A stretch of 64,000 nucleotides of DNA from Aquamicrobium sp. Lineage in GTDB: Bacteria > Pseudomonadota > Alphaproteobacteria > Rhizobiales > Rhizobiaceae. The DNA lies in assembly GCA_019739225.1 (NCBI GenBank), contig JAHHDT010000001.1, positions 434,001-498,000 of the forward strand, in the 5' to 3' direction. The translations under genes and the position numbers were made by a program. This document shows, one piece after another, positions 1-64,000 of the stretch. The first letter of the stretch is position 1; each line of letters opens with the position of its first letter. The notes beneath the pieces are model-generated. The model made no database searches, was not told where the DNA came from, and saw only the letters and a program-made list of their open reading frames with translations.

Positions 1-121
1 TATATCACCGGGTGCGAAGGGTTCAAAGGAAAATTGCCGCAAAAGACGGCTATTTTTTGCCGGTTTCGGCCGCGCCGCGCAGATAGCCATATCGGAGCCG
101 GCAAAGCGGCGTGGCAAGGCG

Positions 122-697
122 TCAATAAAGCGGCTCGGCGTAGAGCATGGTTTCGCCGTCATGCAGCGACTTGATCTGCGCCGCGCCGTCGCTTGCGACG
201 GCCACTGTCATGGTGAAAGCGCGCTCGCGAAGATTGGCTTCGATCGCCCGCCCCTCGCCTTCAGGCACATAGAAGCGCTCTATGCCGTAGTCGATATTGA
301 TCGATGTCGCCTCGTCATACCAGGACGATGTGGCAATGCCCCTGATGTCGAGTTCGCCATCGGCAGGCGCGGGCTCCGGCTTCTCGTCGTAGCGAGCAGC
401 GACCGCTTCCCATATGCCGTCCTCTCCGGGCCTCAACCGCACGAAGACGGTGCGGTCGCGGCCGTTACGCTCATCCTGGGGGCGCTCGGCGAACAGCTCG
501 GTGGGTACGGAAGAGATATTGTAGCCGATGGTGACATAGTCTCCACGCAGCAGGTCACGCGGGTCGACCGGCTGGACCGACAGCAGCACCTCCTGGCCGT
601 TGCGCAGGATCGACGCGCGGCCGGCGATCATCGAGGCGAGAAAGCCGATCTGCAGCACGGCAACCGCGCCGGCTATAAAGAGCGTACGGCGGTTCAC
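122..697 (-). CDS. GDYXXLXY domain membrane-anchored protein
   Basis: A 191-residue protein with one N-terminal hydrophobic segment (about residues 6-26) and the family signature seen as GDYVTIGYNI near residue 52, so it belongs to the GDYXXLXY family (function unknown). I chose the GTG at 697: an AAGGAG site lies 7 bases upstream, and the GTG overlaps the stop of the upstream gene as GTGA. The GTG two codons earlier sits directly on the Shine-Dalgarno sequence and is unlikely. GDYXXLXY proteins are commonly encoded next to DUF2157 proteins, as here, so the two are probably co-translated and work together in the inner membrane. The function is unknown. Confidence 0.85.
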   Translation of the reverse strand: MNRRTLFIAGAVAVLQIGFLASMIAGRASILRNGQEVLLSVQPVDPRDLLRGDYVTIGYNISSVPTELFAERPQDERNGRDRTVFVRLRPGEDGIWEAVAARYDEKPEPAPADGELDIRGIATSSWYDEATSINIDYGIERFYVPEGEGRAIEANLRERAFTMTVAVASDGAAQIKSLHDGETMLYAEPLY

Positions 698-1800
698 AGC
701 CACTCTCCTTCAACGACCTGCGGTCCGGACAGCCGTCGTTCCAGCCGCGTAATGACAAAAGCGAGCGCCGAGAGCACCAGCCCGCCCACGACGAAGAAGC
801 CGGCGGTGCCGAGCATCGTGCCCAGCATCACGAGGTATATGAAGCAGATCTGGAAGATGAAGGCCGCATAGGCAAGCCAGCGCAAGGTCCTGCTTTCGCG
901 CCCGGCCAGCAGCAGAACGACAATGATGCCTGCGAAGGCAACGATGGAAACGGCCAGAAAACCCTGCTCGTCGATCAGTTCCACCTGCATGATGCCGACA
1001 CCGGTGAGAAAACCGACCAGCGCCTGAACCGGCAGCGCCGAACCAAGACCCAGCATCCGCTCGGCCTGGGCCGGTTGCAGCCGGCCAAACGCAAACAGTG
1101 CAACGCTGAGCACAATCAGCACGATTGGCGCAACGAAGGTCTCGTCACGCGCATAAAGAAAGGCGGCGAACAGGAACAACGACAGAAGCAAAAGATGCCG
1201 CGCGGGTGCGCTGCGGGTCCAGAAGGTCAGCAGGTATAGCACCGCCGCGACCGCCAGATAGGCGGACGGCAATTGCAGCGCCCAGTCGTCGACAGCGTGC
1301 ATGACCATCCAGGATGCGGCCAGAAGCACCGCGCCGATCGTCAGCGCGCCCGAACGCAAAACGGCAGCGGCAAGCGCCGTGCCCGCGCACCACACGAAGA
1401 TCGCCTGCTTCTCGTCGCCTGACATGTGGTACATCTGCCCGATGAGCGCGATGGACGCGCCGAACGCGGCCGCAGCCACCACCCACGCTGCCTCTCCGAA
1501 GGCTTCGCGACCGCGCAGCTTCATTTCCGCGCCACCGACATAGCCGACAGCAATGACGATAAACAGCATCGTCACCCGCCCCAGCCGGGGGATCGCCTCC
1601 CAGTTCGCCGCAATGAAGATCAGGATCGCGGCAGCAAACAGCGCCGCAGCCATCATCGACAGGATGGAGCCAAACGATATGGTTCCGCCGCCGTTTCGCT
1701 CCACGTCAAGCGAAAGTGCATCGGCGGTTGCGGCATCGATCATGCCGGCTTCCCGCCAGCGCGCGATCTCGCGTTTGACTTTGGTCGCATAAGACGCCAT
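694..1800 (-). CDS. DUF2157 multi-pass membrane protein
   Basis: A 368-residue protein. The N-terminal soluble part (about 50 residues, with the segment REIARWREAGMIDAATADAL) matches the DUF2157 start, followed by about ten hydrophobic segments. The ATG at 1800 has a clear AAGGAG six bases upstream; a longer open frame extends to 1941 but has no ribosome site. The stop overlaps the GTG start of the GDYXXLXY gene by four bases, which indicates translational coupling. The family has no established biochemical function, so membrane location is the only safe statement. Confidence 0.88.
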   Translation of the reverse strand: MASYATKVKREIARWREAGMIDAATADALSLDVERNGGGTISFGSILSMMAAALFAAAILIFIAANWEAIPRLGRVTMLFIVIAVGYVGGAEMKLRGREAFGEAAWVVAAAAFGASIALIGQMYHMSGDEKQAIFVWCAGTALAAAVLRSGALTIGAVLLAASWMVMHAVDDWALQLPSAYLAVAAVLYLLTFWTRSAPARHLLLLSLFLFAAFLYARDETFVAPIVLIVLSVALFAFGRLQPAQAERMLGLGSALPVQALVGFLTGVGIMQVELIDEQGFLAVSIVAFAGIIVVLLLAGRESRTLRWLAYAAFIFQICFIYLVMLGTMLGTAGFFVVGGLVLSALAFVITRLERRLSGPQVVEGEWL

Positions 1801-1928
1801 CGGCCACTCCTTGGCCGGCAGGATACGCGCCGCCGTATCGAGGCACAAGCAGGCCGAATTGTGCCCGAATTCCGGCAACATAGACGAATCGGCCACGCTT
1901 CTGCCGCGTAGGCTTAAATCCATTAATG

Positions 1929-1938
1929 TTGCATTGCA
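1929..1938. promoter_or_regulatory. TTGCATTGCA near-palindrome in the divergent promoter region
   Basis: In the 250-base space between the DUF2157 gene and DUF1127 there is an AT-richer stretch with TTGCATTGCA followed by a TATGCA-like box at about 1954-1959. The motif resembles TGC/GCA-type sites used by alphaproteobacterial regulators, but I cannot name the protein. It is a candidate only. Confidence 0.25.
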
Positions 1939-2050
1939 CAAAACGCATTGGTGCTATGCAGCATCGTCACTTCAAAAGCCGATCGGGCGCGACTATCTTC
2001 CAACCATCGCAAGAACAAATGAACTCGAAGAAACGCTTATAGGTGACAAA

Positions 2051-2191
2051 ATGAACCTGGTCCGCAACTACCGCAACTGGCGCCGCTACCGTGAAACGGT
2101 CAACGAGCTGAGCCGCCTGTCCAACCGCGAACTCAACGACCTCGGCATTGCCCGCGGCGACATCCCGTTCGTCGCCCGCAAGTCGGTCTAA
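2051..2191 (+). CDS. DUF1127 small stress-type protein
   Basis: A 46-residue, Arg-rich protein. The C-terminal half carries the DUF1127 (YjiS-like) core seen as LSNRELNDLGIARGDI, normally a curved helix-turn-helix-like surface. The ATG at 2051 has an AGGTGA site seven bases upstream. In Rhodobacter sphaeroides the small DUF1127 protein CcaF1 is co-transcribed with the CcsR regulatory RNAs and acts as an RNA-binding protein under stress. Here the same kind of gene is followed within 25 bases by hairpins bearing the CcsR signature loop, so the pair is likely one transcript. The role in this organism is inferred. Confidence 0.9.
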   Translation: MNLVRNYRNWRRYRETVNELSRLSNRELNDLGIARGDIPFVARKSV

Positions 2192-2211
2192 AAAGAATTC
2201 AGGAATTTCGC

Positions 2212-2326
2212 CAGGGTCTACCTCCTCCCAGACCCTGACGGATACGGCCCGAGACTACCTCCTCCCAGTCGAGGGCCACCATAAAGACACCCGCCGGACC
2301 TCCTCCCCCGGCGGGTGTTTTTTTTT
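2212..2326 (+). ncRNA. Triple-hairpin CcsR/'cuckoo'-type small RNA region
   Basis: Three successive stem-loops each present the identical ten-base loop ACCTCCTCCC. Hairpin 1 has a perfect 8-bp stem (2212-2219 with 2230-2237; loop 2220-2229). Hairpin 2 has 5 + 4 bp flanking a GA/GA internal loop (2246-2256 with 2267-2277; loop 2257-2266). Hairpin 3 is the 11-bp terminator stem (2287-2297 with 2308-2318; loop 2298-2307). The stems differ in sequence while the loops are identical, which points to selection on the loop. Stress-induced CcsR RNAs of Rhodobacter, of the 'cuckoo' family, carry CCUCCUCCC loops downstream of DUF1127 genes. The loop mimics the anti-Shine-Dalgarno end of 16S rRNA. Confidence 0.82.
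2287..2326 (+). terminator. Rho-independent terminator of the DUF1127/small RNA unit
   Basis: A perfect 11-bp stem closes a 10-base loop and runs straight into a tract of nine T. It doubles as the third CCUCCUCCC hairpin of the small RNA. Confidence 0.92.
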
Positions 2327-2388
2327 GCGCGCAGATAGGCAAGGGCCCGATCCTTGCATTCGCCGCGTCCGCGGACTAATTCCCCTTC

Positions 2389-3813
2389 ATGACAATCGAA
2401 CCCGTTCACGTCGTCGGCGGCGGCCTCGCCGGCTCCGAAGCTTCCTGGCAGATCGCGCGGGCGGGCGTGCCCGTCATCCTGCACGAGATGCGCCCGGTGC
2501 GCGGCACCGATGCGCACAAGACGCAGGGGCTGGCCGAGCTTGTCTGCTCCAACTCCTTCCGCTCCGACGACGCCGAGACCAACGCGGTCGGCGTGTTGCA
2601 CGCTGAGATGCGGCTTGCGAACTCGCTCATCATGGCTTCCGGCGACGCCAACCAGGTGCCGGCCGGCGGCGCGCTCGCCGTCGATCGCGACGGCTTCTCG
2701 GACGCCGTGACGGCGAAACTCGAAGCCCATCCGCTGATCACGATCGTGCGGGAAGAAGTTTCGGGCCTGCCGCCCGTCGAATGGGGCAAGACCATCATTG
2801 CGACCGGGCCCTTGACCGCCCCGTCTCTCGCCGAAGGCATTGCGGCGGAAACCGGCGCCGATGCCCTCGCCTTCTTCGACGCGATCGCGCCCATCGTGCA
2901 TTTCGACACGATCGACATGGATGTCGCCTGGTTCCAGTCGCGCTACGACAAGGTCGGCCCCGGCGGCACCGGCAAGGACTACATCAACTGCCCGATGGAC
3001 AAGGCGCAGTACGACGCGTTCATCGCCGCCCTGCTGGAAGGCGGCAAGACCGAATTCAAGGAATGGGAAGGCACGCCCTATTTCGACGGCTGCCTGCCGA
3101 TCGAGGTGATGGCCGAGCGCGGTCCCGAAACCCTGCGCCACGGCCCGATGAAGCCGATGGGCCTCACCAACGCCCACAATCCGTCAGTCAAGGCTTACGC
3201 AGTCGTCCAGCTCCGGCAGGACAATGCCCTCGGCACGCTCTACAACATGGTCGGCTTCCAGACGAAGCTGAAGCACGGCGAGCAGGTGCGCATCTTCCGC
3301 ACCATTCCGGGGCTGGAAAACGCGGAGTTCGCGCGTCTCGGCGGGCTGCACCGCAACACCTACATCAACTCCCCCACCCTGCTGGACGGTACGCTGCAGC
3401 TGAAGTCGCGCCCCGGCCTGCGTTTCGCGGGACAGATCACGGGCTGCGAAGGCTACGTGGAAAGCGCTGCCATCGGCTTGCTGGCCGGCCGCTTCGCCGC
3501 AGCCGAGCGTCTGGGGCAGCAACCGACCCTTCCGCCGGTCACCACCGCCTTCGGCGCGCTGCTCGGCCACATCACCGGCGGACACATCAGTTCCGACGAC
3601 GAACCCGGCAAGCGCTCGTTCCAGCCGATGAACGTCAATTTCGGCCTCTTTCCTCCGCTTGAGCCCGGTACCAAGCTCAGGCCTGACGACTTTGAGGGCC
3701 GGTTCCGCGGCAAGGACAAGTCGATCGCTAAGAAGAAGGCCCTTTCGGCTCGCGCACTTGCGGATTGCCGCGCGTGGCTGGGCGCTTCGCCAAGAGCCGA
3801 AGCAGCCGAATAA
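2389..3813 (+). CDS. trmFO: Methylenetetrahydrofolate-tRNA-(uracil-5-)-methyltransferase TrmFO
   Basis: Cytosolic FAD- and folate-dependent enzyme that makes m5U54 in the T-loop of tRNA. The 474-residue length is normal. The N-terminal dinucleotide fold is seen as [15 protein letters not shown]. The family motif with the first catalytic Cys is [10 protein letters not shown] (Cys53), and the second catalytic region is [15 protein letters not shown] (Cys235). The FAD-binding C-terminal part has [19 protein letters not shown]. The gene stands alone behind the small RNA terminator; the ATG at 2389 has only a weak ribosome site. TrmFO replaces TrmA in most alphaproteobacteria. Confidence 0.96.
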
Positions 3814-4039
3814 GCCAACGATCGATAAGGCAGCAACTGTCAGGAGCAGGCAGTTGCAGCGCTAACCGCCGTTGATGCGCCTCGATCCGGCTGCTAGTTC
3901 CTGACTGTCGAAAAAGGAAAGGTCGGTGCGGTTAGCCCGGCCCCCGCGAAAGCGGGTCCTGGCCTTCGCCCTCGGGCGCCGAGTCCCAAGACCTTGAACG
4001 CCGATGCATGGTGCATCGGCGAAGGTAGGGACTTGAAAC

Positions 4040-4462
4040 ATGCAACAACAGATTTCCGTCATCACCATCGGCATCGAGGATCTTCCGCGATCGCGCCGTT
4101 TCTACGTCGACGGCTTCGGCTGGACACCCGTGTTCGAAAACGAAGAAATCATCTTCTACGAGATGAACGGCCTGGTTCTCGGCACCTTCGCCAAGGTGTC
4201 GCTGGAGAAGGATATGAACCGGCCCGGTCTGCTGACGCCCGGCGCGTTCTCGCTGGCGCACAACGTTGCCGCACAGGAGGACGTCGTTCCGGTCATGGAC
4301 AAGCTTCTGGAAGCTGGCGGGCGACTTCTGCGCGAGGCGGACGCACCGCCGCATGGCGGTTTCCGTGGCTACGTCGCGGACCCGGACGACCACGCCTGGG
4401 AAATCGCCTGGAACCCGGCATGGCGCATCGATGACCGCGGGCTCGTCGAGTTCGGCCTGTAG
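4040..4462 (+). CDS. VOC (glyoxalase/bleomycin resistance-like) family protein
   Basis: A 140-residue protein with the paired beta-alpha-beta-beta-beta fold signatures of the VOC superfamily: ITIGIEDLPRSRRFYVDGFG at the start and GGFRGYVADPDDHAWEIAWN near the end, the latter resembling glyoxalase-type metal-binding edges. An AGGGA site precedes the ATG. Substrate cannot be predicted. A perfect 9-bp hairpin (4000-4020) lies just upstream in the leader. The rest of the 226-base gap after trmFO holds only small inverted repeats, including a GCTAACCGC/GCGGTTAGC pair. Confidence 0.85.
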   Translation: MQQQISVITIGIEDLPRSRRFYVDGFGWTPVFENEEIIFYEMNGLVLGTFAKVSLEKDMNRPGLLTPGAFSLAHNVAAQEDVVPVMDKLLEAGGRLLREADAPPHGGFRGYVADPDDHAWEIAWNPAWRIDDRGLVEFGL

Positions 4463-4467
4463 CTAAA

Positions 4468-4508
4468 GCATGTCTCCCGAAAGTGGGAACCGGTTTCGGG
4501 AGACATGC
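4468..4508. repeat. Short palindromic intergenic repeat, copy 1
   Basis: A near-perfect hairpin: GCATGTCTCCCGAAA at the left pairs with TTTCGGGAGACATGC at the right. A second copy with a 4-base change lies at 59836-59880. Both begin just after a stop codon. Repeats of this shape are common in Rhizobiales intergenic DNA. Confidence 0.9.
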
Positions 4509-4524
4509 GTGAAAACAAGAACCT

Positions 4525-4717
4525 AAAGCGTGTTGCGCGTTGGCGGATTCATATCGACGACGTCATCCTCGGGCTTGTCCCGAGAATCTGCCAACCTGTC
4601 AGAGCACTAGATCCTCGGGACAAGCCCGAGGATGACGTCGCTGAGGTGTTCGATGCGAATCGACGCGGCGCAGGTGTAGAGCTCCTATCTGAATACCATC
4701 GGCAGCGACGCGCTTTA
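4525..4717. repeat. Nested palindromic repeat (MITE-like), copy A
   Basis: This 193-base element recurs at 36639-36836. The outer ends are short inverted repeats (AAAGCG.GT and ACGCGCTTTA). Inside is a long hairpin with 32-base arms (4558-4589 and 4609-4640, one mismatch) around a 19-base loop. The flanks are collinear with copy B, but the loop is in the opposite orientation. Confidence 0.9.
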
Positions 4718-4719
4718 GA

Positions 4720-4749
4720 GTGGCGGCGCATCGCTGGATGCGCCGCCAC
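4720..4749 (-). terminator. Strong hairpin after the PQQ dehydrogenase gene
   Basis: A perfect 13-bp GC-rich stem (4720-4732 with 4737-4749) with a four-base loop, eight bases beyond the dehydrogenase stop. No U-tract follows on either strand, so termination is plausible but not certain. Confidence 0.5.
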
Positions 4750-4756
4750 GATTTCA

Positions 4757-7297
4757 TTATTCGCCGGCCGCGTCGGGCAGGGCGAAGGCGATCACGTAAT
4801 CGCCGCGCTCCGGCGAGGTCCGTGCACCGCCCGCCGAAACGACGACGTACTGCTTGCCCGTTTCAGGCGAGGTGTAGACCAGCGGCGTGGTCTGCGCACC
4901 CACCGGCAGCCGGTGCTTCCATACCTCCTTGCCGGTCGCCAGGTCGAATGCGCGGATATTGTAGTCGAGTGTTCCGGCATAGAAGATGAGCCCGGAGGCG
5001 GTCGTCACCGGGCCGCCGACCGTCGGCATGCCGGTCGGCATCGGGACACCCATCTTGATGCCGAACGGACCGTTGTCCTCGACCGTGCCGAGCGGCACCT
5101 GCCACGCGATCTGCTGGGTCTTCAGGTCGATCGCGGTCAGCGTGCCGTAAGGCGGTTCCTGGCAGGGAACGCCGAGCGGCGACATGAAGGTGACCTTGGC
5201 CGCGCCATACGGCGTGCCGAGCTGGCCGGAAAGCCCCTCATGCGAGCTGCGCGCGTCCGCACGGTCCGCCTCTTCACGCGCGACGAGCTGGATGCGGTGC
5301 GGCGAGCGGGTGTCGTTGAACACCAGATAGCCGGTCGGCTCGTGGATCGACGAGCTGCCCCAGTTCATGCCACCGTAGAAACCCGGCCACTGCAGGGTCG
5401 GCTCGAGCCCCGGCGGCGTGAAATCGCCGTCGTAGCGCATCTTGCGGAACTCGATGCGGCAGTAGAGCTGGTCGAACGGCGTCGTGCCCCACATGCGCGC
5501 TTCCGTCAGCGGATCGGCCCCGATCGTCGGCATGCCGACCGAATAAGGCTGCGTTTCCGCCGTCCAGTCGCCTTCGACCGCACCCTGCGGCACAGGCCGA
5601 TCCTCGACCTCGAACACGGGCTCGCCCGTCTCGCGGTCCAGCACGAAGATCTGGCCGCGCTTGGTCGTCTGGATCAGCGCCGCGCGCGTACCACCCTGCC
5701 CGTTCGGAATGTCGTAGAGCGCGGGCTGCGACGGCACGTCATAGTCCCAGAGGTCGTGGTTGACCGTCCGGAAATGCCAGCGCTCGCGGCCGGTCTGGAT
5801 GTCGAGCGCGACGACTGCGGCGGTGTACTCCTCCGCCCGCTCCGAACGATGCGCGCCGTAGAAGTCGGGCGTCGCATTGCCGGTCGGCAGATAGACAAGG
5901 CCGAGGTCGGCGTCGAAGGCGGGCGTGCTCCACACGTTCGGCGTGCCGCGCGTGTAGGTCTCGCCCTCCGGCGGGAAGCGGGTGATGTCGGGATTACCGA
6001 GATCCCAGGCCCAGACGAGCTCGCCCGTTTCCGCATCGAAGCCGCGCACCACGCCCGAAGGCAGGCCGACGGCGACGTTGTCGACGACCCAGCCGCCGAT
6101 GACGATAATGCCGTTGGCGACCGTGGGCGCCGACGTCTGGAAATAGAAGCCGGGGCGCACCTCGCCCATGCCCACCTTGAGGTCGACCGTGCCGTTTTCG
6201 CCGAATTGCGGGCAGAGCTCGCCGGTTTCGGCGTCGAGCTGGATCAGCCTCGCGTCGATCGTCGAAAGCACGATCCGGCGCTGGCAGATGTCCGTCTGCT
6301 GGGCGACCTCGGTCTCCTCCGGCTCGGCCGGGGCAGGTGCCGCCGCCTGTTCTTCGCCTTCCGGTGCCGGCTGCTCGCCTTCGGCGAGTTCCTCGGCCGC
6401 TTCTGCCTCGGCGGCTTCGGCTGCGGCCTGCTCGGCTGCCTCGGCATCGCGGATCGTCTGCAGGCCAGCCGAGATGTTGCCGGTCGATTCGTAGTAGCCG
6501 ACGCTGCGGCAACGCTGCCAGAGCGGCGATTCGGCTTCCGGATCGAAGCTCCAGCGCTCCTCGCCGGTATCGGCGTCGAGCGCGTGCACCACGTTGCGCA
6601 CCGTGCAGACATAGACGGTATCGCCTACCTGCATCGGCGTATTCTGGTCTTCGGCGCCCGAACCGGTCTCGTTGACGGGGAAGTCGCCGTGGCGGAATTC
6701 CCACGCCACCTCCAGTTCGCCGACATTGGCCGGCGTGATCTGGTCCGAGGGCGAATAGCGCGTGCCGGCCGGCGTGCGGCCGTAGTGCTGCCAGTTTTCC
6801 GCAACGTCGGCGGTCTCGGCCACGACTTCCGGCGCGCCTGTCGCGGCAACGTATGGAACCGGCTGGAAGGCGCGATAGCCGGTGGCTGCAAGCGCCAGAA
6901 CCAGCAAAGCGGCAGCGACATAGGATGGCGCGCGGCCCGGCCGTCCACCGCCGCGCCTCAGCGAGGGCGCTGCCAGGAAGATGAGGATGCCCAGCACGGC
7001 CGGCGCGACAAGACGCGAAACCAGCGGCCAGAACTGGAGCCCGACCTCCCAGATCGCCCAGATAATCGTGCCAAGAAACACCAGTAGGAAGAGATAGAGG
7101 CCGAGAACATGGTTGCGCGCAAGGAACCATGCCGAAAGCAGCAGGCCGGCGCCGGCGATCGCGAAATACCAGGAGCCGCCGAGCGAGATGAGCTGGACGC
7201 CACCGATCAGCAGGTAGCCGCCACCGACAAGCATGACGAGGGAGAGAAGAAGGACAGGCCAGGCGGCCCATCGCGATTGGACTGTTGCGTCAGCCAT
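4757..7297 (-). CDS. Membrane-bound PQQ-dependent dehydrogenase, glucose/quinate/shikimate family
   Basis: An 846-residue quinoprotein. Five N-terminal transmembrane segments (within residues 11-142) are followed by a periplasmic eight-bladed propeller with family motifs GTPNVWSTPAFD, YLPTGNATPDFYG and NHDLWDYDVPSQP. It should oxidise a sugar or cyclic polyol in the periplasm and pass electrons to ubiquinone; the substrate within the glucose/quinate/shikimate group is not clear. The ATG at 7297 has GAAAGG seven bases upstream. Odd: residues about 283-335 (6293-6451) are an Ala/Glu/Pro-rich low-complexity insertion, such as AAEQAAAEAAEAEAAEELAE, between propeller blades. No PQQ biosynthesis genes are in the window. 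Confidence 0.93.
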   Translation of the reverse strand: MADATVQSRWAAWPVLLLSLVMLVGGGYLLIGGVQLISLGGSWYFAIAGAGLLLSAWFLARNHVLGLYLFLLVFLGTIIWAIWEVGLQFWPLVSRLVAPAVLGILIFLAAPSLRRGGGRPGRAPSYVAAALLVLALAATGYRAFQPVPYVAATGAPEVVAETADVAENWQHYGRTPAGTRYSPSDQITPANVGELEVAWEFRHGDFPVNETGSGAEDQNTPMQVGDTVYVCTVRNVVHALDADTGEERWSFDPEAESPLWQRCRSVGYYESTGNISAGLQTIRDAEAAEQAAAEAAEAEAAEELAEGEQPAPEGEEQAAAPAPAEPEETEVAQQTDICQRRIVLSTIDARLIQLDAETGELCPQFGENGTVDLKVGMGEVRPGFYFQTSAPTVANGIIVIGGWVVDNVAVGLPSGVVRGFDAETGELVWAWDLGNPDITRFPPEGETYTRGTPNVWSTPAFDADLGLVYLPTGNATPDFYGAHRSERAEEYTAAVVALDIQTGRERWHFRTVNHDLWDYDVPSQPALYDIPNGQGGTRAALIQTTKRGQIFVLDRETGEPVFEVEDRPVPQGAVEGDWTAETQPYSVGMPTIGADPLTEARMWGTTPFDQLYCRIEFRKMRYDGDFTPPGLEPTLQWPGFYGGMNWGSSSIHEPTGYLVFNDTRSPHRIQLVAREEADRADARSSHEGLSGQLGTPYGAAKVTFMSPLGVPCQEPPYGTLTAIDLKTQQIAWQVPLGTVEDNGPFGIKMGVPMPTGMPTVGGPVTTASGLIFYAGTLDYNIRAFDLATGKEVWKHRLPVGAQTTPLVYTSPETGKQYVVVSAGGARTSPERGDYVIAFALPDAAGE

Positions 7298-7427
7298 CAG
7301 TCGACCTTTCAGTTTGGCGCGCGCGAGCACGCACTGCATTCCCTCCCATGCGCATGCAATTACGCCGCTCACCGGACGATGTCTATCGCAGCGCCAGGTT
7401 GTGGACAGACAAGCGCCTTTGCGTGGC

Positions 7428-8387
7428 TCAATCGGCTGACGGAGCGGAAGCCGCCGCTGACGAGGGCAAGCCCGGCGTGCCCGCCTCGGAAGGATTACGG
7501 CGTACATAGGCCGCCTTCAGGCTTTCGGACGTCTCGCGTGAGCCATCATGGCTCCAGCCTGGCGGCTGGAAGAGATAGCCGAGCCGCTGGCGGAATGTCA
7601 GGCCAGGCGACAGCGCATCCCTGAACATGCCGATCCATTCGTGGAACGCCACCTTCAGCGGGTTGAAGGTGCCGATGTTCTTGACGATGCCATAGCGCGG
7701 CCGATCTTGCTCGAGTTCCTCGACGAAGGTGCCGAACATCCGGTCCCAGATGATGAGCGTGCCCGCATAGTTCGCGTCGAGATAGCGCGGGTTGGTGGCA
7801 TGATGAACGCGGTGGTGCGACGGCGTGTTGAAGACCAGCTCGATCGGCCACCACATCTTGCCGATCGTCTCGGTGTGGATCCAGAACTGCCAGACGAGAT
7901 TGAAGCCGAACACGAAGGCGATGACGGCCGGGTGGAAACCCAGCAGCACCAGCGGCGCCTGCAGCACGAACATGCCGGTAAAGAGCCCGGTCCACGACTG
8001 CCGCAAAGCCGTCGATAGATTGTAGTGTTGGCTCGAGTGGTGGTTGACGTGCTCCGCCCACACCCAGCGCACGCGATGGGCGATGCGGTGATACCAGTAG
8101 TAGCGCAGGTCATCGAACAGGAAGGCGACGATAAACACCCAAACGGAGAGGCCGAGGTCGAAGAACCGGAACTGCCACAGCCACAGCAATGCGGTGTAGG
8201 AGACGATGCCGAGCAGGAGGCCCGAAACGACATTGCCGGTGCCCATCAGCAGGCTGGTCAGCGTGTCGCGCGTCTCGAACTCCCCACGCGCGCGCCCGGT
8301 GCGCACAAGCCACAGCTCGATGAGGATGGCGGCGACGAAAAAGGGGATCGCAAGCTGCGTGACGGCCGGAAACTGGTATTCGTTCAT
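7428..8387 (-). CDS. Sterol desaturase / fatty acid hydroxylase family membrane protein
   Basis: A 319-residue integral membrane di-iron protein with several hydrophobic segments and the clustered histidine boxes of the family: HRIAH, EHVNHHSSQH and HHRVHHATN. These ligate the two irons for C-H hydroxylation or desaturation of a lipid. The substrate is unknown. The ATG at 8387 overlaps the TGA of the upstream small membrane protein by one base and has GGAGAA six bases upstream, so the two are translated as a unit. Confidence 0.9.
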   Translation of the reverse strand: MNEYQFPAVTQLAIPFFVAAILIELWLVRTGRARGEFETRDTLTSLLMGTGNVVSGLLLGIVSYTALLWLWQFRFFDLGLSVWVFIVAFLFDDLRYYWYHRIAHRVRWVWAEHVNHHSSQHYNLSTALRQSWTGLFTGMFVLQAPLVLLGFHPAVIAFVFGFNLVWQFWIHTETIGKMWWPIELVFNTPSHHRVHHATNPRYLDANYAGTLIIWDRMFGTFVEELEQDRPRYGIVKNIGTFNPLKVAFHEWIGMFRDALSPGLTFRQRLGYLFQPPGWSHDGSRETSESLKAAYVRRNPSEAGTPGLPSSAAASAPSAD

Positions 8388-8821
8388 CAGCTCTTCTCCC
8401 AAAGGGCGGCTTTGCGCAATACGGCAAAAGCAGCCTCTACCGCCCTCGCCTGTTCCACGTCATCAAAGGCCAGAGTGCCGCCACGCCATGTAAGGTCGCG
8501 CAATCGCACGGTCACGGCGTTGCCATCGGCGCGTGGCGTGCCGATCAGATCCTCGGCGGTGACGAGCCGCGTGAGAAATTTGTCGCCCAGCGCATGGACG
8601 ATCCCAACCCGGCCGTCTTGAAGCCCGATGATGGCGGCACTGCCATCGCTTGTCAGCCACACGGACGCGGGCGCAACCTCGGGAAAGTCGTCCGCGAAAC
8701 GAAGACGCGCCGCTTCCTCGCCATCGAGTCTGGCGCGAACGCTGCCGCCGGTCATGTGCACGGCGACGACGACGGCTGCAATGCCGGCCACGACGATAAA
8801 AACGAGGAGCGTGAGGCTCAT
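8387..8821 (-). CDS. Small single-pass membrane protein of unknown function
   Basis: A 144-residue protein: one N-terminal transmembrane helix (about residues 4-23), then a soluble domain with short beta-rich segments (SVWLTSDGSAAIIGLQDGRV). I do not recognise a family. A GGGAGGG site precedes the ATG. The stop overlaps the start of the fatty acid hydroxylase gene by one base, so a shared function with that enzyme is likely but unproven. Confidence 0.75.
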   Translation of the reverse strand: MSLTLLVFIVVAGIAAVVVAVHMTGGSVRARLDGEEAARLRFADDFPEVAPASVWLTSDGSAAIIGLQDGRVGIVHALGDKFLTRLVTAEDLIGTPRADGNAVTVRLRDLTWRGGTLAFDDVEQARAVEAAFAVLRKAALWEKS

Positions 8822-8903
8822 CGCATACGTACCCTCCCGGAGCGCTGCTCCAGGCGGAATGCTAGCTTAGCCGGGAACATGGCGTCAAAGACGGAATGAC
8901 CGT

Positions 8904-9749
8904 CTATCCCCAACCGCGCGTGGCGCGGCGCAACAGGGTCCAGTTGCGTCGCAGCGCCGAAATGTCTGCCGGTCGCTTCGCGGCTTCAAACCCCAGCGCG
9001 GCAACACGGTCGAGATAGACGGGTGCGAGTGCCGCAGGAAGAAATGCTGGGCGCAGTTCTGCCGGCATGCCCGCCGCCGCTGCCTCAAAACGCAACGCAT
9101 GTTCACGGCCGAGTGCCGCCATGGCGGCAATGGCGCGCTCCGTGCCCTCCCGGTCGTTGCCGGCGAGGACATCGTCGCGGCTCGTGCCGGCAGCGGCCAG
9201 GATGTCTGCAGGAACGTAACACTGTCCTCGCGACCGATGCAGCGGCAACAACCGCAACAGGCCGGCGATGCCCTGCGCACAACCGGCATGGCCCGCCGCC
9301 GAAGCAAAAGCCGTGGCGGCCTCTGGCGCAAGCACCAGTCCCGCAAGCTGTATCATCGCCGAGGCCGTCTCGCCGCAATAGCCTTCCAGGTCCGTGCGGC
9401 TGGGCATCGGATCGTCGTAGAGATCGAAAATGCGGGCTTCCAGATAACGGTCGAAGGCATCGAGCGGCAGCCGGTGTCGGGCGATGACGTCCGAAAGCGC
9501 CGAGGCAAGCGGATGGCCGGCCGTTGCCTGCGTGCCGCCGGCCAGCGCATCGCGCCACCACTGGATGCGGATTTCGCCCGGCAGCGGCTCGTGGATACGG
9601 TCGCGGATGCCGGCAATCTCGGCGTTGAAGCCGTAGAGCACCGAAAGCGCCGCGCGCGTCTCGGCAGGCGCATAGAGCGTCGACAGATACCGATCCGGAT
9701 CCTCGTGCCGAAGTGCTTCCAGGCCTGCTTGGGTGCCCTCGCCCGCCAT
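8904..9749 (-). CDS. Squalene/phytoene synthase-fold protein, NDUFAF6-like
   Basis: A 281-residue all-helical isoprenoid-synthase-fold protein. The segment where synthases carry the first Asp-rich motif reads LYGFNAEIAGIRDRIHEP, without DxxxD. The second site reads GLLRLLPLHRSRGQCYVP instead of NILRDVGED. Loss of both metal-binding motifs and the FN-E-A---D-I pattern match mitochondrial NDUFAF6, a complex I assembly factor, rather than a carotenoid or hopanoid enzyme. It starts one base after the stop of the NDUFAF3-like gene and ends the yajC-secDF operon. Confidence 0.85.
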   Translation of the reverse strand: MAGEGTQAGLEALRHEDPDRYLSTLYAPAETRAALSVLYGFNAEIAGIRDRIHEPLPGEIRIQWWRDALAGGTQATAGHPLASALSDVIARHRLPLDAFDRYLEARIFDLYDDPMPSRTDLEGYCGETASAMIQLAGLVLAPEAATAFASAAGHAGCAQGIAGLLRLLPLHRSRGQCYVPADILAAAGTSRDDVLAGNDREGTERAIAAMAALGREHALRFEAAAAGMPAELRPAFLPAALAPVYLDRVAALGFEAAKRPADISALRRNWTLLRRATRGWG

Positions 9750-9750
9750 C

Positions 9751-10140
9751 TCAATCGACGGCGATGAGAGCGGCCGCAACCAGACGGTCTTCGGCGAGCA
9801 GCACGTTGTAGGTGCGCACGGCAGAGCCGGTGGACATCGGATCGGCGTGGATGCCGGCCTCGCGCAGGCGCGCCCTGAGTGGTGCAGGCAGCAGTCGCAT
9901 CTCCGTGCCGGTGCCGACGAGCAGGATGTCTATATCCGCTGCCTGGTCGATCACCGCCCTGAAATCATCCTCGCCAAGAGCCGACGCGTCGGTCGGGTCC
10001 CACCCATGGATGCCGGACGGCAGGCACAGGATGGAGCCCCGATGCGACATCTCGGCAAAGCGAAAGCCGCCATTGCCATAGGCGTCGATCGGCGCGCGCC
10101 CGGGAAAATGGGCGTCGCGGATGATGAGGCCGCTGTTCAT
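9751..10140 (-). CDS. Mth938-domain (DUF498) protein, NDUFAF3-like
   Basis: A 129-residue protein of the Mth938/NDUFAF3 family, seen as IDILLVGTGTEMRLLP and GSAVRTYNVLLAEDRLVAAAL. Human NDUFAF3 is needed for complex I assembly, and the bacterial genes are known to cluster with sec genes in alphaproteobacteria. The ATG at 10140 lies ten bases after the secDF stop, and its own stop is one base from the next gene, which is consistent with a single operon. The molecular activity is unknown. Confidence 0.88.
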   Translation of the reverse strand: MNSGLIIRDAHFPGRAPIDAYGNGGFRFAEMSHRGSILCLPSGIHGWDPTDASALGEDDFRAVIDQAADIDILLVGTGTEMRLLPAPLRARLREAGIHADPMSTGSAVRTYNVLLAEDRLVAAALIAVD

Positions 10141-10150
10141 GCCGCCCGGC

Positions 10151-12709
10151 TCAGGCCTTGGTTGGCGTGGCGGCCGCATCGGCCTTGGGGGCCTCCACCT
10201 CCGGGCCGACGGTATCCGGGCGCAACTTGAACAGGATCAGCATCGGCCCCGCCACGAACACCGACGAGTAGGTGCCGATGATGATGCCGAAGATCATGGC
10301 CAGCGTGAACGACGAAATGACCTCGCCGCCGAACAGATAGAGCGCGACCAGCGCCAGCAGCGTCGTCACGCCGGTCATCACCGTGCGCGACAGCGTCTGG
10401 TTGACCGTCAGGTCGATCAGCTCGGCAATCGGCATCTTCTTATATTTGCGCAAGTTTTCTCGAATGCGATCGTACACGACAACCGTATCGTTGATCGAAT
10501 AGCCGACCACGGTCAGAACCGCCGCGATACTGGTAAGATTGAACTCCAGCCCCAGCACGACATAGAAACCCACGACCATGATGACGTCGTGGATCGTCGT
10601 CACCACCGCCCCGATGGCGAACTGCCACTCGAACCGCAGCCAGATATAGACCAGCATCGCGATCAGCGAGATGACGACGGCGATGGTTCCCGCGCGCGCC
10701 AGTTCCTGCGAGACCGTCGGTCCAACCACCTCTACGCGACGGAAGTCGTAATCATTCTGCAGCTCGTCCTGGACAAGCTGGATTGCCGACTGTTCTGCCG
10801 TATCGCCGCCGCCCTGGGTGCCAATGCGGATCAGGAGTTCGCGCGGCGTGCCGAATTCCTGCACCTGGACTTCACCGAGGTTCAGCGTTTCCAGCCGCCC
10901 GCGCACGTCACTGACATCGGCCGCCTCGGCTTTCGCCTGAACTTCGATCATCGAGCCGCCGCGGAAATCGATGCCGTAGTTCATGCTGACCGTGAAGAAG
11001 AGCACGATCGCCAGCACCGACAGTATGGCCGATCCGGCGAAGCTGAAGTTTCGCAGGAACATGAACCGGAACTTGGTGACTTCCGGAATGAAGGAGATGA
11101 GCCCCTTCGGCAGGTCCTTGGGCTTGCGGGTGCGAATCCAGAAAGCGACCATCCAGCGGGTGACCACGAAGGCCGTGAAGACCGTGGTGATGATACCGAT
11201 GCCGAGCGTCACGGCGAAGCCGCGTACCGGTCCGGTGCCGACATAGAACATGATCGCCGCGGCAATGAAGGTCGTCACATTGGCATCGACGATCGTCGAT
11301 ACCGCCTGCCGGAAGCCCGCATCCATGGATTGAATCAGGGAACGCCCGTTCGCACGCTCCTCGCGCACGCGCTCGAAGATGATGATGTTGGCGTCGACCG
11401 CCATGCCCATGGTCAGCACGATGCCAGCAATGCCGGGCATCGTCAGCGTCGCCCCGAGCGCCGACAGGATGGCGATGATCATCACCATGTTCGCGATCAG
11501 CGCGAGGTTGGCGATGATGCCGAGAGTGCTGTAGCCGAAAGTCATGAAGCCGAGCACCAGAACGGCGGCGATGATCGCCGCGATCTGGCCCGCTTCGATC
11601 GAGTCGGCGCCGAGGCTCGGGCCGACGGTCCGCTCCTCGATGATGTTCAGGTCGACCGGCAGCGCGCCCGCGCGCAGCAGCACCGCGAGATCATTCGCGG
11701 TCTGCACCGTGAAATTGCCGGAAATCTGGCCGGACCCGCCGAGGATGGGCTCGCGAATCTGCGGCGCCGAGATCACCTGTTCGTCGAGGATGATGGCGAA
11801 CAGCCGGCCTACATTCTGCTGCGTGGCCTGGCCGAAGCGCGTCGCGCCCTGATTGTCGAAGCGGAACGACACGACCGGCTCGTTGGTGCGCTGGTCGAAA
11901 CTGGTCTGCGCGTCGACGAGGTTTTCGCCCGAAACGATCACCCGGTTCTCGATGATGTAGGGAATCGGCGGATCGTCGGTCGAATACATGACCTTGGTCC
12001 CGGCCGGCGGTCGGCCCTGGACGGCCTCGGCCGCGGGCATCGACTGGTCCACCATCTGGAAGGTGAGCTTCGCGGTCTGGCCGAGAATGTCCTTCAGGCG
12101 CTGCGGGTCGTCCAGGCCGGGCACCTGCACGAGAATACGGTCGCTGCCCTGCTGCTGGATGATCGGTTCGGTCGTGCCCAGTTCGTTGACGCGACGGTTG
12201 ACCACCTCCACCGACTGCGAAAGCGCGGTCGACAGGCGGTAGTTGATGCCCTCTTCGGTGAGCGTGAAGCGCAGCAGGCCCGGCTCCGGTTCCTCCAGCG
12301 CGAGCTCGGTGACGCTGCCCGCACCGAACAGTCCCGAGGAAACGGGCTCGATCAGGCCCGCAACCGCCTGCTTGGCCGCATCGATCTGTTCGGCATCGCG
12401 CACCCGTACCTGGACGCTGCGCCCGGCGCTGGACAGCCCGGTATAACCGATGCGCCCGTCGCGCAGTGCAACGCGCACGTCGTCTCGCGCAGTCTCCAGC
12501 CGGTCGGCGATCATGTCGTCGCGGTCGATCTGCAGCAGGATATGCGAGCCGCCCTGCAGGTCGAGGCCAAGCGTGAGCTGGCGCTTCGGCAACCAGTCGG
12601 GCATCGAGGCGAGTGTCGACTGCGGGATCACGTTCGGCGCGGCGGCAACGAATGCGACGAGCACGGTGAGCCAGATCGCAATCGTCTTCCAGCGCGAGAA
12701 ATAGAGCAT
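10151..12709 (-). CDS. secDF: Fused protein translocase subunit SecDF
   Basis: An 852-residue inner membrane protein that uses the proton gradient to pull secreted proteins through SecYEG. The SecD half has one transmembrane helix, GLDLQGGSHILLQID and a large periplasmic domain. The SecF half begins at about residue 535 with its own membrane segment and MNYGIDFRGGSMIEV. Twelve helices are expected overall. Fusion of SecD and SecF is usual in Rhizobiales. It follows yajC by 52 bases and leads into the NDUFAF3/NDUFAF6-like genes. Confidence 0.96.
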   Translation of the reverse strand: MLYFSRWKTIAIWLTVLVAFVAAAPNVIPQSTLASMPDWLPKRQLTLGLDLQGGSHILLQIDRDDMIADRLETARDDVRVALRDGRIGYTGLSSAGRSVQVRVRDAEQIDAAKQAVAGLIEPVSSGLFGAGSVTELALEEPEPGLLRFTLTEEGINYRLSTALSQSVEVVNRRVNELGTTEPIIQQQGSDRILVQVPGLDDPQRLKDILGQTAKLTFQMVDQSMPAAEAVQGRPPAGTKVMYSTDDPPIPYIIENRVIVSGENLVDAQTSFDQRTNEPVVSFRFDNQGATRFGQATQQNVGRLFAIILDEQVISAPQIREPILGGSGQISGNFTVQTANDLAVLLRAGALPVDLNIIEERTVGPSLGADSIEAGQIAAIIAAVLVLGFMTFGYSTLGIIANLALIANMVMIIAILSALGATLTMPGIAGIVLTMGMAVDANIIIFERVREERANGRSLIQSMDAGFRQAVSTIVDANVTTFIAAAIMFYVGTGPVRGFAVTLGIGIITTVFTAFVVTRWMVAFWIRTRKPKDLPKGLISFIPEVTKFRFMFLRNFSFAGSAILSVLAIVLFFTVSMNYGIDFRGGSMIEVQAKAEAADVSDVRGRLETLNLGEVQVQEFGTPRELLIRIGTQGGGDTAEQSAIQLVQDELQNDYDFRRVEVVGPTVSQELARAGTIAVVISLIAMLVYIWLRFEWQFAIGAVVTTIHDVIMVVGFYVVLGLEFNLTSIAAVLTVVGYSINDTVVVYDRIRENLRKYKKMPIAELIDLTVNQTLSRTVMTGVTTLLALVALYLFGGEVISSFTLAMIFGIIIGTYSSVFVAGPMLILFKLRPDTVGPEVEAPKADAAATPTKA

Positions 12710-12761
12710 CAGGTTACGTCCAGGTCAGACGGAAAAAGAACCGCTTCCGTCTCGAATACGG

Positions 12762-13100
12762 TTATTTCTTGGCGTTCTGGTTGGCGACAGGCTCGCCCTT
12801 CACGCGCACATCGGCGATGGTGGACCGCAGCGCGGTTACCTTGTTGCCGCCGCCCAGATCGATCTCGAGCTCGTTGTCGTCGATGACCTTGGTGACTTTG
12901 CCGATAAGGCCGCCGCCGGTCACCACCGTATCGCCCCGCCGCACGGCCGCCAGCATCTCGCCCCGCCGCTTCATCTGCTGGCGCTGAGGCCGGATGATCA
13001 GGAAATACATGATGACGAAGATGAGGACGAACGGCAAAATGCTGATGAGAACATCGGGGCCGCCGCCAACCGCCTGGGCGTATGCGGGGGTAACAAACAT
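12762..13100 (-). CDS. yajC: Preprotein translocase accessory subunit YajC
   Basis: A 112-residue single-pass inner membrane protein. The helix (FVLIFVIMYFLIIRPQRQQM) is followed by the conserved cytosolic part with GDTVVTGGGLIGKV. It forms a subcomplex with SecDF, encoded immediately downstream. I chose the ATG at 13100 because AGGAG sits seven bases before it; the in-frame TTG two codons earlier nearly touches that site. It is probably the first gene of the secDF operon. Confidence 0.95.
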   Translation of the reverse strand: MFVTPAYAQAVGGGPDVLISILPFVLIFVIMYFLIIRPQRQQMKRRGEMLAAVRRGDTVVTGGGLIGKVTKVIDDNELEIDLGGGNKVTALRSTIADVRVKGEPVANQNAKK

Positions 13101-13281
13101 GGTCAAACTCCTGAGACGAATGCGCGAAGGGACCGGCTAGCCGGCCCCCGTGAAGCTGGCCGGAATATAATCGCTGGCTGCGCCAATGCAACTGCGAGTG
13201 CCATGCCCCGCACGGCTTTTCCGCCGGGGACACCCATGCTAGGCGAAGTTGACCGCCGCATTGCATGAAAAGACAGCCAAA

Positions 13282-14157
13282 ATGACCGACAGAATGCCCG
13301 AAACGCTTGACGAAAAGCTCGATCGACTGATCGAGGCCGTTTCCCGGCTAAGCCCGCGCGAACCGGCCGCCACCGACCTGACCGTCGCGGACTGTTTCGT
13401 CTGGTCTGCCGAGCGCAGCCTGCTGGAGCCGGTGCCGCGCGTCAATCGCGTCGAGATCGAGCTGATCCGTGGCATCGATCGGGTGCGCGACATCCTGCTC
13501 GACAACACGCGCCGTTTCGCCACCGGCCTGTCGGCCAACAACGCACTGCTCTGGGGCGCGCGCGGCATGGGCAAGTCGTCGCTCGTCAAGGCGGCCCATG
13601 CGACGATCAACCGCGACCGGGCCGAGGGCGAAGCCCCCCTGAAACTGATCGAGATCCACCGGGAAGACATCGACACGCTGCCGCGGCTGATGGGCATCCT
13701 CAAGGCGGCCCCGTTCCGTTTCATCCTGTTTTGCGACGATCTCTCCTTCGATCACGACGACACCTCCTACAAGTCGCTGAAGGCCGCGCTGGAAGGGGGC
13801 GTCGAGGGCCGGCCCGCCAACGTCATCTTCTACGCGACGTCGAACCGCCGCCACCTCCTCCCGCGCGACATGATCGAGAACGAGCGGTCGACCGCGATCA
13901 ATCCGGCTGAGGCCGTGGAGGAGAAAGTGTCGCTGTCGGACCGGTTCGGCCTGTGGCTCGGCTTCCACAAATGCTCGCAGGACGATTATCTGGCGATGAT
14001 TGACGGCTACGTGCGCCACTACGGTCTCGAGGTCGATCCCGAAGAGCTGCGCCGCGACGCGCTCGAATGGGCGACTACGCGCGGCAGTCGTTCCGGCCGC
14101 GTCGCCTGGCAGTTCACCCAGGACCTGGCAGGCCGCCTCGGTCAGCGGCTGGATTAG
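13282..14157 (+). CDS. DUF815 family AAA-type ATPase
   Basis: A 291-residue cytosolic ATPase with a Walker A loop, GARGMGKSS, and a Walker B strand, FILFCDDLSF, plus sensor-like ATSNRRHLLPRDM. It belongs to the DUF815 family, whose partner is unknown. The ATG at 13282 gives the usual family start (MTDRMPETL); an in-frame TTG at 13249 adds eleven residues. It is transcribed divergently from yajC, an arrangement common in the order. Confidence 0.9.
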   Translation: MTDRMPETLDEKLDRLIEAVSRLSPREPAATDLTVADCFVWSAERSLLEPVPRVNRVEIELIRGIDRVRDILLDNTRRFATGLSANNALLWGARGMGKSSLVKAAHATINRDRAEGEAPLKLIEIHREDIDTLPRLMGILKAAPFRFILFCDDLSFDHDDTSYKSLKAALEGGVEGRPANVIFYATSNRRHLLPRDMIENERSTAINPAEAVEEKVSLSDRFGLWLGFHKCSQDDYLAMIDGYVRHYGLEVDPEELRRDALEWATTRGSRSGRVAWQFTQDLAGRLGQRLD

Positions 14158-14167
14158 CGGCAAGGCT

Positions 14168-14199
14168 CCAAACAAACGCCCGCCTCGTGAGGCGGGCGT
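14168..14199 (-). terminator. Terminator of the NlpD-like gene
   Basis: An 11-bp GC-rich hairpin, ACGCCCGCCTC paired with GAGGCGGGCGT, followed on the minus strand by TTTGTTTGG. It lies between two convergent genes and may also stop the plus-strand DUF815 transcript. Confidence 0.7.
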
Positions 14200-14250
14200 A
14201 AGCGAACGGTCCGGACTGGAGACGAAACGGACCGCGTCGTCTCGCAGTTA

Positions 14251-15861
14251 CTATTCGAGATAGCCAACCGGGTCGACCGGCGCGGAGTCCTTGCGAACCT
14301 CGAAGTGCAGCTTCGGCGTATCGGCGGAACCGCTCATGCCGGCCTTGGCGATCTCCTCGCCCCGGCGCACCTTCTGGCCGCGCTGGACGTTGATTTCGCT
14401 GGCATGGCCATAGACGGTCACGAGGCCGTCCTCGTGACGCACCAGCACGGTGTTGCCGAATTCCTTCAGCCCGTCGCCTGCATAGATGACGACGCCGTTC
14501 TCTGCCGCGCGCACCGAGGTGCCGGTCGGCACGGCGATGTCGATGCCGTCGTTCTTCTTGCCGCCCGATGCGCCGCCGAAGCCGGAGATGACACGACCGC
14601 GCGCCGGCCAGCGCATGCGCGAAATGCCGGTGGCGTCGGGTGCGCTCTCGGTATTGAGCGAGGCCTGCTGGATCACCTTTTCCGCCTGTTGCTGCTGCTT
14701 GGGCGGCGTATAGGCGGCAACGGGCTCGGGCGCGGATGGCTTGACCGTGCCGGTCGTGGTCTGGTCGGTGCGCGGCGCCTGCGCAACCTGCGTTGGCGCG
14801 CCGGCAGCCGGGATCGTCAACGTCTGGCCGATGCGGATGAGCCCGCTGGACAGTCCGTTGGCCTGTTTCAGCGCTTCAGCGCTGACACCGGTGCGGCGTG
14901 CGATCGCGTTGAGCGTGTCACCTGATGCAACCGTATAGCTGCGTCCGTTCGCTGCGCCCTGCTGCGTGTTGTTGGCTGCCGTCTGCGTACCGGGCTGCTC
15001 TTCCTTGAGCTTCGGCTGCTGCGGCAACACCGCGAGCCGCTCGGCCGGCGCGTTGGCGGGCACGGGCACGCGATCGGCCGGCGCGTCGAAGCGCGTTCCC
15101 GTCGAAGACCGGGCGTCCGCCACGTTGCGGTTGGCGTCAGGCGCGCTGACCGGTGCTTTCGCCGAATGCACATAGGTCGGGATGATCACCTGCTGGCCTG
15201 CCGCGAGCGCATCGGCGCTCGAAAGACCATTGGCCTTGAGAATCGCATCGACGGGCACGCCGAAACGGCGCGACAGATTGTAGACGGTTTCGCCCTGGCG
15301 GACAGGCACCTGCGTGCCCCCTGCCCGCGACCAGCCGCCATCATTGTCGCGCGATGCGATCTCGGGCTGGACCGGCTGCGCGGCCTGCACGGCGGGTGGC
15401 TGCACGGCAGGCGCTGCCGGCAAGGGAGCTCGCGTCGTACTGCCGGTCGCCGCCGTGTCGAGGCTGGCGCGCTGGACGACCGGCTGCGGAGCCGGGCTTG
15501 CCGGCGCGGCATAGGTCGGCTGCTGCTGCCATGTATTGTGCACCGGCGTCGCCGCGACCTGCGCTGCGCCGCCATTCACGTCGCCGTCTGGACGCGGCGC
15601 CCGCCCGAATCTGTTCAGAATGCCGCCGCCGCGCCGGTCGGACTCGATCGAGGCGGTCGTTGTCTGATCGAGCTGCGTCGCATCGCCTGGGTAAGGCTGG
15701 CTGACCGGCGCAATCTGCTGCTGGCGAGCCGATCCGGTGAGGATCGAATCCTGAAAGCGACTGACGTCGGAGCTGCAGCCCGCAGCCGTGCCGCCGATGA
15801 GAAGCACCGCGGCGCCGCGCGCCAGGGTGCGCCGATATGTGCCTGAAACTCCGATACGCAT
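14251..15861 (-). CDS. NlpD-like LysM/LytM-domain lipoprotein
   Basis: A 536-residue envelope protein. The N-terminus has a hydrophobic stretch ending in a Cys (LIGGTAAGCSS) consistent with a lipoprotein signal. A Pro/Gln/Ala-rich linker surrounds two LysM repeats (QGETVYNLSRRFGVPVDAI and SGDTLNAIARRTGVSAEAL), and the C-terminus is a LytM (M23) domain. The zinc ligands are partly lost: the HxxxD motif reads NDGID and HxH reads KLH. This suggests an NlpD/EnvC-type activator of amidases rather than an active endopeptidase. The surE-pcm-nlpD order supports this. ATG at 15861 is preferred over a TTG one codon upstream. Confidence 0.88.
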   Translation of the reverse strand: MRIGVSGTYRRTLARGAAVLLIGGTAAGCSSDVSRFQDSILTGSARQQQIAPVSQPYPGDATQLDQTTTASIESDRRGGGILNRFGRAPRPDGDVNGGAAQVAATPVHNTWQQQPTYAAPASPAPQPVVQRASLDTAATGSTTRAPLPAAPAVQPPAVQAAQPVQPEIASRDNDGGWSRAGGTQVPVRQGETVYNLSRRFGVPVDAILKANGLSSADALAAGQQVIIPTYVHSAKAPVSAPDANRNVADARSSTGTRFDAPADRVPVPANAPAERLAVLPQQPKLKEEQPGTQTAANNTQQGAANGRSYTVASGDTLNAIARRTGVSAEALKQANGLSSGLIRIGQTLTIPAAGAPTQVAQAPRTDQTTTGTVKPSAPEPVAAYTPPKQQQQAEKVIQQASLNTESAPDATGISRMRWPARGRVISGFGGASGGKKNDGIDIAVPTGTSVRAAENGVVIYAGDGLKEFGNTVLVRHEDGLVTVYGHASEINVQRGQKVRRGEEIAKAGMSGSADTPKLHFEVRKDSAPVDPVGYLE

Positions 15862-15972
15862 CAAACCAACCCGCGCTACTCGATACCAAAGACAGGCTTG
15901 ATTAAAGCGCGTTAATGTTACTGGTCGGTTAAGCTGAATGCGGCAAATTTCAGGTTGAGGCGAATGTACGAA

Positions 15973-16620
15973 TTAAAGTGCGGCAGCCACGCCACTGGCC
16001 ATTGGCTGCAGACGCACCTGGGCGACTTCCGTCCGCTCGAAGCGGCTGCCGAGCTTGGCGAGCTTTTCCATCACCTGAACGCCCTCGGCCGGTCCGATCG
16101 CGGCGACCATGACGCCACCGGTGGAAAGTTGGTCGACGAAGCCGCGCGGCAGCTCCTCATAGGCAGCCCAGGCGATGATGCGGTCGAACGGCCCTTCGGC
16201 AGGCGCGCCGTTGGCGGCATCGGCCTGTCTCGCCAGCACGTTGGAGATGCCGAGCGCCTCGTGGCGCTGCCGGGCGAGCTGCACCAGCGTCTTGAACCGG
16301 TCGAGCGTGAGCACGCGCGCTGAAAGCCGCGCCATCACCGCGGCCGTGAAGCCGGAGCCGGTGCCGATCTCCAGCACCCGGCAGCCGGGCTGCAGGTCGA
16401 GTGCTGCAAGCGCGCGCATCTGCAGGTCGATCCCCTCGATCGCCTCGCCGCATTCGATCGGCACCATGCGTTCGGACCACGCATCGGCCCGCCATTGCGC
16501 CGGCACGAAACTGGCGCGCGGCGTTGCCTCGAAGGCGGCGATCAGGCCCCGGTCTGTAAAGCCGGCAGCGCGCATGCGCAGCAGGAAGGCGGCAAACTTC
16601 TCGCGTTCCGCCTCGTCCAT
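15973..16620 (-). CDS. pcm: Protein-L-isoaspartate O-methyltransferase
   Basis: A 215-residue SAM-dependent enzyme that starts repair of isoaspartyl damage in proteins. The substrate-side motif ASFVPAQW and the SAM-binding motif VLEIGTGSGFTAAV are intact. It lies between surE and the nlpD-like gene, as in many proteobacteria. ATG at 16620 is used here; a GTG three codons earlier overlaps the surE stop as GTGA and is an equally reasonable coupled start. Confidence 0.93.
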   Translation of the reverse strand: MDEAEREKFAAFLLRMRAAGFTDRGLIAAFEATPRASFVPAQWRADAWSERMVPIECGEAIEGIDLQMRALAALDLQPGCRVLEIGTGSGFTAAVMARLSARVLTLDRFKTLVQLARQRHEALGISNVLARQADAANGAPAEGPFDRIIAWAAYEELPRGFVDQLSTGGVMVAAIGPAEGVQVMEKLAKLGSRFERTEVAQVRLQPMASGVAAAL

Positions 16621-16625
16621 GCCCG

Positions 16626-17393
16626 TCACCCGGCCTTTGCCAATGCGTTGGTGATCTGGTCCTTCACGGCATAGGCCGTCAGGTCCATGTGCAGCGGCGT
16701 CACGGAAATCTGGTCGGCCCGAAGTGCCGCGAGATCGGTGCCGTCGCGCACCTCGCCTGGCTCGCGCCCGAAGCGCAGCCAGAAATACGGAAAGCCGCGA
16801 CCGTCCTTGCGCTCGTCGAGCCAAAGCCCGTGGACGAGCTTGCCCTGGCTGGTCACGGCCACGCCCTTCACGTCGTCAGGCCCGCAATTGGGAAAATTCA
16901 GGTTGAGGAAGACGTTTTCGGGCAGAGACAGCCCCATCAGCTTTTTGAGCACCGCCGGCGCGTGATGCTCCGTCGTCTCCCAGCGCACCGTGCGGCCTTC
17001 TTCCGTCACCGAATAGCCCTGGCTCAGCGCGATCGAGCGTATGCCGAGCAGCGTGCCCTCCATGGCGCCCGCGATCGTGCCGGAATAGGTAACGTCGTCG
17101 GCGACATTGGAGCCGGAATTGACGCCGGACAAAATCAGGTCCGGCGGTTCCGGCATCAGCTTGCGCACGCCCATGATAACGCAGTCTGTCGGCGTGCCGC
17201 GCACCGCATAGTGCTTGTCGCGCACCTTGCGCATGCGCAGCGGCTCCGACAGCGACAGCGAATGCGCGAAGCCCGACTGGTCGGTCTCCGGCGCGACCAC
17301 CCACACTTCGTCGGTGAACTGTCGCGCGATCCGCTCCAGTACCTGGAGCCCATCGGCATGGATGCCGTCGTCATTCGTCAGAAGGATACGCAT
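16626..17393 (-). CDS. surE: 5'/3'-nucleotidase SurE
   Basis: A 255-residue metal-dependent survival nucleotidase. The metal-binding N-terminus is [10 protein letters not shown], followed by [16 protein letters not shown] and [16 protein letters not shown], all intact. It removes phosphate from nucleoside 5'- and 3'-monophosphates. The start is two bases after the serS stop and the end overlaps or abuts pcm, so serS, surE and pcm form one transcript. Confidence 0.95.
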
Positions 17394-17395
17394 CG

Positions 17396-18778
17396 TCAGG
17401 CAGCCTCGATCTTCTCGATGCCACCCATATAGGGCCGCAATGCTTCCGGAATGCTAATCGAGCCGTCCTCGTTCTGGTAATTTTCCATGACGGCGATCAG
17501 CGCGCGGCCGACCGCGACGCCCGAGCCGTTGAGCGTGTGCACGAATGCAGCCCCCTTGCCCTCGGTGGGACGGTAGCGGGCGCTCATGCGCCGCGCCTGG
17601 AAATCGCCGCAGACCGAGCAGGACGAGATTTCGCGATAGCTGTTCTGGCCGGGCAGCCACACCTCGATGTCGTAGGTCTTTCGCGCGCCGAAGCCCATGT
17701 CGCCGGTGCACAGCACCACGGTGCGGAACGGCAGCCCGAGGCGCTTCAACACCGTCTCGGCGCATTCTGTCATCCGCTCATGCTCGGCAATCGAGCTTTC
17801 CTGGTCCGTGATCGAGACCATCTCGACCTTGTAGAACTGATGCTGGCGCAACATGCCGCGCGTGTCGCGCCCCGCAGATCCGGCCTCGGAGCGGAAGCAC
17901 GGCGTCAGCGCGGTGTAGCGCAGCGGCAGCTTTTCGGTCGCCACGATCTCCTCACGCACGAGGTTGGTCAGCGGGACTTCGGCGGTAGGGATGAGAAAGA
18001 GGCGATCTTGTCGATGTTGTTCACTCTGGATGTGCTTTTGCCAATCCTGAGTCGGATTCCAAGCATAGACGAGATCCGCAAGGCCTCCAGAACTACGCCA
18101 AGTTGAAAAAAGATCCTCCTCGAACTTTGGCAATTGCCCAGTTCCGAACATCGCCTCGTCGCGCACCAGCAGCGGCGGCTGCACCTCCGTATAGCCGTGT
18201 TCGGTCACATGGAGGTCGAGCATGAACTGGCCAAGCGCCCGTTCAAGCCGCGCGAGCTGGCCCGAAAGTACCGTGAAGCGCGATCCGGAAAGCTTGGCTG
18301 CGCGCTCGAAATCCATCTGGCCGAGTGCCTCGCCGAGTTCGAAATGCTCCTTCGACGAGTTCGAGCGCTTCGGCTCGCCCACCCGGCGCACTTCGACATT
18401 GTCGGCCTCGTCCTTGCCGACCGGCACGTCGTCGAGCGGCAGGTTGGGAATGACGGCCAGCGCATCGCCAAGCGCCTTGTCGAGCTCGCGCTCGGTCGCT
18501 TCGCCCGACTGGATGAATTCCTTGATGCCGGCAACCTCGCCCTTGAGTTCCTCGGCGCGCGCCGAGTCTCCCGCCCGCATCGCGTTGCCGATCTCCTTGG
18601 AAGCGGCATTGCGGCGCTCCTGCTTTTCCTGCAGCGCCACGAGATGCGCACGCCGCGCCTCGTCCTTTGCAATCAGGTCGTCAACGACGGATAGCGCGGC
18701 CTCGCCGGACTGCCCGCGCTTCTCCAGCGCCTGGACAAGGGCCTGCGGGTTTTCGCGAATCCATCTGATGTCGAGCAT
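17396..18778 (-). CDS. serS: Seryl-tRNA synthetase with an unusual insertion
   Basis: Class II synthetase charging tRNA-Ser. It has the N-terminal coiled-coil arm (residues about 25-105), then the catalytic core with [20 protein letters not shown] (motif 2) and [20 protein letters not shown] (motif 3). At 460 residues it is about 30 longer than the usual 425-430. The extra piece is residues about 225-259 (18002-18106), between LPKFEEDLF and [14 protein letters not shown], where relatives have only a short turn. Its codons (TCA, AGT, CGA, CAA, AAT) and lower GC differ from the rest of the gene. The frame and all catalytic motifs are intact, so the enzyme is probably functional. Confidence 0.95.
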
Positions 18779-18877
18779 GGTGTGGCACGTCCTCGGTAAG
18801 CCATGAAAGGCGTCCGAGGGGGTAAACCGCAATTGGATTCGAAGCAAGAGTCAGTAGCGGACGGGGCGCGTTGGCTG

Positions 18878-19156
18878 TGCGTCCTTCGAGGCTCGCCCAT
18901 CGACGAATATCCGCGATGGCGGACGGACTGCCGGCTCGCACCTCAGGATGAGGGAGGGTGTGTGCCGTCCCTCATCCTTGTTGGTCGAGGCCGACGCTGC
19001 CCCTCACCTTACCCTCTCCCCGTTTTTTACTGGGGTCCGAAGGACGGGCGAGACACGCGGCTCGCCCGGGAATGGGTAAGGGTGAGGGGCAGTGCCAAGT
19101 TTCCTCATCCTGAGGTGCGACCCTGAGCTTGTTGAAGGGGAGCCTCGAAGGACGCA
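18878..19156. repeat. Composite nested palindromic repeat region between serS and tatC
   Basis: This fills most of the 409-base gap. The outer arms are TGCGTCCTTCGAGGCTCGCC at 18878-18897 and its inverse at about 19139-19156, with CACCTCAGGATGAGG (about 18940-18953) facing CCTCATCCTGAGGTG (about 19103-19117). Inside is a second hairpin (18997-19014 with 19074-19092). The same outer unit occurs as a 42-base perfect inverted repeat at 33729-33906. I see no gene here. Confidence 0.88.
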
Positions 19157-19187
19157 GGGCCGAAAATCGAACCTGCTGAAGCACCAA

Positions 19188-20030
19188 CTATTCAGCCGGG
19201 TTCGGCTCGCCCGACTCGTCCTCGTTCGCCTTGCGCTTCGCCTCTTCCCGCGCCCGTGTCCTCTCGATGCGCTTCACCAGCCAGATCGAGATCTCGTAGA
19301 GAATGATCGTCGGCAGGGCGAGCCCGATCTGGCTGACCGGATCGGGCGGCGTCAGCACCGCGGCCACGACGAACGCGATGACGATCGCCCATTTGCGCTT
19401 GTCGACCAGCGTCGCCGCCGAGATCAGCCCCACGCGGGCCATCAGCGTCGTGACCACCGGAAGCTGGAACACCAGCCCGAAGGCCAGGATCAGCGTCATG
19501 ATCAGGCCGAGATATTCGGAAACGCGCGGCAGCAGCGAAATCTGGATTTCCTGGTCGGGTCCCACCTGCTGCATCGACAGGAAGAACCACATCACCATCG
19601 GCGTGAAGAAGAAATAGACGAGCGCGCCGCCGATCAGGAACAGGATCGGCGAGGCCACCAGGAACGGCAGGAACGCCATCCGCTCGTTACGGTAGAGCCC
19701 CGGCGCCACGAACCTGTAGAGCTGCGTGGCGATCAGCGGGAAAGCGATGATCAGCCCGCCGAACATGCCGAGCTTGATCTGCGTGAAGAAGAACTCCTGC
19801 GGCGCAGTGTAGATCAGGTCCACCTTCGAGGCGTCGAGCCCGGCCCAATCGGTCGCCCACTGGAAGGGCAGCACCAGCAGGTTGAACAGCCCCTTGGCGA
19901 AATAGAAACAGATCAGAAACGCGACGAAGAAGCCGCCAAGCGACCACATCAACCGCGAGCGGAGTTCGACGAGGTGTTCGATCAACGGTGCCGAGGACTT
20001 GTCGATCTCGTCGTCTTCAGGCTTGCTCAT
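19188..20030 (-). CDS. tatC: Twin-arginine translocase subunit TatC
   Basis: A 280-residue inner membrane receptor for Tat signal peptides, with six transmembrane helices. Typical segments are PLIEHLVELRSRLMWSL at the N-terminus, APQEFFFTQIKLGMFGG in the first periplasmic/second helix region and LTPPDPVSQIGLALP near the end. The start overlaps the tatB stop by four bases (ATGA), so translation is coupled. A Tat substrate, CpdB, is encoded at 55978-57954. Confidence 0.96.
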   Translation of the reverse strand: MSKPEDDEIDKSSAPLIEHLVELRSRLMWSLGGFFVAFLICFYFAKGLFNLLVLPFQWATDWAGLDASKVDLIYTAPQEFFFTQIKLGMFGGLIIAFPLIATQLYRFVAPGLYRNERMAFLPFLVASPILFLIGGALVYFFFTPMVMWFFLSMQQVGPDQEIQISLLPRVSEYLGLIMTLILAFGLVFQLPVVTTLMARVGLISAATLVDKRKWAIVIAFVVAAVLTPPDPVSQIGLALPTIILYEISIWLVKRIERTRAREEAKRKANEDESGEPNPAE

Positions 20031-20638
20031 GCTGCGTTTCCGCCGCTCTTAGGCCTCGTCGCCTTCTTCGGCGCTGCGGTGCCTTTGGCGGCAGCGGCGG
20101 GCTTCTTGGGCGCGGTCTTCTTGGCTGAGGGTTTGGCTGCCGCCGGCTTCGGCGCGGCTGCTTTCTTCGCGGCGGGTGATGAAGGCGCATCAGCGCCGTT
20201 GGCTTTCGCCGGCTTGTCGGCTGCCGCGGCCTTGGCGGTCGCCGTTGCGCCGGGCATGGCGGTCGCACCCGCCTTGAGCGGTTCGGCGGCCTTCAACCCG
20301 GCGGGTGCCGGGTCGGCCGCGGCGGGCTTGGTCGGCTTCATGGCCGCGTCGAGACCCGAGCGCACGTCCTGCGCGGCCTTTTCCATGGGCGACAGCGCTT
20401 TCCTGATCTCGTTCTTCGGATTGAGCGCGCGCACGTCGTCGGCGACCGATTTCAGGTCGTCGAGCTCGGCTTCCTTCAGCGCCTCGTCGAACTGCTTGCG
20501 GAAATCGCCCGCCATCACGCGCAGCTTCGCCGTCGTCTTGCCGAACGTGCGCAGCATGCCCGGCAATTCCTTGGGCCCGACGACCACGATCATCACGACC
20601 GCGATCACCAGCATTTCGGTCCAGCCGATGTCGAACAT
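20027..20638 (-). CDS. tatB: Sec-independent translocase subunit TatB
   Basis: A 203-residue protein. The N-terminal membrane helix is followed by the amphipathic helix typical of TatB (WTEMLVIAVVMIVVVGPKEL, with the invariant Gly-Pro). The C-terminal half is a Lys/Ala/Pro-rich tail resembling a histone-like linker (KPAAAKPSAKKTAPKKPAA), which is common in alphaproteobacterial TatB. It sits between tatA and tatC. Confidence 0.94.
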   Translation of the reverse strand: MFDIGWTEMLVIAVVMIVVVGPKELPGMLRTFGKTTAKLRVMAGDFRKQFDEALKEAELDDLKSVADDVRALNPKNEIRKALSPMEKAAQDVRSGLDAAMKPTKPAAADPAPAGLKAAEPLKAGATAMPGATATAKAAAADKPAKANGADAPSSPAAKKAAAPKPAAAKPSAKKTAPKKPAAAAKGTAAPKKATRPKSGGNAA

Positions 20639-20685
20639 CGCTCGTCAACTCCGCGACGGAAAGGGCTTCGGCGCGCCGTGGCGCG

Positions 20686-20910
20686 TCAGGAGGTCTTGCC
20701 GGCCTTTTCCTTGGCGGATGCAACCGTCTCGTCGGAACGGTGTTCGACCGTCTTGGCCGAATCCGCTTCGTCCTCGTCGGTCATGCCCTTCTTGAAGCTC
20801 TTTATGCCCTTGGCCATGTCGCCCATCAGTTCCGGAATCTTGCCGCGGCCGAACAGCAGCAGCACCACGACCAGAACGATCAGCCAGTGCCAGATAGAGA
20901 AGGTACCCAT
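20686..20910 (-). CDS. tatA: Sec-independent translocase subunit TatA
   Basis: A 74-residue protein with one N-terminal helix ([20 protein letters not shown]), the Phe-Gly hinge and an amphipathic helix ([15 protein letters not shown]), followed by a charged tail. TatA oligomers form the pore for folded proteins. It is the first gene of tatABC and follows the ABC ATPase on the same strand. Confidence 0.94.
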
Positions 20911-20970
20911 TTAATTCGCTCTCTTTTCGAATGTTTCCCTCAGCCGCTTCGCAGCAGCCTCAGGGTTGAT

Positions 20971-22065
20971 TTATGCGCTTTCGCTCGTTCTTTCAAACAC
21001 AAGCACATCGGCTTTCCTCACCGTGAGCCAAATTTCACGCTCCGGGCCGGACAAAGCGCCGCACCTGATACGCGCCCTCAGCGGCCGATCGGCCCCGGGA
21101 ACCGCCAGTTCCAGCAGTTCCACGACGCCAAGAAACCGGCGCGACACGATCCGCGCCGGAATTTCGCCCTGCGTTGGCGACACATCGAACGCCGAAAGCC
21201 GGAAGGCCACCGATGCCTCCGCTCCGTCGGCGAGGCCGGAAGCCTCGAAGCGACCAAGCGGCGTATCGACAGCACCGTCGGCCACCCTGCCCTCGAAGAC
21301 GTTGATCTCCGAGAAGAAACCGGCGGCAAACAGGCTGGCCGGCCGGTTGTAAAGCTCTTCGGCCGTGCCGAGCTGGACCAGTTGTCCATCTTTCAAGAGC
21401 GCGATGCGGTCGCCCATGCGCATCGCCTCTTCCGCATCATGCGTCACGACTATGGCGGTGGCGCGGCTTTGGCGCAGGATCGCAAGAGTCTCTGCCCGCA
21501 CCGAATCCTTCAGCCGTGAATCGAGACCGGAAAAAGGCTCGTCCATCAGCAAGACCGCCGGGCGCGGTGCAATGGCACGGGCCAGCGCCACGCGCTGCTG
21601 CTCGCCCCCCGACAGAATGTGCGGATACGCGTCGGCATAGTCTTCCAGCCCGACGCGGCCGAGCGAGATCATCGCTTCCCGTTTCGCTTCTTCGCGCGAC
21701 AAGGCCGTCAGCCCGAAGCGGACATTCTCCAGGATCGTCAGATGCGGAAACAGCGCAAAATCCTGAAACACGAGACCGATCGAGCGCTGCTCCGGCGGCA
21801 GAAAGACATTCGGTCCAGCGATCTCCTGGTCGTTCAGGTACACACTGCCACGCGTCTGGGTCTCGATGCCGGCAGCGATCCGCAGCAGCGTCGTCTTGCC
21901 CGAACCCGACGGCCCGAGCAGGCACAGCACCTCGCCGGGTTCCGCCGCAAGCGACACATCATGCAGCGTGGCAGCCGATGGCGAGAACGCGTGGCTGATC
22001 CGGTCGAACGCAAGGCGAGCGGCGAATGAAACGCCTGCCGTCACCTTTGCCGCCACTGCCGCCAT
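20971..22065 (-). CDS. ABC transporter ATP-binding protein, iron/polyamine (FbpC/PotA-like) type, without permease
   Basis: A 364-residue ATPase. It has Walker A GPSGSGKTT, signature LSGGEQQRVALARAIAP, Walker B VLLMDEPFSGLD and the switch His in VVTHDAEEA. A C-terminal TOBE-type domain (about residues 240-360) is typical of ferric iron or spermidine/putrescine importers. No binding protein or permease gene is next to it in this window, so its partner is unknown. ATG at 22065 is chosen because AAGGGA lies nine bases upstream; a TTG two codons earlier is less likely. Confidence 0.9.
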   Translation of the reverse strand: MAAVAAKVTAGVSFAARLAFDRISHAFSPSAATLHDVSLAAEPGEVLCLLGPSGSGKTTLLRIAAGIETQTRGSVYLNDQEIAGPNVFLPPEQRSIGLVFQDFALFPHLTILENVRFGLTALSREEAKREAMISLGRVGLEDYADAYPHILSGGEQQRVALARAIAPRPAVLLMDEPFSGLDSRLKDSVRAETLAILRQSRATAIVVTHDAEEAMRMGDRIALLKDGQLVQLGTAEELYNRPASLFAAGFFSEINVFEGRVADGAVDTPLGRFEASGLADGAEASVAFRLSAFDVSPTQGEIPARIVSRRFLGVVELLELAVPGADRPLRARIRCGALSGPEREIWLTVRKADVLVFERTSESA

Positions 22066-22202
22066 CGTCAATTTTCCCTTGCCGCCAGCTTCCCTTAGCG
22101 CCTCGGGGCGGCTGGTCGCAACTCACTCGAAGAAAATGTCGCACAGCCGATGCGATGCGCGGGACAGCATGTAGGCAATGTTCAGGAGCTTTGAAAGCGC
22201 TC

Positions 22203-22937
22203 TCAGTCGTCCGTGACGCGCGGCGTCAGCAGACCCAGCTCCTCGAGATCGATGTCCGTCAGCGGATCCTCGTCGTCGGTAAGCGCGTCGGGATCGGCCG
22301 CTGGCTGCGGCACGGCGAAGTTGGAGGGCATCCGGGCAGAGAGGAGGCCCGCACCTTTGAGTTCGTCCATACCCGGCAGATCGCGGATTTCCTCCAGCCC
22401 GAAATGGTCGAGGAAGCTTTCGGCGGTGCCGTAAGTGACCGGACGTCCGGGCGTGCGCCGCCGCCCGCGCATGCGCACCCAACCGGTTTCCAGCAACAGA
22501 TCGAGCGTACCCTTGGAGGTTTCCACGCCGCGTATTTCCTCGATTTCGGCGCGCGTGACCGGCTGGTGGTAGGCAATGATGGCAAGCACTTCGAGCGCGG
22601 CGCGAGAAAGCTTCTTCTGCTGCACCGCGTCGCGGCTCATCAGGAATGCGAGATCGCCCGCAGTCCGGAACGCCCATGCGTCCCCGACCCGCACGAGATT
22701 GACGCCGCGCCTTTCATATTGCCTGCGCACTTCTTCCATCACGGCCGGCACGTCGATGCCTTCGGGCAGGCGTGCGGCGAGCGCTTTTTGGGAGACGGGC
22801 TCGGCCGAGGCGAAGACGATCGCTTCCGCCATGCGCACGGCCTCGGCCAGATGCAGGCCACCGGCCGGATTGTCCGTGTCCGCCTCGTCTCCGGTCTCTG
22901 GCGCGAAGGGAATGACGTTGGCGCCTCTCTCAGTCAT
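22203..22937 (-). CDS. scpB: Segregation and condensation protein ScpB
   Basis: A 244-residue kleisin-interacting subunit of the SMC condensin complex. The two winged-helix domains include LSRAALEVLAIIAYHQPVTR and IRGVETSKGTLDLLLETGWV. The acidic C-terminal tail is typical. It overlaps scpA by eight bases and acts with ScpA and SMC in chromosome compaction and segregation. Confidence 0.94.
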   Translation of the reverse strand: MTERGANVIPFAPETGDEADTDNPAGGLHLAEAVRMAEAIVFASAEPVSQKALAARLPEGIDVPAVMEEVRRQYERRGVNLVRVGDAWAFRTAGDLAFLMSRDAVQQKKLSRAALEVLAIIAYHQPVTRAEIEEIRGVETSKGTLDLLLETGWVRMRGRRRTPGRPVTYGTAESFLDHFGLEEIRDLPGMDELKGAGLLSARMPSNFAVPQPAADPDALTDDEDPLTDIDLEELGLLTPRVTDD

Positions 22938-23775
22938 GGATCACCTCTCCGGGTGCCGGCTCGGCCGCGGCCTTGGCCCGCCCGCGCAGGAACAGCGGTG
23001 CGAAAGGCGCATCCTGCCGAACCTCGATAGCGCCCTCGCGCACCAGTTCGAGGCTGGCCGCAAACGAGCTGGCAATCGCCGTCGCCCGCTCCTCGGGCGT
23101 TGTCATGTAGCGGATCAGGAACGTGTCGAGCGCTGTCCAGTCGCGGATCTCGCCGACAAGGCGGGTCAGGATCTCGCGCGCTTCCTTGAGAGACCACACG
23201 CCCCGCTTTGCGATGCGCACATTGGTGATCGCCTGCCGCTGGCGCTGCGCCGCGTAGGCCGTCAGCAGGTCGTAAAGCGAGGCCGTGTATTCGTTGCGCT
23301 TGTCGATGATCACCGTTTCCGGCATGCCGCGCGCGAAGACGTCGCGGCCGAGCCGGTTGCGGTTGACCAGGCGCGCCGCAGCATCGCGCATCGCCTCCAG
23401 CCGCTTCAGCCGGAACTGCAGCACCGCCGCAAGTTCCTCGCCACTCTCGCCGTCGTCGCCCGGCTGCTTGGGGATCAGCAGTTTCGATTTGAGGAACGCC
23501 AGCCACGCCGCCATAACCAGATAGTCGGCGGCAAGCTCCAGCCGCAGCCGCCGCGCGCTTTCGACGAAGGCGATGTACTGCTCGACCAGCGCCAGCACCG
23601 AAATGCGGGCAAGGTCCACCTTCTGGTTGCGCGCCAGGTGCAAGAGCAGATCGAGCGGGCCTTCGAAGCCGTCAACGTCGACCACGAGCGCAGGCTCGGA
23701 GACGCCGCGACTTTCGTCGGCGTCGGTCCAGAGCCGTTCCATCGGCGTAGCCTTGTTGTCTGCGCTCGCGCTCAA
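22930..23775 (-). CDS. scpA: Segregation and condensation protein ScpA
   Basis: A 281-residue kleisin. The N-terminal SMC-binding part has FEGPLDLLLHLARNQKVDLA and the centre LRLELAADYLVMAAWLAFLK. I chose the TTG at 23775 because AGGAA is six bases upstream and overlaps the nagZ stop region; the first ATG would cut eleven residues and has no good ribosome site. The gene lies ten bases after nagZ and overlaps scpB, which makes nagZ-scpA-scpB one operon. Confidence 0.92.
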   Translation of the reverse strand: MSASADNKATPMERLWTDADESRGVSEPALVVDVDGFEGPLDLLLHLARNQKVDLARISVLALVEQYIAFVESARRLRLELAADYLVMAAWLAFLKSKLLIPKQPGDDGESGEELAAVLQFRLKRLEAMRDAAARLVNRNRLGRDVFARGMPETVIIDKRNEYTASLYDLLTAYAAQRQRQAITNVRIAKRGVWSLKEAREILTRLVGEIRDWTALDTFLIRYMTTPEERATAIASSFAASLELVREGAIEVRQDAPFAPLFLRGRAKAAAEPAPGEVIHD

Positions 23776-23784
23776 ATCCGTTTC

Positions 23785-24804
23785 CTATGCCACCGCTTCG
23801 AACCAGGCGGCGAATTCCTCTCTGATGGCTGCCTCGGCCAGTTCGCCCCGCACGCCCAGCCCTGCCAGCGCCCGGTCGGCACGCGCCAGCGCCTCGCCCG
23901 AAAGCGCAGGAACGCGCCCCACAACGGCGCGCATTTCGTCCATCACGCCGTTGCAGTGAAGAACGACATCGCAGCCCGCTGCAACAATTCCATCCGTGCG
24001 ATGCGCGAAATCCCCAGAAAGCGCATTCATGGAGACGTCGTCGCTCATCAGCAGCCCCTCGAAGCCGATTTCCCCACGGATGATCTCCTCCACGACCTTG
24101 GCCGACGTGGTGGCCGGATTGTCGGGATCGATGGCGGTGTAGACGACGTGCGCCGTCATCGCCATCGGCGCGTCTCTCAGCGCCTTGAATGGGGCGAAGT
24201 CATGGGCGCGCAGTTCATCGAGCGAAGCACCCACGGTCGGCAGGTTGTGATGGCTGTCGGCGAAGGCGCGGCCATGGCCTGGCATGTGCTTGATCACCGG
24301 CAGCACGCCGCCGGCCTGCAGTCCTGCCATTGCGGCGCGGCCCATCGCCGTGACGGTCTCGGGGTCCTTGCCGTAGGCCCGGCTGCCGATGACGTCGTGC
24401 GCGCCTTCGACCGGCACGTCCAGCACCGGCAGGCAATCGGCATTGAGACCGCATTTCAGCAGGTCGAACGCGTGCAGGCGCGACATCAGCCATGTCGCCC
24501 GCAATCCGGCCTCGCGGTTGCTCTTGTAGAGCGCGCCGAGCGCCGAACCGGACGGATAGGCCGGCGCCAGCGGCGGACGCAGGCGCTGCACGCGCCCGCC
24601 CTCCTGGTCGACGAAGACCGGCGCGTCCGGGCGGCCGACGCAGTCGCGCATCGCGGCGGTGAGATCGCGCATCTGCTCGATTTCGGCGACATTGCGGGCA
24701 AAGACGATGAACCCCCACGGCCGCTCGTCGCGGTAGAAGGCTTTCTCGTCGGCGGTGAGCGCCGTGCCCGACGCTCCAAGGATCATTGCTTTTGATTCGC
24801 TCAT
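23785..24804 (-). CDS. nagZ: Beta-N-acetylhexosaminidase NagZ
   Basis: A 339-residue cytosolic glycoside hydrolase family 3 enzyme that removes GlcNAc from anhydro-muropeptides in wall recycling. The defining loop KHMPGHGRAFADSHHNLP holds the catalytic Asp-His pair, and the nucleophile Asp is in LLMSDDVSMNAL. The family start is MSESKAMILG, so I use the ATG at 24804 rather than the ATG at 24816. Its product muropeptides also govern AmpR-type beta-lactamase induction in other bacteria. Confidence 0.94.
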   Translation of the reverse strand: MSESKAMILGASGTALTADEKAFYRDERPWGFIVFARNVAEIEQMRDLTAAMRDCVGRPDAPVFVDQEGGRVQRLRPPLAPAYPSGSALGALYKSNREAGLRATWLMSRLHAFDLLKCGLNADCLPVLDVPVEGAHDVIGSRAYGKDPETVTAMGRAAMAGLQAGGVLPVIKHMPGHGRAFADSHHNLPTVGASLDELRAHDFAPFKALRDAPMAMTAHVVYTAIDPDNPATTSAKVVEEIIRGEIGFEGLLMSDDVSMNALSGDFAHRTDGIVAAGCDVVLHCNGVMDEMRAVVGRVPALSGEALARADRALAGLGVRGELAEAAIREEFAAWFEAVA

Positions 24805-24831
24805 GCGCGGAATCATAGCCGTTCGCGGGCG

Positions 24832-25788
24832 TCAACGCACCTTGGCGAACGCGTCGAGCGCGGCACGCAACATCGCAAAGGATTCCGGGCCGCCATGGCC
24901 TTCGCTCTCGACGATGTGCAGCCGGCTTGCCGGCCATGAACGGTGCAGCCGCCAGGCGGTAATCGCTGGCCCGCTGATGTCGCGGCGGCCATGGATCAGC
25001 ACCGCCGGAATATGCCCGATGTCGGCGATGCGAGACACGATCTCACCGCCATCTCGAAGAAACCCGTCATTTGCCCAGTAGTGCGTTACGAGCGTCGCGA
25101 AGGCGAGCGCCCTCGCCTCGTCGAAGCGGCTTTCAATTGGTGTCCAGTTCGGGTCGAGCGAGATGTGCACCGATTCCCACGCGTTCCAGGCGCGCGCTGC
25201 CGCCTGGCGTTCGTGCTGCTCGCCGGTCGCCAGCCGTCGCGCATAGGCTTCCACGATCCTTTCGCCGGCCGTCCTTCCAGATTCTGCCTCGAACCGCAGC
25301 CAGGCTTCCGGAAAAACCCGACCCATACCCTCGGTGAGCCAGTCGACCTCTTCGCGGCTGGTGGTCGTCACCGCCACCAGCGCAAGTTCCGTCACCTGGT
25401 TCGGATGCGCCAAGGCGTAGGCGAGTGCGAGCGTCGTGCCCCACGAGACGCCTGAAACAAGCCACCGGGCGACACCGAGATGGCCCCTCACCGCTTCGAT
25501 GTCCTCAATGAGTGCCTGCGTGGTATTTCCATGCAGGCTTTCCAGTTCATCATTGACCGAGGGGCGGCTGCGGCCGCAACCACGCTGGTCGATACCGACC
25601 AGAAAGTAGCGTTCGAGATCGAAGTGGCTGCGGTAGCTGCCGGAACGAAGACCACTGCCGGGGCCGCCATGGAGATAGAGGGCGGGCTTGCCGCGAGGAT
25701 TGCCCGACGTCTCCCAATAGATTTCGGTTCCATCCCGCATTCGCAGCAGGCCGGAATCCAACGGCTCCCTGGAAGGTTCCTTCGTCAT
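24832..25788 (-). CDS. Proline iminopeptidase-type alpha/beta hydrolase (S33)
   Basis: A 318-residue cytosolic hydrolase. It shows the oxyanion motif YLHGGPGSG, the nucleophile elbow GVSWGTTLAL, an Asp in HGRRDISGP and a His in SEGHGG. This matches prolyl aminopeptidases, which cut N-terminal proline from peptides. It lies between the exporter block and nagZ, outside the usual conserved order, and shares no operon with the MFS gene, whose stop is 88 bases upstream. Confidence 0.88.
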   Translation of the reverse strand: MTKEPSREPLDSGLLRMRDGTEIYWETSGNPRGKPALYLHGGPGSGLRSGSYRSHFDLERYFLVGIDQRGCGRSRPSVNDELESLHGNTTQALIEDIEAVRGHLGVARWLVSGVSWGTTLALAYALAHPNQVTELALVAVTTTSREEVDWLTEGMGRVFPEAWLRFEAESGRTAGERIVEAYARRLATGEQHERQAAARAWNAWESVHISLDPNWTPIESRFDEARALAFATLVTHYWANDGFLRDGGEIVSRIADIGHIPAVLIHGRRDISGPAITAWRLHRSWPASRLHIVESEGHGGPESFAMLRAALDAFAKVR

Positions 25789-25876
25789 ATCCGCTTGATA
25801 TAGCGCCGGGCGGCACGGTCAATCGCCCAGAGGCGCCCGACCGGGCGGCGGCCGAACTGCCGCCGCCGGCTTCGTA

Positions 25877-27082
25877 TCACGTTTGCGCCTTGCCGCGCCG
25901 CGTCAGCCCGCCGATGGCAGCAAGCGTCACGATCGCCATCGCGGCGGCATAGCCGACCAGCGGCCAGGCGGTGTCGCCATCCAGCAAAAGCACAAACACC
26001 GTCCCCACCACGCCGACGATCAGGCTCTGGATGCAGAAATGCAGCGCCACGGCCGTTCCCGCCACGTCGGAGAAGTCCTGCAGTGCACCATTCGCCGTCA
26101 CCGCGGTGGTAACGACTATGCCCACGGCCACGAGCCACATCGGCAGGATGAACGAGGCGACGGACGGCTCCAGCCACAGCTGGCCGGCCAGCAGCAACCC
26201 CGCGCCGGCCAGCAGCAGGGTCATGCCACGAGCGACGCTTCCCGGGATCCCCCAGCGGGCGACGAAGCCCTTGGCAAACCGCGCCGTCACGATCATTGCC
26301 AGCGCCACGGTGGCGAAGGCGAGGCTGAATTGCAGCTCGCTCATGCCTGCACCGCCCATCAACACCCGCGGCGCCGTGGAGAAAAACACGAAAAACGTGC
26401 CCATCGCCGTGCCAAAGGCGCAGGTATAGGCCCAGAAGGCCGGACTGCGCAGGATCGGCAGGAAACCGCCGCCGCCCGCGCCCGCCCGCTGTATCGGCCG
26501 CGTTTCGTGCCAGGTCGGCAATGCGATCGCCAGCATGGCAAGGGTCGGCAATCCCAGCGCCACGAAGATGCCGCGCCAGCCGAAGCCGCCGGCGATCAAT
26601 GCCCCGGCAATAGGCCCGAGCGCCGGAACGAACGCCAGCATCGCGTTCATTAGGCTATAGATGACGGTGCTTTCCGGCCGCTCGGCATAGACATCGCGTA
26701 TCGTCGCGAACAGCGCGACCAGCATCGCCGACGCGCCGATCGCCTGCACGAGCCTCAGCGCCAGGAACGGCCACGCCGTTTCCGCCCACGCCAGGGCAAA
26801 GGACGCCCCGGCAAACAGCAGCGCCCCGCACATCAGCACAGGGCGGCGGCCGATCCGGTCCGACAACGGCCCGAACAGCAGTTGCCCTACGCCGAGCACG
26901 ATCATGTAGAGCGTCAGCGTGAGTTGAACCACGCCCGGCGTGGTGCCGAGTATCCCGGGCATCGACGGGACGACCGGAAGGTAGATATCCATGCCCAGTG
27001 AAGCGAGCAGGTTGAAGGGAGCCAGCAGCGCAAGCGCTACCGGCAGGCTGTAGGTCCACAGCCGGGGTTGTTGGATAGGCAT
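25877..27082 (-). CDS. CmlA/FloR-like MFS drug exporter (Bcr/CflA family)
   Basis: A 401-residue, twelve-helix proton antiporter. The N-terminal segment LLASLGMDIYLPVVPSMPG, motif A in GPLSDRIGRRPVLM and the late segment ANGALQDFSDVAGTA closely follow CmlA/FloR chloramphenicol-florfenicol exporters as I recall them, within the wider Bcr/CflA family. The drug range here is inferred. ATG at 27082 is used; a GTG at 27097 has no ribosome site. The TetR gene upstream on the same strand may control it. The 218 bases between them hold small hairpins (such as one at about 27162-27187) but no gene. Confidence 0.85.
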   Translation of the reverse strand: MPIQQPRLWTYSLPVALALLAPFNLLASLGMDIYLPVVPSMPGILGTTPGVVQLTLTLYMIVLGVGQLLFGPLSDRIGRRPVLMCGALLFAGASFALAWAETAWPFLALRLVQAIGASAMLVALFATIRDVYAERPESTVIYSLMNAMLAFVPALGPIAGALIAGGFGWRGIFVALGLPTLAMLAIALPTWHETRPIQRAGAGGGGFLPILRSPAFWAYTCAFGTAMGTFFVFFSTAPRVLMGGAGMSELQFSLAFATVALAMIVTARFAKGFVARWGIPGSVARGMTLLLAGAGLLLAGQLWLEPSVASFILPMWLVAVGIVVTTAVTANGALQDFSDVAGTAVALHFCIQSLIVGVVGTVFVLLLDGDTAWPLVGYAAAMAIVTLAAIGGLTRRGKAQT

Positions 27083-27300
27083 ATCGAAAATCCGCACGAA
27101 TGAATGAGATTCGGCGGCGATCTGCGTCGCTAAAGAAAGGTTGGGATCGAACAGAACGCCGCAACAACAAGAAGGCTGTTGCGGCTTACCGGTCTGCTTT
27201 TTTCGAACCCATGGCGACTACTCGGCTGTCGTGTCAGCGAATGAATGGCTGGCTCATACCAGCAGCCGTCAATGACCGCAAGGCAAGCGCCAAGGTCCAG

Positions 27301-27861
27301 CTAGCGCAGCAGCGTTGTTACGCACCGCTCCAGATGGTCACGCACGAAGAGGTCGACCGCCCCGTCCGGCGAGAACCCCCACAGCAGCAGCGCCCCCTGC
27401 CACTGCGCGACCATCAGCCGTCCGACGCCCTCAGGCGCGCCGGGTGTCGCCGCGAAACACTGGTCGAGCGCCGCCACAAGTGTCTCGACCCACGCGGCGC
27501 CCCGCGCGCGCAGCTCCGGATCGCGCAAATCCTCCCGCAATATCCGCAGGTTGTCGGCGTATGTATCGATGTCGCCGTAACTTCCGGACAGCTTTTGAAG
27601 CAGCAGCACCGCCCCTTGCGGGGAGCGCTCGGCCTCTTCCGCAAAACGCCGCGTGCGTTCCTCCAGTTCCTGCCACGCGTGAACGAGGGCGGCATGCACC
27701 AGCATCTGCTTGGTGCCGAACCGCTGGACCAGGCTCGCACCCGAAAGACCGCTGCGGTCGGCCACCGATGCGAATGTCACGCCTTCAGCGCCACGCTCCT
27801 GCATCAGCGCATGAACATGGTTGAAAATCGTCTCGTCGGGCATCTTCCGGGGTCTTGCCAT
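27301..27861 (-). CDS. TetR family transcriptional regulator
   Basis: A 186-residue repressor. The N-terminal helix-turn-helix region is seen as VTFASVADRSGLSGASLVQR followed by FGTKQMLVHAAL. The C-terminal part is the variable ligand-binding domain. It is divergent from the SDR gene across 90 bases that hold a palindrome fit for a TetR-type operator (27878-27895). The exporter gene downstream is on the same strand. Control of the SDR, itself and possibly the exporter is inferred. Confidence 0.88.
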   Translation of the reverse strand: MARPRKMPDETIFNHVHALMQERGAEGVTFASVADRSGLSGASLVQRFGTKQMLVHAALVHAWQELEERTRRFAEEAERSPQGAVLLLQKLSGSYGDIDTYADNLRILREDLRDPELRARGAAWVETLVAALDQCFAATPGAPEGVGRLMVAQWQGALLLWGFSPDGAVDLFVRDHLERCVTTLLR

Positions 27862-27877
27862 GCTGCCTTCACATTAG

Positions 27878-27895
27878 TAAACGAATATTTGTTTA
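27878..27895. promoter_or_regulatory. Candidate TetR operator palindrome
   Basis: TAAACGAATATTTGTTTA is an 18-base palindrome with eight of nine pairs matching, in an AT-rich stretch between the divergent TetR and SDR genes. Size and place fit a TetR-family operator. Confidence 0.6.
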
Positions 27896-27951
27896 TAAAT
27901 AACCAGACCTCGCGGAGCAACCCGCCCTTAGGGATGAATGAGGAAATCACG

Positions 27952-28860
27952 ATGAAACTGCAAGGCAAAGTAGCTTTGGTCGCCGGAGCCACCCGCGGTG
28001 CCGGACGCGGCATCGCAGCCGAACTCGGAGCGGCCGGCGCGACCGTCTATGTGACCGGGCGCACAACGCGCACCCGGCAGTCCGAGTATCGCCGGCCCGA
28101 GACGATCGAGGAAACGGCCGAGCTGGTGGATGCACTGGGTGGCCACGGCATCGCCGTGCAGGTCGACCATCTGGAGTCGGACCAGGTGGCCGCGCTTGTA
28201 TCCCGCATCCGCGCCGAACACGGCTGTCTGGATGTGCTCGTCAACGATATCTGGGGCGGGGAACTTTTCGTGGAATGGGACACGCCGGTCTGGAAACACG
28301 ACCTGGAAAAGGGCCTGCGCATGCTGCGTCTGGCGATCGACACGCACCTGATCACCGCGCACCACGCCCTGCCCCTGCTGATCGAACGGCCCGGCGGCTT
28401 GCTGGTCGAGGTCACCGACGGCACGGCCGACTACAACGCCGATCACTACCGGATTTCGCCCTTCTACGATCTCGCCAAGGTGGCGATCAACCGGCTGGGC
28501 TGGGCGCACGCGAAAGACCTCGCGCCGCACGGCGCAACCGCCGTTTCGCTCACGCCCGGCTGGTTGCGCTCGGAGATGATGCTGGAGCATTATGGGGTTT
28601 CGGAGGAGAACTGGCGCGACGCCACGGCGAAGGAGCCGGATTTCGCAATATCTGAAACACCGCGCTATGTCGGCCGCGCTGTCGCAGCCCTCGCCGCCGA
28701 CCCCGACCGCGCCCGGTGGAACGGCCAGTCGCTTTCGAGCGGACAGCTCGCGCAGGTCTACGGCTTCGCCGACCTCGACGGTTCTCGGCCGGACGCCTGG
28801 CGCTACATCACCGAAGTGCGCGAAGCGGGCAAGCCTTCGGATACGACCGGATACCGGTAA
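27952..28860 (+). CDS. Short-chain dehydrogenase/reductase
   Basis: A 302-residue NAD(P)-dependent oxidoreductase. It has the nucleotide-binding glycine motif GATRGAGRGI and the catalytic Tyr-Lys pair in SPFYDLAKVAINRL. The remaining parts resemble the DHRS1-like branch. The ATG at 27952 is preferred to one at 27934 because AGGAA lies six bases before it. It is divergent from the TetR gene and is probably its target. The substrate is unknown. Confidence 0.88.
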   Translation: MKLQGKVALVAGATRGAGRGIAAELGAAGATVYVTGRTTRTRQSEYRRPETIEETAELVDALGGHGIAVQVDHLESDQVAALVSRIRAEHGCLDVLVNDIWGGELFVEWDTPVWKHDLEKGLRMLRLAIDTHLITAHHALPLLIERPGGLLVEVTDGTADYNADHYRISPFYDLAKVAINRLGWAHAKDLAPHGATAVSLTPGWLRSEMMLEHYGVSEENWRDATAKEPDFAISETPRYVGRAVAALAADPDRARWNGQSLSSGQLAQVYGFADLDGSRPDAWRYITEVREAGKPSDTTGYR

Positions 28861-28877
28861 CGAGCCTGCCCAAAAGC

Positions 28878-28916
28878 AAAGCCGCCGCGCTTTTGGGGCG
28901 CGGCGGCTTTGTTATT
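28878..28916. terminator. Bidirectional terminator between SDR and SPOR genes
   Basis: A 12-bp hairpin (28878-28889 with 28899-28910). The stem ends in TTT on both strands, followed by GTTATTTC on plus and GCTTTTGG on minus, so it can serve both convergent genes. Confidence 0.8.
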
Positions 28917-28934
28917 TCGGGTCTGAACCACGCG

Positions 28935-31838
28935 TCAGCGCGAGACGAAGCAGCTTCCTCCGGCCGCCTTGTAGCGGGTGCAGAGCTGGATCGCCTCGTC
29001 GCGCGTGTTCGCCGGGATGCGCACACGGTAGTAGGTGCCCATGCCGTCGATGTCGGCGCGCACGATATTGACGCCCCTGCCCTCGAGCACATTGCCATAG
29101 CGGCGCGCCAGATCCTGATAGGTCGCTTGCGCGCCCTCGGCGGTCGGCTGCGAGGCGATCTGCATCGACCACGCGCTTGCTCCTGCTGCGGGTGCGGCGG
29201 CCGTGGGTGCGGACACCGGCGTTGCGGCGGGTGTCTGGCCGGTTTCAGGCTGCTGAACCACGGGCTGCGGCTGCGGTGCGGTGGCCGCGGCGGTCTGCTG
29301 CGGCTCGAGCCGCTGTGACGGCACTACCGAAACGGTAGCAGGGGTTTCAACCGATGGTCCGGCATCCTGTGCATCTGCGCCCGCAGGTGCCAGCGGCTGC
29401 GCGTCGCCCACCGAAGCAGCGGCAAGGTTGGTCTGCTCGGGCTGCGCCGGCGTCGGATCCTCACGCGGCACCATCGTGCCGTCCGAGCGAACGACCATGG
29501 TGCGCACGCGCCGCGGCGCAACCGCCAGCACGTCGTTGCTGGCGCCGACGCCTTCAGGCTCGGCAGCGGGTTCGATGCGGTCGTCCGCCTTCGGTGCCGC
29601 ACCGGCAATCTCTGGCGCGGCAGCCGAAGGCTCGTCGGCGCCCTCCGGCGCCATCGCCGCCGGCTGATCTTCTTCTGCAACCTCGCCCATCGCGGATGGA
29701 AGCGCTGCCTGCTGCGCGCCACCGGCCTCGATGTCCACCGGTTCCTCAGCCGTGCTGATGAGGCTCTCCTGCTCCGGCGGAGCATCGGAAGCGCCACCCG
29801 TCACGCGCTGATAGACCTCGTTGTCCTGGTTCGGAACCGTTGTGCCACCGGGGTTTTCCGGCCGCACCTTCATCGGATCGTCGCCGGCGCGCACGATGGC
29901 AGGCTCGTCGGAGCCGCCTCCGAACAGCGACATGGCGAACACGCCAACGCCGCCAACCACGGCCACGCCTGCAACGACGGCCGCAATCATGAGGTTGCGA
30001 TTGCGCGGCTGCGCTCTGGCTGCGGGCTCGTCCTCGTAGGACGACATCGCGATCGCCTGCTCGAGATCGGTCTCGTAGTTGAAATCGTCGTCGGAGAACC
30101 CGTCATCCGACTGCCACTGCCCTTCGCCCACTGCGTAGGCATCGGTCGATGGCTGCTGCTGGTGGTCATGGTAGGCCTGCGCTGCCGGTGCCGATGCGGC
30201 AGCCGTGGCAGCATAGGCTGCAGCACCCGTAGCGGCCGCCACGCCCCACTCGGGAGCAGCCGGCGACTGCGCCGCAGGTGCGGGCTCATCCACCGCCATG
30301 TCACCAAAGGCCTGCGCTATCTCGCCTTCGAGATCGTCATAGATGCCGCCCGAAGGAGCCGGCGCGCCATAATCGGGCTCGGGAATGTCGAGATCGTCGA
30401 CCATGGCCTGCGCGGATTCGGCGACATCGATGGTTTCGATGTCCGGCGCGGCAGTGGCCGCCGACGATGCCGCCACCGGGGCCGCGGGCACCGGAGCAAC
30501 CGGGTTGAACGTCCTCTCGGGCTGCCATGTGGCAAGCGCTTCGACGCCAGTGGCAGCAGGCTGCTGCTGCATTTCCGGCTGGCTTTCGGGCTCCGGCGAA
30601 TCGGGCACGGAATCGAGGCCGAATATCTCGGCAAACGTATCTTCCAGCGGCGTATCCGCTTCGGCTTCGTACGACGCTTCCTCGGCATCGTAAGGCTCGA
30701 CGGGCAAGCTTTCGGCAACCGGCGCCGCCGCCGCAGGCTCGGAGCCGTGCGCACTGTCACCCATCGCCGCGAAGTTCGAGCGGCCGAACGTGCTTACCGC
30801 AGGCTTCCAATCGTCAGCGGGCGCGGCTGTGCTCGCCACCGTCGGCTCGGCTGTCGGCTGCGTCGCCTCATGCACAGCTTCGGGCTTCGCCACGCTTTCG
30901 CCAAGCAACGCGCTGAGCTCGTCCTCCAGGCTGAGTTCTGCGGCCACACCCTCGTCGGCAACGGGTTCCGTCTCGTCCACCGGGGAGAAGAAGACCGGTC
31001 CGAACGCATCGTCCGTGGCCGCCGACTCATTCTCAATCACAGCAACGGGCTCTTCCGGCTGCCAGTCATCGGCAGCAGGGTCGCTCGCGGCGGACGGCTG
31101 CTGCACCGCAGGTTCCACGGCTGCAGCGAGTTCCTGCTCCAGCATACCGAAGTCCATATCGACTTCGGCCATGCCATCGTCATCCTGTGCGGTGCTGTCG
31201 ATCGCTTCCGACACGCGATCGGCCGGCTCCGCCACATCCGGCTGCGCTGCATAAGCGCCAACTTCAGCGTCGTGGGGTTCGGTCTCGAAACCCGCCGAAA
31301 TATCCGGAGCGGCATCGAAGCCGGCATCGTCGTCAAGCAGTTCGCGCTCGAGCGACATGCCAAAATCGTTTTCCGCCGCCTCTTGGCTGGCCGTGGCGAA
31401 TACCTCCGGCTGCTGCACTGCCTCGACGGCATCTTCCTCGACCATCTCCGGCTCGGGATCGAAGGCATGCGCCTCGTCCTCGACGAAGGCTTCTGCCGCC
31501 AGATCGAAATCGATCGCGTCTTCGGCTGCCTCGACAAGCTCCGGCTCGCCGTAATGCTGCGCCGGCTCGTACTCCGCCTCGGCGGCATCCTGCCACTGAG
31601 GCGCAGAAGCCTGCGCTTCGGCTTCTTCTGGCTGAGGGTCGTCGAAATCCTTGAAATCGAGATCGCCCATCAACTCTTTCTCAAGGTCGAGGTCGAGGTC
31701 GAAATCGTCCTGGGCACCGGCCTGCGCCGGCTGGGCCGACCGAGGATCGTGGCCCATGATACGCGTCAGTTCCGCGAAGGGATCGTTGTCCGAAAATTCA
31801 GCGGAATCCGAGCGCCTGCTCTGGTTCGTGTCTGCCAT
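28935..31838 (-). CDS. Very large SPOR-domain cell-wall protein
   Basis: A 967-residue inner membrane protein. A long acidic, Asp/Glu/Ala/Pro-rich cytosolic region of about 600 residues contains short repeats such as DDFDLDLDLEKELMGDLDFK. One transmembrane helix (MIAAVVAGVAVVGGVGVFAM, about residue 620) is followed by a periplasmic linker and a C-terminal SPOR domain (residues about 885-967, starting WSMQIASQPTAEGAQATY). SPOR domains bind denuded glycan strands at the division site. The ATG at 31838 has GGGA six bases upstream. It follows argS on the same strand, as in related genomes. Confidence 0.9.
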   Translation of the reverse strand: MADTNQSRRSDSAEFSDNDPFAELTRIMGHDPRSAQPAQAGAQDDFDLDLDLEKELMGDLDFKDFDDPQPEEAEAQASAPQWQDAAEAEYEPAQHYGEPELVEAAEDAIDFDLAAEAFVEDEAHAFDPEPEMVEEDAVEAVQQPEVFATASQEAAENDFGMSLERELLDDDAGFDAAPDISAGFETEPHDAEVGAYAAQPDVAEPADRVSEAIDSTAQDDDGMAEVDMDFGMLEQELAAAVEPAVQQPSAASDPAADDWQPEEPVAVIENESAATDDAFGPVFFSPVDETEPVADEGVAAELSLEDELSALLGESVAKPEAVHEATQPTAEPTVASTAAPADDWKPAVSTFGRSNFAAMGDSAHGSEPAAAAPVAESLPVEPYDAEEASYEAEADTPLEDTFAEIFGLDSVPDSPEPESQPEMQQQPAATGVEALATWQPERTFNPVAPVPAAPVAASSAATAAPDIETIDVAESAQAMVDDLDIPEPDYGAPAPSGGIYDDLEGEIAQAFGDMAVDEPAPAAQSPAAPEWGVAAATGAAAYAATAAASAPAAQAYHDHQQQPSTDAYAVGEGQWQSDDGFSDDDFNYETDLEQAIAMSSYEDEPAARAQPRNRNLMIAAVVAGVAVVGGVGVFAMSLFGGGSDEPAIVRAGDDPMKVRPENPGGTTVPNQDNEVYQRVTGGASDAPPEQESLISTAEEPVDIEAGGAQQAALPSAMGEVAEEDQPAAMAPEGADEPSAAAPEIAGAAPKADDRIEPAAEPEGVGASNDVLAVAPRRVRTMVVRSDGTMVPREDPTPAQPEQTNLAAASVGDAQPLAPAGADAQDAGPSVETPATVSVVPSQRLEPQQTAAATAPQPQPVVQQPETGQTPAATPVSAPTAAAPAAGASAWSMQIASQPTAEGAQATYQDLARRYGNVLEGRGVNIVRADIDGMGTYYRVRIPANTRDEAIQLCTRYKAAGGSCFVSR

Positions 31839-31941
31839 GCTTTTTCCCGCACTCACATACTGGGTCGGACGCCGGCGACGTCACTTGGGGTTGGCCCTAC
31901 CAGCGCATTGTGGGTAAAAGGTGACAGAACGTTCTGTGAAC

Positions 31942-33699
31942 CTAGCGCATTTCCGCGGGTGCCTCGGCACCCACCAACGCAAGGCCGGATGTCAAAACAT
32001 CCGAAACGGCCTGCACCAGACCCAGTCTGGCATGCGTCAATTGTGGGTCGTTAACCTTAACAAACCGTAAGTCCGGGTTGTCGGTGCCGCGATTCCAGTG
32101 CGCGTGGAACACCTGCGCGAGATCGTAGAGGTAAAAAGCGAGGCGGTGCGGTTCCATGGCCTGGGCCGCGGCCTCGATCAGCCGGGGGTATTCGGTCAGC
32201 TTGCGGATGACGGCGATCTCGCCCTCGTCGACGAGAAGCCGCGCGGCCTCCTTCATCGAGGCGCGCTCGATCCAGCTATCGCCAAGCTGCTCCTTGGCCT
32301 GCCGGAACACGGAATGGCAGCGCGCCGAAGCGTATTGAACGTAGAAGACCGGATTGTCCTTCGACTGCTCCGTCACCTTGGCGAAGTCGAAATCGAGCGG
32401 CTCCGAATTCTTGCGGTAAAGCATCATGAAGCGGATCGGGTCGCGGCCAACCTCGTCCACCACCTCGCGCAGCGTCACGAACTCGCCCGAGCGCTTTGAC
32501 ATCCGCACCGGCTCTCCATCGCGGAACAGCTTCACGAGGTTGCACAGCAGGATCGTGACATCGACCGTGCCGCCCGAAAGGGCCTTGCCCAATGCTTCCA
32601 TGCGCTTGACGTAGCCGCCATGGTCGGCACCGAGAATGAATACGAGCTGCTCGAAACCGCGACCGATCTTGTCCTTCATGTAGGCGACGTCGGCCGCGAA
32701 ATAGGTGTAGGCCCCGTCCGACTTGATCAGCGGCCGGTCCATGTCGTCGCCCACGTCGGTCGAGCGGAACAGCGTCTGCTCGCGGTCTTCCCAGTCGTCG
32801 TTCTTTTCGCCCTTGGGCGGCGGCAGCTTGCCCTTGTAGACATGGCCGGACATCGTCAGGTCGTTGATCGCGGTGCGGATCGCGCCGCCATTGCCGGCAT
32901 GTAGAGAGCGCTCGGAGAAGAACACCTCGTGATTGACGTTGAGCGCGGCAAGGTCCTCACGGATCATCGCCATCATGGCGTCGATCGTCCGGTCCTTGAC
33001 GAGCGCGAGCGCCTCGGTCTGCGGCATCGACAAAAGCTTCGGGCCGAACTCGTCCGCAAGCGCCTTGCCGACCGGCACCAGATAGTCCCCGGGATAGAGC
33101 CCCACGGGTATCTCGCCGATGTGTTCCCCCAGCGCCTCGCGGTAACGCAGCATCACCGAGTTGGCGAGCACGTCGATCTGCGCGCCGGCGTCGTTGATGT
33201 AATATTCCTTGGTGACGTCGTAGCCGGCAAATCCCAGGATATTGGCCAGCGCATCGCCCACCACCGCGCCACGGCAGTGGCCGACATGCATCGGCCCGGT
33301 CGGATTGGCCGACACATACTCGACATTGACCTTCTTGCCGCCGCCGGCGCTCGACCGGCCGTAATCTGTAGCCGCGTCGAGCACGTCGCCGAGCCGCGCC
33401 TGCCAGAACCCGTCGGCCAGCCGCAGATTGACGAAGCCGGGACCTGCCACGTCGGCGGCGGCCACGTCGGCGTCATCGCGAAGCGCGCCGGCGATCTGTT
33501 CGGCGAGCGCGCGCGGATTCTGTCCGAGCCCCTTGGCCAGCACCATCGCCGCGTTCGTCGCCAGGTCGCCATGGCTGGCATCGCGCGGCGGCTCGACGGT
33601 CACGCGCGCAAGGTCGGGTCGCTCGCCCGCCGGGGTCTTCAGGTCGAGCGTTTCGATGGCCTTTGCGATGCGGGTCGCGAAATCCGCGAAGATGTTCAT
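31942..33699 (-). CDS. argS: Arginyl-tRNA synthetase
   Basis: A 585-residue class I synthetase. The ATP-binding signature appears as [10 protein letters not shown] (the HIGH motif is HVGH), and the KMSKS loop is [10 protein letters not shown]. The N-terminal additional domain and the C-terminal anticodon-binding DALR domain are present. The length is normal. It lies between dgt and the SPOR gene. Confidence 0.96.
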
Positions 33700-33728
33700 G
33701 ATGCTGCGTCTCGATCCTGGTGGGTCCG

Positions 33729-33906
33729 TGCGTCCTTCGAGGCTCGCTCCGCTCGCACCTCAGGATGAGGAAGGTGGGTTGATCGAGCCCATTACGCAGA
33801 GGGCTCGATGCAAGGCAACAGACCAGCCTTCGAGCCCTTGAGCTTGCCGGGGATGCACGACATCCCTCATCCTGAGGTGCGAGCGGAGCGAGCCTCGAAG
33901 GACGCA
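33729..33906. repeat. Perfect 42-base inverted repeat between argS and dgt
   Basis: The arms 33729-33770 and 33865-33906 are exact inverse copies, each containing TCCTTCGAGGCTCGC and CACCTCAGGATGAGG. The 94-base loop holds no gene. It is the same unit as the outer arms of the repeat at 18878-19156. Confidence 0.93.
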
Positions 33907-33930
33907 CTGTTGCTCGAATTCGCCGTGGCC

Positions 33931-35154
33931 CTAGCCCAAATCGGGAGACCGGTCAAACAAGCGGTGATGCTCCTTGATCGCGTAAGTGTCGGTCATGCCG
34001 GCGATGAAGTCGGCGACGTCGCGCGCCTTGATCCGGTCTTCCGCCCTGTCCAGCCCCTCGCGCCAGCCCTCGGGCATGTCGCGTGGATTGGCGAAATAGT
34101 GGCCGAAGAGATCGCGCACGATCCGGTCCGCCCCCTCACGCACCGCCATTACGCTCGGGTGGCGGTAGAGATTGGCATAAAGGAATGTCTTCAGTTCCTT
34201 CTCTTTCGCCGCCATCTCGGCGGAAAAGGTGACGACCGGCCGCCCCGCATTGTGAATATCGGCGCTCGATACCGGCTTGAGCGCATTGAGATTCGCGCGC
34301 GCGGTGCCGATCACGTCCTCGACCATGGCGGTTATCTGCCGGCGCATCAGTTCGTGGCCGGTTCGCACGTCATCTAGCCGCGGATACTTGGCACGCACTT
34401 CGGCGAGTATCCCCGCAGGAAGCGGCACAGCATTCAGCATGCCGAGGCTGAGCAGCCCCGCGCGCAGCCCGTCGTCGATGTCGTGCGTATTGTAGGCGAT
34501 GTCGTCGGCAATCGCCGCCGCCTGCGCCTCGACGGACGCGAACCTGTCCAGTTCGAGATCGAACAGCTCGGAAAAGTTGACGATCGTCGCCGGCACCGGC
34601 CCGGCAAGCCCCCTGCCCTCGCCATCCGTCAGCGGTCCGTTGTGCTTGACCAGCCCCTCGAGCGTCTCCCAGCTCAGGTTCAGGCCTTCGAACTCGGCAT
34701 AGCGCCGCTCGATGCGGGTGACGATGCGCAGCGACTGCGCATTGTGGTCGAAGCCGCCCCACGGCTTCATCATCGCGTCCAGCGCGTCCTCGCCGGTATG
34801 GCCGAATGGCGTATGGCCGAAATCGTGCACCAGCGCGATGGCCTCGGCCAGATCCTCGTCCACGCACAGCGCCCGCGCGAGTGCCCGCGCAATCTGGGCC
34901 ACCTCGATCGAATGCGTCAGCCGCGTGCGATAATGGTCGCCCTCATGCGCGATGAAGACCTGAGTCTTGTGCTTGAGCCTGCGGAAGGCGGTGGAATGAA
35001 TGATGCGATCGCGGTCGCGCTGGAACGGCGTGCGCGTCGGGCTTTCCGGTTCATCGTAAAAGCGCCCGCGCGTTTGGGCCGGGTCGCATGCATAGGCTGC
35101 ACGCGGCCGGTAGCCGAAGCCGATTCCTTCGAGAGACCGCCGGTCATCCGTCAT
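33931..35154 (-). CDS. dgt: Deoxyguanosinetriphosphate triphosphohydrolase-like protein
   Basis: A 407-residue HD-domain enzyme that removes triphosphate from dNTPs, mainly dGTP. Metal ligands are seen in [15 protein letters not shown] (His) and [16 protein letters not shown] (His-Asp). The length fits the short type-2 branch of the family. It heads the dgt-argS-SPOR group. Confidence 0.92.
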
Positions 35155-35173
35155 GGCACACGCATACGCATGA

Positions 35174-35356
35174 CGTCATCCCGGCCAAGGGAGCGGAGCG
35201 ACCGCAGAGTCGGGACCCATTGAGCAGCACGGCCGGGTCGAAGGTTTTCCGCAAGCGCACCGAGCGGCGCAGCGGCTAACACCGGGCCGTGCTCGACGAT
35301 GTTCGGACCAATGGGTCCCGGCTCGCGGTCGCTCCGCTCCCTTGGCCGGGATGACG
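35174..35356. repeat. Inverted repeat with about 46-base arms between dgt and erpA
   Basis: The arms 35174-35220 and 35311-35356 pair with one or two mismatches, and both include GTCATCCCGGCCAAGGGAGC or its inverse. It occupies most of the 308-base space between two divergent genes, whose promoters must lie in or beside it. Repeats of this kind are scattered in Rhizobiales genomes. Confidence 0.88.
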
Positions 35357-35462
35357 CGGCAAGGTTTGCGCGTTTCCTCAACTGGCCGCCTCGCTTCCGC
35401 TTGTTGACTTGCCTCTTGCGGCTTCATACCTATTGGGAGGATGCAAACGCAAGGTGACAGCC

Positions 35463-35813
35463 ATGGGCGTCGACGCGAAGACCGGTATGAAAAGCGTTGA
35501 GATGAGCGAGACGGCGGCGAAGCGGATCACGCAGATCCTCGCCAAGGAGCCCGACAAGATCGCGCTGCGCGTCTCCGTCGAAGGCGGCGGCTGTTCCGGC
35601 TTTTCCTACAAGATGGACCTCGTCGATTCGCGCAACGATGACGACATCGCCATTGAGCGCGATGGTGCGACCGTGCTGATCGACGACCTCTCGCTTGTCT
35701 ATATGGGCGGCTCCGTCATCGATTTCGTCGACGACCTGATGGGCCAGTCCTTCCAGATCAGGAACCCCAACGCGGTCGCGTCCTGCGGCTGCGGCACCTC
35801 GTTCTCGATCTGA
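35463..35813 (+). CDS. erpA: A-type iron-sulfur cluster insertion protein ErpA
   Basis: A 116-residue HesB/IscA-type carrier. The three cluster-binding Cys are in GGGCSGFSYK and SCGCGTSFSI. It delivers Fe-S clusters to target enzymes. The ATG at 35463 has AAGGTG six bases upstream. It is followed after four bases by xthA on the same strand, so the two are co-transcribed. Orthology to ErpA rather than IscA is inferred from position and sequence type. Confidence 0.9.
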   Translation: MGVDAKTGMKSVEMSETAAKRITQILAKEPDKIALRVSVEGGGCSGFSYKMDLVDSRNDDDIAIERDGATVLIDDLSLVYMGGSVIDFVDDLMGQSFQIRNPNAVASCGCGTSFSI

Positions 35814-35817
35814 CGCG

Positions 35818-36600
35818 ATGAAGATCGCCACCTGGAACATCAACGGCGTCAAGGCTCGCATCGACAATCTCGTGCACTGGCTGAACGACAGCCAGCCCGA
35901 CATCGCCTGCCTGCAGGAAATCAAGACTGTTGACGAGGGCTTCCCACGCGCGGAGATCGAGGCGCTGGGCTATCACGTCGAGACACACGGCCAGAAAGGC
36001 TTCAACGGCGTCGCAATCCTCTCCAAGCTCCGCTTCGACGAGGTCAATCGCGGCCTTCCCGGTGACGATGAGGACGAGCAGGCGCGGTTCATTGAGGGCG
36101 TGTTCTCCACGCCGCACGGCGCTCTGCGCGTAGTCTCGCTTTACCTGCCCAACGGCAACCCCATTACCGAGGACCGAAAATACGGCTACAAGCTGCGCTG
36201 GATGGACCGGCTGCAGCGCTGGGCGGCAGAACGTCTGGAGCTCGAGGAAGCGCTGGTGCTTGCCGGCGACTACAACGTGATTCCCCAGCCGATCGATGCC
36301 AGGCGGCCTGAGGAATGGGTCAACGACGCCCTGTTCCAGCCCGAGACCCGCGGCGCGCTGCGCAAGCTGGAATATCTCGGCTTCACGGACGCGATCCGCG
36401 CCGTCACCGATGCCGGCGACACCTTCACATTCTGGGATTACCAGGCTGGCGCCTGGCAGAAGAACAACGGAATCCGCATCGACCACCTGCTCCTGTCACC
36501 GGAAGCGGCGAACCTCTTCGAGTCGGCATCCATCGAAAAGCATGTGCGTGCCTGGGAAAAGCCGTCGGATCACGTCCCGGCTGTGGCAATGCTCCGATAG
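35818..36600 (+). CDS. xthA: Exodeoxyribonuclease III
   Basis: A 260-residue metal-dependent AP endonuclease/3' exonuclease of base-excision repair. Active-site motifs are present in order: MKIATWNINGVKARI, IACLQEIKTVD (catalytic Glu), LVLAGDYNVIP and IRIDHLLLSP with the terminal WEKPSDHVP. It is coupled to erpA by a four-base gap. Confidence 0.94.
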   Translation: MKIATWNINGVKARIDNLVHWLNDSQPDIACLQEIKTVDEGFPRAEIEALGYHVETHGQKGFNGVAILSKLRFDEVNRGLPGDDEDEQARFIEGVFSTPHGALRVVSLYLPNGNPITEDRKYGYKLRWMDRLQRWAAERLELEEALVLAGDYNVIPQPIDARRPEEWVNDALFQPETRGALRKLEYLGFTDAIRAVTDAGDTFTFWDYQAGAWQKNNGIRIDHLLLSPEAANLFESASIEKHVRAWEKPSDHVPAVAMLR

Positions 36601-36638
36601 ACGAAAGCAGCCCTCGGTCCACAGGCCTCGACAGGGCC

Positions 36639-36836
36639 AAAGCGCGTTGCGCGTTGGCGGATTCATATCGACGACGTCATCCTCGGGCTTGTCCCGAGGA
36701 TCTACTGCTCTGACAGGTTGGCAGATCCTCGGGACAAGCCCGAGGATGACGTCGCTGAGCTGAGGTGTTCGATGCGAATCGACGCGGCGCATGTTTAAAG
36801 CTGCTATCTGAATACCATCGGCAGCGACGCGCTTTA
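36639..36836. repeat. Nested palindromic repeat (MITE-like), copy B
   Basis: This 198-base copy of the element at 4525-4717 has perfect 32-base inner arms (36672-36703 and 36723-36754) around a 19-base loop. A five-base duplication (CTGAG) is the main length difference. The loop is the reverse complement of the copy A loop. Its last bases, TTA, form the stop codon of exoR on the minus strand. Confidence 0.92.
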
Positions 36837-37643
36837 GTTCGCACCCTTTGCGAGCATGTCCTGTGCCAGCGCGATTGCCGTGCGGCGGTCAGCCTCGCCG
36901 GCGATCGCGAAGGCCTCTTCCTGCATGCCGCGTATCCACTGCTTGTCGGTGGGCTGGGCCCGCTCCAGCGCGGCGGTCATCATGGCCAGCCCCTTCACCG
37001 CCTTGCCAGACTGGAAAAGCAGGTTGCCAAGCGTGGCCTGAGCGCCGGTGTGGCCCTTCTCGGCGGCGAGCTGCAGCCAGCGCCCAGCCTGCTGGATGCT
37101 CGACTTCATGCCGCCCTCGCCGTTGAGGAACATCTTGCCGATCTCGAACTGCGCCTTGGGATTGCGGTAGTTGGCGGCCGCGCGCATGTAATATTCCTGG
37201 GCCGCGGCGGCATTCGGCTGCACCGGCGTGCCGGGGATGCCGCTGCGCGCATAGCCTGCCAGCGCCACCAGCGCGTCCGAGACATAGCTTTCGTCTGGCG
37301 AACCGGGCTCTACATCCTGCGCGGCGATCGCCTGAAAGAACTTGAAGGCCTCGTAGTCGTTCTTCGTCACGCCGTCGCCTTCGGCGTACATACGTGCGAG
37401 CTTCCAGCGCGCTCCGAGCTGGCCGTTGTCTGCGGCGTAGCGATAGGCCTCGACCGCCTGCTCCTTGTGGCCGCTCTGATAGGCGGAAAAGCCGAGACGG
37501 AACACCGCCCACGGGTTGCGCTTCTCCTCGGGGCTGCCGATGACGGACTGGTCCAGCGCGTAGGCCCTGGGCGCCGCGGCACCCATCGCTCCAGCCGCTA
37601 CCGTACACACAATACCCGCCCTGACGACCGTACCTAGTGACAT
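36834..37643 (-). CDS. exoR: ExoR periplasmic regulator, Sel1-repeat protein
   Basis: A 269-residue exported protein. The signal peptide ends AAAPRAYA, and the mature part has Sel1-type repeats such as YRYAADNGQLGARWKLARMY, AQFEIGKMFLNGEGG and WLQLAAEKGHTGAQATLGN. These match Sinorhizobium ExoR closely. ExoR binds the ExoS (ChvG) sensor kinase in the periplasm and holds the ChvI response off, which controls exopolysaccharide and motility. No exoS/chvI gene is in the window. The ATG at 37643 gives a clean signal peptide. The stop codon lies inside the end of the palindromic repeat. Confidence 0.92.
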   Translation of the reverse strand: MSLGTVVRAGIVCTVAAGAMGAAAPRAYALDQSVIGSPEEKRNPWAVFRLGFSAYQSGHKEQAVEAYRYAADNGQLGARWKLARMYAEGDGVTKNDYEAFKFFQAIAAQDVEPGSPDESYVSDALVALAGYARSGIPGTPVQPNAAAAQEYYMRAAANYRNPKAQFEIGKMFLNGEGGMKSSIQQAGRWLQLAAEKGHTGAQATLGNLLFQSGKAVKGLAMMTAALERAQPTDKQWIRGMQEEAFAIAGEADRRTAIALAQDMLAKGAN

Positions 37644-37920
37644 GATACCCTGTTGCTCCAGCCCCGCCCGGACCCGAATGTCACGCAGGAGACCGCGCAA
37701 GCACATGCTGGATGGCTGCTGGTCGAAGACATCTGCGCTCTCATCGTCATCCTTGCCGCGGACAGCTGCGGCGTTGAATTTTCGTTTGTCCGGCAGCTCT
37801 GACGGCACCGTTCCATGACGCCCGCGAGCTAGCTCTCGGTTTATGGCGGGAAGTAGGCAAATTTCCTTAAGGCCGGACCATAGCCTATCCAGAGCGAAAC
37901 GAGTGTTGCCGGAAAGCCAC
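37644..37920. other. Non-coding leader/promoter region of exoR
   Basis: Between exoR and the ilvD terminator there are 277 bases without a convincing gene. This must hold the exoR promoter and a long 5' leader. I see no clear sigma box or ChvI-like site. Confidence 0.5.
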
Positions 37921-37953
37921 AACGAAAAACGCCAGTGGCAAGCCACTGGCGTT
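37921..37953 (-). terminator. Terminator of ilvD
   Basis: An 11-bp stem (37928-37938 with 37943-37953) is followed on the minus strand by a run of five T. It lies 37 bases after the ilvD stop. Confidence 0.9.
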
Positions 37954-37989
37954 CATTCGATCCCATGCCGGTATTTGCGGGAAAACGCC

Positions 37990-39825
37990 CTATTCAGGCA
38001 GGATGCGCACGGCGCCCTTGTCGGCGCTGGCGGCAAACGCGGCATACGCTTTCAGCGCCGTCGTCACGTTCCGTTTGCGGGGCCCGGCGGGCTTCCAGCC
38101 GAGCCTGTCCTGCTCCGCACGGCGGGCGGTCAGTTCTTCCTCCGAAAGGCGCAGGCTGATCGTGCGATTGGGGATGTCGATATCGATGATGTCGCCGTTG
38201 CGAACCAGGCCGATCGCCCCGCCCTGCGCCGCTTCCGGCGAGGCATGGCCAATCGAGAGGCCCGACGTGCCGCCGGAGAAGCGTCCGTCCGTCAGAAGCG
38301 CGCAGGTTTTCCCGAGCCCCTTCGATTTCAGGTAGCTGGTCGGGTAGAGCATTTCCTGCATGCCCGGCCCGCCTTTCGGCCCCTCATAACGGATGACGAC
38401 GACGTCGCCCGCCTTGACCTCGTTGCTGAGAATCCCCTTCACGGCCGCATCCTGACTTTCATAGACGACCGCCGGACCGGAGAATTTCAGGATCGACTCG
38501 TCCACGCCCGCGGTCTTCACCACACAGCCGTCCAGCGCGATGTTGCCCTTGAGCACGGCAAGACCGCCATCCTTGGAGAACGGATGTTCGACGGAGCGGA
38601 TGACGCCCTTTTCGCCGTCGGTGTCGAGTTCGTCCCAGCGGGCCTCCTGGCTGAAGGCCGTTTGGGTCGGGATGCCGCCCGGCGCAGCCCGGAAGAACGT
38701 CTTCACGGTTTCGCTGGTGGTGCGGGTGATGTCCCAGCGGTCGATGGCATCGCCCAGCGTCGCTTCGTGAACCGTGGGGCTGTCGCGATGGATCAGACCG
38801 CCGCGCTCCAGCTCGCCCAGAATGCGCATGATGCCGCCGGCCCGATGCACGTCTTCCATGTGAACGTCGTTCTTCGCAGGCGCGACCTTGGACAGGCACG
38901 GCACGTTGCGCGACAGGCGGTCGATGTCTTCCATCGTAAAGTCGATGCCACCCTCATAGGCCGCGGCCAGGATGTGCAGAACCGTGTTGGTGGAGCCGCC
39001 CATCGCGATGTCCAGCGACATGGCATTCTCGAACGCGCGCTTGTTGGCGACATTGCGCGGCAGCACGCTCTCGTCATCCTGTTCGTAATAGCGCTGGGCC
39101 AGATCGACGATCAGATGGCCGGCCTCGACGAACAGCCTGCGACGGTCGGCATGGGTGGCGAGCGTGGAGCCGTTGCCCGGCAGCGACAGCCCCAGTGCCT
39201 CGGTCAGGCAGTTCATGGAATTCGCCGTGAACATGCCCGAGCAGGAACCGCAGGTCGGACAGGCCGAGCGCTCGATGACCTTGACGTCCTCCTCGCTGAC
39301 GCTGTCGTCAGCAGCCGCGACCATGGCATCCACCAGATCGAGCGCATGCGTCTTGCCGTTGAGAACGACCTTGCCGGCCTCCATCGGCCCGCCGGAAACG
39401 AAGACCGCGGGAATATTGAGGCGCATCGCGGCATTAAGCATGCCGGGCGTGATCTTGTCGCAATTGGAGATGCAGACCATGGCATCGGCGCAATGTGCGT
39501 TGACCATGTATTCGACGCTGTCGGCGATGATCTCGCGCGACGGCAGCGAATAGAGCATGCCGTCATGCCCCATGGCGATGCCGTCATCGACGGCAATGGT
39601 GTTGAATTCCTTGGCCACGCCGCCGGCCGCTTCAATCTCGCGTGCGACGAGCTGGCCGAGGTCCTTCAGGTGCACGTGGCCCGGCACGAACTGCGTGAAC
39701 GAGTTGACCACCGCGATGATCGGCTTGCCGAAGTCGCCATCCTTCATGCCGGTGGCGCGCCACAGGCCGCGCGCGCCGGCCATGTTGCGGCCGTGGGTGG
39801 TGGTGCGTGAACGATAGGCGGGCAT
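37990..39825 (-). CDS. ilvD: Dihydroxy-acid dehydratase
   Basis: A 611-residue Fe-S enzyme for the third step of valine, isoleucine and pantothenate synthesis. The family signatures are [19 protein letters not shown] and [19 protein letters not shown], whose cysteines hold the cluster, and [20 protein letters not shown] near the end. It is monocistronic, with its own terminator. Confidence 0.97.
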
Positions 39826-39961
39826 GGCGTTTCCAGTTCAACGTTTCTTTGTTGGCCTATACTACCGGCAAACGGACACGATGTCAGCGACCGTACCGGC
39901 GGGTACTCCCCTCCGATACGGCCCTGACATCATGCCGTCAATAGGCTTCGCCCCGCGCCGG

Positions 39962-40951
39962 TCAGGCTCGGTCGGTTTCGCCGGCGTGTGCGCGACGCTC
40001 CATGTCGGCAACCTGCTCGGGCGTTTTCTCCTCGCCGTCGGGCTCTTCCTTGATGAAGATCGACAGCAGCACCGAGCCGAGAATGAGCATGCCCACCACG
40101 CCGAGCGCGATCTCGGACGGCAGCTTGTACCAGTGCGCGACGATCATCTTGGCGCCGACGAAGATCAGCACCAGCGAAAGGCCATGCTTGAGGAAGCGGA
40201 ACTCCCGCATCATGCCCGACAACACGAAGAACAACGCCCTGAGACCCATGATCGCGAACACGTTGGACGAGAACACGATGAACGGATCGTTGGAAATCGC
40301 CAGCACTGCCGGGATCGAGTCGATCGCGAAGACGAGGTCGGTGATCTCGACCGTCACCAGCACCAGGAACAGCGGCGTCATGAACAGGACGCCGTTGCGC
40401 CGGGTCAGGAACTTCGACCCCTCGTAGTCCTCGGTCACGCGCCCGGTGCTGCGCAGCCATTTGACGACCCGGCTGTTGCCGGGATCGGCCATGTCTCCGT
40501 CCGAGGTCATCATCTTGTAGCCGGAGATGAGCAGCACGACGCCGAGGATCATGCCAACCCAGAAGAACTGGTCGACCAGCTTCACACCCGGCACGATCAG
40601 CGACAATCGCATGACGATGGCGCCCACGATGCCGTAGAAGAGAACGCGGTATTGCGCTTCCTGCGGAACCTTGAAGTAGGCAAAGATCAGGGCGATCACG
40701 AAGATGTTGTCCAGCGAAAGCGCCTGCTCGACGAGATAACCCGTCAGGAATTCGGAACCGCGCTGCGGCCCCTCGAAGTAGAAGATGCTGGCCGCGAACA
40801 GCATCGCCAGCGAGACATACCCGCCGACGGTCAACAAGGCTTCGCGGGTGGAGATGACGTGGTCCTTGCGGTGCAGGACGAACAGGTCGAAGAAAAGGAT
40901 CAAGGCGACGAACGCCAGGAATCCAGGCCAGAGCCACTCATGGTCAAACAT
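39962..40951 (-). CDS. TerC family integral membrane protein
   Basis: A 329-residue membrane protein with about nine helices and the family motifs EQALSLDNIFVIALIFAYFK and VEITDLVFAIDSIPAVLAIS. Members such as Alx and TerC are tied to manganese export and to metalation of exported proteins. A Mn function is inferred here. The 254-base upstream region contains GC-rich stems, but I could not match a yybP-ykoY riboswitch. Confidence 0.92.
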   Translation of the reverse strand: MFDHEWLWPGFLAFVALILFFDLFVLHRKDHVISTREALLTVGGYVSLAMLFAASIFYFEGPQRGSEFLTGYLVEQALSLDNIFVIALIFAYFKVPQEAQYRVLFYGIVGAIVMRLSLIVPGVKLVDQFFWVGMILGVVLLISGYKMMTSDGDMADPGNSRVVKWLRSTGRVTEDYEGSKFLTRRNGVLFMTPLFLVLVTVEITDLVFAIDSIPAVLAISNDPFIVFSSNVFAIMGLRALFFVLSGMMREFRFLKHGLSLVLIFVGAKMIVAHWYKLPSEIALGVVGMLILGSVLLSIFIKEEPDGEEKTPEQVADMERRAHAGETDRA

Positions 40952-41139
40952 GTTTTTGGAGTTTCGGTAGCGCTGCGTGGGCGCGTCGTCGATCGGTCCG
41001 ACATCACAGGCGACGCCTCGCCTGCCAGAGGGGCCCGGCCCGGGTGACTGCGCGTAAAAATGGGGCCAACACGCCGAAAATTCAAGGCCTTTCAGCGATC
41101 GGCGCCCGAAAAGCTGTTTGCGGCCCTTTCAGCGCACGC

Positions 41140-41168
41140 AAAAAGGCCCGGGTCATGCCCGGGCCTTT
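41140..41168 (-). terminator. Terminator of the FadL-type gene
   Basis: The stem AAAGGCCCGGG paired with CCCGGGCCTTT around a five-base loop is followed on the minus strand by a run of T. Confidence 0.9.
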
Positions 41169-41205
41169 GACGAAGCTCGTCTGTGGCGGCGGGAAGCCGC
41201 TCGGC

Positions 41206-42321
41206 TTACCAGCTCAGCTTGTAGCCGACATTCAGCGCGTACGCCCAGCCGCTGTCGACCGCGCGACCCGCATTGGCACCGAACACTTCTTCGGCGGAAG
41301 TCAAGTATGAAACGCCGACGCCGCCGCGCAGTTCGCCACCCCACGAGTCCTTCACCGAACCGCCCAGCGCAACGGTCCACGTGTCGCTCGACAGGTCCCA
41401 ACCCGTGCTGACGCCCTGATCCCAGGTCAGGCTCGCCAGACCAGAAATACGGTCGTTGAAGGCATGTCCGACGCCTCCGGTAACCGTCCAGCCGTCCTTC
41501 CAGTTATAGACATCGAGGCTGTCGGCGGGCGGGAAGTCGGGAACCGACACGGCGAGCTGGTTCTGCACGCTCCAGTCCGTCCATTTGACCGAGCCGAACG
41601 CCAGCCAGCCGGGCGCGATGCCGCTCTGAACCTTGAGCTCGAGGTTCTGCGGGAGATTGCCCGTCCCGAAGGCGGGGACGTCGACGCCCATCGCCGGGAG
41701 CATGAAGCGGCCGTCAGCGCCGTAGGAGGTGGAGGACCGATAGAGAAGCTGCGTCCTGAATGCGATCTCCGGGATGTCGTAGGCCACGCCGAGGCGGTAG
41801 CCGTAATCGGTGCCGTCAAGCGTGAGGTCTGCGTTGGCTACACCCGGAATGACGGAATTGACGCGCTCGTAGTCGAAGCGCTCAACGAAGGCGCCGCCGA
41901 TGACGTAGAAATTGCCCCGCTCCATGCCGAACTTGGCGGCACAGGTCAGTGCGAATTCATCGACTGTGAACTCTTCCGTCAGCTTGCCTGGAAGCAGGCG
42001 CCCCTCGTAGTTCATGCTTCCGCCATAGGCCTGCGTGTAGGTGCCCGCGCAACTCAGCGGGTCGAACAGCCGCACCTTTGCGGCAATCGACGGGATGAAA
42101 TAGCTCTCCGTGTAATCCTTGCCGATGAGGCCGGGATCACCGTCGTTCGTGATCTTCCGGCTGGGACTGACGAACGTCACCCCGGCGCGAATATCGAACT
42201 GTCCCGGTTCGTACAGGATGTCGGTGTCGGCCGAGCCGCGCGAGAAGCCGCCAGCCTGCGCGCTGCCTGCCGCGAGCAGTGCCACCGCCAATAGCGATCC
42301 ACCGATTGCGTGGTTTTTCAT
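41206..42321 (-). CDS. FadL-type outer membrane hydrophobic-compound transporter
   Basis: A 371-residue beta-barrel. The signal peptide ends AAGSAQA, and the mature N-terminus GGFSRGSADTDILYEPG is the family's hatch-region hallmark. Alternating beta strands and a terminal aromatic residue (YKLSW) support an outer membrane barrel for fatty acids or aromatic hydrocarbons. The ATG at 42321 has GGAGGG eight bases upstream. A longer open frame to 42375 has no ribosome site. Confidence 0.9.
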   Translation of the reverse strand: MKNHAIGGSLLAVALLAAGSAQAGGFSRGSADTDILYEPGQFDIRAGVTFVSPSRKITNDGDPGLIGKDYTESYFIPSIAAKVRLFDPLSCAGTYTQAYGGSMNYEGRLLPGKLTEEFTVDEFALTCAAKFGMERGNFYVIGGAFVERFDYERVNSVIPGVANADLTLDGTDYGYRLGVAYDIPEIAFRTQLLYRSSTSYGADGRFMLPAMGVDVPAFGTGNLPQNLELKVQSGIAPGWLAFGSVKWTDWSVQNQLAVSVPDFPPADSLDVYNWKDGWTVTGGVGHAFNDRISGLASLTWDQGVSTGWDLSSDTWTVALGGSVKDSWGGELRGGVGVSYLTSAEEVFGANAGRAVDSGWAYALNVGYKLSW

Positions 42322-42506
42322 GGGTATCCCTCCTCTATGCCGCTCCCTCGGCACAACCATGAAACGAGAATGCACGAGGAACGTGCTCCGTCAAAGGGGG
42401 TAGTCCACGCCATCGCATGGCGGATGGCACGCCTCACCTTACGGCATTGCCCGAAAAGCGGCCGACATTCCTTGCGGAAGTCCAACCAAAACATTGAAAA
42501 GTAACG

Positions 42507-42535
42507 ATAATTTTCAGCTCGTCACATTACGGCAA
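42507..42535 (-). promoter_or_regulatory. Candidate promoter of the FadL-type gene
   Basis: On the minus strand TTGCCG and AATTAT are 17 bases apart in an AT-rich patch of the 296-base gap before valS. The -10 match is weak. No other feature is seen in the gap. Confidence 0.3.
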
Positions 42536-42617
42536 CAATAGGCCGAAAATGCGCGCCGGCCGCCACATTCCAATGCGGCGGCACGGCCAACTTGCAACCG
42601 AAAGCCGAATCGTCCGC

Positions 42618-45524
42618 CTAACCGGCCTCGCGCACCCGCCCCAGCGCGGTTTCCAGCTTGGCTCTGGCGTCGACAAGTTCTGCCTGCTTCTCGCGCTCGG
42701 CGTCCACGACGTCCGGTGCCGCCTTGGCGACGAAGTTCGGGTTGGCGAGCTTCTTGTCTATGCGCGCGATCTCGTCGGCGTTCTTGGCGAGTTCCTTCGA
42801 CAGCCGCGCCTCCTCGACCTTCAGGTCGATCAGGTCGCCGAGCGGCAGGCAAGCCGTTGCTTCGCCGATCACGATCTGCGCGGCGCCTTTCGGCGCGGCC
42901 GCGTCGAAACCAACCTCGCCGATGCGGGCCAGCCTGCGGATCGCCGGATCGTGGCGGGCAACCCGTTCGCGCGTTGTGGCATTGGCGCCGACCATGACCA
43001 GCGGTGCGATCGCGGCGGGCGGCACGTTCATTTCCGAACGCACGGAGCGGATGCCGGAGACGAGCTCGACCAGCCAGTTGATCTCGGCGGCGGCTTCCGC
43101 ATCCTCGAAATCGGGCGTCGGCCAGGCGGCGTGGCAGAGCAGCGTATCGCGCTCATAGCCCTCTCCAGCCGTCTGCGCCCACAGTTCCTCCGTCATGAAC
43201 GGCATGATCGGGTGCAGCAGCTTGTAGATCTCGTCGAGAACATGGGCCATGCAGGCTCGGCTCTCCGCCTTGGCCGCCTCGTCCTCGCCGCTGAAGACCG
43301 GCTTCAGCAGCTCGACATACCAGTCGCAGAACAGGTTCCAGACGAACCGGTAAGCAGCAGACGACGCATCGTTGAAGCGATAGCCGGTGATCCCGTCCGT
43401 CACCGCGGTGGTCGTACGGGTCAGCTCGGTAAGTATCCAGCGGTTGATCGTCAGCTTTGCGTCCTGCGGCCGGAAGTCCGGGTTGCCGGCAACCTCGTTC
43501 ATCTCGGCGAAGCGCGTGGCGTTCCAGAGCTTGGTGCCGAAGTTGCGGTAGCCGGCAATGCGTGCCGGGTCGAGCTTCACGTCCCTGCCCTGCGCGGCCA
43601 TGATCGCCAGCGTGAAACGCAGCGCATCCGCGCCGTATTCGTCGATGAGGTCGAGCGGGTCGATGACGTTGCCCTTCGACTTCGACATCTTGGCGCCGTT
43701 CTTGTCGCGAACCAGAGCATGGACATAGACCGTGTGGAACGGCTCCTCGTCCATGAAATGCAGCCCCATCATCATCATCCGGGCGACCCAGAAGAAGATG
43801 ATGTCGAAGCCGGTGACCAGAACGTCGGTCTGGTAGTAGGTGTCGAGTTCCTTCGTCTTGTTCGGCCAGCCGAGCGTCGAGAACGGCCAAAGCGCTGACG
43901 AGAACCAGGTGTCGAGCACATCCTCGTCGCGCGTCAGGATGTTGCCAGGCTCGAAATTCTCGAGCTGGTCCTTGACCCAGTCGCGCCACGGTGTGTCGAC
44001 GGCGAGGTAGTACTCGACCGCCTCATCCAGCGCTTCCTTTTCGGTCTTGGCTACGAAGATGTGGCCATCCGGCCCGTACCACGCGGGAATGCGATGCCCC
44101 CACCAGAGTTGGCGCGATATGCACCACGGCTCGATGTTCTCCATCCACTCGAAATAGGTCTTTTCCCAGTTCTTCGGCACGAAGTTCGTACGCCCTTCCC
44201 GCACCGACGCGATCGCAGGCTGGGCAAGCGTCTTGGCGTCGGCGAACCACTGGTCGGTCAGCATCGGCTCGATCACCACGCCCGAGCGATCGCCGAAGGG
44301 CTGCATGATCTTCTTGTTTTCAACGTAGGGAATGTCGTTGCCTTCGGCATCCTTGACCGTGACCGCCAGCCCTTCCGCATTGATCGCCTCGACGATCCGC
44401 CGGCGTGCCTCGAAGCGGTCGAGACCGCGATATTCGTCCGGCACGAGATTGATCCCGTCGACCTCGTCTTCTGCCGGCAAGTCGCCGGATTTGGCGATTT
44501 CCAGAGCCCGCGCTGCGTACACCGCATAAGGCTCGCCATCGGCCCGCATGCTCGCGCGCGTGTCCATCAGGCGATAGAGCGGGATGTGATTGCGGCGGGC
44601 GACCTGATAGTCGTTGAAGTCGTGCGCGCCGGTGATCTTCACCGCGCCCGAGCCGAAGGTCGGGTCCGGATATTCGTCGGTGATGATCGGGATCAGGCGG
44701 CGATGCTCTTTCGGGCCGACCGGAATCTCGCACAATTTTCCGACGATCGGCGCATAGCGTTCGTCGGACGGATGCACGGCCACCGCGCCGTCGCCGAGCA
44801 TCGTTTCGGGCCGGGTCGTGGCGATGGAGATGTAGTTGCGCTCTTCCTGGAAGACGACGTTGCCGTCGGCATCCTTCTCCACATAGGTATAGGTCTCGCC
44901 CCCGGCCAACGGGTATTTGAAGTGCCACATATGGCCGGCGGCTTCCTTGTTCTCCACTTCGAGGTCGGAGATCGCCGTTTCAAACGTCGGGTCCCAGTTG
45001 ACCAGCCTCTTGCCGCGATAGATCAAGCCTTCGCGATAGAGCGAGACGAAAACCTCGATCACCGCCTCCGACAGGCCGTCGTCCATGGTGAAGCGCTCGC
45101 GGTCCCAGTCGCAGGACGCGCCCAGCCGCTTGAGCTGGTGCATGATCGAACCGCCGGACTGCTCTTTCCAGCCCCACACGCGGTCGATGAACTGCTCGCG
45201 CCCCATGTCTCGTCTGTTCAGCCCGCTTTCGGCGAGTTGGCGTTCGACCACCATCTGCGTCGCGATGCCGGCATGGTCCATGCCGGGCTGCCACAGCACG
45301 TTCTTGCCACGCATGCGCTCGAAACGGATCAGGATGTCCTGCAGCGTGTTGTTGAGCGCATGGCCCATATGCAGCGAGCCGGTGACGTTCGGCGGCGGGA
45401 TCACGATGGTGAAGGCTTCCGCGCCCGGCTTCGAGCCGGCTCCGGCGGCGAATGCATTCGCATCCTCCCACGCCTGGGCGATCCGGGGTTCGACGGACTT
45501 GGCGTCGTAGGTTTTTTCGAGCAT
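42618..45524 (-). CDS. valS: Valyl-tRNA synthetase
   Basis: A 968-residue class I synthetase. The HIGH motif is in NVTGSLHMGHALNNTLQD, and the KMSKS loop in GAKMSKSKGNVIDP. The editing domain (TTRPETMLGDGAVAVHP) removes mischarged threonine. The C-terminal coiled coil (KVEEARLSKELAKNADEIAR) that grips tRNA is intact. It follows popZ on the same strand after a terminator, so it may have its own promoter. Confidence 0.97.
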   Translation of the reverse strand: MLEKTYDAKSVEPRIAQAWEDANAFAAGAGSKPGAEAFTIVIPPPNVTGSLHMGHALNNTLQDILIRFERMRGKNVLWQPGMDHAGIATQMVVERQLAESGLNRRDMGREQFIDRVWGWKEQSGGSIMHQLKRLGASCDWDRERFTMDDGLSEAVIEVFVSLYREGLIYRGKRLVNWDPTFETAISDLEVENKEAAGHMWHFKYPLAGGETYTYVEKDADGNVVFQEERNYISIATTRPETMLGDGAVAVHPSDERYAPIVGKLCEIPVGPKEHRRLIPIITDEYPDPTFGSGAVKITGAHDFNDYQVARRNHIPLYRLMDTRASMRADGEPYAVYAARALEIAKSGDLPAEDEVDGINLVPDEYRGLDRFEARRRIVEAINAEGLAVTVKDAEGNDIPYVENKKIMQPFGDRSGVVIEPMLTDQWFADAKTLAQPAIASVREGRTNFVPKNWEKTYFEWMENIEPWCISRQLWWGHRIPAWYGPDGHIFVAKTEKEALDEAVEYYLAVDTPWRDWVKDQLENFEPGNILTRDEDVLDTWFSSALWPFSTLGWPNKTKELDTYYQTDVLVTGFDIIFFWVARMMMMGLHFMDEEPFHTVYVHALVRDKNGAKMSKSKGNVIDPLDLIDEYGADALRFTLAIMAAQGRDVKLDPARIAGYRNFGTKLWNATRFAEMNEVAGNPDFRPQDAKLTINRWILTELTRTTTAVTDGITGYRFNDASSAAYRFVWNLFCDWYVELLKPVFSGEDEAAKAESRACMAHVLDEIYKLLHPIMPFMTEELWAQTAGEGYERDTLLCHAAWPTPDFEDAEAAAEINWLVELVSGIRSVRSEMNVPPAAIAPLVMVGANATTRERVARHDPAIRRLARIGEVGFDAAAPKGAAQIVIGEATACLPLGDLIDLKVEEARLSKELAKNADEIARIDKKLANPNFVAKAAPDVVDAEREKQAELVDARAKLETALGRVREAG

Positions 45525-45623
45525 CGAAGCGATCCAACGGATTTCGGGAAGAAGATGTGCGCCGGTGTAAACCGGAAGCCCCCCGGCAAGTCAACTGCGC
45601 CGGAGGCCACGGGTTCCCGCCAA

Positions 45624-45650
45624 CGAAAACGCCGCCCGGTGGGCGGCGTC
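45624..45650 (-). terminator. Terminator of popZ
   Basis: A 9-bp stem (45629-45637 with 45641-45649) with a three-base loop, followed on the minus strand by TTTTCG. Confidence 0.82.
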
Positions 45651-45675
45651 GACAAAGTCGGTCGTGCCGAAAGCG

Positions 45676-46311
45676 TCAGCCGCCGCGCGCGACGCGCTCA
45701 ATTTCCTCGCGCACCAGCTTTTCCACTAGCGTTGGCAGGTTGTTGTCCAGCCAGTCCTGCAGCATCGGCCGCAGCATTTCCTCCGCCATCTCGTCGAACG
45801 AGCGACGGCGGCTGGCGGCAAACACTTCCGAAAGCTCGCCGAACGCGGCGGCAACCTGCCGGCCCGCCTGGTCGGAGATGATCGCGGGCTTGATCTGCGT
45901 GTCCGGCGCTTCTGCTACCGGCGGTTCGTCGTCGATTGCCGGCGAAAAGTCTTCCTCATCCAGCGAGATGTCGACGCTGTCGTCCTGAAACGCAGCTTCT
46001 GTAGCAGGAGGTTCTTCCACGTGCGGAAGCGAAAAAGCTTCCGGCGCGGGTTCATCATTCAGGTCGGCGGCCTCGACATGTGCCGCGGACACCTCGTTTT
46101 CGGCCATGTTCACCGGCTGCGCGACGGAAGCGATCGGCTCGTCGAGTTCCGCGCGGAATGCCTCGACCTCATCGCCGGCGTTCCCGGCAGCCTGTGCCGA
46201 ATCCTCGTCCCCCGGCTGTCGCACGGTGTCACTGTCTTCGATGATCCTGCGAATGGACGCGAGAATCTCCTCCATGGAGGGTTCACGCTGCGCACTTCCG
46301 GTCTGTGCCAT
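45676..46311 (-). CDS. popZ: DUF2497 polar organizing protein PopZ
   Basis: A 211-residue protein with the conserved N-terminal helix REPSMEEILASIRRIIEDSD, a long acidic Pro/Glu-rich middle (about residues 30-130) and the C-terminal oligomerisation helices (LRPMLQDWLDNNLPTLVEKL). This matches alphaproteobacterial PopZ, which forms a polar matrix that anchors the chromosome origin. The ATG at 46311 is chosen over a TTG two codons upstream. Confidence 0.88.
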   Translation of the reverse strand: MAQTGSAQREPSMEEILASIRRIIEDSDTVRQPGDEDSAQAAGNAGDEVEAFRAELDEPIASVAQPVNMAENEVSAAHVEAADLNDEPAPEAFSLPHVEEPPATEAAFQDDSVDISLDEEDFSPAIDDEPPVAEAPDTQIKPAIISDQAGRQVAAAFGELSEVFAASRRRSFDEMAEEMLRPMLQDWLDNNLPTLVEKLVREEIERVARGG

Positions 46312-46400
46312 ACTCAAATCGCCGCCTTCTGATCCGATGGCCGGCCCCGCCCGCCTGCATGCCAGACAGCGACCGAATCGTCGCTAGGCTAGACGACACG

Positions 46401-46430
46401 AGGCCGCGAGAGAATCCCCCCTCGCGGCCT
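46401..46430 (-). terminator. Hairpin after the TolC-type gene
   Basis: A perfect 10-bp stem (46401-46410 with 46421-46430). No U-tract follows, so it may only stabilise the 3' end. Confidence 0.4.
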
Positions 46431-46477
46431 GGCACAGCTTTCGCACAAGTTTGGGGGCTTGCCTGGGCGCCAACGCC

Positions 46478-47860
46478 TCAGCGGCCGTCAGGCGTACGCG
46501 TGCCGATCCACTTGTCCTTCACGGCCTCGTAATGCTCGCGCGCATTATAGGGCTCGACGGCAAGGCCGAGCCGCTGCGGCGAAAGCCGGCCCATGGCCGA
46601 CAGGATGGCGTAGCTGGCCGCCACCACGTCGCGCTCGGCGGTGGCAAGGTTGATCTGGGCGGTGATCACGTCCGCCTGTGCTTCGAGCACGTTGAGCGTG
46701 GTGCGCTGACCGACGTCGCGCTCCTCGATCACGCCAGAGAGCGCAAGCTGTGCGGCGGAAACGAGTTCACGGTTGGCGGCAACCACTTCGCGCGCGGCGA
46801 CATATTGCGTCCATGCGGCCGTAACCGCCTGGCGAACGCTGTCGCGCGCCACGTCGACTTCGATACGTGCCTGTCCGAGCGATTCCTTCGACTGGCGCAC
46901 CTGCGCCGACACACGCCCACCCTGATAGATCGGGATCGTCAGGTTGAGGCCGATCGAGGCCGAGTTGGTCGTCCCGTCGCCGACGGCGCCACCGCCGACG
47001 CCCGGCAGGTTGGAATCGCGAAAGCTGCTGGACACGCCTGCCTGTGCGTTGACCTGAGGCAAAAGCGAGCCCTCGGTGGCCTTGACCACGAAAGAGGCCG
47101 CATCCACGAGATGCAGCGTCGCCTGGATCGCCGGATGTTCGTTCAGCCCGGCTCCAACGGCGGTCTCGATGCCGTTCGGCAGCAGGTTCGACACCGGCCG
47201 CGCCCCTTCGAGGCGGCCGGGGCGGTCGCCGACGAAGTTGAGATAGGCGGCTTCGCTCACCTGCACCTGCGCCCGCGCCGCGCTCAACTGGGCCACTGCG
47301 GCGGCCTGCTGCGCCTGTGCCTGCGCCACGTCGGTGCGCGTGCCCTCACCCACCTCGAATCGGGACGACGCTGCGCGAACCTGCTCGCTGAGGAAGTCCA
47401 GGTTGCGCTCGCGGAACACCGCGATCTGACGGTCGCGAAGGACGTCGAGATAGGCGGCGGCCGCGTTGAAGAGAATGTCCTGTTCGCTGTTGCGCAGGCT
47501 TTCGTTGGATGCGCGCACCCGCGATTCGGCGGCACGCACGTTGTTCTGGGTCTGGAAGCCGTCGAACAGCGACTGCTGGATCTGCACGCCGAACGAACCG
47601 GCACGCACCTCACCGCTATTGTTGCTGTCGGTAAGGCTGAGGCTGCCCGTGGCGCCGATCACCGGACGCCATCCCGACTTTGCAATGGCGACACCCTCAT
47701 CCGTAACCCGAACGCCGGCACGGGCCGAATTCAGGCTGGAATTGTTCTGATACGCCTTGGCCATCGCACCATGAATGGTCTCGGCCAGCGATGGCACGGC
47801 GAAGGATAGAATGCCGGACAAGGCAACCGCAGCGAAAAGGCCTTTGCGAACAACAGACAC
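46478..47860 (-). CDS. tolC: TolC-family outer membrane channel
   Basis: A 460-residue exit duct for type I secretion and RND efflux. The signal peptide ends FAVPSLA, and there are two long coiled-coil OEP repeats (SEQDILFNAAAAYLDVLRDR and VRQAVTAAWTQYVAAREVV). I choose the GTG at 47860: AGAGG is six bases upstream and the signal peptide then starts properly; an open frame to 47965 adds no plausible residues. No inner membrane partner gene is nearby, as usual for a shared TolC. Confidence 0.9.
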   Translation of the reverse strand: MSVVRKGLFAAVALSGILSFAVPSLAETIHGAMAKAYQNNSSLNSARAGVRVTDEGVAIAKSGWRPVIGATGSLSLTDSNNSGEVRAGSFGVQIQQSLFDGFQTQNNVRAAESRVRASNESLRNSEQDILFNAAAAYLDVLRDRQIAVFRERNLDFLSEQVRAASSRFEVGEGTRTDVAQAQAQQAAAVAQLSAARAQVQVSEAAYLNFVGDRPGRLEGARPVSNLLPNGIETAVGAGLNEHPAIQATLHLVDAASFVVKATEGSLLPQVNAQAGVSSSFRDSNLPGVGGGAVGDGTTNSASIGLNLTIPIYQGGRVSAQVRQSKESLGQARIEVDVARDSVRQAVTAAWTQYVAAREVVAANRELVSAAQLALSGVIEERDVGQRTTLNVLEAQADVITAQINLATAERDVVAASYAILSAMGRLSPQRLGLAVEPYNAREHYEAVKDKWIGTRTPDGR

Positions 47861-48064
47861 GAACCACCTCTTAAAGTCTCGACGGGACCTGCCTGAAGCA
47901 CCCCAACCGAATTGATCCATCGCCGTCGCACGGCGAGCAACGCAACTTCCGGACCTCGCTCTCAAGCGATTCCGCTCGCTCCCGTGCTCGACGCTATACC
48001 ACTTTCCCGCTCGAGGGCGTTACAGATAGGTAACAATTCAGGACTTTTTAAACTTTAGCGCCCT

Positions 48065-48739
48065 CTAAAATTCAAATGCGGGCACCCGGCGGAATTCCAC
48101 GAGGGGCTTTACCGCCGCGTTGAAGCCGTGACGCCTGGAAACCAGCCCGTCCTCCTTGACGTAGAGTGTGGCCCAGCCTGCGTTGCCCTCGCCAACCACC
48201 GCGACGAGACGCCCGCCCTCGTTGAGCTGCTCGAACAGCGCCGGCGAAACCTCATCGACCGCACCGTTTATGACGATGACATCGTAGGGCGCCTGTGCGG
48301 CGTGGCCGGCGGTCAACGGCCCCTCCACCACGGAAACGTTCTCGCAGCCGAGGCTGGCGAGCACCTCGTTGGCGCGCGCGGCAAGTTCCGAATCGCTTTC
48401 AAGCGCGACCACGAAGCTGGCAAGTCTGGAAAGGACGGCCGTCGAATAGCCGGTTCCGCACCCCACATCGAGCACGAGATCGCCGGCGCGGACACCGGCA
48501 AGCTGCAGCAGTCTGGCGAACGGCGACGGCTCCATCAAAAAGCGCGCAGGCTTTCCGTCGCGCGCCGAAGCGATCTCCAGGTCTTCGTCGATATAGGCAA
48601 GCGCGCGCTTGGCCGCCGGAACGAAATCCTCGCGCGGCAGCGCCAGCATGGCGCCGAGAATGCCGACATTCGTCACATCGGTCGTGCGCACCTGGCCATC
48701 GACCATCTTGACCCGCTGCTCTTGGAAATCGGCCGTCAT
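48065..48739 (-). CDS. Second protein-L-isoaspartate methyltransferase-like protein
   Basis: A 224-residue SAM-binding protein: RVKMVDGQVRTTDVTN at the start, a PIMT-like EDFVPAAKRALAYIDED and the SAM motif LVLDVGCGTGYSTAVLSRL. It differs from the pcm gene at 15973 and belongs to the branch encoded next to tolC in Rhizobiales. Whether it repairs isoaspartate is not known. A 204-base gap separates it from tolC. Confidence 0.85.
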   Translation of the reverse strand: MTADFQEQRVKMVDGQVRTTDVTNVGILGAMLALPREDFVPAAKRALAYIDEDLEIASARDGKPARFLMEPSPFARLLQLAGVRAGDLVLDVGCGTGYSTAVLSRLASFVVALESDSELAARANEVLASLGCENVSVVEGPLTAGHAAQAPYDVIVINGAVDEVSPALFEQLNEGGRLVAVVGEGNAGWATLYVKEDGLVSRRHGFNAAVKPLVEFRRVPAFEF

Positions 48740-49118
48740 GTCTCAACCCGTAGAGCGCCGCGCCGGCGCTTTGTCCAATCGGATAGAACATCGCCTGCCT
48801 TAGGCCCTGGGAACCGCCACCAGGACGCACCCCGACGATGTGCTACATGTTCCGCGCGGGTGTGACAAAATTCGCCCGCACCGTCAATGAAGCACTTAGC
48901 GATCCGAATGCCGCACCTCAAGGGCGCCGAACACGGTTTGTTGGATAATGCCGGACATCTTTTCAGCTAGACGGCATGGCCCGTCGCGGTCGTAGTCCCT
49001 CATGCGATGGTGCATGCAAGACACAATCCCCCGCGCTCCCGCCAATTTGACGGACGATCTGGTGCACGGCATTGCCGGGAAACATCGGAAATAAAGGCGA
49101 AAGGACCCTGGGGCGGAT
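48740..49118. other. Non-coding region between tRNA-Cys and PIMT-like gene
   Basis: 379 bases without a convincing gene or terminator. It includes the promoter of the minus-strand PIMT-like gene and the 3' flank of tRNA-Cys. Confidence 0.5.
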
Positions 49119-49192
49119 TGGAGGCCTCGCCCGGAATCGAACCGGGGTGCAAGGATTTGCAGTCCTCTGCGTAACCACTCCGCCACGAGGCC
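49119..49192 (-). tRNA. tRNA-Cys (anticodon GCA)
   Basis: A 74-base tRNA with a complete cloverleaf: acceptor GGCCTCG/CGAGGCC, anticodon loop CTGCAAA, T loop TTCGATT, discriminator T typical of tRNA-Cys, and an encoded CCA. Confidence 0.96.
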
Positions 49193-49338
49193 TCGACGCA
49201 TGCGCGTTCGCAGGCGCCTCAATAGGTTGAGGCGCAAACCGCGTCAAGCGCCGGCTGTCCGTTCTGAAAGAAATCCTCGGCGGCATTCCGAGTAAGGTTC
49301 ACGGAACGCTACGATCAGCCCCGCGTCCCCCAGCGATG

Positions 49339-49827
49339 CTACTGCGGCTTGCCGTTGGTCCACTCTACCGATTGGCCGTAGAGCGGTACGGTCGAGATCG
49401 ACATCTTGGCCGAACCGTCCTGCACCTGCCGCGAATGCGCGAGATAGATCAGCGTGTCGTTGGCCTTGTCGTAGATGCGGTTCACCACCTGCTCTTTCCA
49501 GATCAGGCTGATACCCTGTTTGAAGACCTCCTCGCCATCTTCGCCCAACTCGATTTCGCCGATCGTGATCGGTCCCGTCTGGTTGCACGAAATCGCCGTG
49601 TCCGAAGGATTCTCGAAGTAGTTGCCCTTGCGCAGCCGGTCGATGATCCCGCGGTCGAAATAGGACACATGGCATGTCACGCCATCCACCTCGGGATCCT
49701 TGACCGCCTCGACAATGATGTCGTTGCCCGTCCAGTCGACGCCGACCTCGCCAACCTGTTGGGCCCATGAGGTGCCGCAAACCGACATCGCAATCGCGAA
49801 GCTGCCGAACCAGTTGATTGACCGCAT
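49339..49827 (-). CDS. creA: CreA family protein
   Basis: A 162-residue exported protein. The signal peptide ends CGTSWA, and the mature part has DPEVDGVTCHVSYFDRG and SDTAISCNQTGPI, the CreA hallmarks with conserved Cys. The function is unclear despite the catabolite regulation name. The ATG at 49827 has GGAGAG five bases upstream. Confidence 0.9.
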   Translation of the reverse strand: MRSINWFGSFAIAMSVCGTSWAQQVGEVGVDWTGNDIIVEAVKDPEVDGVTCHVSYFDRGIIDRLRKGNYFENPSDTAISCNQTGPITIGEIELGEDGEEVFKQGISLIWKEQVVNRIYDKANDTLIYLAHSRQVQDGSAKMSISTVPLYGQSVEWTNGKPQ

Positions 49828-49850
49828 ACCCACTCTCCTCGTTTCGCGCC

Positions 49851-50153
49851 TCAGCGCCTGTCGGCCTTGTCTAGCGGCTGCCGCCCACGGGCGCGCCGCC
49901 TGCCCCGCTTTTCGGCCCACCAGACCTCCGAGCGTCGCCGCCACCGCCGCACCGTGGCAAATTCGTACGAAAGAATAATGAGGCCCACTGGGATCATCCA
50001 GAAGCCGAGCACGGGAAGGAAGCCGAAGCATCCGAGAAACACCAGCAGCCCGCCGATGACGATGCGCAGCAGACGTGACTGCGGCATGGTGATCTCGCGA
50101 CCGAGTAACCTGATCGTGCGGGTCCTGCCCTCGTTCTCTTCCGGTTCATCCAT
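49851..50153 (-). CDS. Small two-helix membrane protein (PGPGW-like)
   Basis: A 100-residue protein with two hydrophobic segments (IVIGGLLVFLGCFGFLPVLG and FWMIPVGLIILSYEFATV) and a strongly basic tail (RRWRRRSEVWWAEKRGRRRA). The helix-turn-helix layout resembles PGPGW-type proteins, but the exact motif is absent. The ATG at 50153 has an AAAGGTGG site upstream. It lies 23 bases before creA on the same strand. The function is unknown. Confidence 0.7.
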   Translation of the reverse strand: MDEPEENEGRTRTIRLLGREITMPQSRLLRIVIGGLLVFLGCFGFLPVLGFWMIPVGLIILSYEFATVRRWRRRSEVWWAEKRGRRRARGRQPLDKADRR

Positions 50154-50323
50154 CCAATGCCACCTTTCCGGCCCTGCCGGCACGCTGTGTCCGCGACATA
50201 TGAGGCGCACGTTTGGCCAAAGCCAGTTGGCAAATGACAAAAAGCCGAAAAAATCGCAGAATGGCGCTTTGCAAAGCGGAAAACTGTTTGCTATAGGCTG
50301 CCCCGTTCACATGAGCAGGCTAT

Positions 50324-50398
50324 TCCCCGGTAGCTCAGTGGTAGAGCAACCGGCTGTTAACCGGTTGGTCGCTGGTTCGAATCCGGCCCGGGGAGCCA
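50324..50398 (+). tRNA. tRNA-Asn (anticodon GTT)
   Basis: A 75-base tRNA: acceptor TCCCCGG/CCGGGGA, D arm GCTCAGTGGTAGAGC, anticodon loop CTGTTAA, T arm CTGGTTCGAATCCGG, discriminator G and an encoded CCA. Confidence 0.97.
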
Positions 50399-50769
50399 CT
50401 TTTTCCAGATTTCGATGCTTTGAGAGCTCGCCCACCATGGCTTTCGAGCCTGCCGGGGCGCCCCCGCCCGCGTTCCCCGGCAGACCCTTCCTGACGCTCG
50501 CCCGATGGACCCCCACGTCAGGGCCGGCATGCGCCGACGCAGACAGCCAAGCAAGCGACATGCCCGCCGGCCCGTCCCAAAACGGGGCAGCACCGGTGCG
50601 CCCTGTCGGGAGCCGTCAAATGCCTTTTGCCGGCATGGCAGCAGCCGTTGGTCCAGCCTCTTGCAGAATTGCGTGATCACATGACAAATTACCGCCTGAA
50701 AACGCTTGTCTTTCGGGCGACATGCCGCGAGGCGAGCCCGTGCCGCTCCGGACCACAGGGGACGCAACC
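50399..50769. other. Non-coding region between tRNA-Asn and cfa
   Basis: 371 bases where I see no gene I can support. Open frames on the minus strand run into the tRNA and lack ribosome sites. It should hold the cfa promoter. Confidence 0.5.
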
Positions 50770-52026
50770 ATGTCGGCAGCAACTCCGGACGTTTCCGGCG
50801 AATCGTCCGCAATCAGGCTTGATGCCGCCAATTTTGCCGAGGTGACGCGCGGCCTGCCGGCTCGCGCCCGCATGATGCTGTCGGTGGCCATGGCATTGCC
50901 GCGCGGCTCTCTTACCGTTCGCACGCCTGAAGGCCTCGTCGTGGAGATGGGCGGCAACGCCCCGGGTCCCCATGGCGAGGTGATTCTGCACAACTGGAAC
51001 CTGCCCGGCCGCGCCTTCACCGGCGCTACGATCGGTGTCGCCGAATCCTACATGGACGGCGACTGGGAAAGCCCGGACGTCACCACGCTTCTGGAACTCT
51101 TCGTCATCAACGAGGAGGCCGGCGAGACGGTGGCCGGCGGCGCGAGCTGGCTGCTGACGGCCCTGCAGCGCGTACGCCACTGGCTCAACCAGAACACGCG
51201 CACGGGCTCTCAGCGCAACATCTCGGCCCATTACGACCTGGGCAACGCCTTTTATAAGGAGTGGCTCGACCCTTCGATGACCTATTCGTCGGCGCTCTAT
51301 TCGACAGGCGCCAACGATCTGGAGAGCGCGCAGGCGGCCAAGTACAGGGCACTGGCGCAGGATGCCGGCATCGGCCCCGACGACCACGTGCTCGAGATCG
51401 GCTGCGGCTGGGGCGGCTTCGCCGAGTTCGTCGCGCGCGAGATCGGCTGCCGCGTCACCGGCCTGACGATCAGCCGCGAGCAGCACGACTTTGCCAGGGC
51501 GCGCATAGCGCGGGCCGGGTTGTCGGATCGCGTCGAGATCAAGTTCCAGGACTACCGCGACGAGACCGGCCGCTACGACCGCATCGCCTCCATCGAGATG
51601 TTCGAAGCGGTCGGCGAAAAATACTGGCCCGTCTTCTTCGGCAAGGTAAAGGATTGCCTTAAGGCCGGCGGCACCGCCGGCATGCAGATCATCACCATCA
51701 AGGAGCACGCCTTCCAGCGCTATCGGGCACGGCCGGATTTCATCCAGCGCTACGTCTTTCCCGGCGGCATGCTGCCGACGCCGTCGATCCTCAAGGCGCT
51801 GGGCGCCGACCACGGCCTCACCTTCGCGCGCGAGCGCATCTTCCCGCAGGACTATGCCCGCACGCTCGCCGAATGGCGCACGCGCTTCCGGGGATCGTGG
51901 GAAAAGATCGTGCCGCTCGGCTTCGACGACCGGTTCCGCAAGCTGTGGGAGTTCTACCTGCATTATTGCGAGGCCGGATTCCGGGCCGAGTACATCGACG
52001 TGCGCCAGGTCATCTACAAGGCCTGA
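50770..52026 (+). CDS. cfa: Cyclopropane-fatty-acyl-phospholipid synthase
   Basis: A 418-residue SAM-dependent enzyme that adds a methylene group across double bonds of membrane phospholipid chains. Motifs: ISAHYDLGNAFYKEWLDPSM, SAM-binding VLEIGCGWGGFAEFV and RYVFPGGMLPTPS. I use the ATG at 50770 (MSAATPD), with AGGGG upstream; an ATG-type frame from 50722 has no ribosome site. It is monocistronic, upstream of the TRAP operon. Confidence 0.95.
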   Translation: MSAATPDVSGESSAIRLDAANFAEVTRGLPARARMMLSVAMALPRGSLTVRTPEGLVVEMGGNAPGPHGEVILHNWNLPGRAFTGATIGVAESYMDGDWESPDVTTLLELFVINEEAGETVAGGASWLLTALQRVRHWLNQNTRTGSQRNISAHYDLGNAFYKEWLDPSMTYSSALYSTGANDLESAQAAKYRALAQDAGIGPDDHVLEIGCGWGGFAEFVAREIGCRVTGLTISREQHDFARARIARAGLSDRVEIKFQDYRDETGRYDRIASIEMFEAVGEKYWPVFFGKVKDCLKAGGTAGMQIITIKEHAFQRYRARPDFIQRYVFPGGMLPTPSILKALGADHGLTFARERIFPQDYARTLAEWRTRFRGSWEKIVPLGFDDRFRKLWEFYLHYCEAGFRAEYIDVRQVIYKA

Positions 52027-52150
52027 GAGCCGGCGGCGGGATCGCCTATTGATCTGCCGCAAGGCTTCGTGAAAGGATGTATACAGAGCGGGGAGGAAAC
52101 GCGGCAGCCGCACAGGCGCCGGGTAACGCTCATGGAGGAGACAAGGCATC

Positions 52151-53161
52151 ATGAAGCAACTTTTGGCTGCATCCGTTTTCGCGGGGCTCCTGGCGACGAC
52201 CGCGTTCGCGCAGGACACCTACAATCTGAAGTTCCAGAGCAGTGACACGTCGGGCACCGCCGCCTTCGAAGTCCAGCAGGACTGGGCCAAGCACGTGGGC
52301 GAGCTTTCGGACGGGCGCATCACGGTGGAGATGCTGCCGGTCGGCTCGATCGTCGAGTACAACGAAACGCTCGACGCGGTCGGTGCCGGCATTCTCGACG
52401 GCCACATCACCGACAGCTCCTATTTCACCGGCAAGGACGCCGCCTTTGCGCTGATCGGCAACCCCGTCGGCGCCTATTCGAGCCCCGAGGAACTGCGCGC
52501 CTTCTTCAACGAGGGTGGCGGCACGGAACTCTACAACGAGATTCTCGCGCCCTATGGCGTGCACTTCATCGGCCCGGCCGCGCAGACCGCAGAGGCCATC
52601 CCCTCCAAGGTTCCGATCGACGGCGTCGACGGCTTCAAGGGCGTGAAGATGCGCGCACCCGAAGGCATGGTGCAGTCGGCCTTTGCCGCGGCGGGCGCCT
52701 CGCCCGTCAACCTGCCCCAGTCGGAGGTCTTCACGTCGCTCGACAAGGGCGTCATCAGCGCCGCCGACGCGACCACGCTCGCGACCAACGATTCCATGGG
52801 TCTCCATGACGTCGCCAAGCATCCCATCTGGCCGGGCTTCCATTCCCTGCCGCTCAACGAGGTGTCGATCACCAAGGCGACCTGGGACGGCATGCCGGAC
52901 GACCTGAAGGAAGTCCTCACCCAGTCGGTCAAGGACTATGCCGAAGATCTGGCCACGCGCATCCGCGCGAAAGACGAGGAGGTGGCGGAAAAGCTGCGCG
53001 CGCAGGGCGACGTGACCATCCACACCTGGTCGGAGGAGGAAAAGAAGAAGTTCCGCCAGATCGCGCAGGAGCAGTGGCAGCCTTACGGCGAGCGTTCGGA
53101 GAACGCGCAGAAGGTCTACGACAAGCTCACGACCTACCTGAAGTCCGCGGGACTTCTCTGA
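52151..53161 (+). CDS. TRAP transporter substrate-binding protein (DctP family)
   Basis: A 336-residue periplasmic binding protein. The signal peptide ends LLATTAFA. The conserved carboxylate-binding Arg lies in GFKGVKMRAPEG, and other family segments are GRITVEMLPVGSIVE and SLPLNEVSITKATWD. The ATG has GGAGGAG upstream. It is the first gene of a three-gene tripartite (TRAP) uptake operon. The ligand is probably a carboxylate; I cannot be more specific. Confidence 0.93.
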   Translation: MKQLLAASVFAGLLATTAFAQDTYNLKFQSSDTSGTAAFEVQQDWAKHVGELSDGRITVEMLPVGSIVEYNETLDAVGAGILDGHITDSSYFTGKDAAFALIGNPVGAYSSPEELRAFFNEGGGTELYNEILAPYGVHFIGPAAQTAEAIPSKVPIDGVDGFKGVKMRAPEGMVQSAFAAAGASPVNLPQSEVFTSLDKGVISAADATTLATNDSMGLHDVAKHPIWPGFHSLPLNEVSITKATWDGMPDDLKEVLTQSVKDYAEDLATRIRAKDEEVAEKLRAQGDVTIHTWSEEEKKKFRQIAQEQWQPYGERSENAQKVYDKLTTYLKSAGLL

Positions 53162-53227
53162 CGCCTATCGGGCTTTGACTGACACGGCCGGGTGGCGGGC
53201 CCGGCCGGCAATGCGAGGAGAAACGGC

Positions 53228-53812
53228 ATGGCTTCCGGGGACAATCCTCGCGAGGAGGTGCGGGACGAGGCGCACGATCCGCTTTCACGGCTCCTGATTC
53301 CGCTGGCACCTGCTTTCGCCGCGGCCTTCCTGCTCATCACTGCCTTCACCTTTTACGAAGTGGTGATGCGCTACGTCTTCAATGCGCCAACCATCTGGGT
53401 GCACGAAACGACGACCGCGCTGACGGCGCTTTGCTTTGCCTTCGGCGGTGCCTACTGCCTGGGCACGAACCGCCATATCCGCGTCGTGCTGCTCTACGAT
53501 TCCGTCTCGCCGCGCGTGCGGCGCCTGCTCGATGTCGCCATCAGCCTTGTCGGCGCCGCGGCCTGCGCGCTGATGGCGTGGGCCGCCTGGAGCTTCGCCT
53601 ACAAGGCCTTCTTCACGCCGACCGGTCAGATGCACCTGGAGACCAGCGGCAGCGCCTGGAACCCGCCGACGCCGGCAATCGTGAAAGCGGTGCTGTTCCT
53701 CATTCTCTGCGTCATGTGCATCCAGTTCCTGCTCCAGGCCATTGCCCATCTGCGGCGCGATCCTACGGACGCGAACCATTCCGCTCCGGAGCAGGAGCTC
53801 GGCGATGTTTGA
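53228..53812 (+). CDS. TRAP transporter small membrane subunit (DctQ family)
   Basis: A 194-residue protein with four hydrophobic segments, such as PAFAAAFLLITAFTFYEVVM and ALTALCFAFGGAYCLGTNRH, the usual DctQ layout. The ATG at 53228 has GAGGAG seven bases upstream. Its end overlaps the large subunit gene by eight bases. Confidence 0.9.
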   Translation: MASGDNPREEVRDEAHDPLSRLLIPLAPAFAAAFLLITAFTFYEVVMRYVFNAPTIWVHETTTALTALCFAFGGAYCLGTNRHIRVVLLYDSVSPRVRRLLDVAISLVGAAACALMAWAAWSFAYKAFFTPTGQMHLETSGSAWNPPTPAIVKAVLFLILCVMCIQFLLQAIAHLRRDPTDANHSAPEQELGDV

Positions 53813-55121
53813 CCTTCAGGCTCTCGGTATCGGCGGGGGCAGTCTCGCCATGTTCGGCACGCTGCTGCTGCTGCTGCTCACCGGCATGCCGCTGGCATTC
53901 GTTACCATTCTGGTGGCGTTGATCTTCGCGCTCGGCTGGTTCGGCCCGATGGCGGTGCCGATCGTCACCACGCGCGTCTACTCCTTCATCATGCAGTACG
54001 TCTTCGTGTCGATCCCGATGTTCGTGCTGATGGCGTCGATCCTCGACCGGTCCGGCATCGCGCGCGACCTGTTCGACGCGATGCGGCTGGTGGGCGGGCG
54101 CATCCGCGGCGGCGTCGGCGTTCAGACGCTGCTTGTTGCGGTCGTGCTCGCGGCAATGTCGGGCATCATCGGCGGCGAGATCGTGCTTCTCGGCCTGCTC
54201 GCCCTGCCCCAGATGCTGCGGCTCGGCTACGACCGGCGTCTGGCCATCGGCATCGTCTGCGCCGGCGGCGCGCTCGGCACCATGATCCCGCCCTCCATCG
54301 TGCTCATCATCTATGGGCTGTCGGCCAGCGTTTCGATCGCCGAGCTCTTCACTGCCTCCTTCGTTCCGGGCCTGCTCCTTGCCGCGCTCTATGCGACCTA
54401 TGTGCTCGCCATCGGCTATTTCCGGCCGGAGATGGCGCCGATACCGACCCAGCAGGAGCAGATGTCGCTCGCGGAAAAGCTGAAGCTTCTGAAGGGTCTG
54501 TTCCTGCCGCTTCTGGTCGTGGTCTTCGTGCTCGGCTCGATCTATGGCGGCATCGCTTCCGTCACCGAGGCATCGGCCATCGGCGTCGTCGGCGTGATCC
54601 TGTCGACGGTGCTGCGCGGCGAGTTCTCCATGAAGATGATGCTCGACGCATCCATGCAGACGCTGCGCACCTGCGGCATGATCGTCTGGATCGGCATCGG
54701 CGCCACGGCGCTGATCGGCGTGTACAACCTCATGGGCGGCATCAACTTCATCAAGGAACTGCTTCTCGGTGTTTCCGAAACGCCGATCGTCATCATTCTG
54801 GTGATGATGCTCATCCTGGCCGTGCTCGGCATGTTCCTCGACTGGGTCGGCATCGCGCTGCTGACGATCCCGATCTTTGCGCCCATCGTGAAGGAGCTCG
54901 GCTACGACCCGGTCTGGTTCGGCGTGCTGTTCGCGCTGAACATGCAGATCTCGTTCCTGTCGCCGCCATTCGGGCCGGCCGCGTTCTACCTGAAAAGCGT
55001 CGCCCCGCCCGACATATCGCTCGGCACCATATTCAGGTCGCTGCTGCCCTTCATCGGGCTTCAGGCCGTGGCGCTGGTGCTGGTTCTGCTCTTCCCGTCG
55101 CTGGCGCTCTGGTACCGCTGA
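53805..55121 (+). CDS. TRAP transporter large membrane subunit (DctM family)
   Basis: A 438-residue sodium-driven transport subunit with twelve helices. Family motifs are SGIARDLFDAMRLVGGRIRG, GGALGTMIPPSIVLIIYGL and FLSPPFGPAAFYLKSVAP. Translation is coupled to the DctQ-type gene by an eight-base overlap. With the DctP-type protein it imports one organic acid class. Confidence 0.95.
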   Translation: MFDLQALGIGGGSLAMFGTLLLLLLTGMPLAFVTILVALIFALGWFGPMAVPIVTTRVYSFIMQYVFVSIPMFVLMASILDRSGIARDLFDAMRLVGGRIRGGVGVQTLLVAVVLAAMSGIIGGEIVLLGLLALPQMLRLGYDRRLAIGIVCAGGALGTMIPPSIVLIIYGLSASVSIAELFTASFVPGLLLAALYATYVLAIGYFRPEMAPIPTQQEQMSLAEKLKLLKGLFLPLLVVVFVLGSIYGGIASVTEASAIGVVGVILSTVLRGEFSMKMMLDASMQTLRTCGMIVWIGIGATALIGVYNLMGGINFIKELLLGVSETPIVIILVMMLILAVLGMFLDWVGIALLTIPIFAPIVKELGYDPVWFGVLFALNMQISFLSPPFGPAAFYLKSVAPPDISLGTIFRSLLPFIGLQAVALVLVLLFPSLALWYR

Positions 55122-55142
55122 GGGAAGAGCGGCGCGGCGGGG

Positions 55143-55886
55143 TCAGCCGGCAAGGTTGGGCAGCAGGTAAAGCCCCATCGCCAGCAGCGCAAAGAACAGC
55201 ACGGTGCGGAACCGCGCCTCGGACAGGTGGCCTCTCAGCTTCTGGCCAATCACCATGCCGGCGATGGCCGGCAGCAGTGCGACGGCAGACTGCGCGCCAA
55301 GCGTGGCGTTGAGCAGGCCGTTGCCGCCGAGCGCGACCGCCAGCGCCACGGTTGAAAGCACGAACAGAATGCCCATCGCCTGCACCAGCGCATCGCGCGG
55401 CATGCCGGTCGCCTGCAGATACATCACACCCGGCACGACGAACGATCCGGTCATGCCGGTCAGCACGCCGTTCGTCGCGCCGAAGACGGAACCGACCCAT
55501 GGCTGGCGCGCCGCCGGCACGGTGAAGCGCAACCCGGCAAGATTGAGCACCGCATAGACGACCAGGATCAGTCCCAGCAGGCCCGCCAGCACGTCTGTAT
55601 CGAGCCGCGACAGGCTGAGAGCGCCGATCCAAACTGTCAGCGTCGCCAGCGTAAAGAACTGCCAGTTGCGCCGCAGGATCGAGAGCGCGTTGCCCCCGGC
55701 AAGCGCCTGCCACAGATTGGTCGCGAACGACGGCACGAGCAGCAGCGCCATCGCCTGCGGCAGCCCAAGCACCGCTGTCAGAAGCGCCAGGCTGATCGTG
55801 GGGAGGCCAAGTCCGACCACGCCCTTGACGAAGCCCGCCAGAAGGAAAGTCGCGCAGATTGCGAGAAGGATGGAAGGATCGGTCAT
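55143..55886 (-). CDS. TSUP (TauE/SafE) family permease
   Basis: A 247-residue permease with about eight helices; the hallmark glycine-rich segments are LLAGFVKGVVGLGLPTISLA and GATNGVLTGMTGSFVVPGV. The family exports or imports sulfite, sulfoacetate or similar anions. The ATG at 55886 has GGAGA four bases upstream; an open frame to 56039 lacks a ribosome site. It converges with the TRAP operon, and no sulfur pathway gene is adjacent. Confidence 0.88.
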   Translation of the reverse strand: MTDPSILLAICATFLLAGFVKGVVGLGLPTISLALLTAVLGLPQAMALLLVPSFATNLWQALAGGNALSILRRNWQFFTLATLTVWIGALSLSRLDTDVLAGLLGLILVVYAVLNLAGLRFTVPAARQPWVGSVFGATNGVLTGMTGSFVVPGVMYLQATGMPRDALVQAMGILFVLSTVALAVALGGNGLLNATLGAQSAVALLPAIAGMVIGQKLRGHLSEARFRTVLFFALLAMGLYLLPNLAG

Positions 55887-55977
55887 CGTGTCTCCGTCGG
55901 CTGCGGCGACATTGTATCGCCGCGCCGACGGAAGCAAGTGCCACAGGACCGGCTGCCGCCGGTCCTCATTGGCGCGT

Positions 55978-57954
55978 TCAGAGCGTGATGCGATACTTGG
56001 CGAAACCGTCGGCGCCCTCGCCCGCGGCTTCGATCGCAACGCCGGTCACCTCGGCGATGAAGGCCTCTGCCTTCGGGCCGGTCTCGAACACCACCGTCGT
56101 GCCTTCCAGCGGCACGAAGTTCCAGTTCGCGTCGGCCTTCGGATCAATGGTGCCCTGCTCCACGATGTAGCGCACGATCACGTCGCGGTTGGTGTCGGGC
56201 GCCTCGAACACCACCTTGTCGGGGCCGATCTCGGGGAAGTTGCCGCCACCGCCGGCGCGGTAATTGTTGGAGGCCACGACGAAACGCGCCTCCGGATCGA
56301 TCGGCGCGCCGTCGAACTGCAAGTCCACGATGCGGCTCGCATCGGCGTTCTGCAGCTCGCCCTTGGAGGTGTATTTCGCCGGCTGCGACAGGTCGATGCG
56401 GTAGGTCACGCCGTCGATCACGTCGAAATTGTAGGACGGGAAATCCGGATTGATGAGGGGCTGGTCGGTGCCGCCTGCTTCGACCTGGTTGAAGATGCCG
56501 GCCGACATCTCCAGCCATTCCTTCACCTGCGCACCCGTGATCACCACCGCCTGCACCGTGTTGGGATACAGATAGAGATCGGCCACGTTGCGGATCGCCA
56601 CGTCTCCGGGCGGAACGTCGGTGTAATAATCCGGCCCGCCGCGCCCGCCGGCCTTGAAGGGCGCTGCTGCCGAAAGCACCGGCAGCTCGGCATATTCCGT
56701 GTCCTTCAGCATGTCGGTGATGTACCAGACCTGCGCCTGGCTCACGACCTGCACCGAAGGGTCGTCGGCCACCAGCGCGAAATAGGAGTGCAGGTGCGCA
56801 TCCGTCTTGCCGACCGGCGCACGCACGTAAGCCAGCGTCGCCTCGTGGTCGGCGCGCACCGCGTCCTCCACGGCCGCCACGCTTTCGACCAGCGGCTTCG
56901 TCTTGCCGTCGACGCGCTCCGAGATCGGCCGCGCCTCGCTGGTCGAGCTAACCACCCGCCAGCTATTGCCGTCGCGCTCCAGAAGAAGGTCGAGCAGGCC
57001 GAGATGCGAGCCCCAGAAGCCACCCATCACGCCCGGCTTGCCGCCGATCGTGCCGGCGGCGTTGTCGACGCCTTCCACGCCGTCGAACTGCGGCCCGGGG
57101 AAAGCAAGATGGCTGTGGCCGGTCACCAGCGCGTCGATGCCGTCGATGCCGGCCAGCTGGATCGAGGCGTTCTCCAGGTTCTCCTCGTAGCCGACAGGCC
57201 CCATGCCGGAGTGCGACAGCGCGATGATGATGTCGGCGCCCTCCTCCCTCATCTGCGGCACCCAGGCCTCTGCGGCCTTGACGATGTCGCGGGTCGCCGC
57301 CTTGCCGACGAGGTGGCGCGAATCCCAGTTCATGATCTGCGGCGGCACGAAGCCGATCAGCCCGACCTTGACCGGGTGCGATTGCCCCGCACCGTCGGTC
57401 ACCGTCTTGTCGAGGATCACATAGGGCTTGAGGAAAAGCTCGTCCTCGCGCGCATTGCCGGCAAGCTGGCCCTTGGTGACGTTGGCGCAGACCACCGGAA
57501 AATTGGCTCCCGCGATCGTGTTCATCATGAAGTCGAGCCCGTAGTTGAACTCGTGGTTGCCAAGCGTCGAGGCGTCGTAGCCGAGCACGTTCATGCCGGC
57601 GATGATCGGATGGATGTCGCCCGCCTTCATGCCCCGCTCATAGGCGATATAGTCGCCCATCGGGTTGCCCTGCAGGAAATCGCCATTGTCGACCAGCATC
57701 GCGTTGGTCGCCTCGGCGCGGATCGCTTCGATGATCGAGGCCGTGCGCGCAAGGCCCATCGTGTCGTTGGGCCGGTCGCCATAATAGTCGTAGGGGAAGA
57801 CGTGGACGTGCAGGTCCGTCGTTTCCATGATCCGCAGATGCGCCTGGTTGGCCTGCGCCCGCGCCGAGAACGGGTGCAGCATCACGACCGCGCCCGCGGC
57901 TGCGGAACCGGCCAGGAAAGTGCGGCGGGAAATGGCAGGTATCGTCGCGAACAT
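55978..57954 (-). CDS. cpdB: 2',3'-cyclic-nucleotide 2'-phosphodiesterase/3'-nucleotidase
   Basis: A 658-residue periplasmic phosphoesterase with a Tat signal: the twin-arginine motif SRRTFLAG is followed by a hydrophobic stretch ending FSARAQA. The metallophosphatase domain has [32 protein letters not shown] and [14 protein letters not shown], and the C-terminal 5'-nucleotidase domain has [20 protein letters not shown]. It releases phosphate and nucleosides from extracellular RNA fragments. The ATG at 57954 has GGAGAA six bases upstream. The tatABC genes for its export are in this window. Confidence 0.95.
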
Positions 57955-58093
57955 TGTCGTTCTCCGTCTGGATATTTGCTCTTGGCCGTGGAGGGGCGCA
58001 ACGAGTGTCGCGCCGTCAGAACAATGAGTCCAGCAGCTTCGCGTGACGCGCCGATGAAATTTTGCCGGCTTATCAGGCCTTCCAACCCACGCC

Positions 58094-58567
58094 TCACGCC
58101 ATGTCCGGCTTCATGCCGACATGGGTGCGGTCGATCACCTCGCGCAGCGCGAATGACGAGTTGATCTTGGTGACGTGCGGCATCGCCGTCAGCCATTCCT
58201 TGTGGATGCGCTCATAGTCCTCGAGATCGCGCGCGGCGATCCGCAGGATGTAGTCGTATTCGCCCGACATCAGGTGGCACGACAGCACGTTCGGGCAGCG
58301 TTTCACCGCCGCCTCGAAATCGGCCAGCGTCTTTTCGAACTGTCCCGACAGCGAGATATGCACGATCGCCGTCATCCGGTGACCGAGTGCAGCGTTGGAA
58401 AGGCGCGCATGATAGCCCCGGATGACGCCTTCCTTTTCCAGATTGTCGAGCCGGCGCGAACAGGCGGATTGCGACAGCCCCACAGTCTCCGCAAGCGCGG
58501 CATTGGAGATGCGGCCATCCTTCTGCAAAGCTTCAAGAATGGCGATATCGATCCTGTCTCGGGTCAT
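58094..58567 (-). CDS. Lrp/AsnC family transcriptional regulator
   Basis: A 157-residue regulator. The N-terminal helix-turn-helix is [20 protein letters not shown], and the C-terminal RAM ligand domain follows ([20 protein letters not shown] and [16 protein letters not shown]). It is divergent from ald across 151 bases, the classic arrangement for an alanine- or amino-acid-responsive activator of alanine dehydrogenase. The ATG at 58567 is chosen on the GGAGGA site about ten bases upstream. Confidence 0.92.
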
Positions 58568-58676
58568 AACCCGTGTTTCCTCCCGCAAGAACTCCATTTT
58601 GCGCAAGAATATACGAAACCGACGGTCCCGAACACTCCTATTCGCAAACACGTTCCACGGCAGGCGTGTTAACAAT

Positions 58677-58689
58677 TTCCCTCAGGGAA
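58677..58689. promoter_or_regulatory. Candidate palindromic regulatory site upstream of ald
   Basis: TTCCCTCAGGGAA is a perfect 6 + 1 + 6 palindrome, 30 bases before the ald start, in the space between ald and the Lrp-type gene. It could be an operator, but short palindromes of this size also arise by chance. Confidence 0.35.
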
Positions 58690-58718
58690 CATAACGTCAA
58701 ATGCGAGGAATAGCGCCA

Positions 58719-59834
58719 ATGCGCGTCGGCTGCCCCAAGGAAATCAAGAACCACGAATACCGCGTAGGCCTGACCCCCGGTTCGGTCCGCGAATATGTCA
58801 CCCATGGCCACGACGTGCTGGTGGAGACTGGTGCGGGCGCCGGCATCGGCGCCGACGACGCAGCCTACATGGCCGCTGGCGCCAGGATCGCGAAGACTGC
58901 CGAGGAAGTGTTCGCCAAGTCGGACATGATCGTGAAGGTCAAGGAGCCGCAGCCGTCGGAATGGGTACAACTCCGCGAAGGCCAGATCCTCTACACCTAT
59001 CTCCACCTCGCACCCGATCCGGCGCAGACCAGCGGCCTCGTCGAGTCCGGCGTCACCGCGATCGCCTACGAGACCGTCACCGACGATCGCGGCGGCCTGC
59101 CGCTGCTTGCCCCCATGTCCGAGGTCGCCGGCCGACTGGCGATCCAGGCCGGCGCGACGGCGTTGCAGAAGGCCAATGGCGGCCGTGGCGTTCTCCTGGG
59201 CGGTGTGCCGGGCGTCCTGCCCGGCAAGGTCACGGTCATCGGCGGCGGCGTGGTCGGTCTGAACGCGGCGAAGATGGCCGCCGGCCTCGGCGCCGACGTC
59301 ACCATCATCGACCGCTCGATCCCGCGTCTGCGCCAGCTCGACGACATCTTCAACGGCCGCGTGCACACCCGCTATTCCACCGTCGAGGCGCTTGAGGAAG
59401 AGTGCTTCTCCGCCGACGTGATCGTCGGTGCGGTTCTGATCCCGGGCGCGGCCGCCCCCAAGCTCGTCTCGCGCGAAATGCTGTCGGGCATGAAAAAGGG
59501 CGCGGTGCTGGTCGATGTCGCCATTGATCAGGGCGGCTGCTTCGAGACCTCGCACGCCACCACCCATGCCGAGCCCACCTACGAGGTCGACGGCGTCATC
59601 CATTATTGCGTCGCCAACATGCCGGGCGCCGTGCCGGTCACCTCGGCGCACGCGCTCAACAATGCGACGCTCCACTACGGTCTTCAGCTTGCCAATCGCG
59701 GCTTGAAGGCGATCGTCGACGATCCGCACCTGCGCAACGGCCTCAACGTGCACAAGGGCCGCATCACCAACCAGGCCGTCGCCGAAGCGCTCGGCTACGA
59801 AATGGTCGAGCCGCGAGCGGTGATCGCAGCCTGA
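58719..59834 (+). CDS. ald: Alanine dehydrogenase
   Basis: A 371-residue NAD-dependent enzyme that interconverts alanine with pyruvate and ammonia. Motifs: [20 protein letters not shown], substrate-side YLHLAPDP, and nucleotide-binding [20 protein letters not shown]. The ATG at 58719 has AGGAA upstream; an ATG six codons earlier has none. It is probably under the divergent Lrp-type regulator. Confidence 0.96.
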
Positions 59835-59835
59835 A

Positions 59836-59880
59836 GCATGTCTCCCGAAAGTGGGAACCGGTTTCGGGAGCAAGACATGC
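59836..59880. repeat. Short palindromic intergenic repeat, copy 2
   Basis: The same unit as 4468-4508, sharing the first 35 bases and differing by an inserted CAAG in the right arm. It starts two bases after the ald stop. Confidence 0.9.
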
Positions 59881-59929
59881 CTTGAAGCCAACCGAGGTTT
59901 CCGCGCAAATCCTCCCGCGCGGAGACGAT

Positions 59930-59963
59930 GGCCCGCCGGTCTGCACCACCGGCGGGCCTTTTT
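59930..59963 (+). terminator. Terminator of ald
   Basis: A 10-bp GC stem, GGCCCGCCGG paired with CCGGCGGGCC, followed by TTTTT. It ends just before the convergent DUF1203 gene. Confidence 0.9.
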
Positions 59964-59968
59964 CTTGG

Positions 59969-60442
59969 CTACGCCCGCTCTATCCTGAGCTGATAGCAGT
60001 TGTTGCGCGCCGAGCGCATGTGGACATACGCGACCTCCGCGCGTTCGAAGATTTCGTGCGCGCGGCCGCAGATCTTGTGGGTCGCCACCACGCCGCCGGT
60101 GCCGTAGACGATACGGTCGTCGGCACTGTAGCCACGCAATATGTAGTCCGGCGTCGCCCGGAACATCGGCGACAGCACGTCGCCTTCCGGCGCGCGTTCG
60201 CATTCGGCGGCATGCAGAAAGACCGGCCCCGTCTCCGCGTAGGGCTGCAGGGTCGGAAACGGCCTGTACGCGAATGTCAGATAGCCTTCACCCGCCGCGA
60301 CATGGCGCAGGCAGTGGCGGCAGGGGATGCCCGAGCCATCGGAAACCCTCCGCTCGGGCGGGTTTCCGTAAGCGTCGGGCGCGCCGCGCTGATAGGTGCG
60401 GGCCTGTTCGGTGGGCATGGCGACAAAGCGGATCAGGGCCAT
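59969..60442 (-). CDS. DUF1203 family protein
   Basis: A 157-residue cytosolic protein. Recognisable pieces are IPCRHCLRHVAAGEGYLTFA and GPVFLHAAECER, followed by RIVYGTGGVV. The family has no known activity; the paired Cys-x-x-Cys suggests metal binding. The ATG at 60442 has GGAGA eight bases upstream. It stands alone. Confidence 0.85.
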   Translation of the reverse strand: MALIRFVAMPTEQARTYQRGAPDAYGNPPERRVSDGSGIPCRHCLRHVAAGEGYLTFAYRPFPTLQPYAETGPVFLHAAECERAPEGDVLSPMFRATPDYILRGYSADDRIVYGTGGVVATHKICGRAHEIFERAEVAYVHMRSARNNCYQLRIERA

Positions 60443-60513
60443 TTTCGGGTCTCCGGCAGGGTTCGTGTCTGCCGCACCATCGAAAGATTGCATCGGCGTC
60501 GCCACCCGAAACA

Positions 60514-60545
60514 TGAAGAAACCCGCCGGCGGGGAACCGGCGGGT
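60514..60545 (-). terminator. Terminator of the OmpA-like gene
   Basis: A 9-bp stem (60521-60529 with 60537-60545) is followed on the minus strand by TTCTTC. A second hairpin (about 60555-60581) lies between it and the stop. Confidence 0.7.
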
Positions 60546-60592
60546 CTGAAACCGTGCGCGAGGGGGGAGAGCGCACGGCGGGGAAAGGTTCG

Positions 60593-61159
60593 TCAGCGCA
60601 GGAACGAGCCCACGTTGCGCAGGGTCACACGGCGGTTCTGCCACTCCTCGTAAGGGGTTTGCACCAGAAGGTATTCCTCGCCATAGCCCACCGTTTCCAG
60701 CGCGCTGGAGCGGATACCGAACTCGCGCACCAGTACGCGCTTCAGGGACTCTGCACGACGCTCCGACAGAATCTGGTTTGAGTAGGCCGAGCCGACCGCA
60801 TCCGTGTGGCCCTCGATGAGGACACGGCTGCGCGGGCGCCGGTCAAGCATGCGATTCAACGCATTGGCGATCTGCTCGACCTTGCGGTACTGCGAATAGG
60901 GAATCTCGGCCGAGCCGAAGGCGAAGTTGATCGACTGGATGTCGATCGAAGGTGCAGCGCGGCGCAAATCGGGCCGGCGCTTGAACTCCTGCACCGTCAC
61001 GCGCCGCTGCGGGTCGACCCTCGTTCGCGGCTCGGCCTCGAGCTGGCGCAGGATGCGCTCGGCCGAGGGCATTTCGGGGGCGGAAATCGATTGGGCGGAC
61101 GTCACGGCGGGAAAGGCGATGGCGGCCGCCATGGCAGCTATGAATGTGCGACGGAACAT
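60593..61159 (-). CDS. OmpA-family peptidoglycan-binding protein
   Basis: A 188-residue exported protein. The signal peptide ends FPAVTSA. The OmpA-like C-terminal domain (residues about 75-180) has IDIQSINFAFGSAEI, RVLIEGHTDAVGSAYSNQIL and LSERRAESLKRVLV, with the Asp and Arg that bind diaminopimelate. The AAGGAGA site lies six bases before the ATG. No lipobox is present, so it is likely soluble in the periplasm. Confidence 0.9.
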   Translation of the reverse strand: MFRRTFIAAMAAAIAFPAVTSAQSISAPEMPSAERILRQLEAEPRTRVDPQRRVTVQEFKRRPDLRRAAPSIDIQSINFAFGSAEIPYSQYRKVEQIANALNRMLDRRPRSRVLIEGHTDAVGSAYSNQILSERRAESLKRVLVREFGIRSSALETVGYGEEYLLVQTPYEEWQNRRVTLRNVGSFLR

Positions 61160-61395
61160 TGTCGTCTCCTTCGGTTGCGCTGGGCGGCGCGTTGATCACG
61201 ATCCGAATTTGACAAAAGCGCACTGAAACGAAGCTGAACGGGCTGTTGTCCACCGTTCATAATCCTTAAGCGCCGACGCGGCGGAGTGGTATGGGTAAAT
61301 GATGAGGTCCCAATTTGAGATTCTACGGGACAACGTTATTTTCGCACCTTAACCCGAACTACTGATGTGCGACCGGAAGGTATGGGAGCAGTTTG

Positions 61396-61629
61396 GTGCC
61401 CTTTGACGTCACGAAAATTTCAGACTGGGTTTATCGCCTGGCGGGTTCGAACGAATATGGATCAGCTCAGGTTCAGATCACGATATCGGTCGGATACCTA
61501 GAGCAGTATCCAAAACACCAGCGCGAAGTTGAGGCGTTGAATGCTGCCTCGAGCATCATCTGGGATATCCAAAACAATTTGATCAACGCTGCGAATGGTT
61601 CAGAAGACGATAACACCAGCCGACCTTGA
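61396..61629 (+). CDS. Small hypothetical protein in an AT-richer patch
   Basis: A 77-residue frame starting at a GTG with GGGAG seven bases upstream. The sequence (WVYRLAGSNEYGSAQVQITI) has no match I recognise. The region about 61290-61730 is less GC-rich than its neighbours, which could mean acquired DNA. The 236 bases before it hold no other gene. It may be a real orphan gene or a chance frame. Confidence 0.4.
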   Translation: MPFDVTKISDWVYRLAGSNEYGSAQVQITISVGYLEQYPKHQREVEALNAASSIIWDIQNNLINAANGSEDDNTSRP

Positions 61630-61769
61630 TGAGCAGGCTCGCTTAGCAGACGACAAGAATGCGCCAACGCCGAGTTTTTGTCAGGTCGAAAGGAACACCA
61701 CTTAACTCCGTCCGATGCCATCTCCTAGCGCCATCCCGATGCCCGCGAACTCTACAGAACTCCAGACTG

Positions 61770-62300
61770 TCAGCCCCACGGCTCCACCGTCTCCTCCGAC
61801 CAGGCGTAGGGCGAAAACCCTATCCGCTGGTAGAGCTGCAACGCACGCGGGCTGTCGAGCGTGTTGGTGTGGATCACCAGCCGTTCGGGCTCATGCGCCC
61901 AGGCGGCAAATACGGCCTCCGACAGGAAGAACTTGGCAAGCCCCCTGCCCTGGAAATCCGGCGTGATGCCGAAATAGAGCACCTCCGCCTCGCCCGGCAG
62001 CCGCGACAGGTCGAGCTCGAAGAAACCGGCAGGAGAGCCCTCGACATAGAGCACCTGGATTTCCGTGTGCTCCGCATGGATCGCCGCCGAAAGATCGGCA
62101 TCGGTCAAATCGCGCCGCAGCAGCCAGTGATGCGCCTTGCCCACCTGCTCGTAGAGGTAACGGTAGAAGGCAAGCGGCATGTCCTTGGTGCGCAATACCG
62201 CAAGTCGCTGTCCCTGTGGCATCTGCACCCGATGCGCCGGCGGAGCCGTCATCTCCAGATGGGTGATACGCGCGGTCATAGGCGCTGAAGCCGATGTCAT
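61770..62300 (-). CDS. GNAT family N-acetyltransferase
   Basis: A 176-residue acetyltransferase. The acetyl-CoA-binding motif is in LYFGITPDFQGRGLAKFFLS, and the C-terminal part has RALQLYQRIGFSPY. The ATG at 62300 lies one base after the sseA stop with GGAAGGA upstream, so it is co-translated with sseA. The substrate is unknown. Confidence 0.87.
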   Translation of the reverse strand: MTSASAPMTARITHLEMTAPPAHRVQMPQGQRLAVLRTKDMPLAFYRYLYEQVGKAHHWLLRRDLTDADLSAAIHAEHTEIQVLYVEGSPAGFFELDLSRLPGEAEVLYFGITPDFQGRGLAKFFLSEAVFAAWAHEPERLVIHTNTLDSPRALQLYQRIGFSPYAWSEETVEPWG

Positions 62301-62301
62301 C

Positions 62302-63153
62302 TCAATCCTTCCCCGTAACGACCGGCGTGTCGTCGCGACCGCCCCACTCGGTCCATGATCCGTCGTACAGGCGGTTGTCCTCATGGCCGACCGAGGCCAG
62401 CGCAAGCGAGATGACGGCGGCGGTCACGCCGGACCCGCATGACGTGACGACTGGTTTGGAAAGATCGAGACCGGCCGCCTCCAGCACCGTTCTCAGCTCC
62501 TCGACCGGCAGCAGCTTGCCGTCCTTTGAGAGCGACGGCGCCGGCACGTTCCTCGCGCCCGGCATATGGCCAGAGCGCATCTTGGGCCGTGGTTCCGGGT
62601 CGGTGCCGGCAAAACGCCCCGGCGGTCGCGCATCGGCGATCTGCAACGAGCCGTCTTCGACGATCGAACGCATGTCGCCAAGCGAAGCAACGCGCGCGGC
62701 GTCGAAATCGACCTCGAAGAAGCCGGGTGCGATTTTCGTCGGCTCGGCCGTCACGGGCCTTCCGTCCGCCTTCCAGCGGTCGAAGCCGCCGTCGAGCACG
62801 AAGACGTCCTTCGCGCCCATGATGCGGAACATCCACCATACGCGAGGCGCCGAAAACATGCCCGGCCCGTCATAGACGACGATCGTATCCTCCTCGTCGA
62901 TGCCCATGGAGCTGGCGAACTGCGCGAAAAGGCCTGGATGCGGCAGCGTATGCGGCAGGTCGCTCTGCGGCTCCACGACCTTGTCCTGGTCGAAGAAGAT
63001 TGCGCCCGGAATGTGGGCCGCTTCGTATTCAGCGCGCCCGTCCCGTCCCTGCGCCGGCAGATACCAGGAGGCATCCACGATGGAGAGGCCGGGCCGGCCG
63101 ACCTGCTCCTGCAGCCAGTCGGCCGAGACCACGAAGGGGCTCGTTTCGCTCAT
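62302..63153 (-). CDS. sseA: 3-mercaptopyruvate sulfurtransferase
   Basis: A 283-residue two-domain rhodanese. The active-site loop CGSGVTAAV follows the mercaptopyruvate type rather than thiosulfate type; other family pieces are YLPAQGRDGRAEYEAAHIPG and GSWTEWGG. It transfers sulfane sulfur in cysteine breakdown. The ATG at 63153 is preferred to one just upstream because the GGAG site is then six bases away. It follows the alaX-type gene closely. Confidence 0.94.
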   Translation of the reverse strand: MSETSPFVVSADWLQEQVGRPGLSIVDASWYLPAQGRDGRAEYEAAHIPGAIFFDQDKVVEPQSDLPHTLPHPGLFAQFASSMGIDEEDTIVVYDGPGMFSAPRVWWMFRIMGAKDVFVLDGGFDRWKADGRPVTAEPTKIAPGFFEVDFDAARVASLGDMRSIVEDGSLQIADARPPGRFAGTDPEPRPKMRSGHMPGARNVPAPSLSKDGKLLPVEELRTVLEAAGLDLSKPVVTSCGSGVTAAVISLALASVGHEDNRLYDGSWTEWGGRDDTPVVTGKD

Positions 63154-63164
63154 CATCGTCTCCG

Positions 63165-63908
63165 TCAGCTTGATGGCATCGGACCGAACCGAAGGCGGAA
63201 CCGGCGGTTCTCGCGGCCCTTCTTCTCGATCTTGCCGATATGGATTTCGCCGACCTCCGCCGTCGAGGCGACATGGGTGCCACCGCAGGGCTGGCTGTCG
63301 ATCGTGCCGCCCTCGCCGATGCCGACGAGGCGGATGCGGCCCGTGCCGGATGGCGGTCGCACGTTCTTGGATTTCACCAGCGAAGAATTGGCCGCGAGTT
63401 CCTCATCGGTGATCCAGCGCGTGAAAACCGGATGGTCGGCCCGCACCAGCTCCATCAGCCGCGCGGTCACGTCTTCCTTGGTCACGCCGGAATCGGGCAG
63501 GTCGAAGTCGACGCGGCTGTCGTCCTCGCTCACTGCGGCGCCGGTGATCGGAAACGGGCAGACGACCGTCAGAAGATGGCAGGCCGTATGCATCCGCATC
63601 AGCTTCAACCGCCGTTCCCAGTCGATCTCCCCCGTCAGGGTTTCGCCGGGCTCCGGCAAGTCCGCGCCGGCAACCGGCACATGGATGATCTCATCCTTCG
63701 TCTCGCCGGTGATCGTCGCGGCGATTGCTATGGTCGAGCCATCCGCGCGGCTTAGCAGACCCGTGTCACCCGGCTGCCCGCCCGAGGTGGCGTAAAATAC
63801 CGTCCGGTCGAGCAAGATGCCGCCCCGGTCGTTGATACCCACGACACGGGCTTCCATGGCCTTGAGGTAGGCATCTTCACGGAAGAGAGCCTGAGTGATG
63901 CCCGCCAT
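63165..63908 (-). CDS. AlaX-like alanyl-tRNA editing protein
   Basis: A 247-residue free-standing editing enzyme. Metal-binding sites are HTACHLL and PCGGTHVAS, and the N-terminal AlaRS-like part is VFYATSGGQPGDTG. It removes Ser or Gly from mischarged tRNA-Ala. The ATG at 63908 has GGGAG eight bases upstream. It is the first gene of an alaX-sseA-GNAT unit; the window ends 92 bases upstream with no further gene visible. Confidence 0.92.
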   Translation of the reverse strand: MAGITQALFREDAYLKAMEARVVGINDRGGILLDRTVFYATSGGQPGDTGLLSRADGSTIAIAATITGETKDEIIHVPVAGADLPEPGETLTGEIDWERRLKLMRMHTACHLLTVVCPFPITGAAVSEDDSRVDFDLPDSGVTKEDVTARLMELVRADHPVFTRWITDEELAANSSLVKSKNVRPPSGTGRIRLVGIGEGGTIDSQPCGGTHVASTAEVGEIHIGKIEKKGRENRRFRLRFGPMPSS

Positions 63909-64000
63909 CACCGCCGCTCCCAAAACGCCGCGTCGCGCGCGGAAAACACCGCTTGGCGGATTGCGCAGTTCATGTGCCCTCGCTCTGCTGTATCCGGATC

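Follow-up and report, generated by a model that had tools for sequence, protein, structure and literature searches.

The window, a stretch of 64,000 nucleotides from Aquamicrobium sp., contains near its beginning a small gene (2051-2191, + strand) that codes for an arginine-rich DUF1127 protein of 46 amino acids (PF06568, 64 bits compared to a cut-off of 23.3, E = 1e-17). Its stop codon is followed on the same strand by an unpaired A/T-rich linker (2192-2206) and by three hairpins (2207-2242, 2246-2277 and 2283-2322), the last of which is an intrinsic terminator with a T tract that extends to position 2326. The downstream neighbour trmFO (2389-3813, + strand; GIDA family, PF01134, E = 4.4e-98) starts 62 bases behind the end of the T tract and lies outside the unit. 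Elsewhere in the window, a terC RNA (RF03067) was identified on the - strand (40989-41046, 64.4 bits, cut-off 39.9), opposite the end of a + strand open reading frame (39824-41047).

Inspection of the sequence located the motif CCTCCTCCC on the + strand at 2221, 2258 and 2299. Together with the preceding A, it constitutes the ten-base loop ACCTCCTCCC (2220-2229, 2257-2266 and 2298-2307). The fold calculated for 2192-2326 consists of exactly three hairpins; all three motifs are unpaired, and hairpins 1, 2 and 3 each present the loop ACCUCCUCCC. The energy of this fold is -58.9 kcal/mol, compared to a mean of -37.0 kcal/mol for shuffled sequences (z = -6.7; reached by none of 200 shuffles). The stem of hairpin 3 enters a stretch of nine T residues (2318-2326). 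This hairpin was not listed in a terminator scan of the + strand, the loop limit of the scan being eight bases. The first-pass annotation had described the same ten-base loop on three unlike stems, the last one being the terminator, and this description is exact with respect to both sequence and fold. Within the 64-kb window, CCTCCTCCC occurs five times, whereas 0.66 copies are expected and none of 100 shuffles reached five. The remaining two copies (13854 and 57240) are isolated single ones. With the end of the 16S rRNA, the loop presumably shares ACCUCCU only, which we take to be followed by UUU in the rRNA and by CCC in the loop. The sequence pattern of the 16S 3' end gave no match in this genome or in a set of 12 genomes that included it.

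For the assignment to an RNA family, covariance models were compared with the element. The CcsR1 model (RF02791), which represents the relationship proposed in the first-pass annotation, yielded 32.7 bits and thus missed its cut-off of 65.3 bits. The ar14 small RNA (RF02344), in contrast, was matched at 2202-2323 (+ strand) over the whole model (1-123) with 101.1 bits, well above the cut-off of 58.8 (E = 1.8e-17). The models of 6C, Rhizobiales-2 and anti-hemB each scored below their own cut-off. The broader proposal of a kinship to the CcsR or 'cuckoo' group is judged to be right. The ar14 consensus itself comprises three CCUCCUCCC loops and a terminator, and exactly this arrangement is found at 2202-2323: three hairpins with unpaired CCUCCUCCC and variable stems, the terminal one acting as terminator. 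It has been reported since 2011 for the Rhizobiales family RFMSmelA075 (SmelA075), whose RNAs are described as three hairpins, each with CCUCCUCCC, on variable stems, and as stress-induced and processed (PMC3927594). The same three-hairpin CCUCCUCCC layout is given for NfeR1 (PMC10746234), whose three loops are reported to be redundant in mRNA silencing (PMC10746234, PMC7143759). The idea that three compact loops ending in a terminator represent a distinct layout had therefore to be given up: judged by its sequence, the element is an ordinary ar14-family RNA with an already known layout. The genome contains two further ar14 copies above the cut-off, neither of which lies behind a DUF1127 gene. 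A weak ar14 match in the window (59853-59964, 25.8 bits) was judged to be due to chance, and a match at locus L005 (27.8 bits) turned out to be ar15 instead (50 bits with the ar15 model, cut-off 40 bits).

The association of the RNA with DUF1127 had also been noted at first pass and is correct; the stop codon ends at 2191, and the RNA begins at 2202. An ar14 copy linked in this way, with the stop codon directly before the RNA, was found in all eight searched genomes of the genus. In a search of 60 genomes, whose strict filters lead to an undercount of weak copies, ar14 exceeded the cut-off in 36 genomes, namely in 35 of the 36 that belong to the own family and in one of the 24 outside it. The 100 matches over the cut-off comprise 29 that begin no more than 80 nt past the stop codon of a DUF1127 gene (linked), 52 that stand alone and 19 that are located behind another unit with anti-Shine-Dalgarno (aSD) loops (tandem); the three sets overlap in their lineages and do not represent independent samples.

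Some of the named relatives have the same neighbourhood with trmFO. Of 591 named trmFO loci, the best 80 were considered; 37 of these possess triple units upstream, which add up to 55 units. In this set, DUF1127 directly followed by a triple unit occurs in Mesorhizobium, Pseudaminobacter, Phyllobacterium, Brucella-named genomes, Chelativorans and others. The Mesorhizobium loci contain two DUF1127 genes and two or three triple units; at many Sinorhizobium and Rhizobium loci, the triple units are instead located upstream of one or two DUF1127 genes. Tandems of two to three complete ar14-like units behind DUF1127 were observed in Pseudaminobacter and Mesorhizobium (L053:1299-1744, L051:1934-2419, L043:2040-2345). 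In Methylobacterium, Bosea, Bradyrhizobium and related genomes, DUF1127 ends 120-210 nt before trmFO (L098, L105, L107, L111, L113, L115, L119, L122), and no exact CCTCCTCCC is present in the 500 nt before trmFO at these eight loci. The DUF1127-trmFO neighbourhood may therefore be older than the place of the RNA in it.

A DUF1127 gene combined with a CcsR-like aSD sRNA is already known from the 'CIN1' loci (PMC10253847), and the window likewise contains a short DUF1127 gene directly 5' of an aSD-loop RNA on the same strand. As in the ccaF1-CcsR1-4 operon of Rhodobacter sphaeroides and at 'CIN1', the DUF1127 gene, the aSD-loop sRNA and the terminator follow each other as one unit. CcsR is reported to be processed from the 3' UTR of ccaF1 (PMC8625941); RNA binding by DUF1127 proteins is described as disputed (PMC12501420). 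The differences are that the Rhodobacter operon contains four CcsR copies and has a reported RpoHI/RpoHII promoter (PMC10253847), that the Rhodobacter RNA RSs0680a is given with two stem loops (PMC3927594), and that the element of the window does not reach the CcsR1 model.

Conservation and covariation were analyzed in an alignment of 29 hand-picked units, which contained 14 of the 28 listed linked elements (the own genome being represented by the window) and, from the 55 named triple units, a further 15. Directly behind DUF1127 lie 25 of the 29 units; the other four, which all come from the named set, are second or third units of tandems. The alignment omits the linked units of G031, G026, G020, G033 (three), G023 (two) and G022, as well as those of G035, G019, G011, G034, one of G025, and G050; rows with odd stems were dropped by the hand selection, which favours structure. 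The structure evaluated was the window's own fold. None of the nine motif columns of loops 1 and 2 varies in any of the 29 units. The mean column conservation is 0.996 for the loops, 0.989 for loop 3, 0.66 for stems 1 and 2, and 0.92 for the terminator stem. Double-sided changes occur in 26 of the 36 stem pairs (11 of 12 in hairpin 1, 9 of 9 in hairpin 2 and 6 of 15 in hairpin 3), and 90.9% of the cells are able to pair. The covariation score of 0.395 exceeds the shuffle mean of 0.179 and was reached by none of 500 shuffles; six slid controls scored at most 0.118. Less clear is the number of further pair types, one of the five measures, for which 24 of 500 shuffles reached the observed value. 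Invariant loops on covarying stems agree, for these 29 hand-picked units, with the selection on the loops that had been postulated at first pass, and the related question of whether the loops are conserved in related genomes can be answered positively for loops 1 and 2. Among the 100 ar14 matches from the 60 genomes, 60 contain three exact motifs, 33 two, five one and two none. Since 40 matches possess fewer than three, the exact word varies across the wider family. The units of one relative, G033 (L128, L031), contain lengthened or altered loop words (CTCCTCCTCCT, TTTCCTCCC) and offer a natural series on what portion of the loop is required.

Upstream of DUF1127, two putative regulatory boxes were found on the + strand. 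The near-palindromic LsrB-type box TGCA-N6-GCAT (TGCACAAAACGCAT, 1935-1948) is the sole exact match in the 64-kb window. It overlaps with an exact VtlR-type box GCAT-N3-TG-N3-T (GCATTGGTGCTAT, 1945-1957), a pattern that occurs three times in forward and four times in reverse orientation in the window. Both boxes precede a putative alphaproteobacterial sigma70-like promoter (1970-1998, + strand), which was read from the sequence as CTTCAA (1970-1975), a weak -35 element, followed by N17 and CTATCT (1993-1998). A scan for E. coli-type consensus promoters gave no hit in 1880-2400. Transcription would be expected to start near 2005, and relative to this position the LsrB box extends from about -70 to -57. 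The invariant form CTAT(C/A)T and a footprint over both boxes are common to 11 hand-chosen, aligned orthologous promoters.

This plan is similar to that of NfeR1 from Sinorhizobium meliloti, the founder of ar14, which shares the three CCUCCUCCC-loop hairpins with variable stems and a terminal terminator. NfeR1 is reported to be activated by LsrB at TGCA-N6-GCAT, located at -72 to -57 from the start, and to have a sigma70 promoter of the form CTTAGAC-N17-CTATAT (PMC10746234); the LsrB-type box is thus situated at a similar distance from a sigma70-like promoter. In contrast, NfeR1 forms an independent gene whose promoter is located at the 5' end of the RNA, whereas in the window the promoter plan precedes DUF1127 and the RNA resides in the 3' UTR; in the 60 bases before the RNA 5' end at 2202, inspection by eye revealed neither a sigma70-type -10 element nor an LsrB box. 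The second box, GCAT-N3-TG-N3-T, was proposed for VtlR (PMC7486931), a homologue of LsrB that is reported to regulate three DUF1127 genes in Brucella positively (PMC12595884). The VtlR-activated DUF1127 genes of Brucella and atu1667 of Agrobacterium resemble the locus in that a small gene is located behind a VtlR box. They differ in that no 3' UTR sRNA is mentioned in the pertinent sections of these publications (PMC7486931, PMC12595884).

The boxes recur at other linked loci. Within 200 nt before DUF1127, an exact LsrB box is present at 14 of the 29 linked loci (shuffle mean 0.28, maximum 2), an exact VtlR box at nine (shuffle mean 0.47, maximum 3), and either exact box in any orientation at 19 (shuffle mean 2.17, maximum 6). 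Accordingly, 15 of the 29 loci are without an exact LsrB box and ten are without both exact boxes in any orientation. Of 19 named linked loci, seven of which belong to Mesorhizobium, 14 contain the LsrB box and 16 the VtlR box. Two Brucella-named linked loci (L055, L059) combine DUF1127 with aSD triplets and contain neither exact box; words like the published CAATGCAGCCATGCA (PMC12595884) are found there.

In the 5.35-Mb genome, the composite LsrB/VtlR box occurs at four sites, compared to one site for the pattern read backwards. Three of the four adjoin ar14 or DUF1127 genes; the fourth has neither nearby. The first site is that of the unit in the window. A second one precedes a stand-alone ar14 by 29 nt and is located on the opposite strand. 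Another one lies upstream of a 57-aa DUF1127-like gene, again on the opposite strand (L176:1501-1759, C1 near 335940); this gene scores 24.1 bits with a Pfam cut-off of 23.3 and is absent among the five matches obtained when the whole genome was searched for DUF1127. In 151 genomes of the family, 493 composite sites were counted versus 44 for the backward pattern. DUF1127 or at least two aSD loops follow downstream at 11 of 33 inspected composite-box loci. For the 29 loci from other genomes, which represent the first-listed site per genome, eight have DUF1127 or aSD loops downstream and 21 do not. The composite box is enriched at DUF1127/aSD genes, yet, as indicated by the 11 out of 33 loci, it is not confined to them.

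The genome further possesses a separate ar15 copy with a VtlR box at -62, which adjoins a LysR gene located between trxB and ar15/AbcR. AbcR1/2 of S. meliloti are reported to adjoin lsrB (PMC8844928), and on the basis of its place and its Pfam LysR domain the gene is taken as lsrB-like. The ar15/AbcR sRNAs (RF02345) are comparable to the element of the window with respect to aSD loops, an LsrB/VtlR-type box and transporter targets, but have a different architecture. For trxB, a score of 400.9 bits was obtained at both C1:1124686 and C7:463449, near the ends of two contigs; likewise, two ABC ATPase ORFs of equal length and start were found (C2:28764, C5:29968). These twin copies are probably duplicated contig ends in the assembly.

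Putative targets were searched in the same genome. The pattern GGGAGGAGG-N4-10-ATG occurs at 16 sites and, read backwards, at two. For AAAGGAGGA-N4-10-ATG, a rough control that differs in base composition, three sites were found in either direction, and the ratio of 16 to 2 is therefore no feature of every SD-like word. Ten of the 16 sites precede ORFs of at least 190 aa, and six precede short ORFs only. Nine of the ten ORFs were scanned; the tenth shares length and start with one of these. They correspond to three ABC ATPases (one being the repeat), an ABC permease, two TRAP transporters with DctQ, EutH, a short-chain dehydrogenase, a nucleotidyl transferase and an MmeI-like methylase. As a raw share, transport genes constitute seven of ten predicted targets, or six of nine without the repeat. 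As a prediction, this list agrees with what has been reported for NfeR1 and AbcR. In the 22 bases before the linked DUF1127 starts (2029-2050 in the window), AGGTG is present in 11 of 29 cases. GAGG or AGGAG occurs in none of these 29 segments, which looks as though the DUF1127 message escaped recognition by its own RNA. This argument is weak and not compelling, because only six of the 37 coding-like ORFs of the window have GAGG or AGGAG before their first start.

Building on family, structure, loop conservation, synteny and the conserved box, we infer a single transcript, its processing and its action on mRNAs. We assign a probability of roughly 70% to the reading that the region from about 2005 to 2326 is an LsrB/VtlR-activated DUF1127 mRNA and that its 3' UTR gives rise, upon release, to an ar14 sRNA which masks ribosome-binding sites of the GGAGG type. 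An LsrB/VtlR-type LysR regulator would bind at 1935-1957 and switch on the promoter at 1970-1998. The resulting transcription unit would give rise to two regulators, the 46-aa DUF1127 protein and the ar14 RNA of the 3' UTR. By analogy to CcsR, the unpaired linker behind the stop codon is a presumed RNase E site, and cleavage by this or a similar nuclease would free an RNA of about 120 nt that displays three equivalent CCUCCUCCC loops. These loops may pair, as is reported for NfeR1, with GGGAGGAGG-like ribosome-binding sites, many of them belonging to transport genes, and translation would be blocked. Hairpin 3 would additionally terminate the transcript ahead of trmFO. The Brucella-named loci that lack the exact boxes, together with the 21 of 29 composite-box loci that are unlinked, slightly lower our confidence in this mechanism and in the broader generalization given below.

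Alternatively, the RNA could be a stand-alone ar14 gene with its own promoter inside the DUF1127 gene, as in NfeR1, in which case DUF1127 would be a mere neighbour. The 52 stand-alone matches are in line with this explanation, and in 23 of them an exact LsrB or VtlR box occurs in the 150 nt before the RNA (shuffle mean 2.21, maximum 8), which demonstrates that the family does use own promoters. We nevertheless regard it as unlikely for the locus studied here: the 60 bases before the RNA consist of DUF1127 codons and linker, in which neither a CTATAT-type -10 element nor a box is recognizable by eye, and box and footprint precede DUF1127. The stand-alone matches also bear on the quite improbable case that the hairpins act merely in cis, by stabilising or ending the DUF1127 mRNA or by acting near its stop codon, and that no free sRNA is formed. 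A role in cis would fit the presence of a DUF1127-linked copy in all eight searched genomes of the genus and the terminator function of hairpin 3. However, the 52 matches have no DUF1127 within 80 nt upstream, lie behind no other unit and keep their loops regardless; moreover, a stabiliser or terminator should be able to work without nine-base loops that stay invariant while their stems change. The lack of GAGG or AGGAG before the linked DUF1127 starts leaves no good site for the loops on the message itself, a point that is weak in view of the background.

The remaining alternative concerns the regulator. A promoter for RpoHI/RpoHII is reported for the ccaF1-CcsR operon of Rhodobacter (PMC10253847), and a heat-shock sigma factor of the RpoH type might control the unit instead of LsrB/VtlR. 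Given the exact composite LsrB/VtlR box, the conserved footprint, the NfeR1-like spacing and the resemblance of CTATCT to the -10 element of the NfeR1 sigma70 form, this is very unlikely.

What the analysis adds is the promoter link of the LsrB/VtlR boxes to the DUF1127-ar14 unit, which we do not claim to be unpublished. The literature search, which did not extend to the founding cuckoo paper, retrieved no paper that joins DUF1127 with NfeR1, and among 14 inspected papers none joins DUF1127 with alphar14. The boxes were defined separately, for NfeR1 in Sinorhizobium and for the VtlR targets in Agrobacterium and Brucella, and meet here on one DUF1127-ar14 unit. The location of the putative promoter ahead of both DUF1127 and the RNA suggests joint activation of the two products by a single stress regulator. 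This link makes it possible to ask which of the two, the protein or the downstream sRNA, causes the deletion phenotypes of such DUF1127 genes, and whether maturation of the RNA is assisted by the DUF1127 protein of the same unit, as reported for CcaF1. A tentative generalization, to which we give somewhat less than even odds, is that many Rhizobiaceae, taken broadly, possess one LsrB/VtlR-controlled transcript for two regulators, the DUF1127 protein and the silencing RNA of the ar14 family. If it is true, a single ancestral regulon would include both the DUF1127 genes regulated by VtlR and NfeR1 as a target of LsrB; the stand-alone arrangement of NfeR1 would correspond to the same promoter minus the reading frame, or vice versa; and the RNA in the 3' UTR would account for some of the phenotypes that are ascribed to DUF1127 genes.
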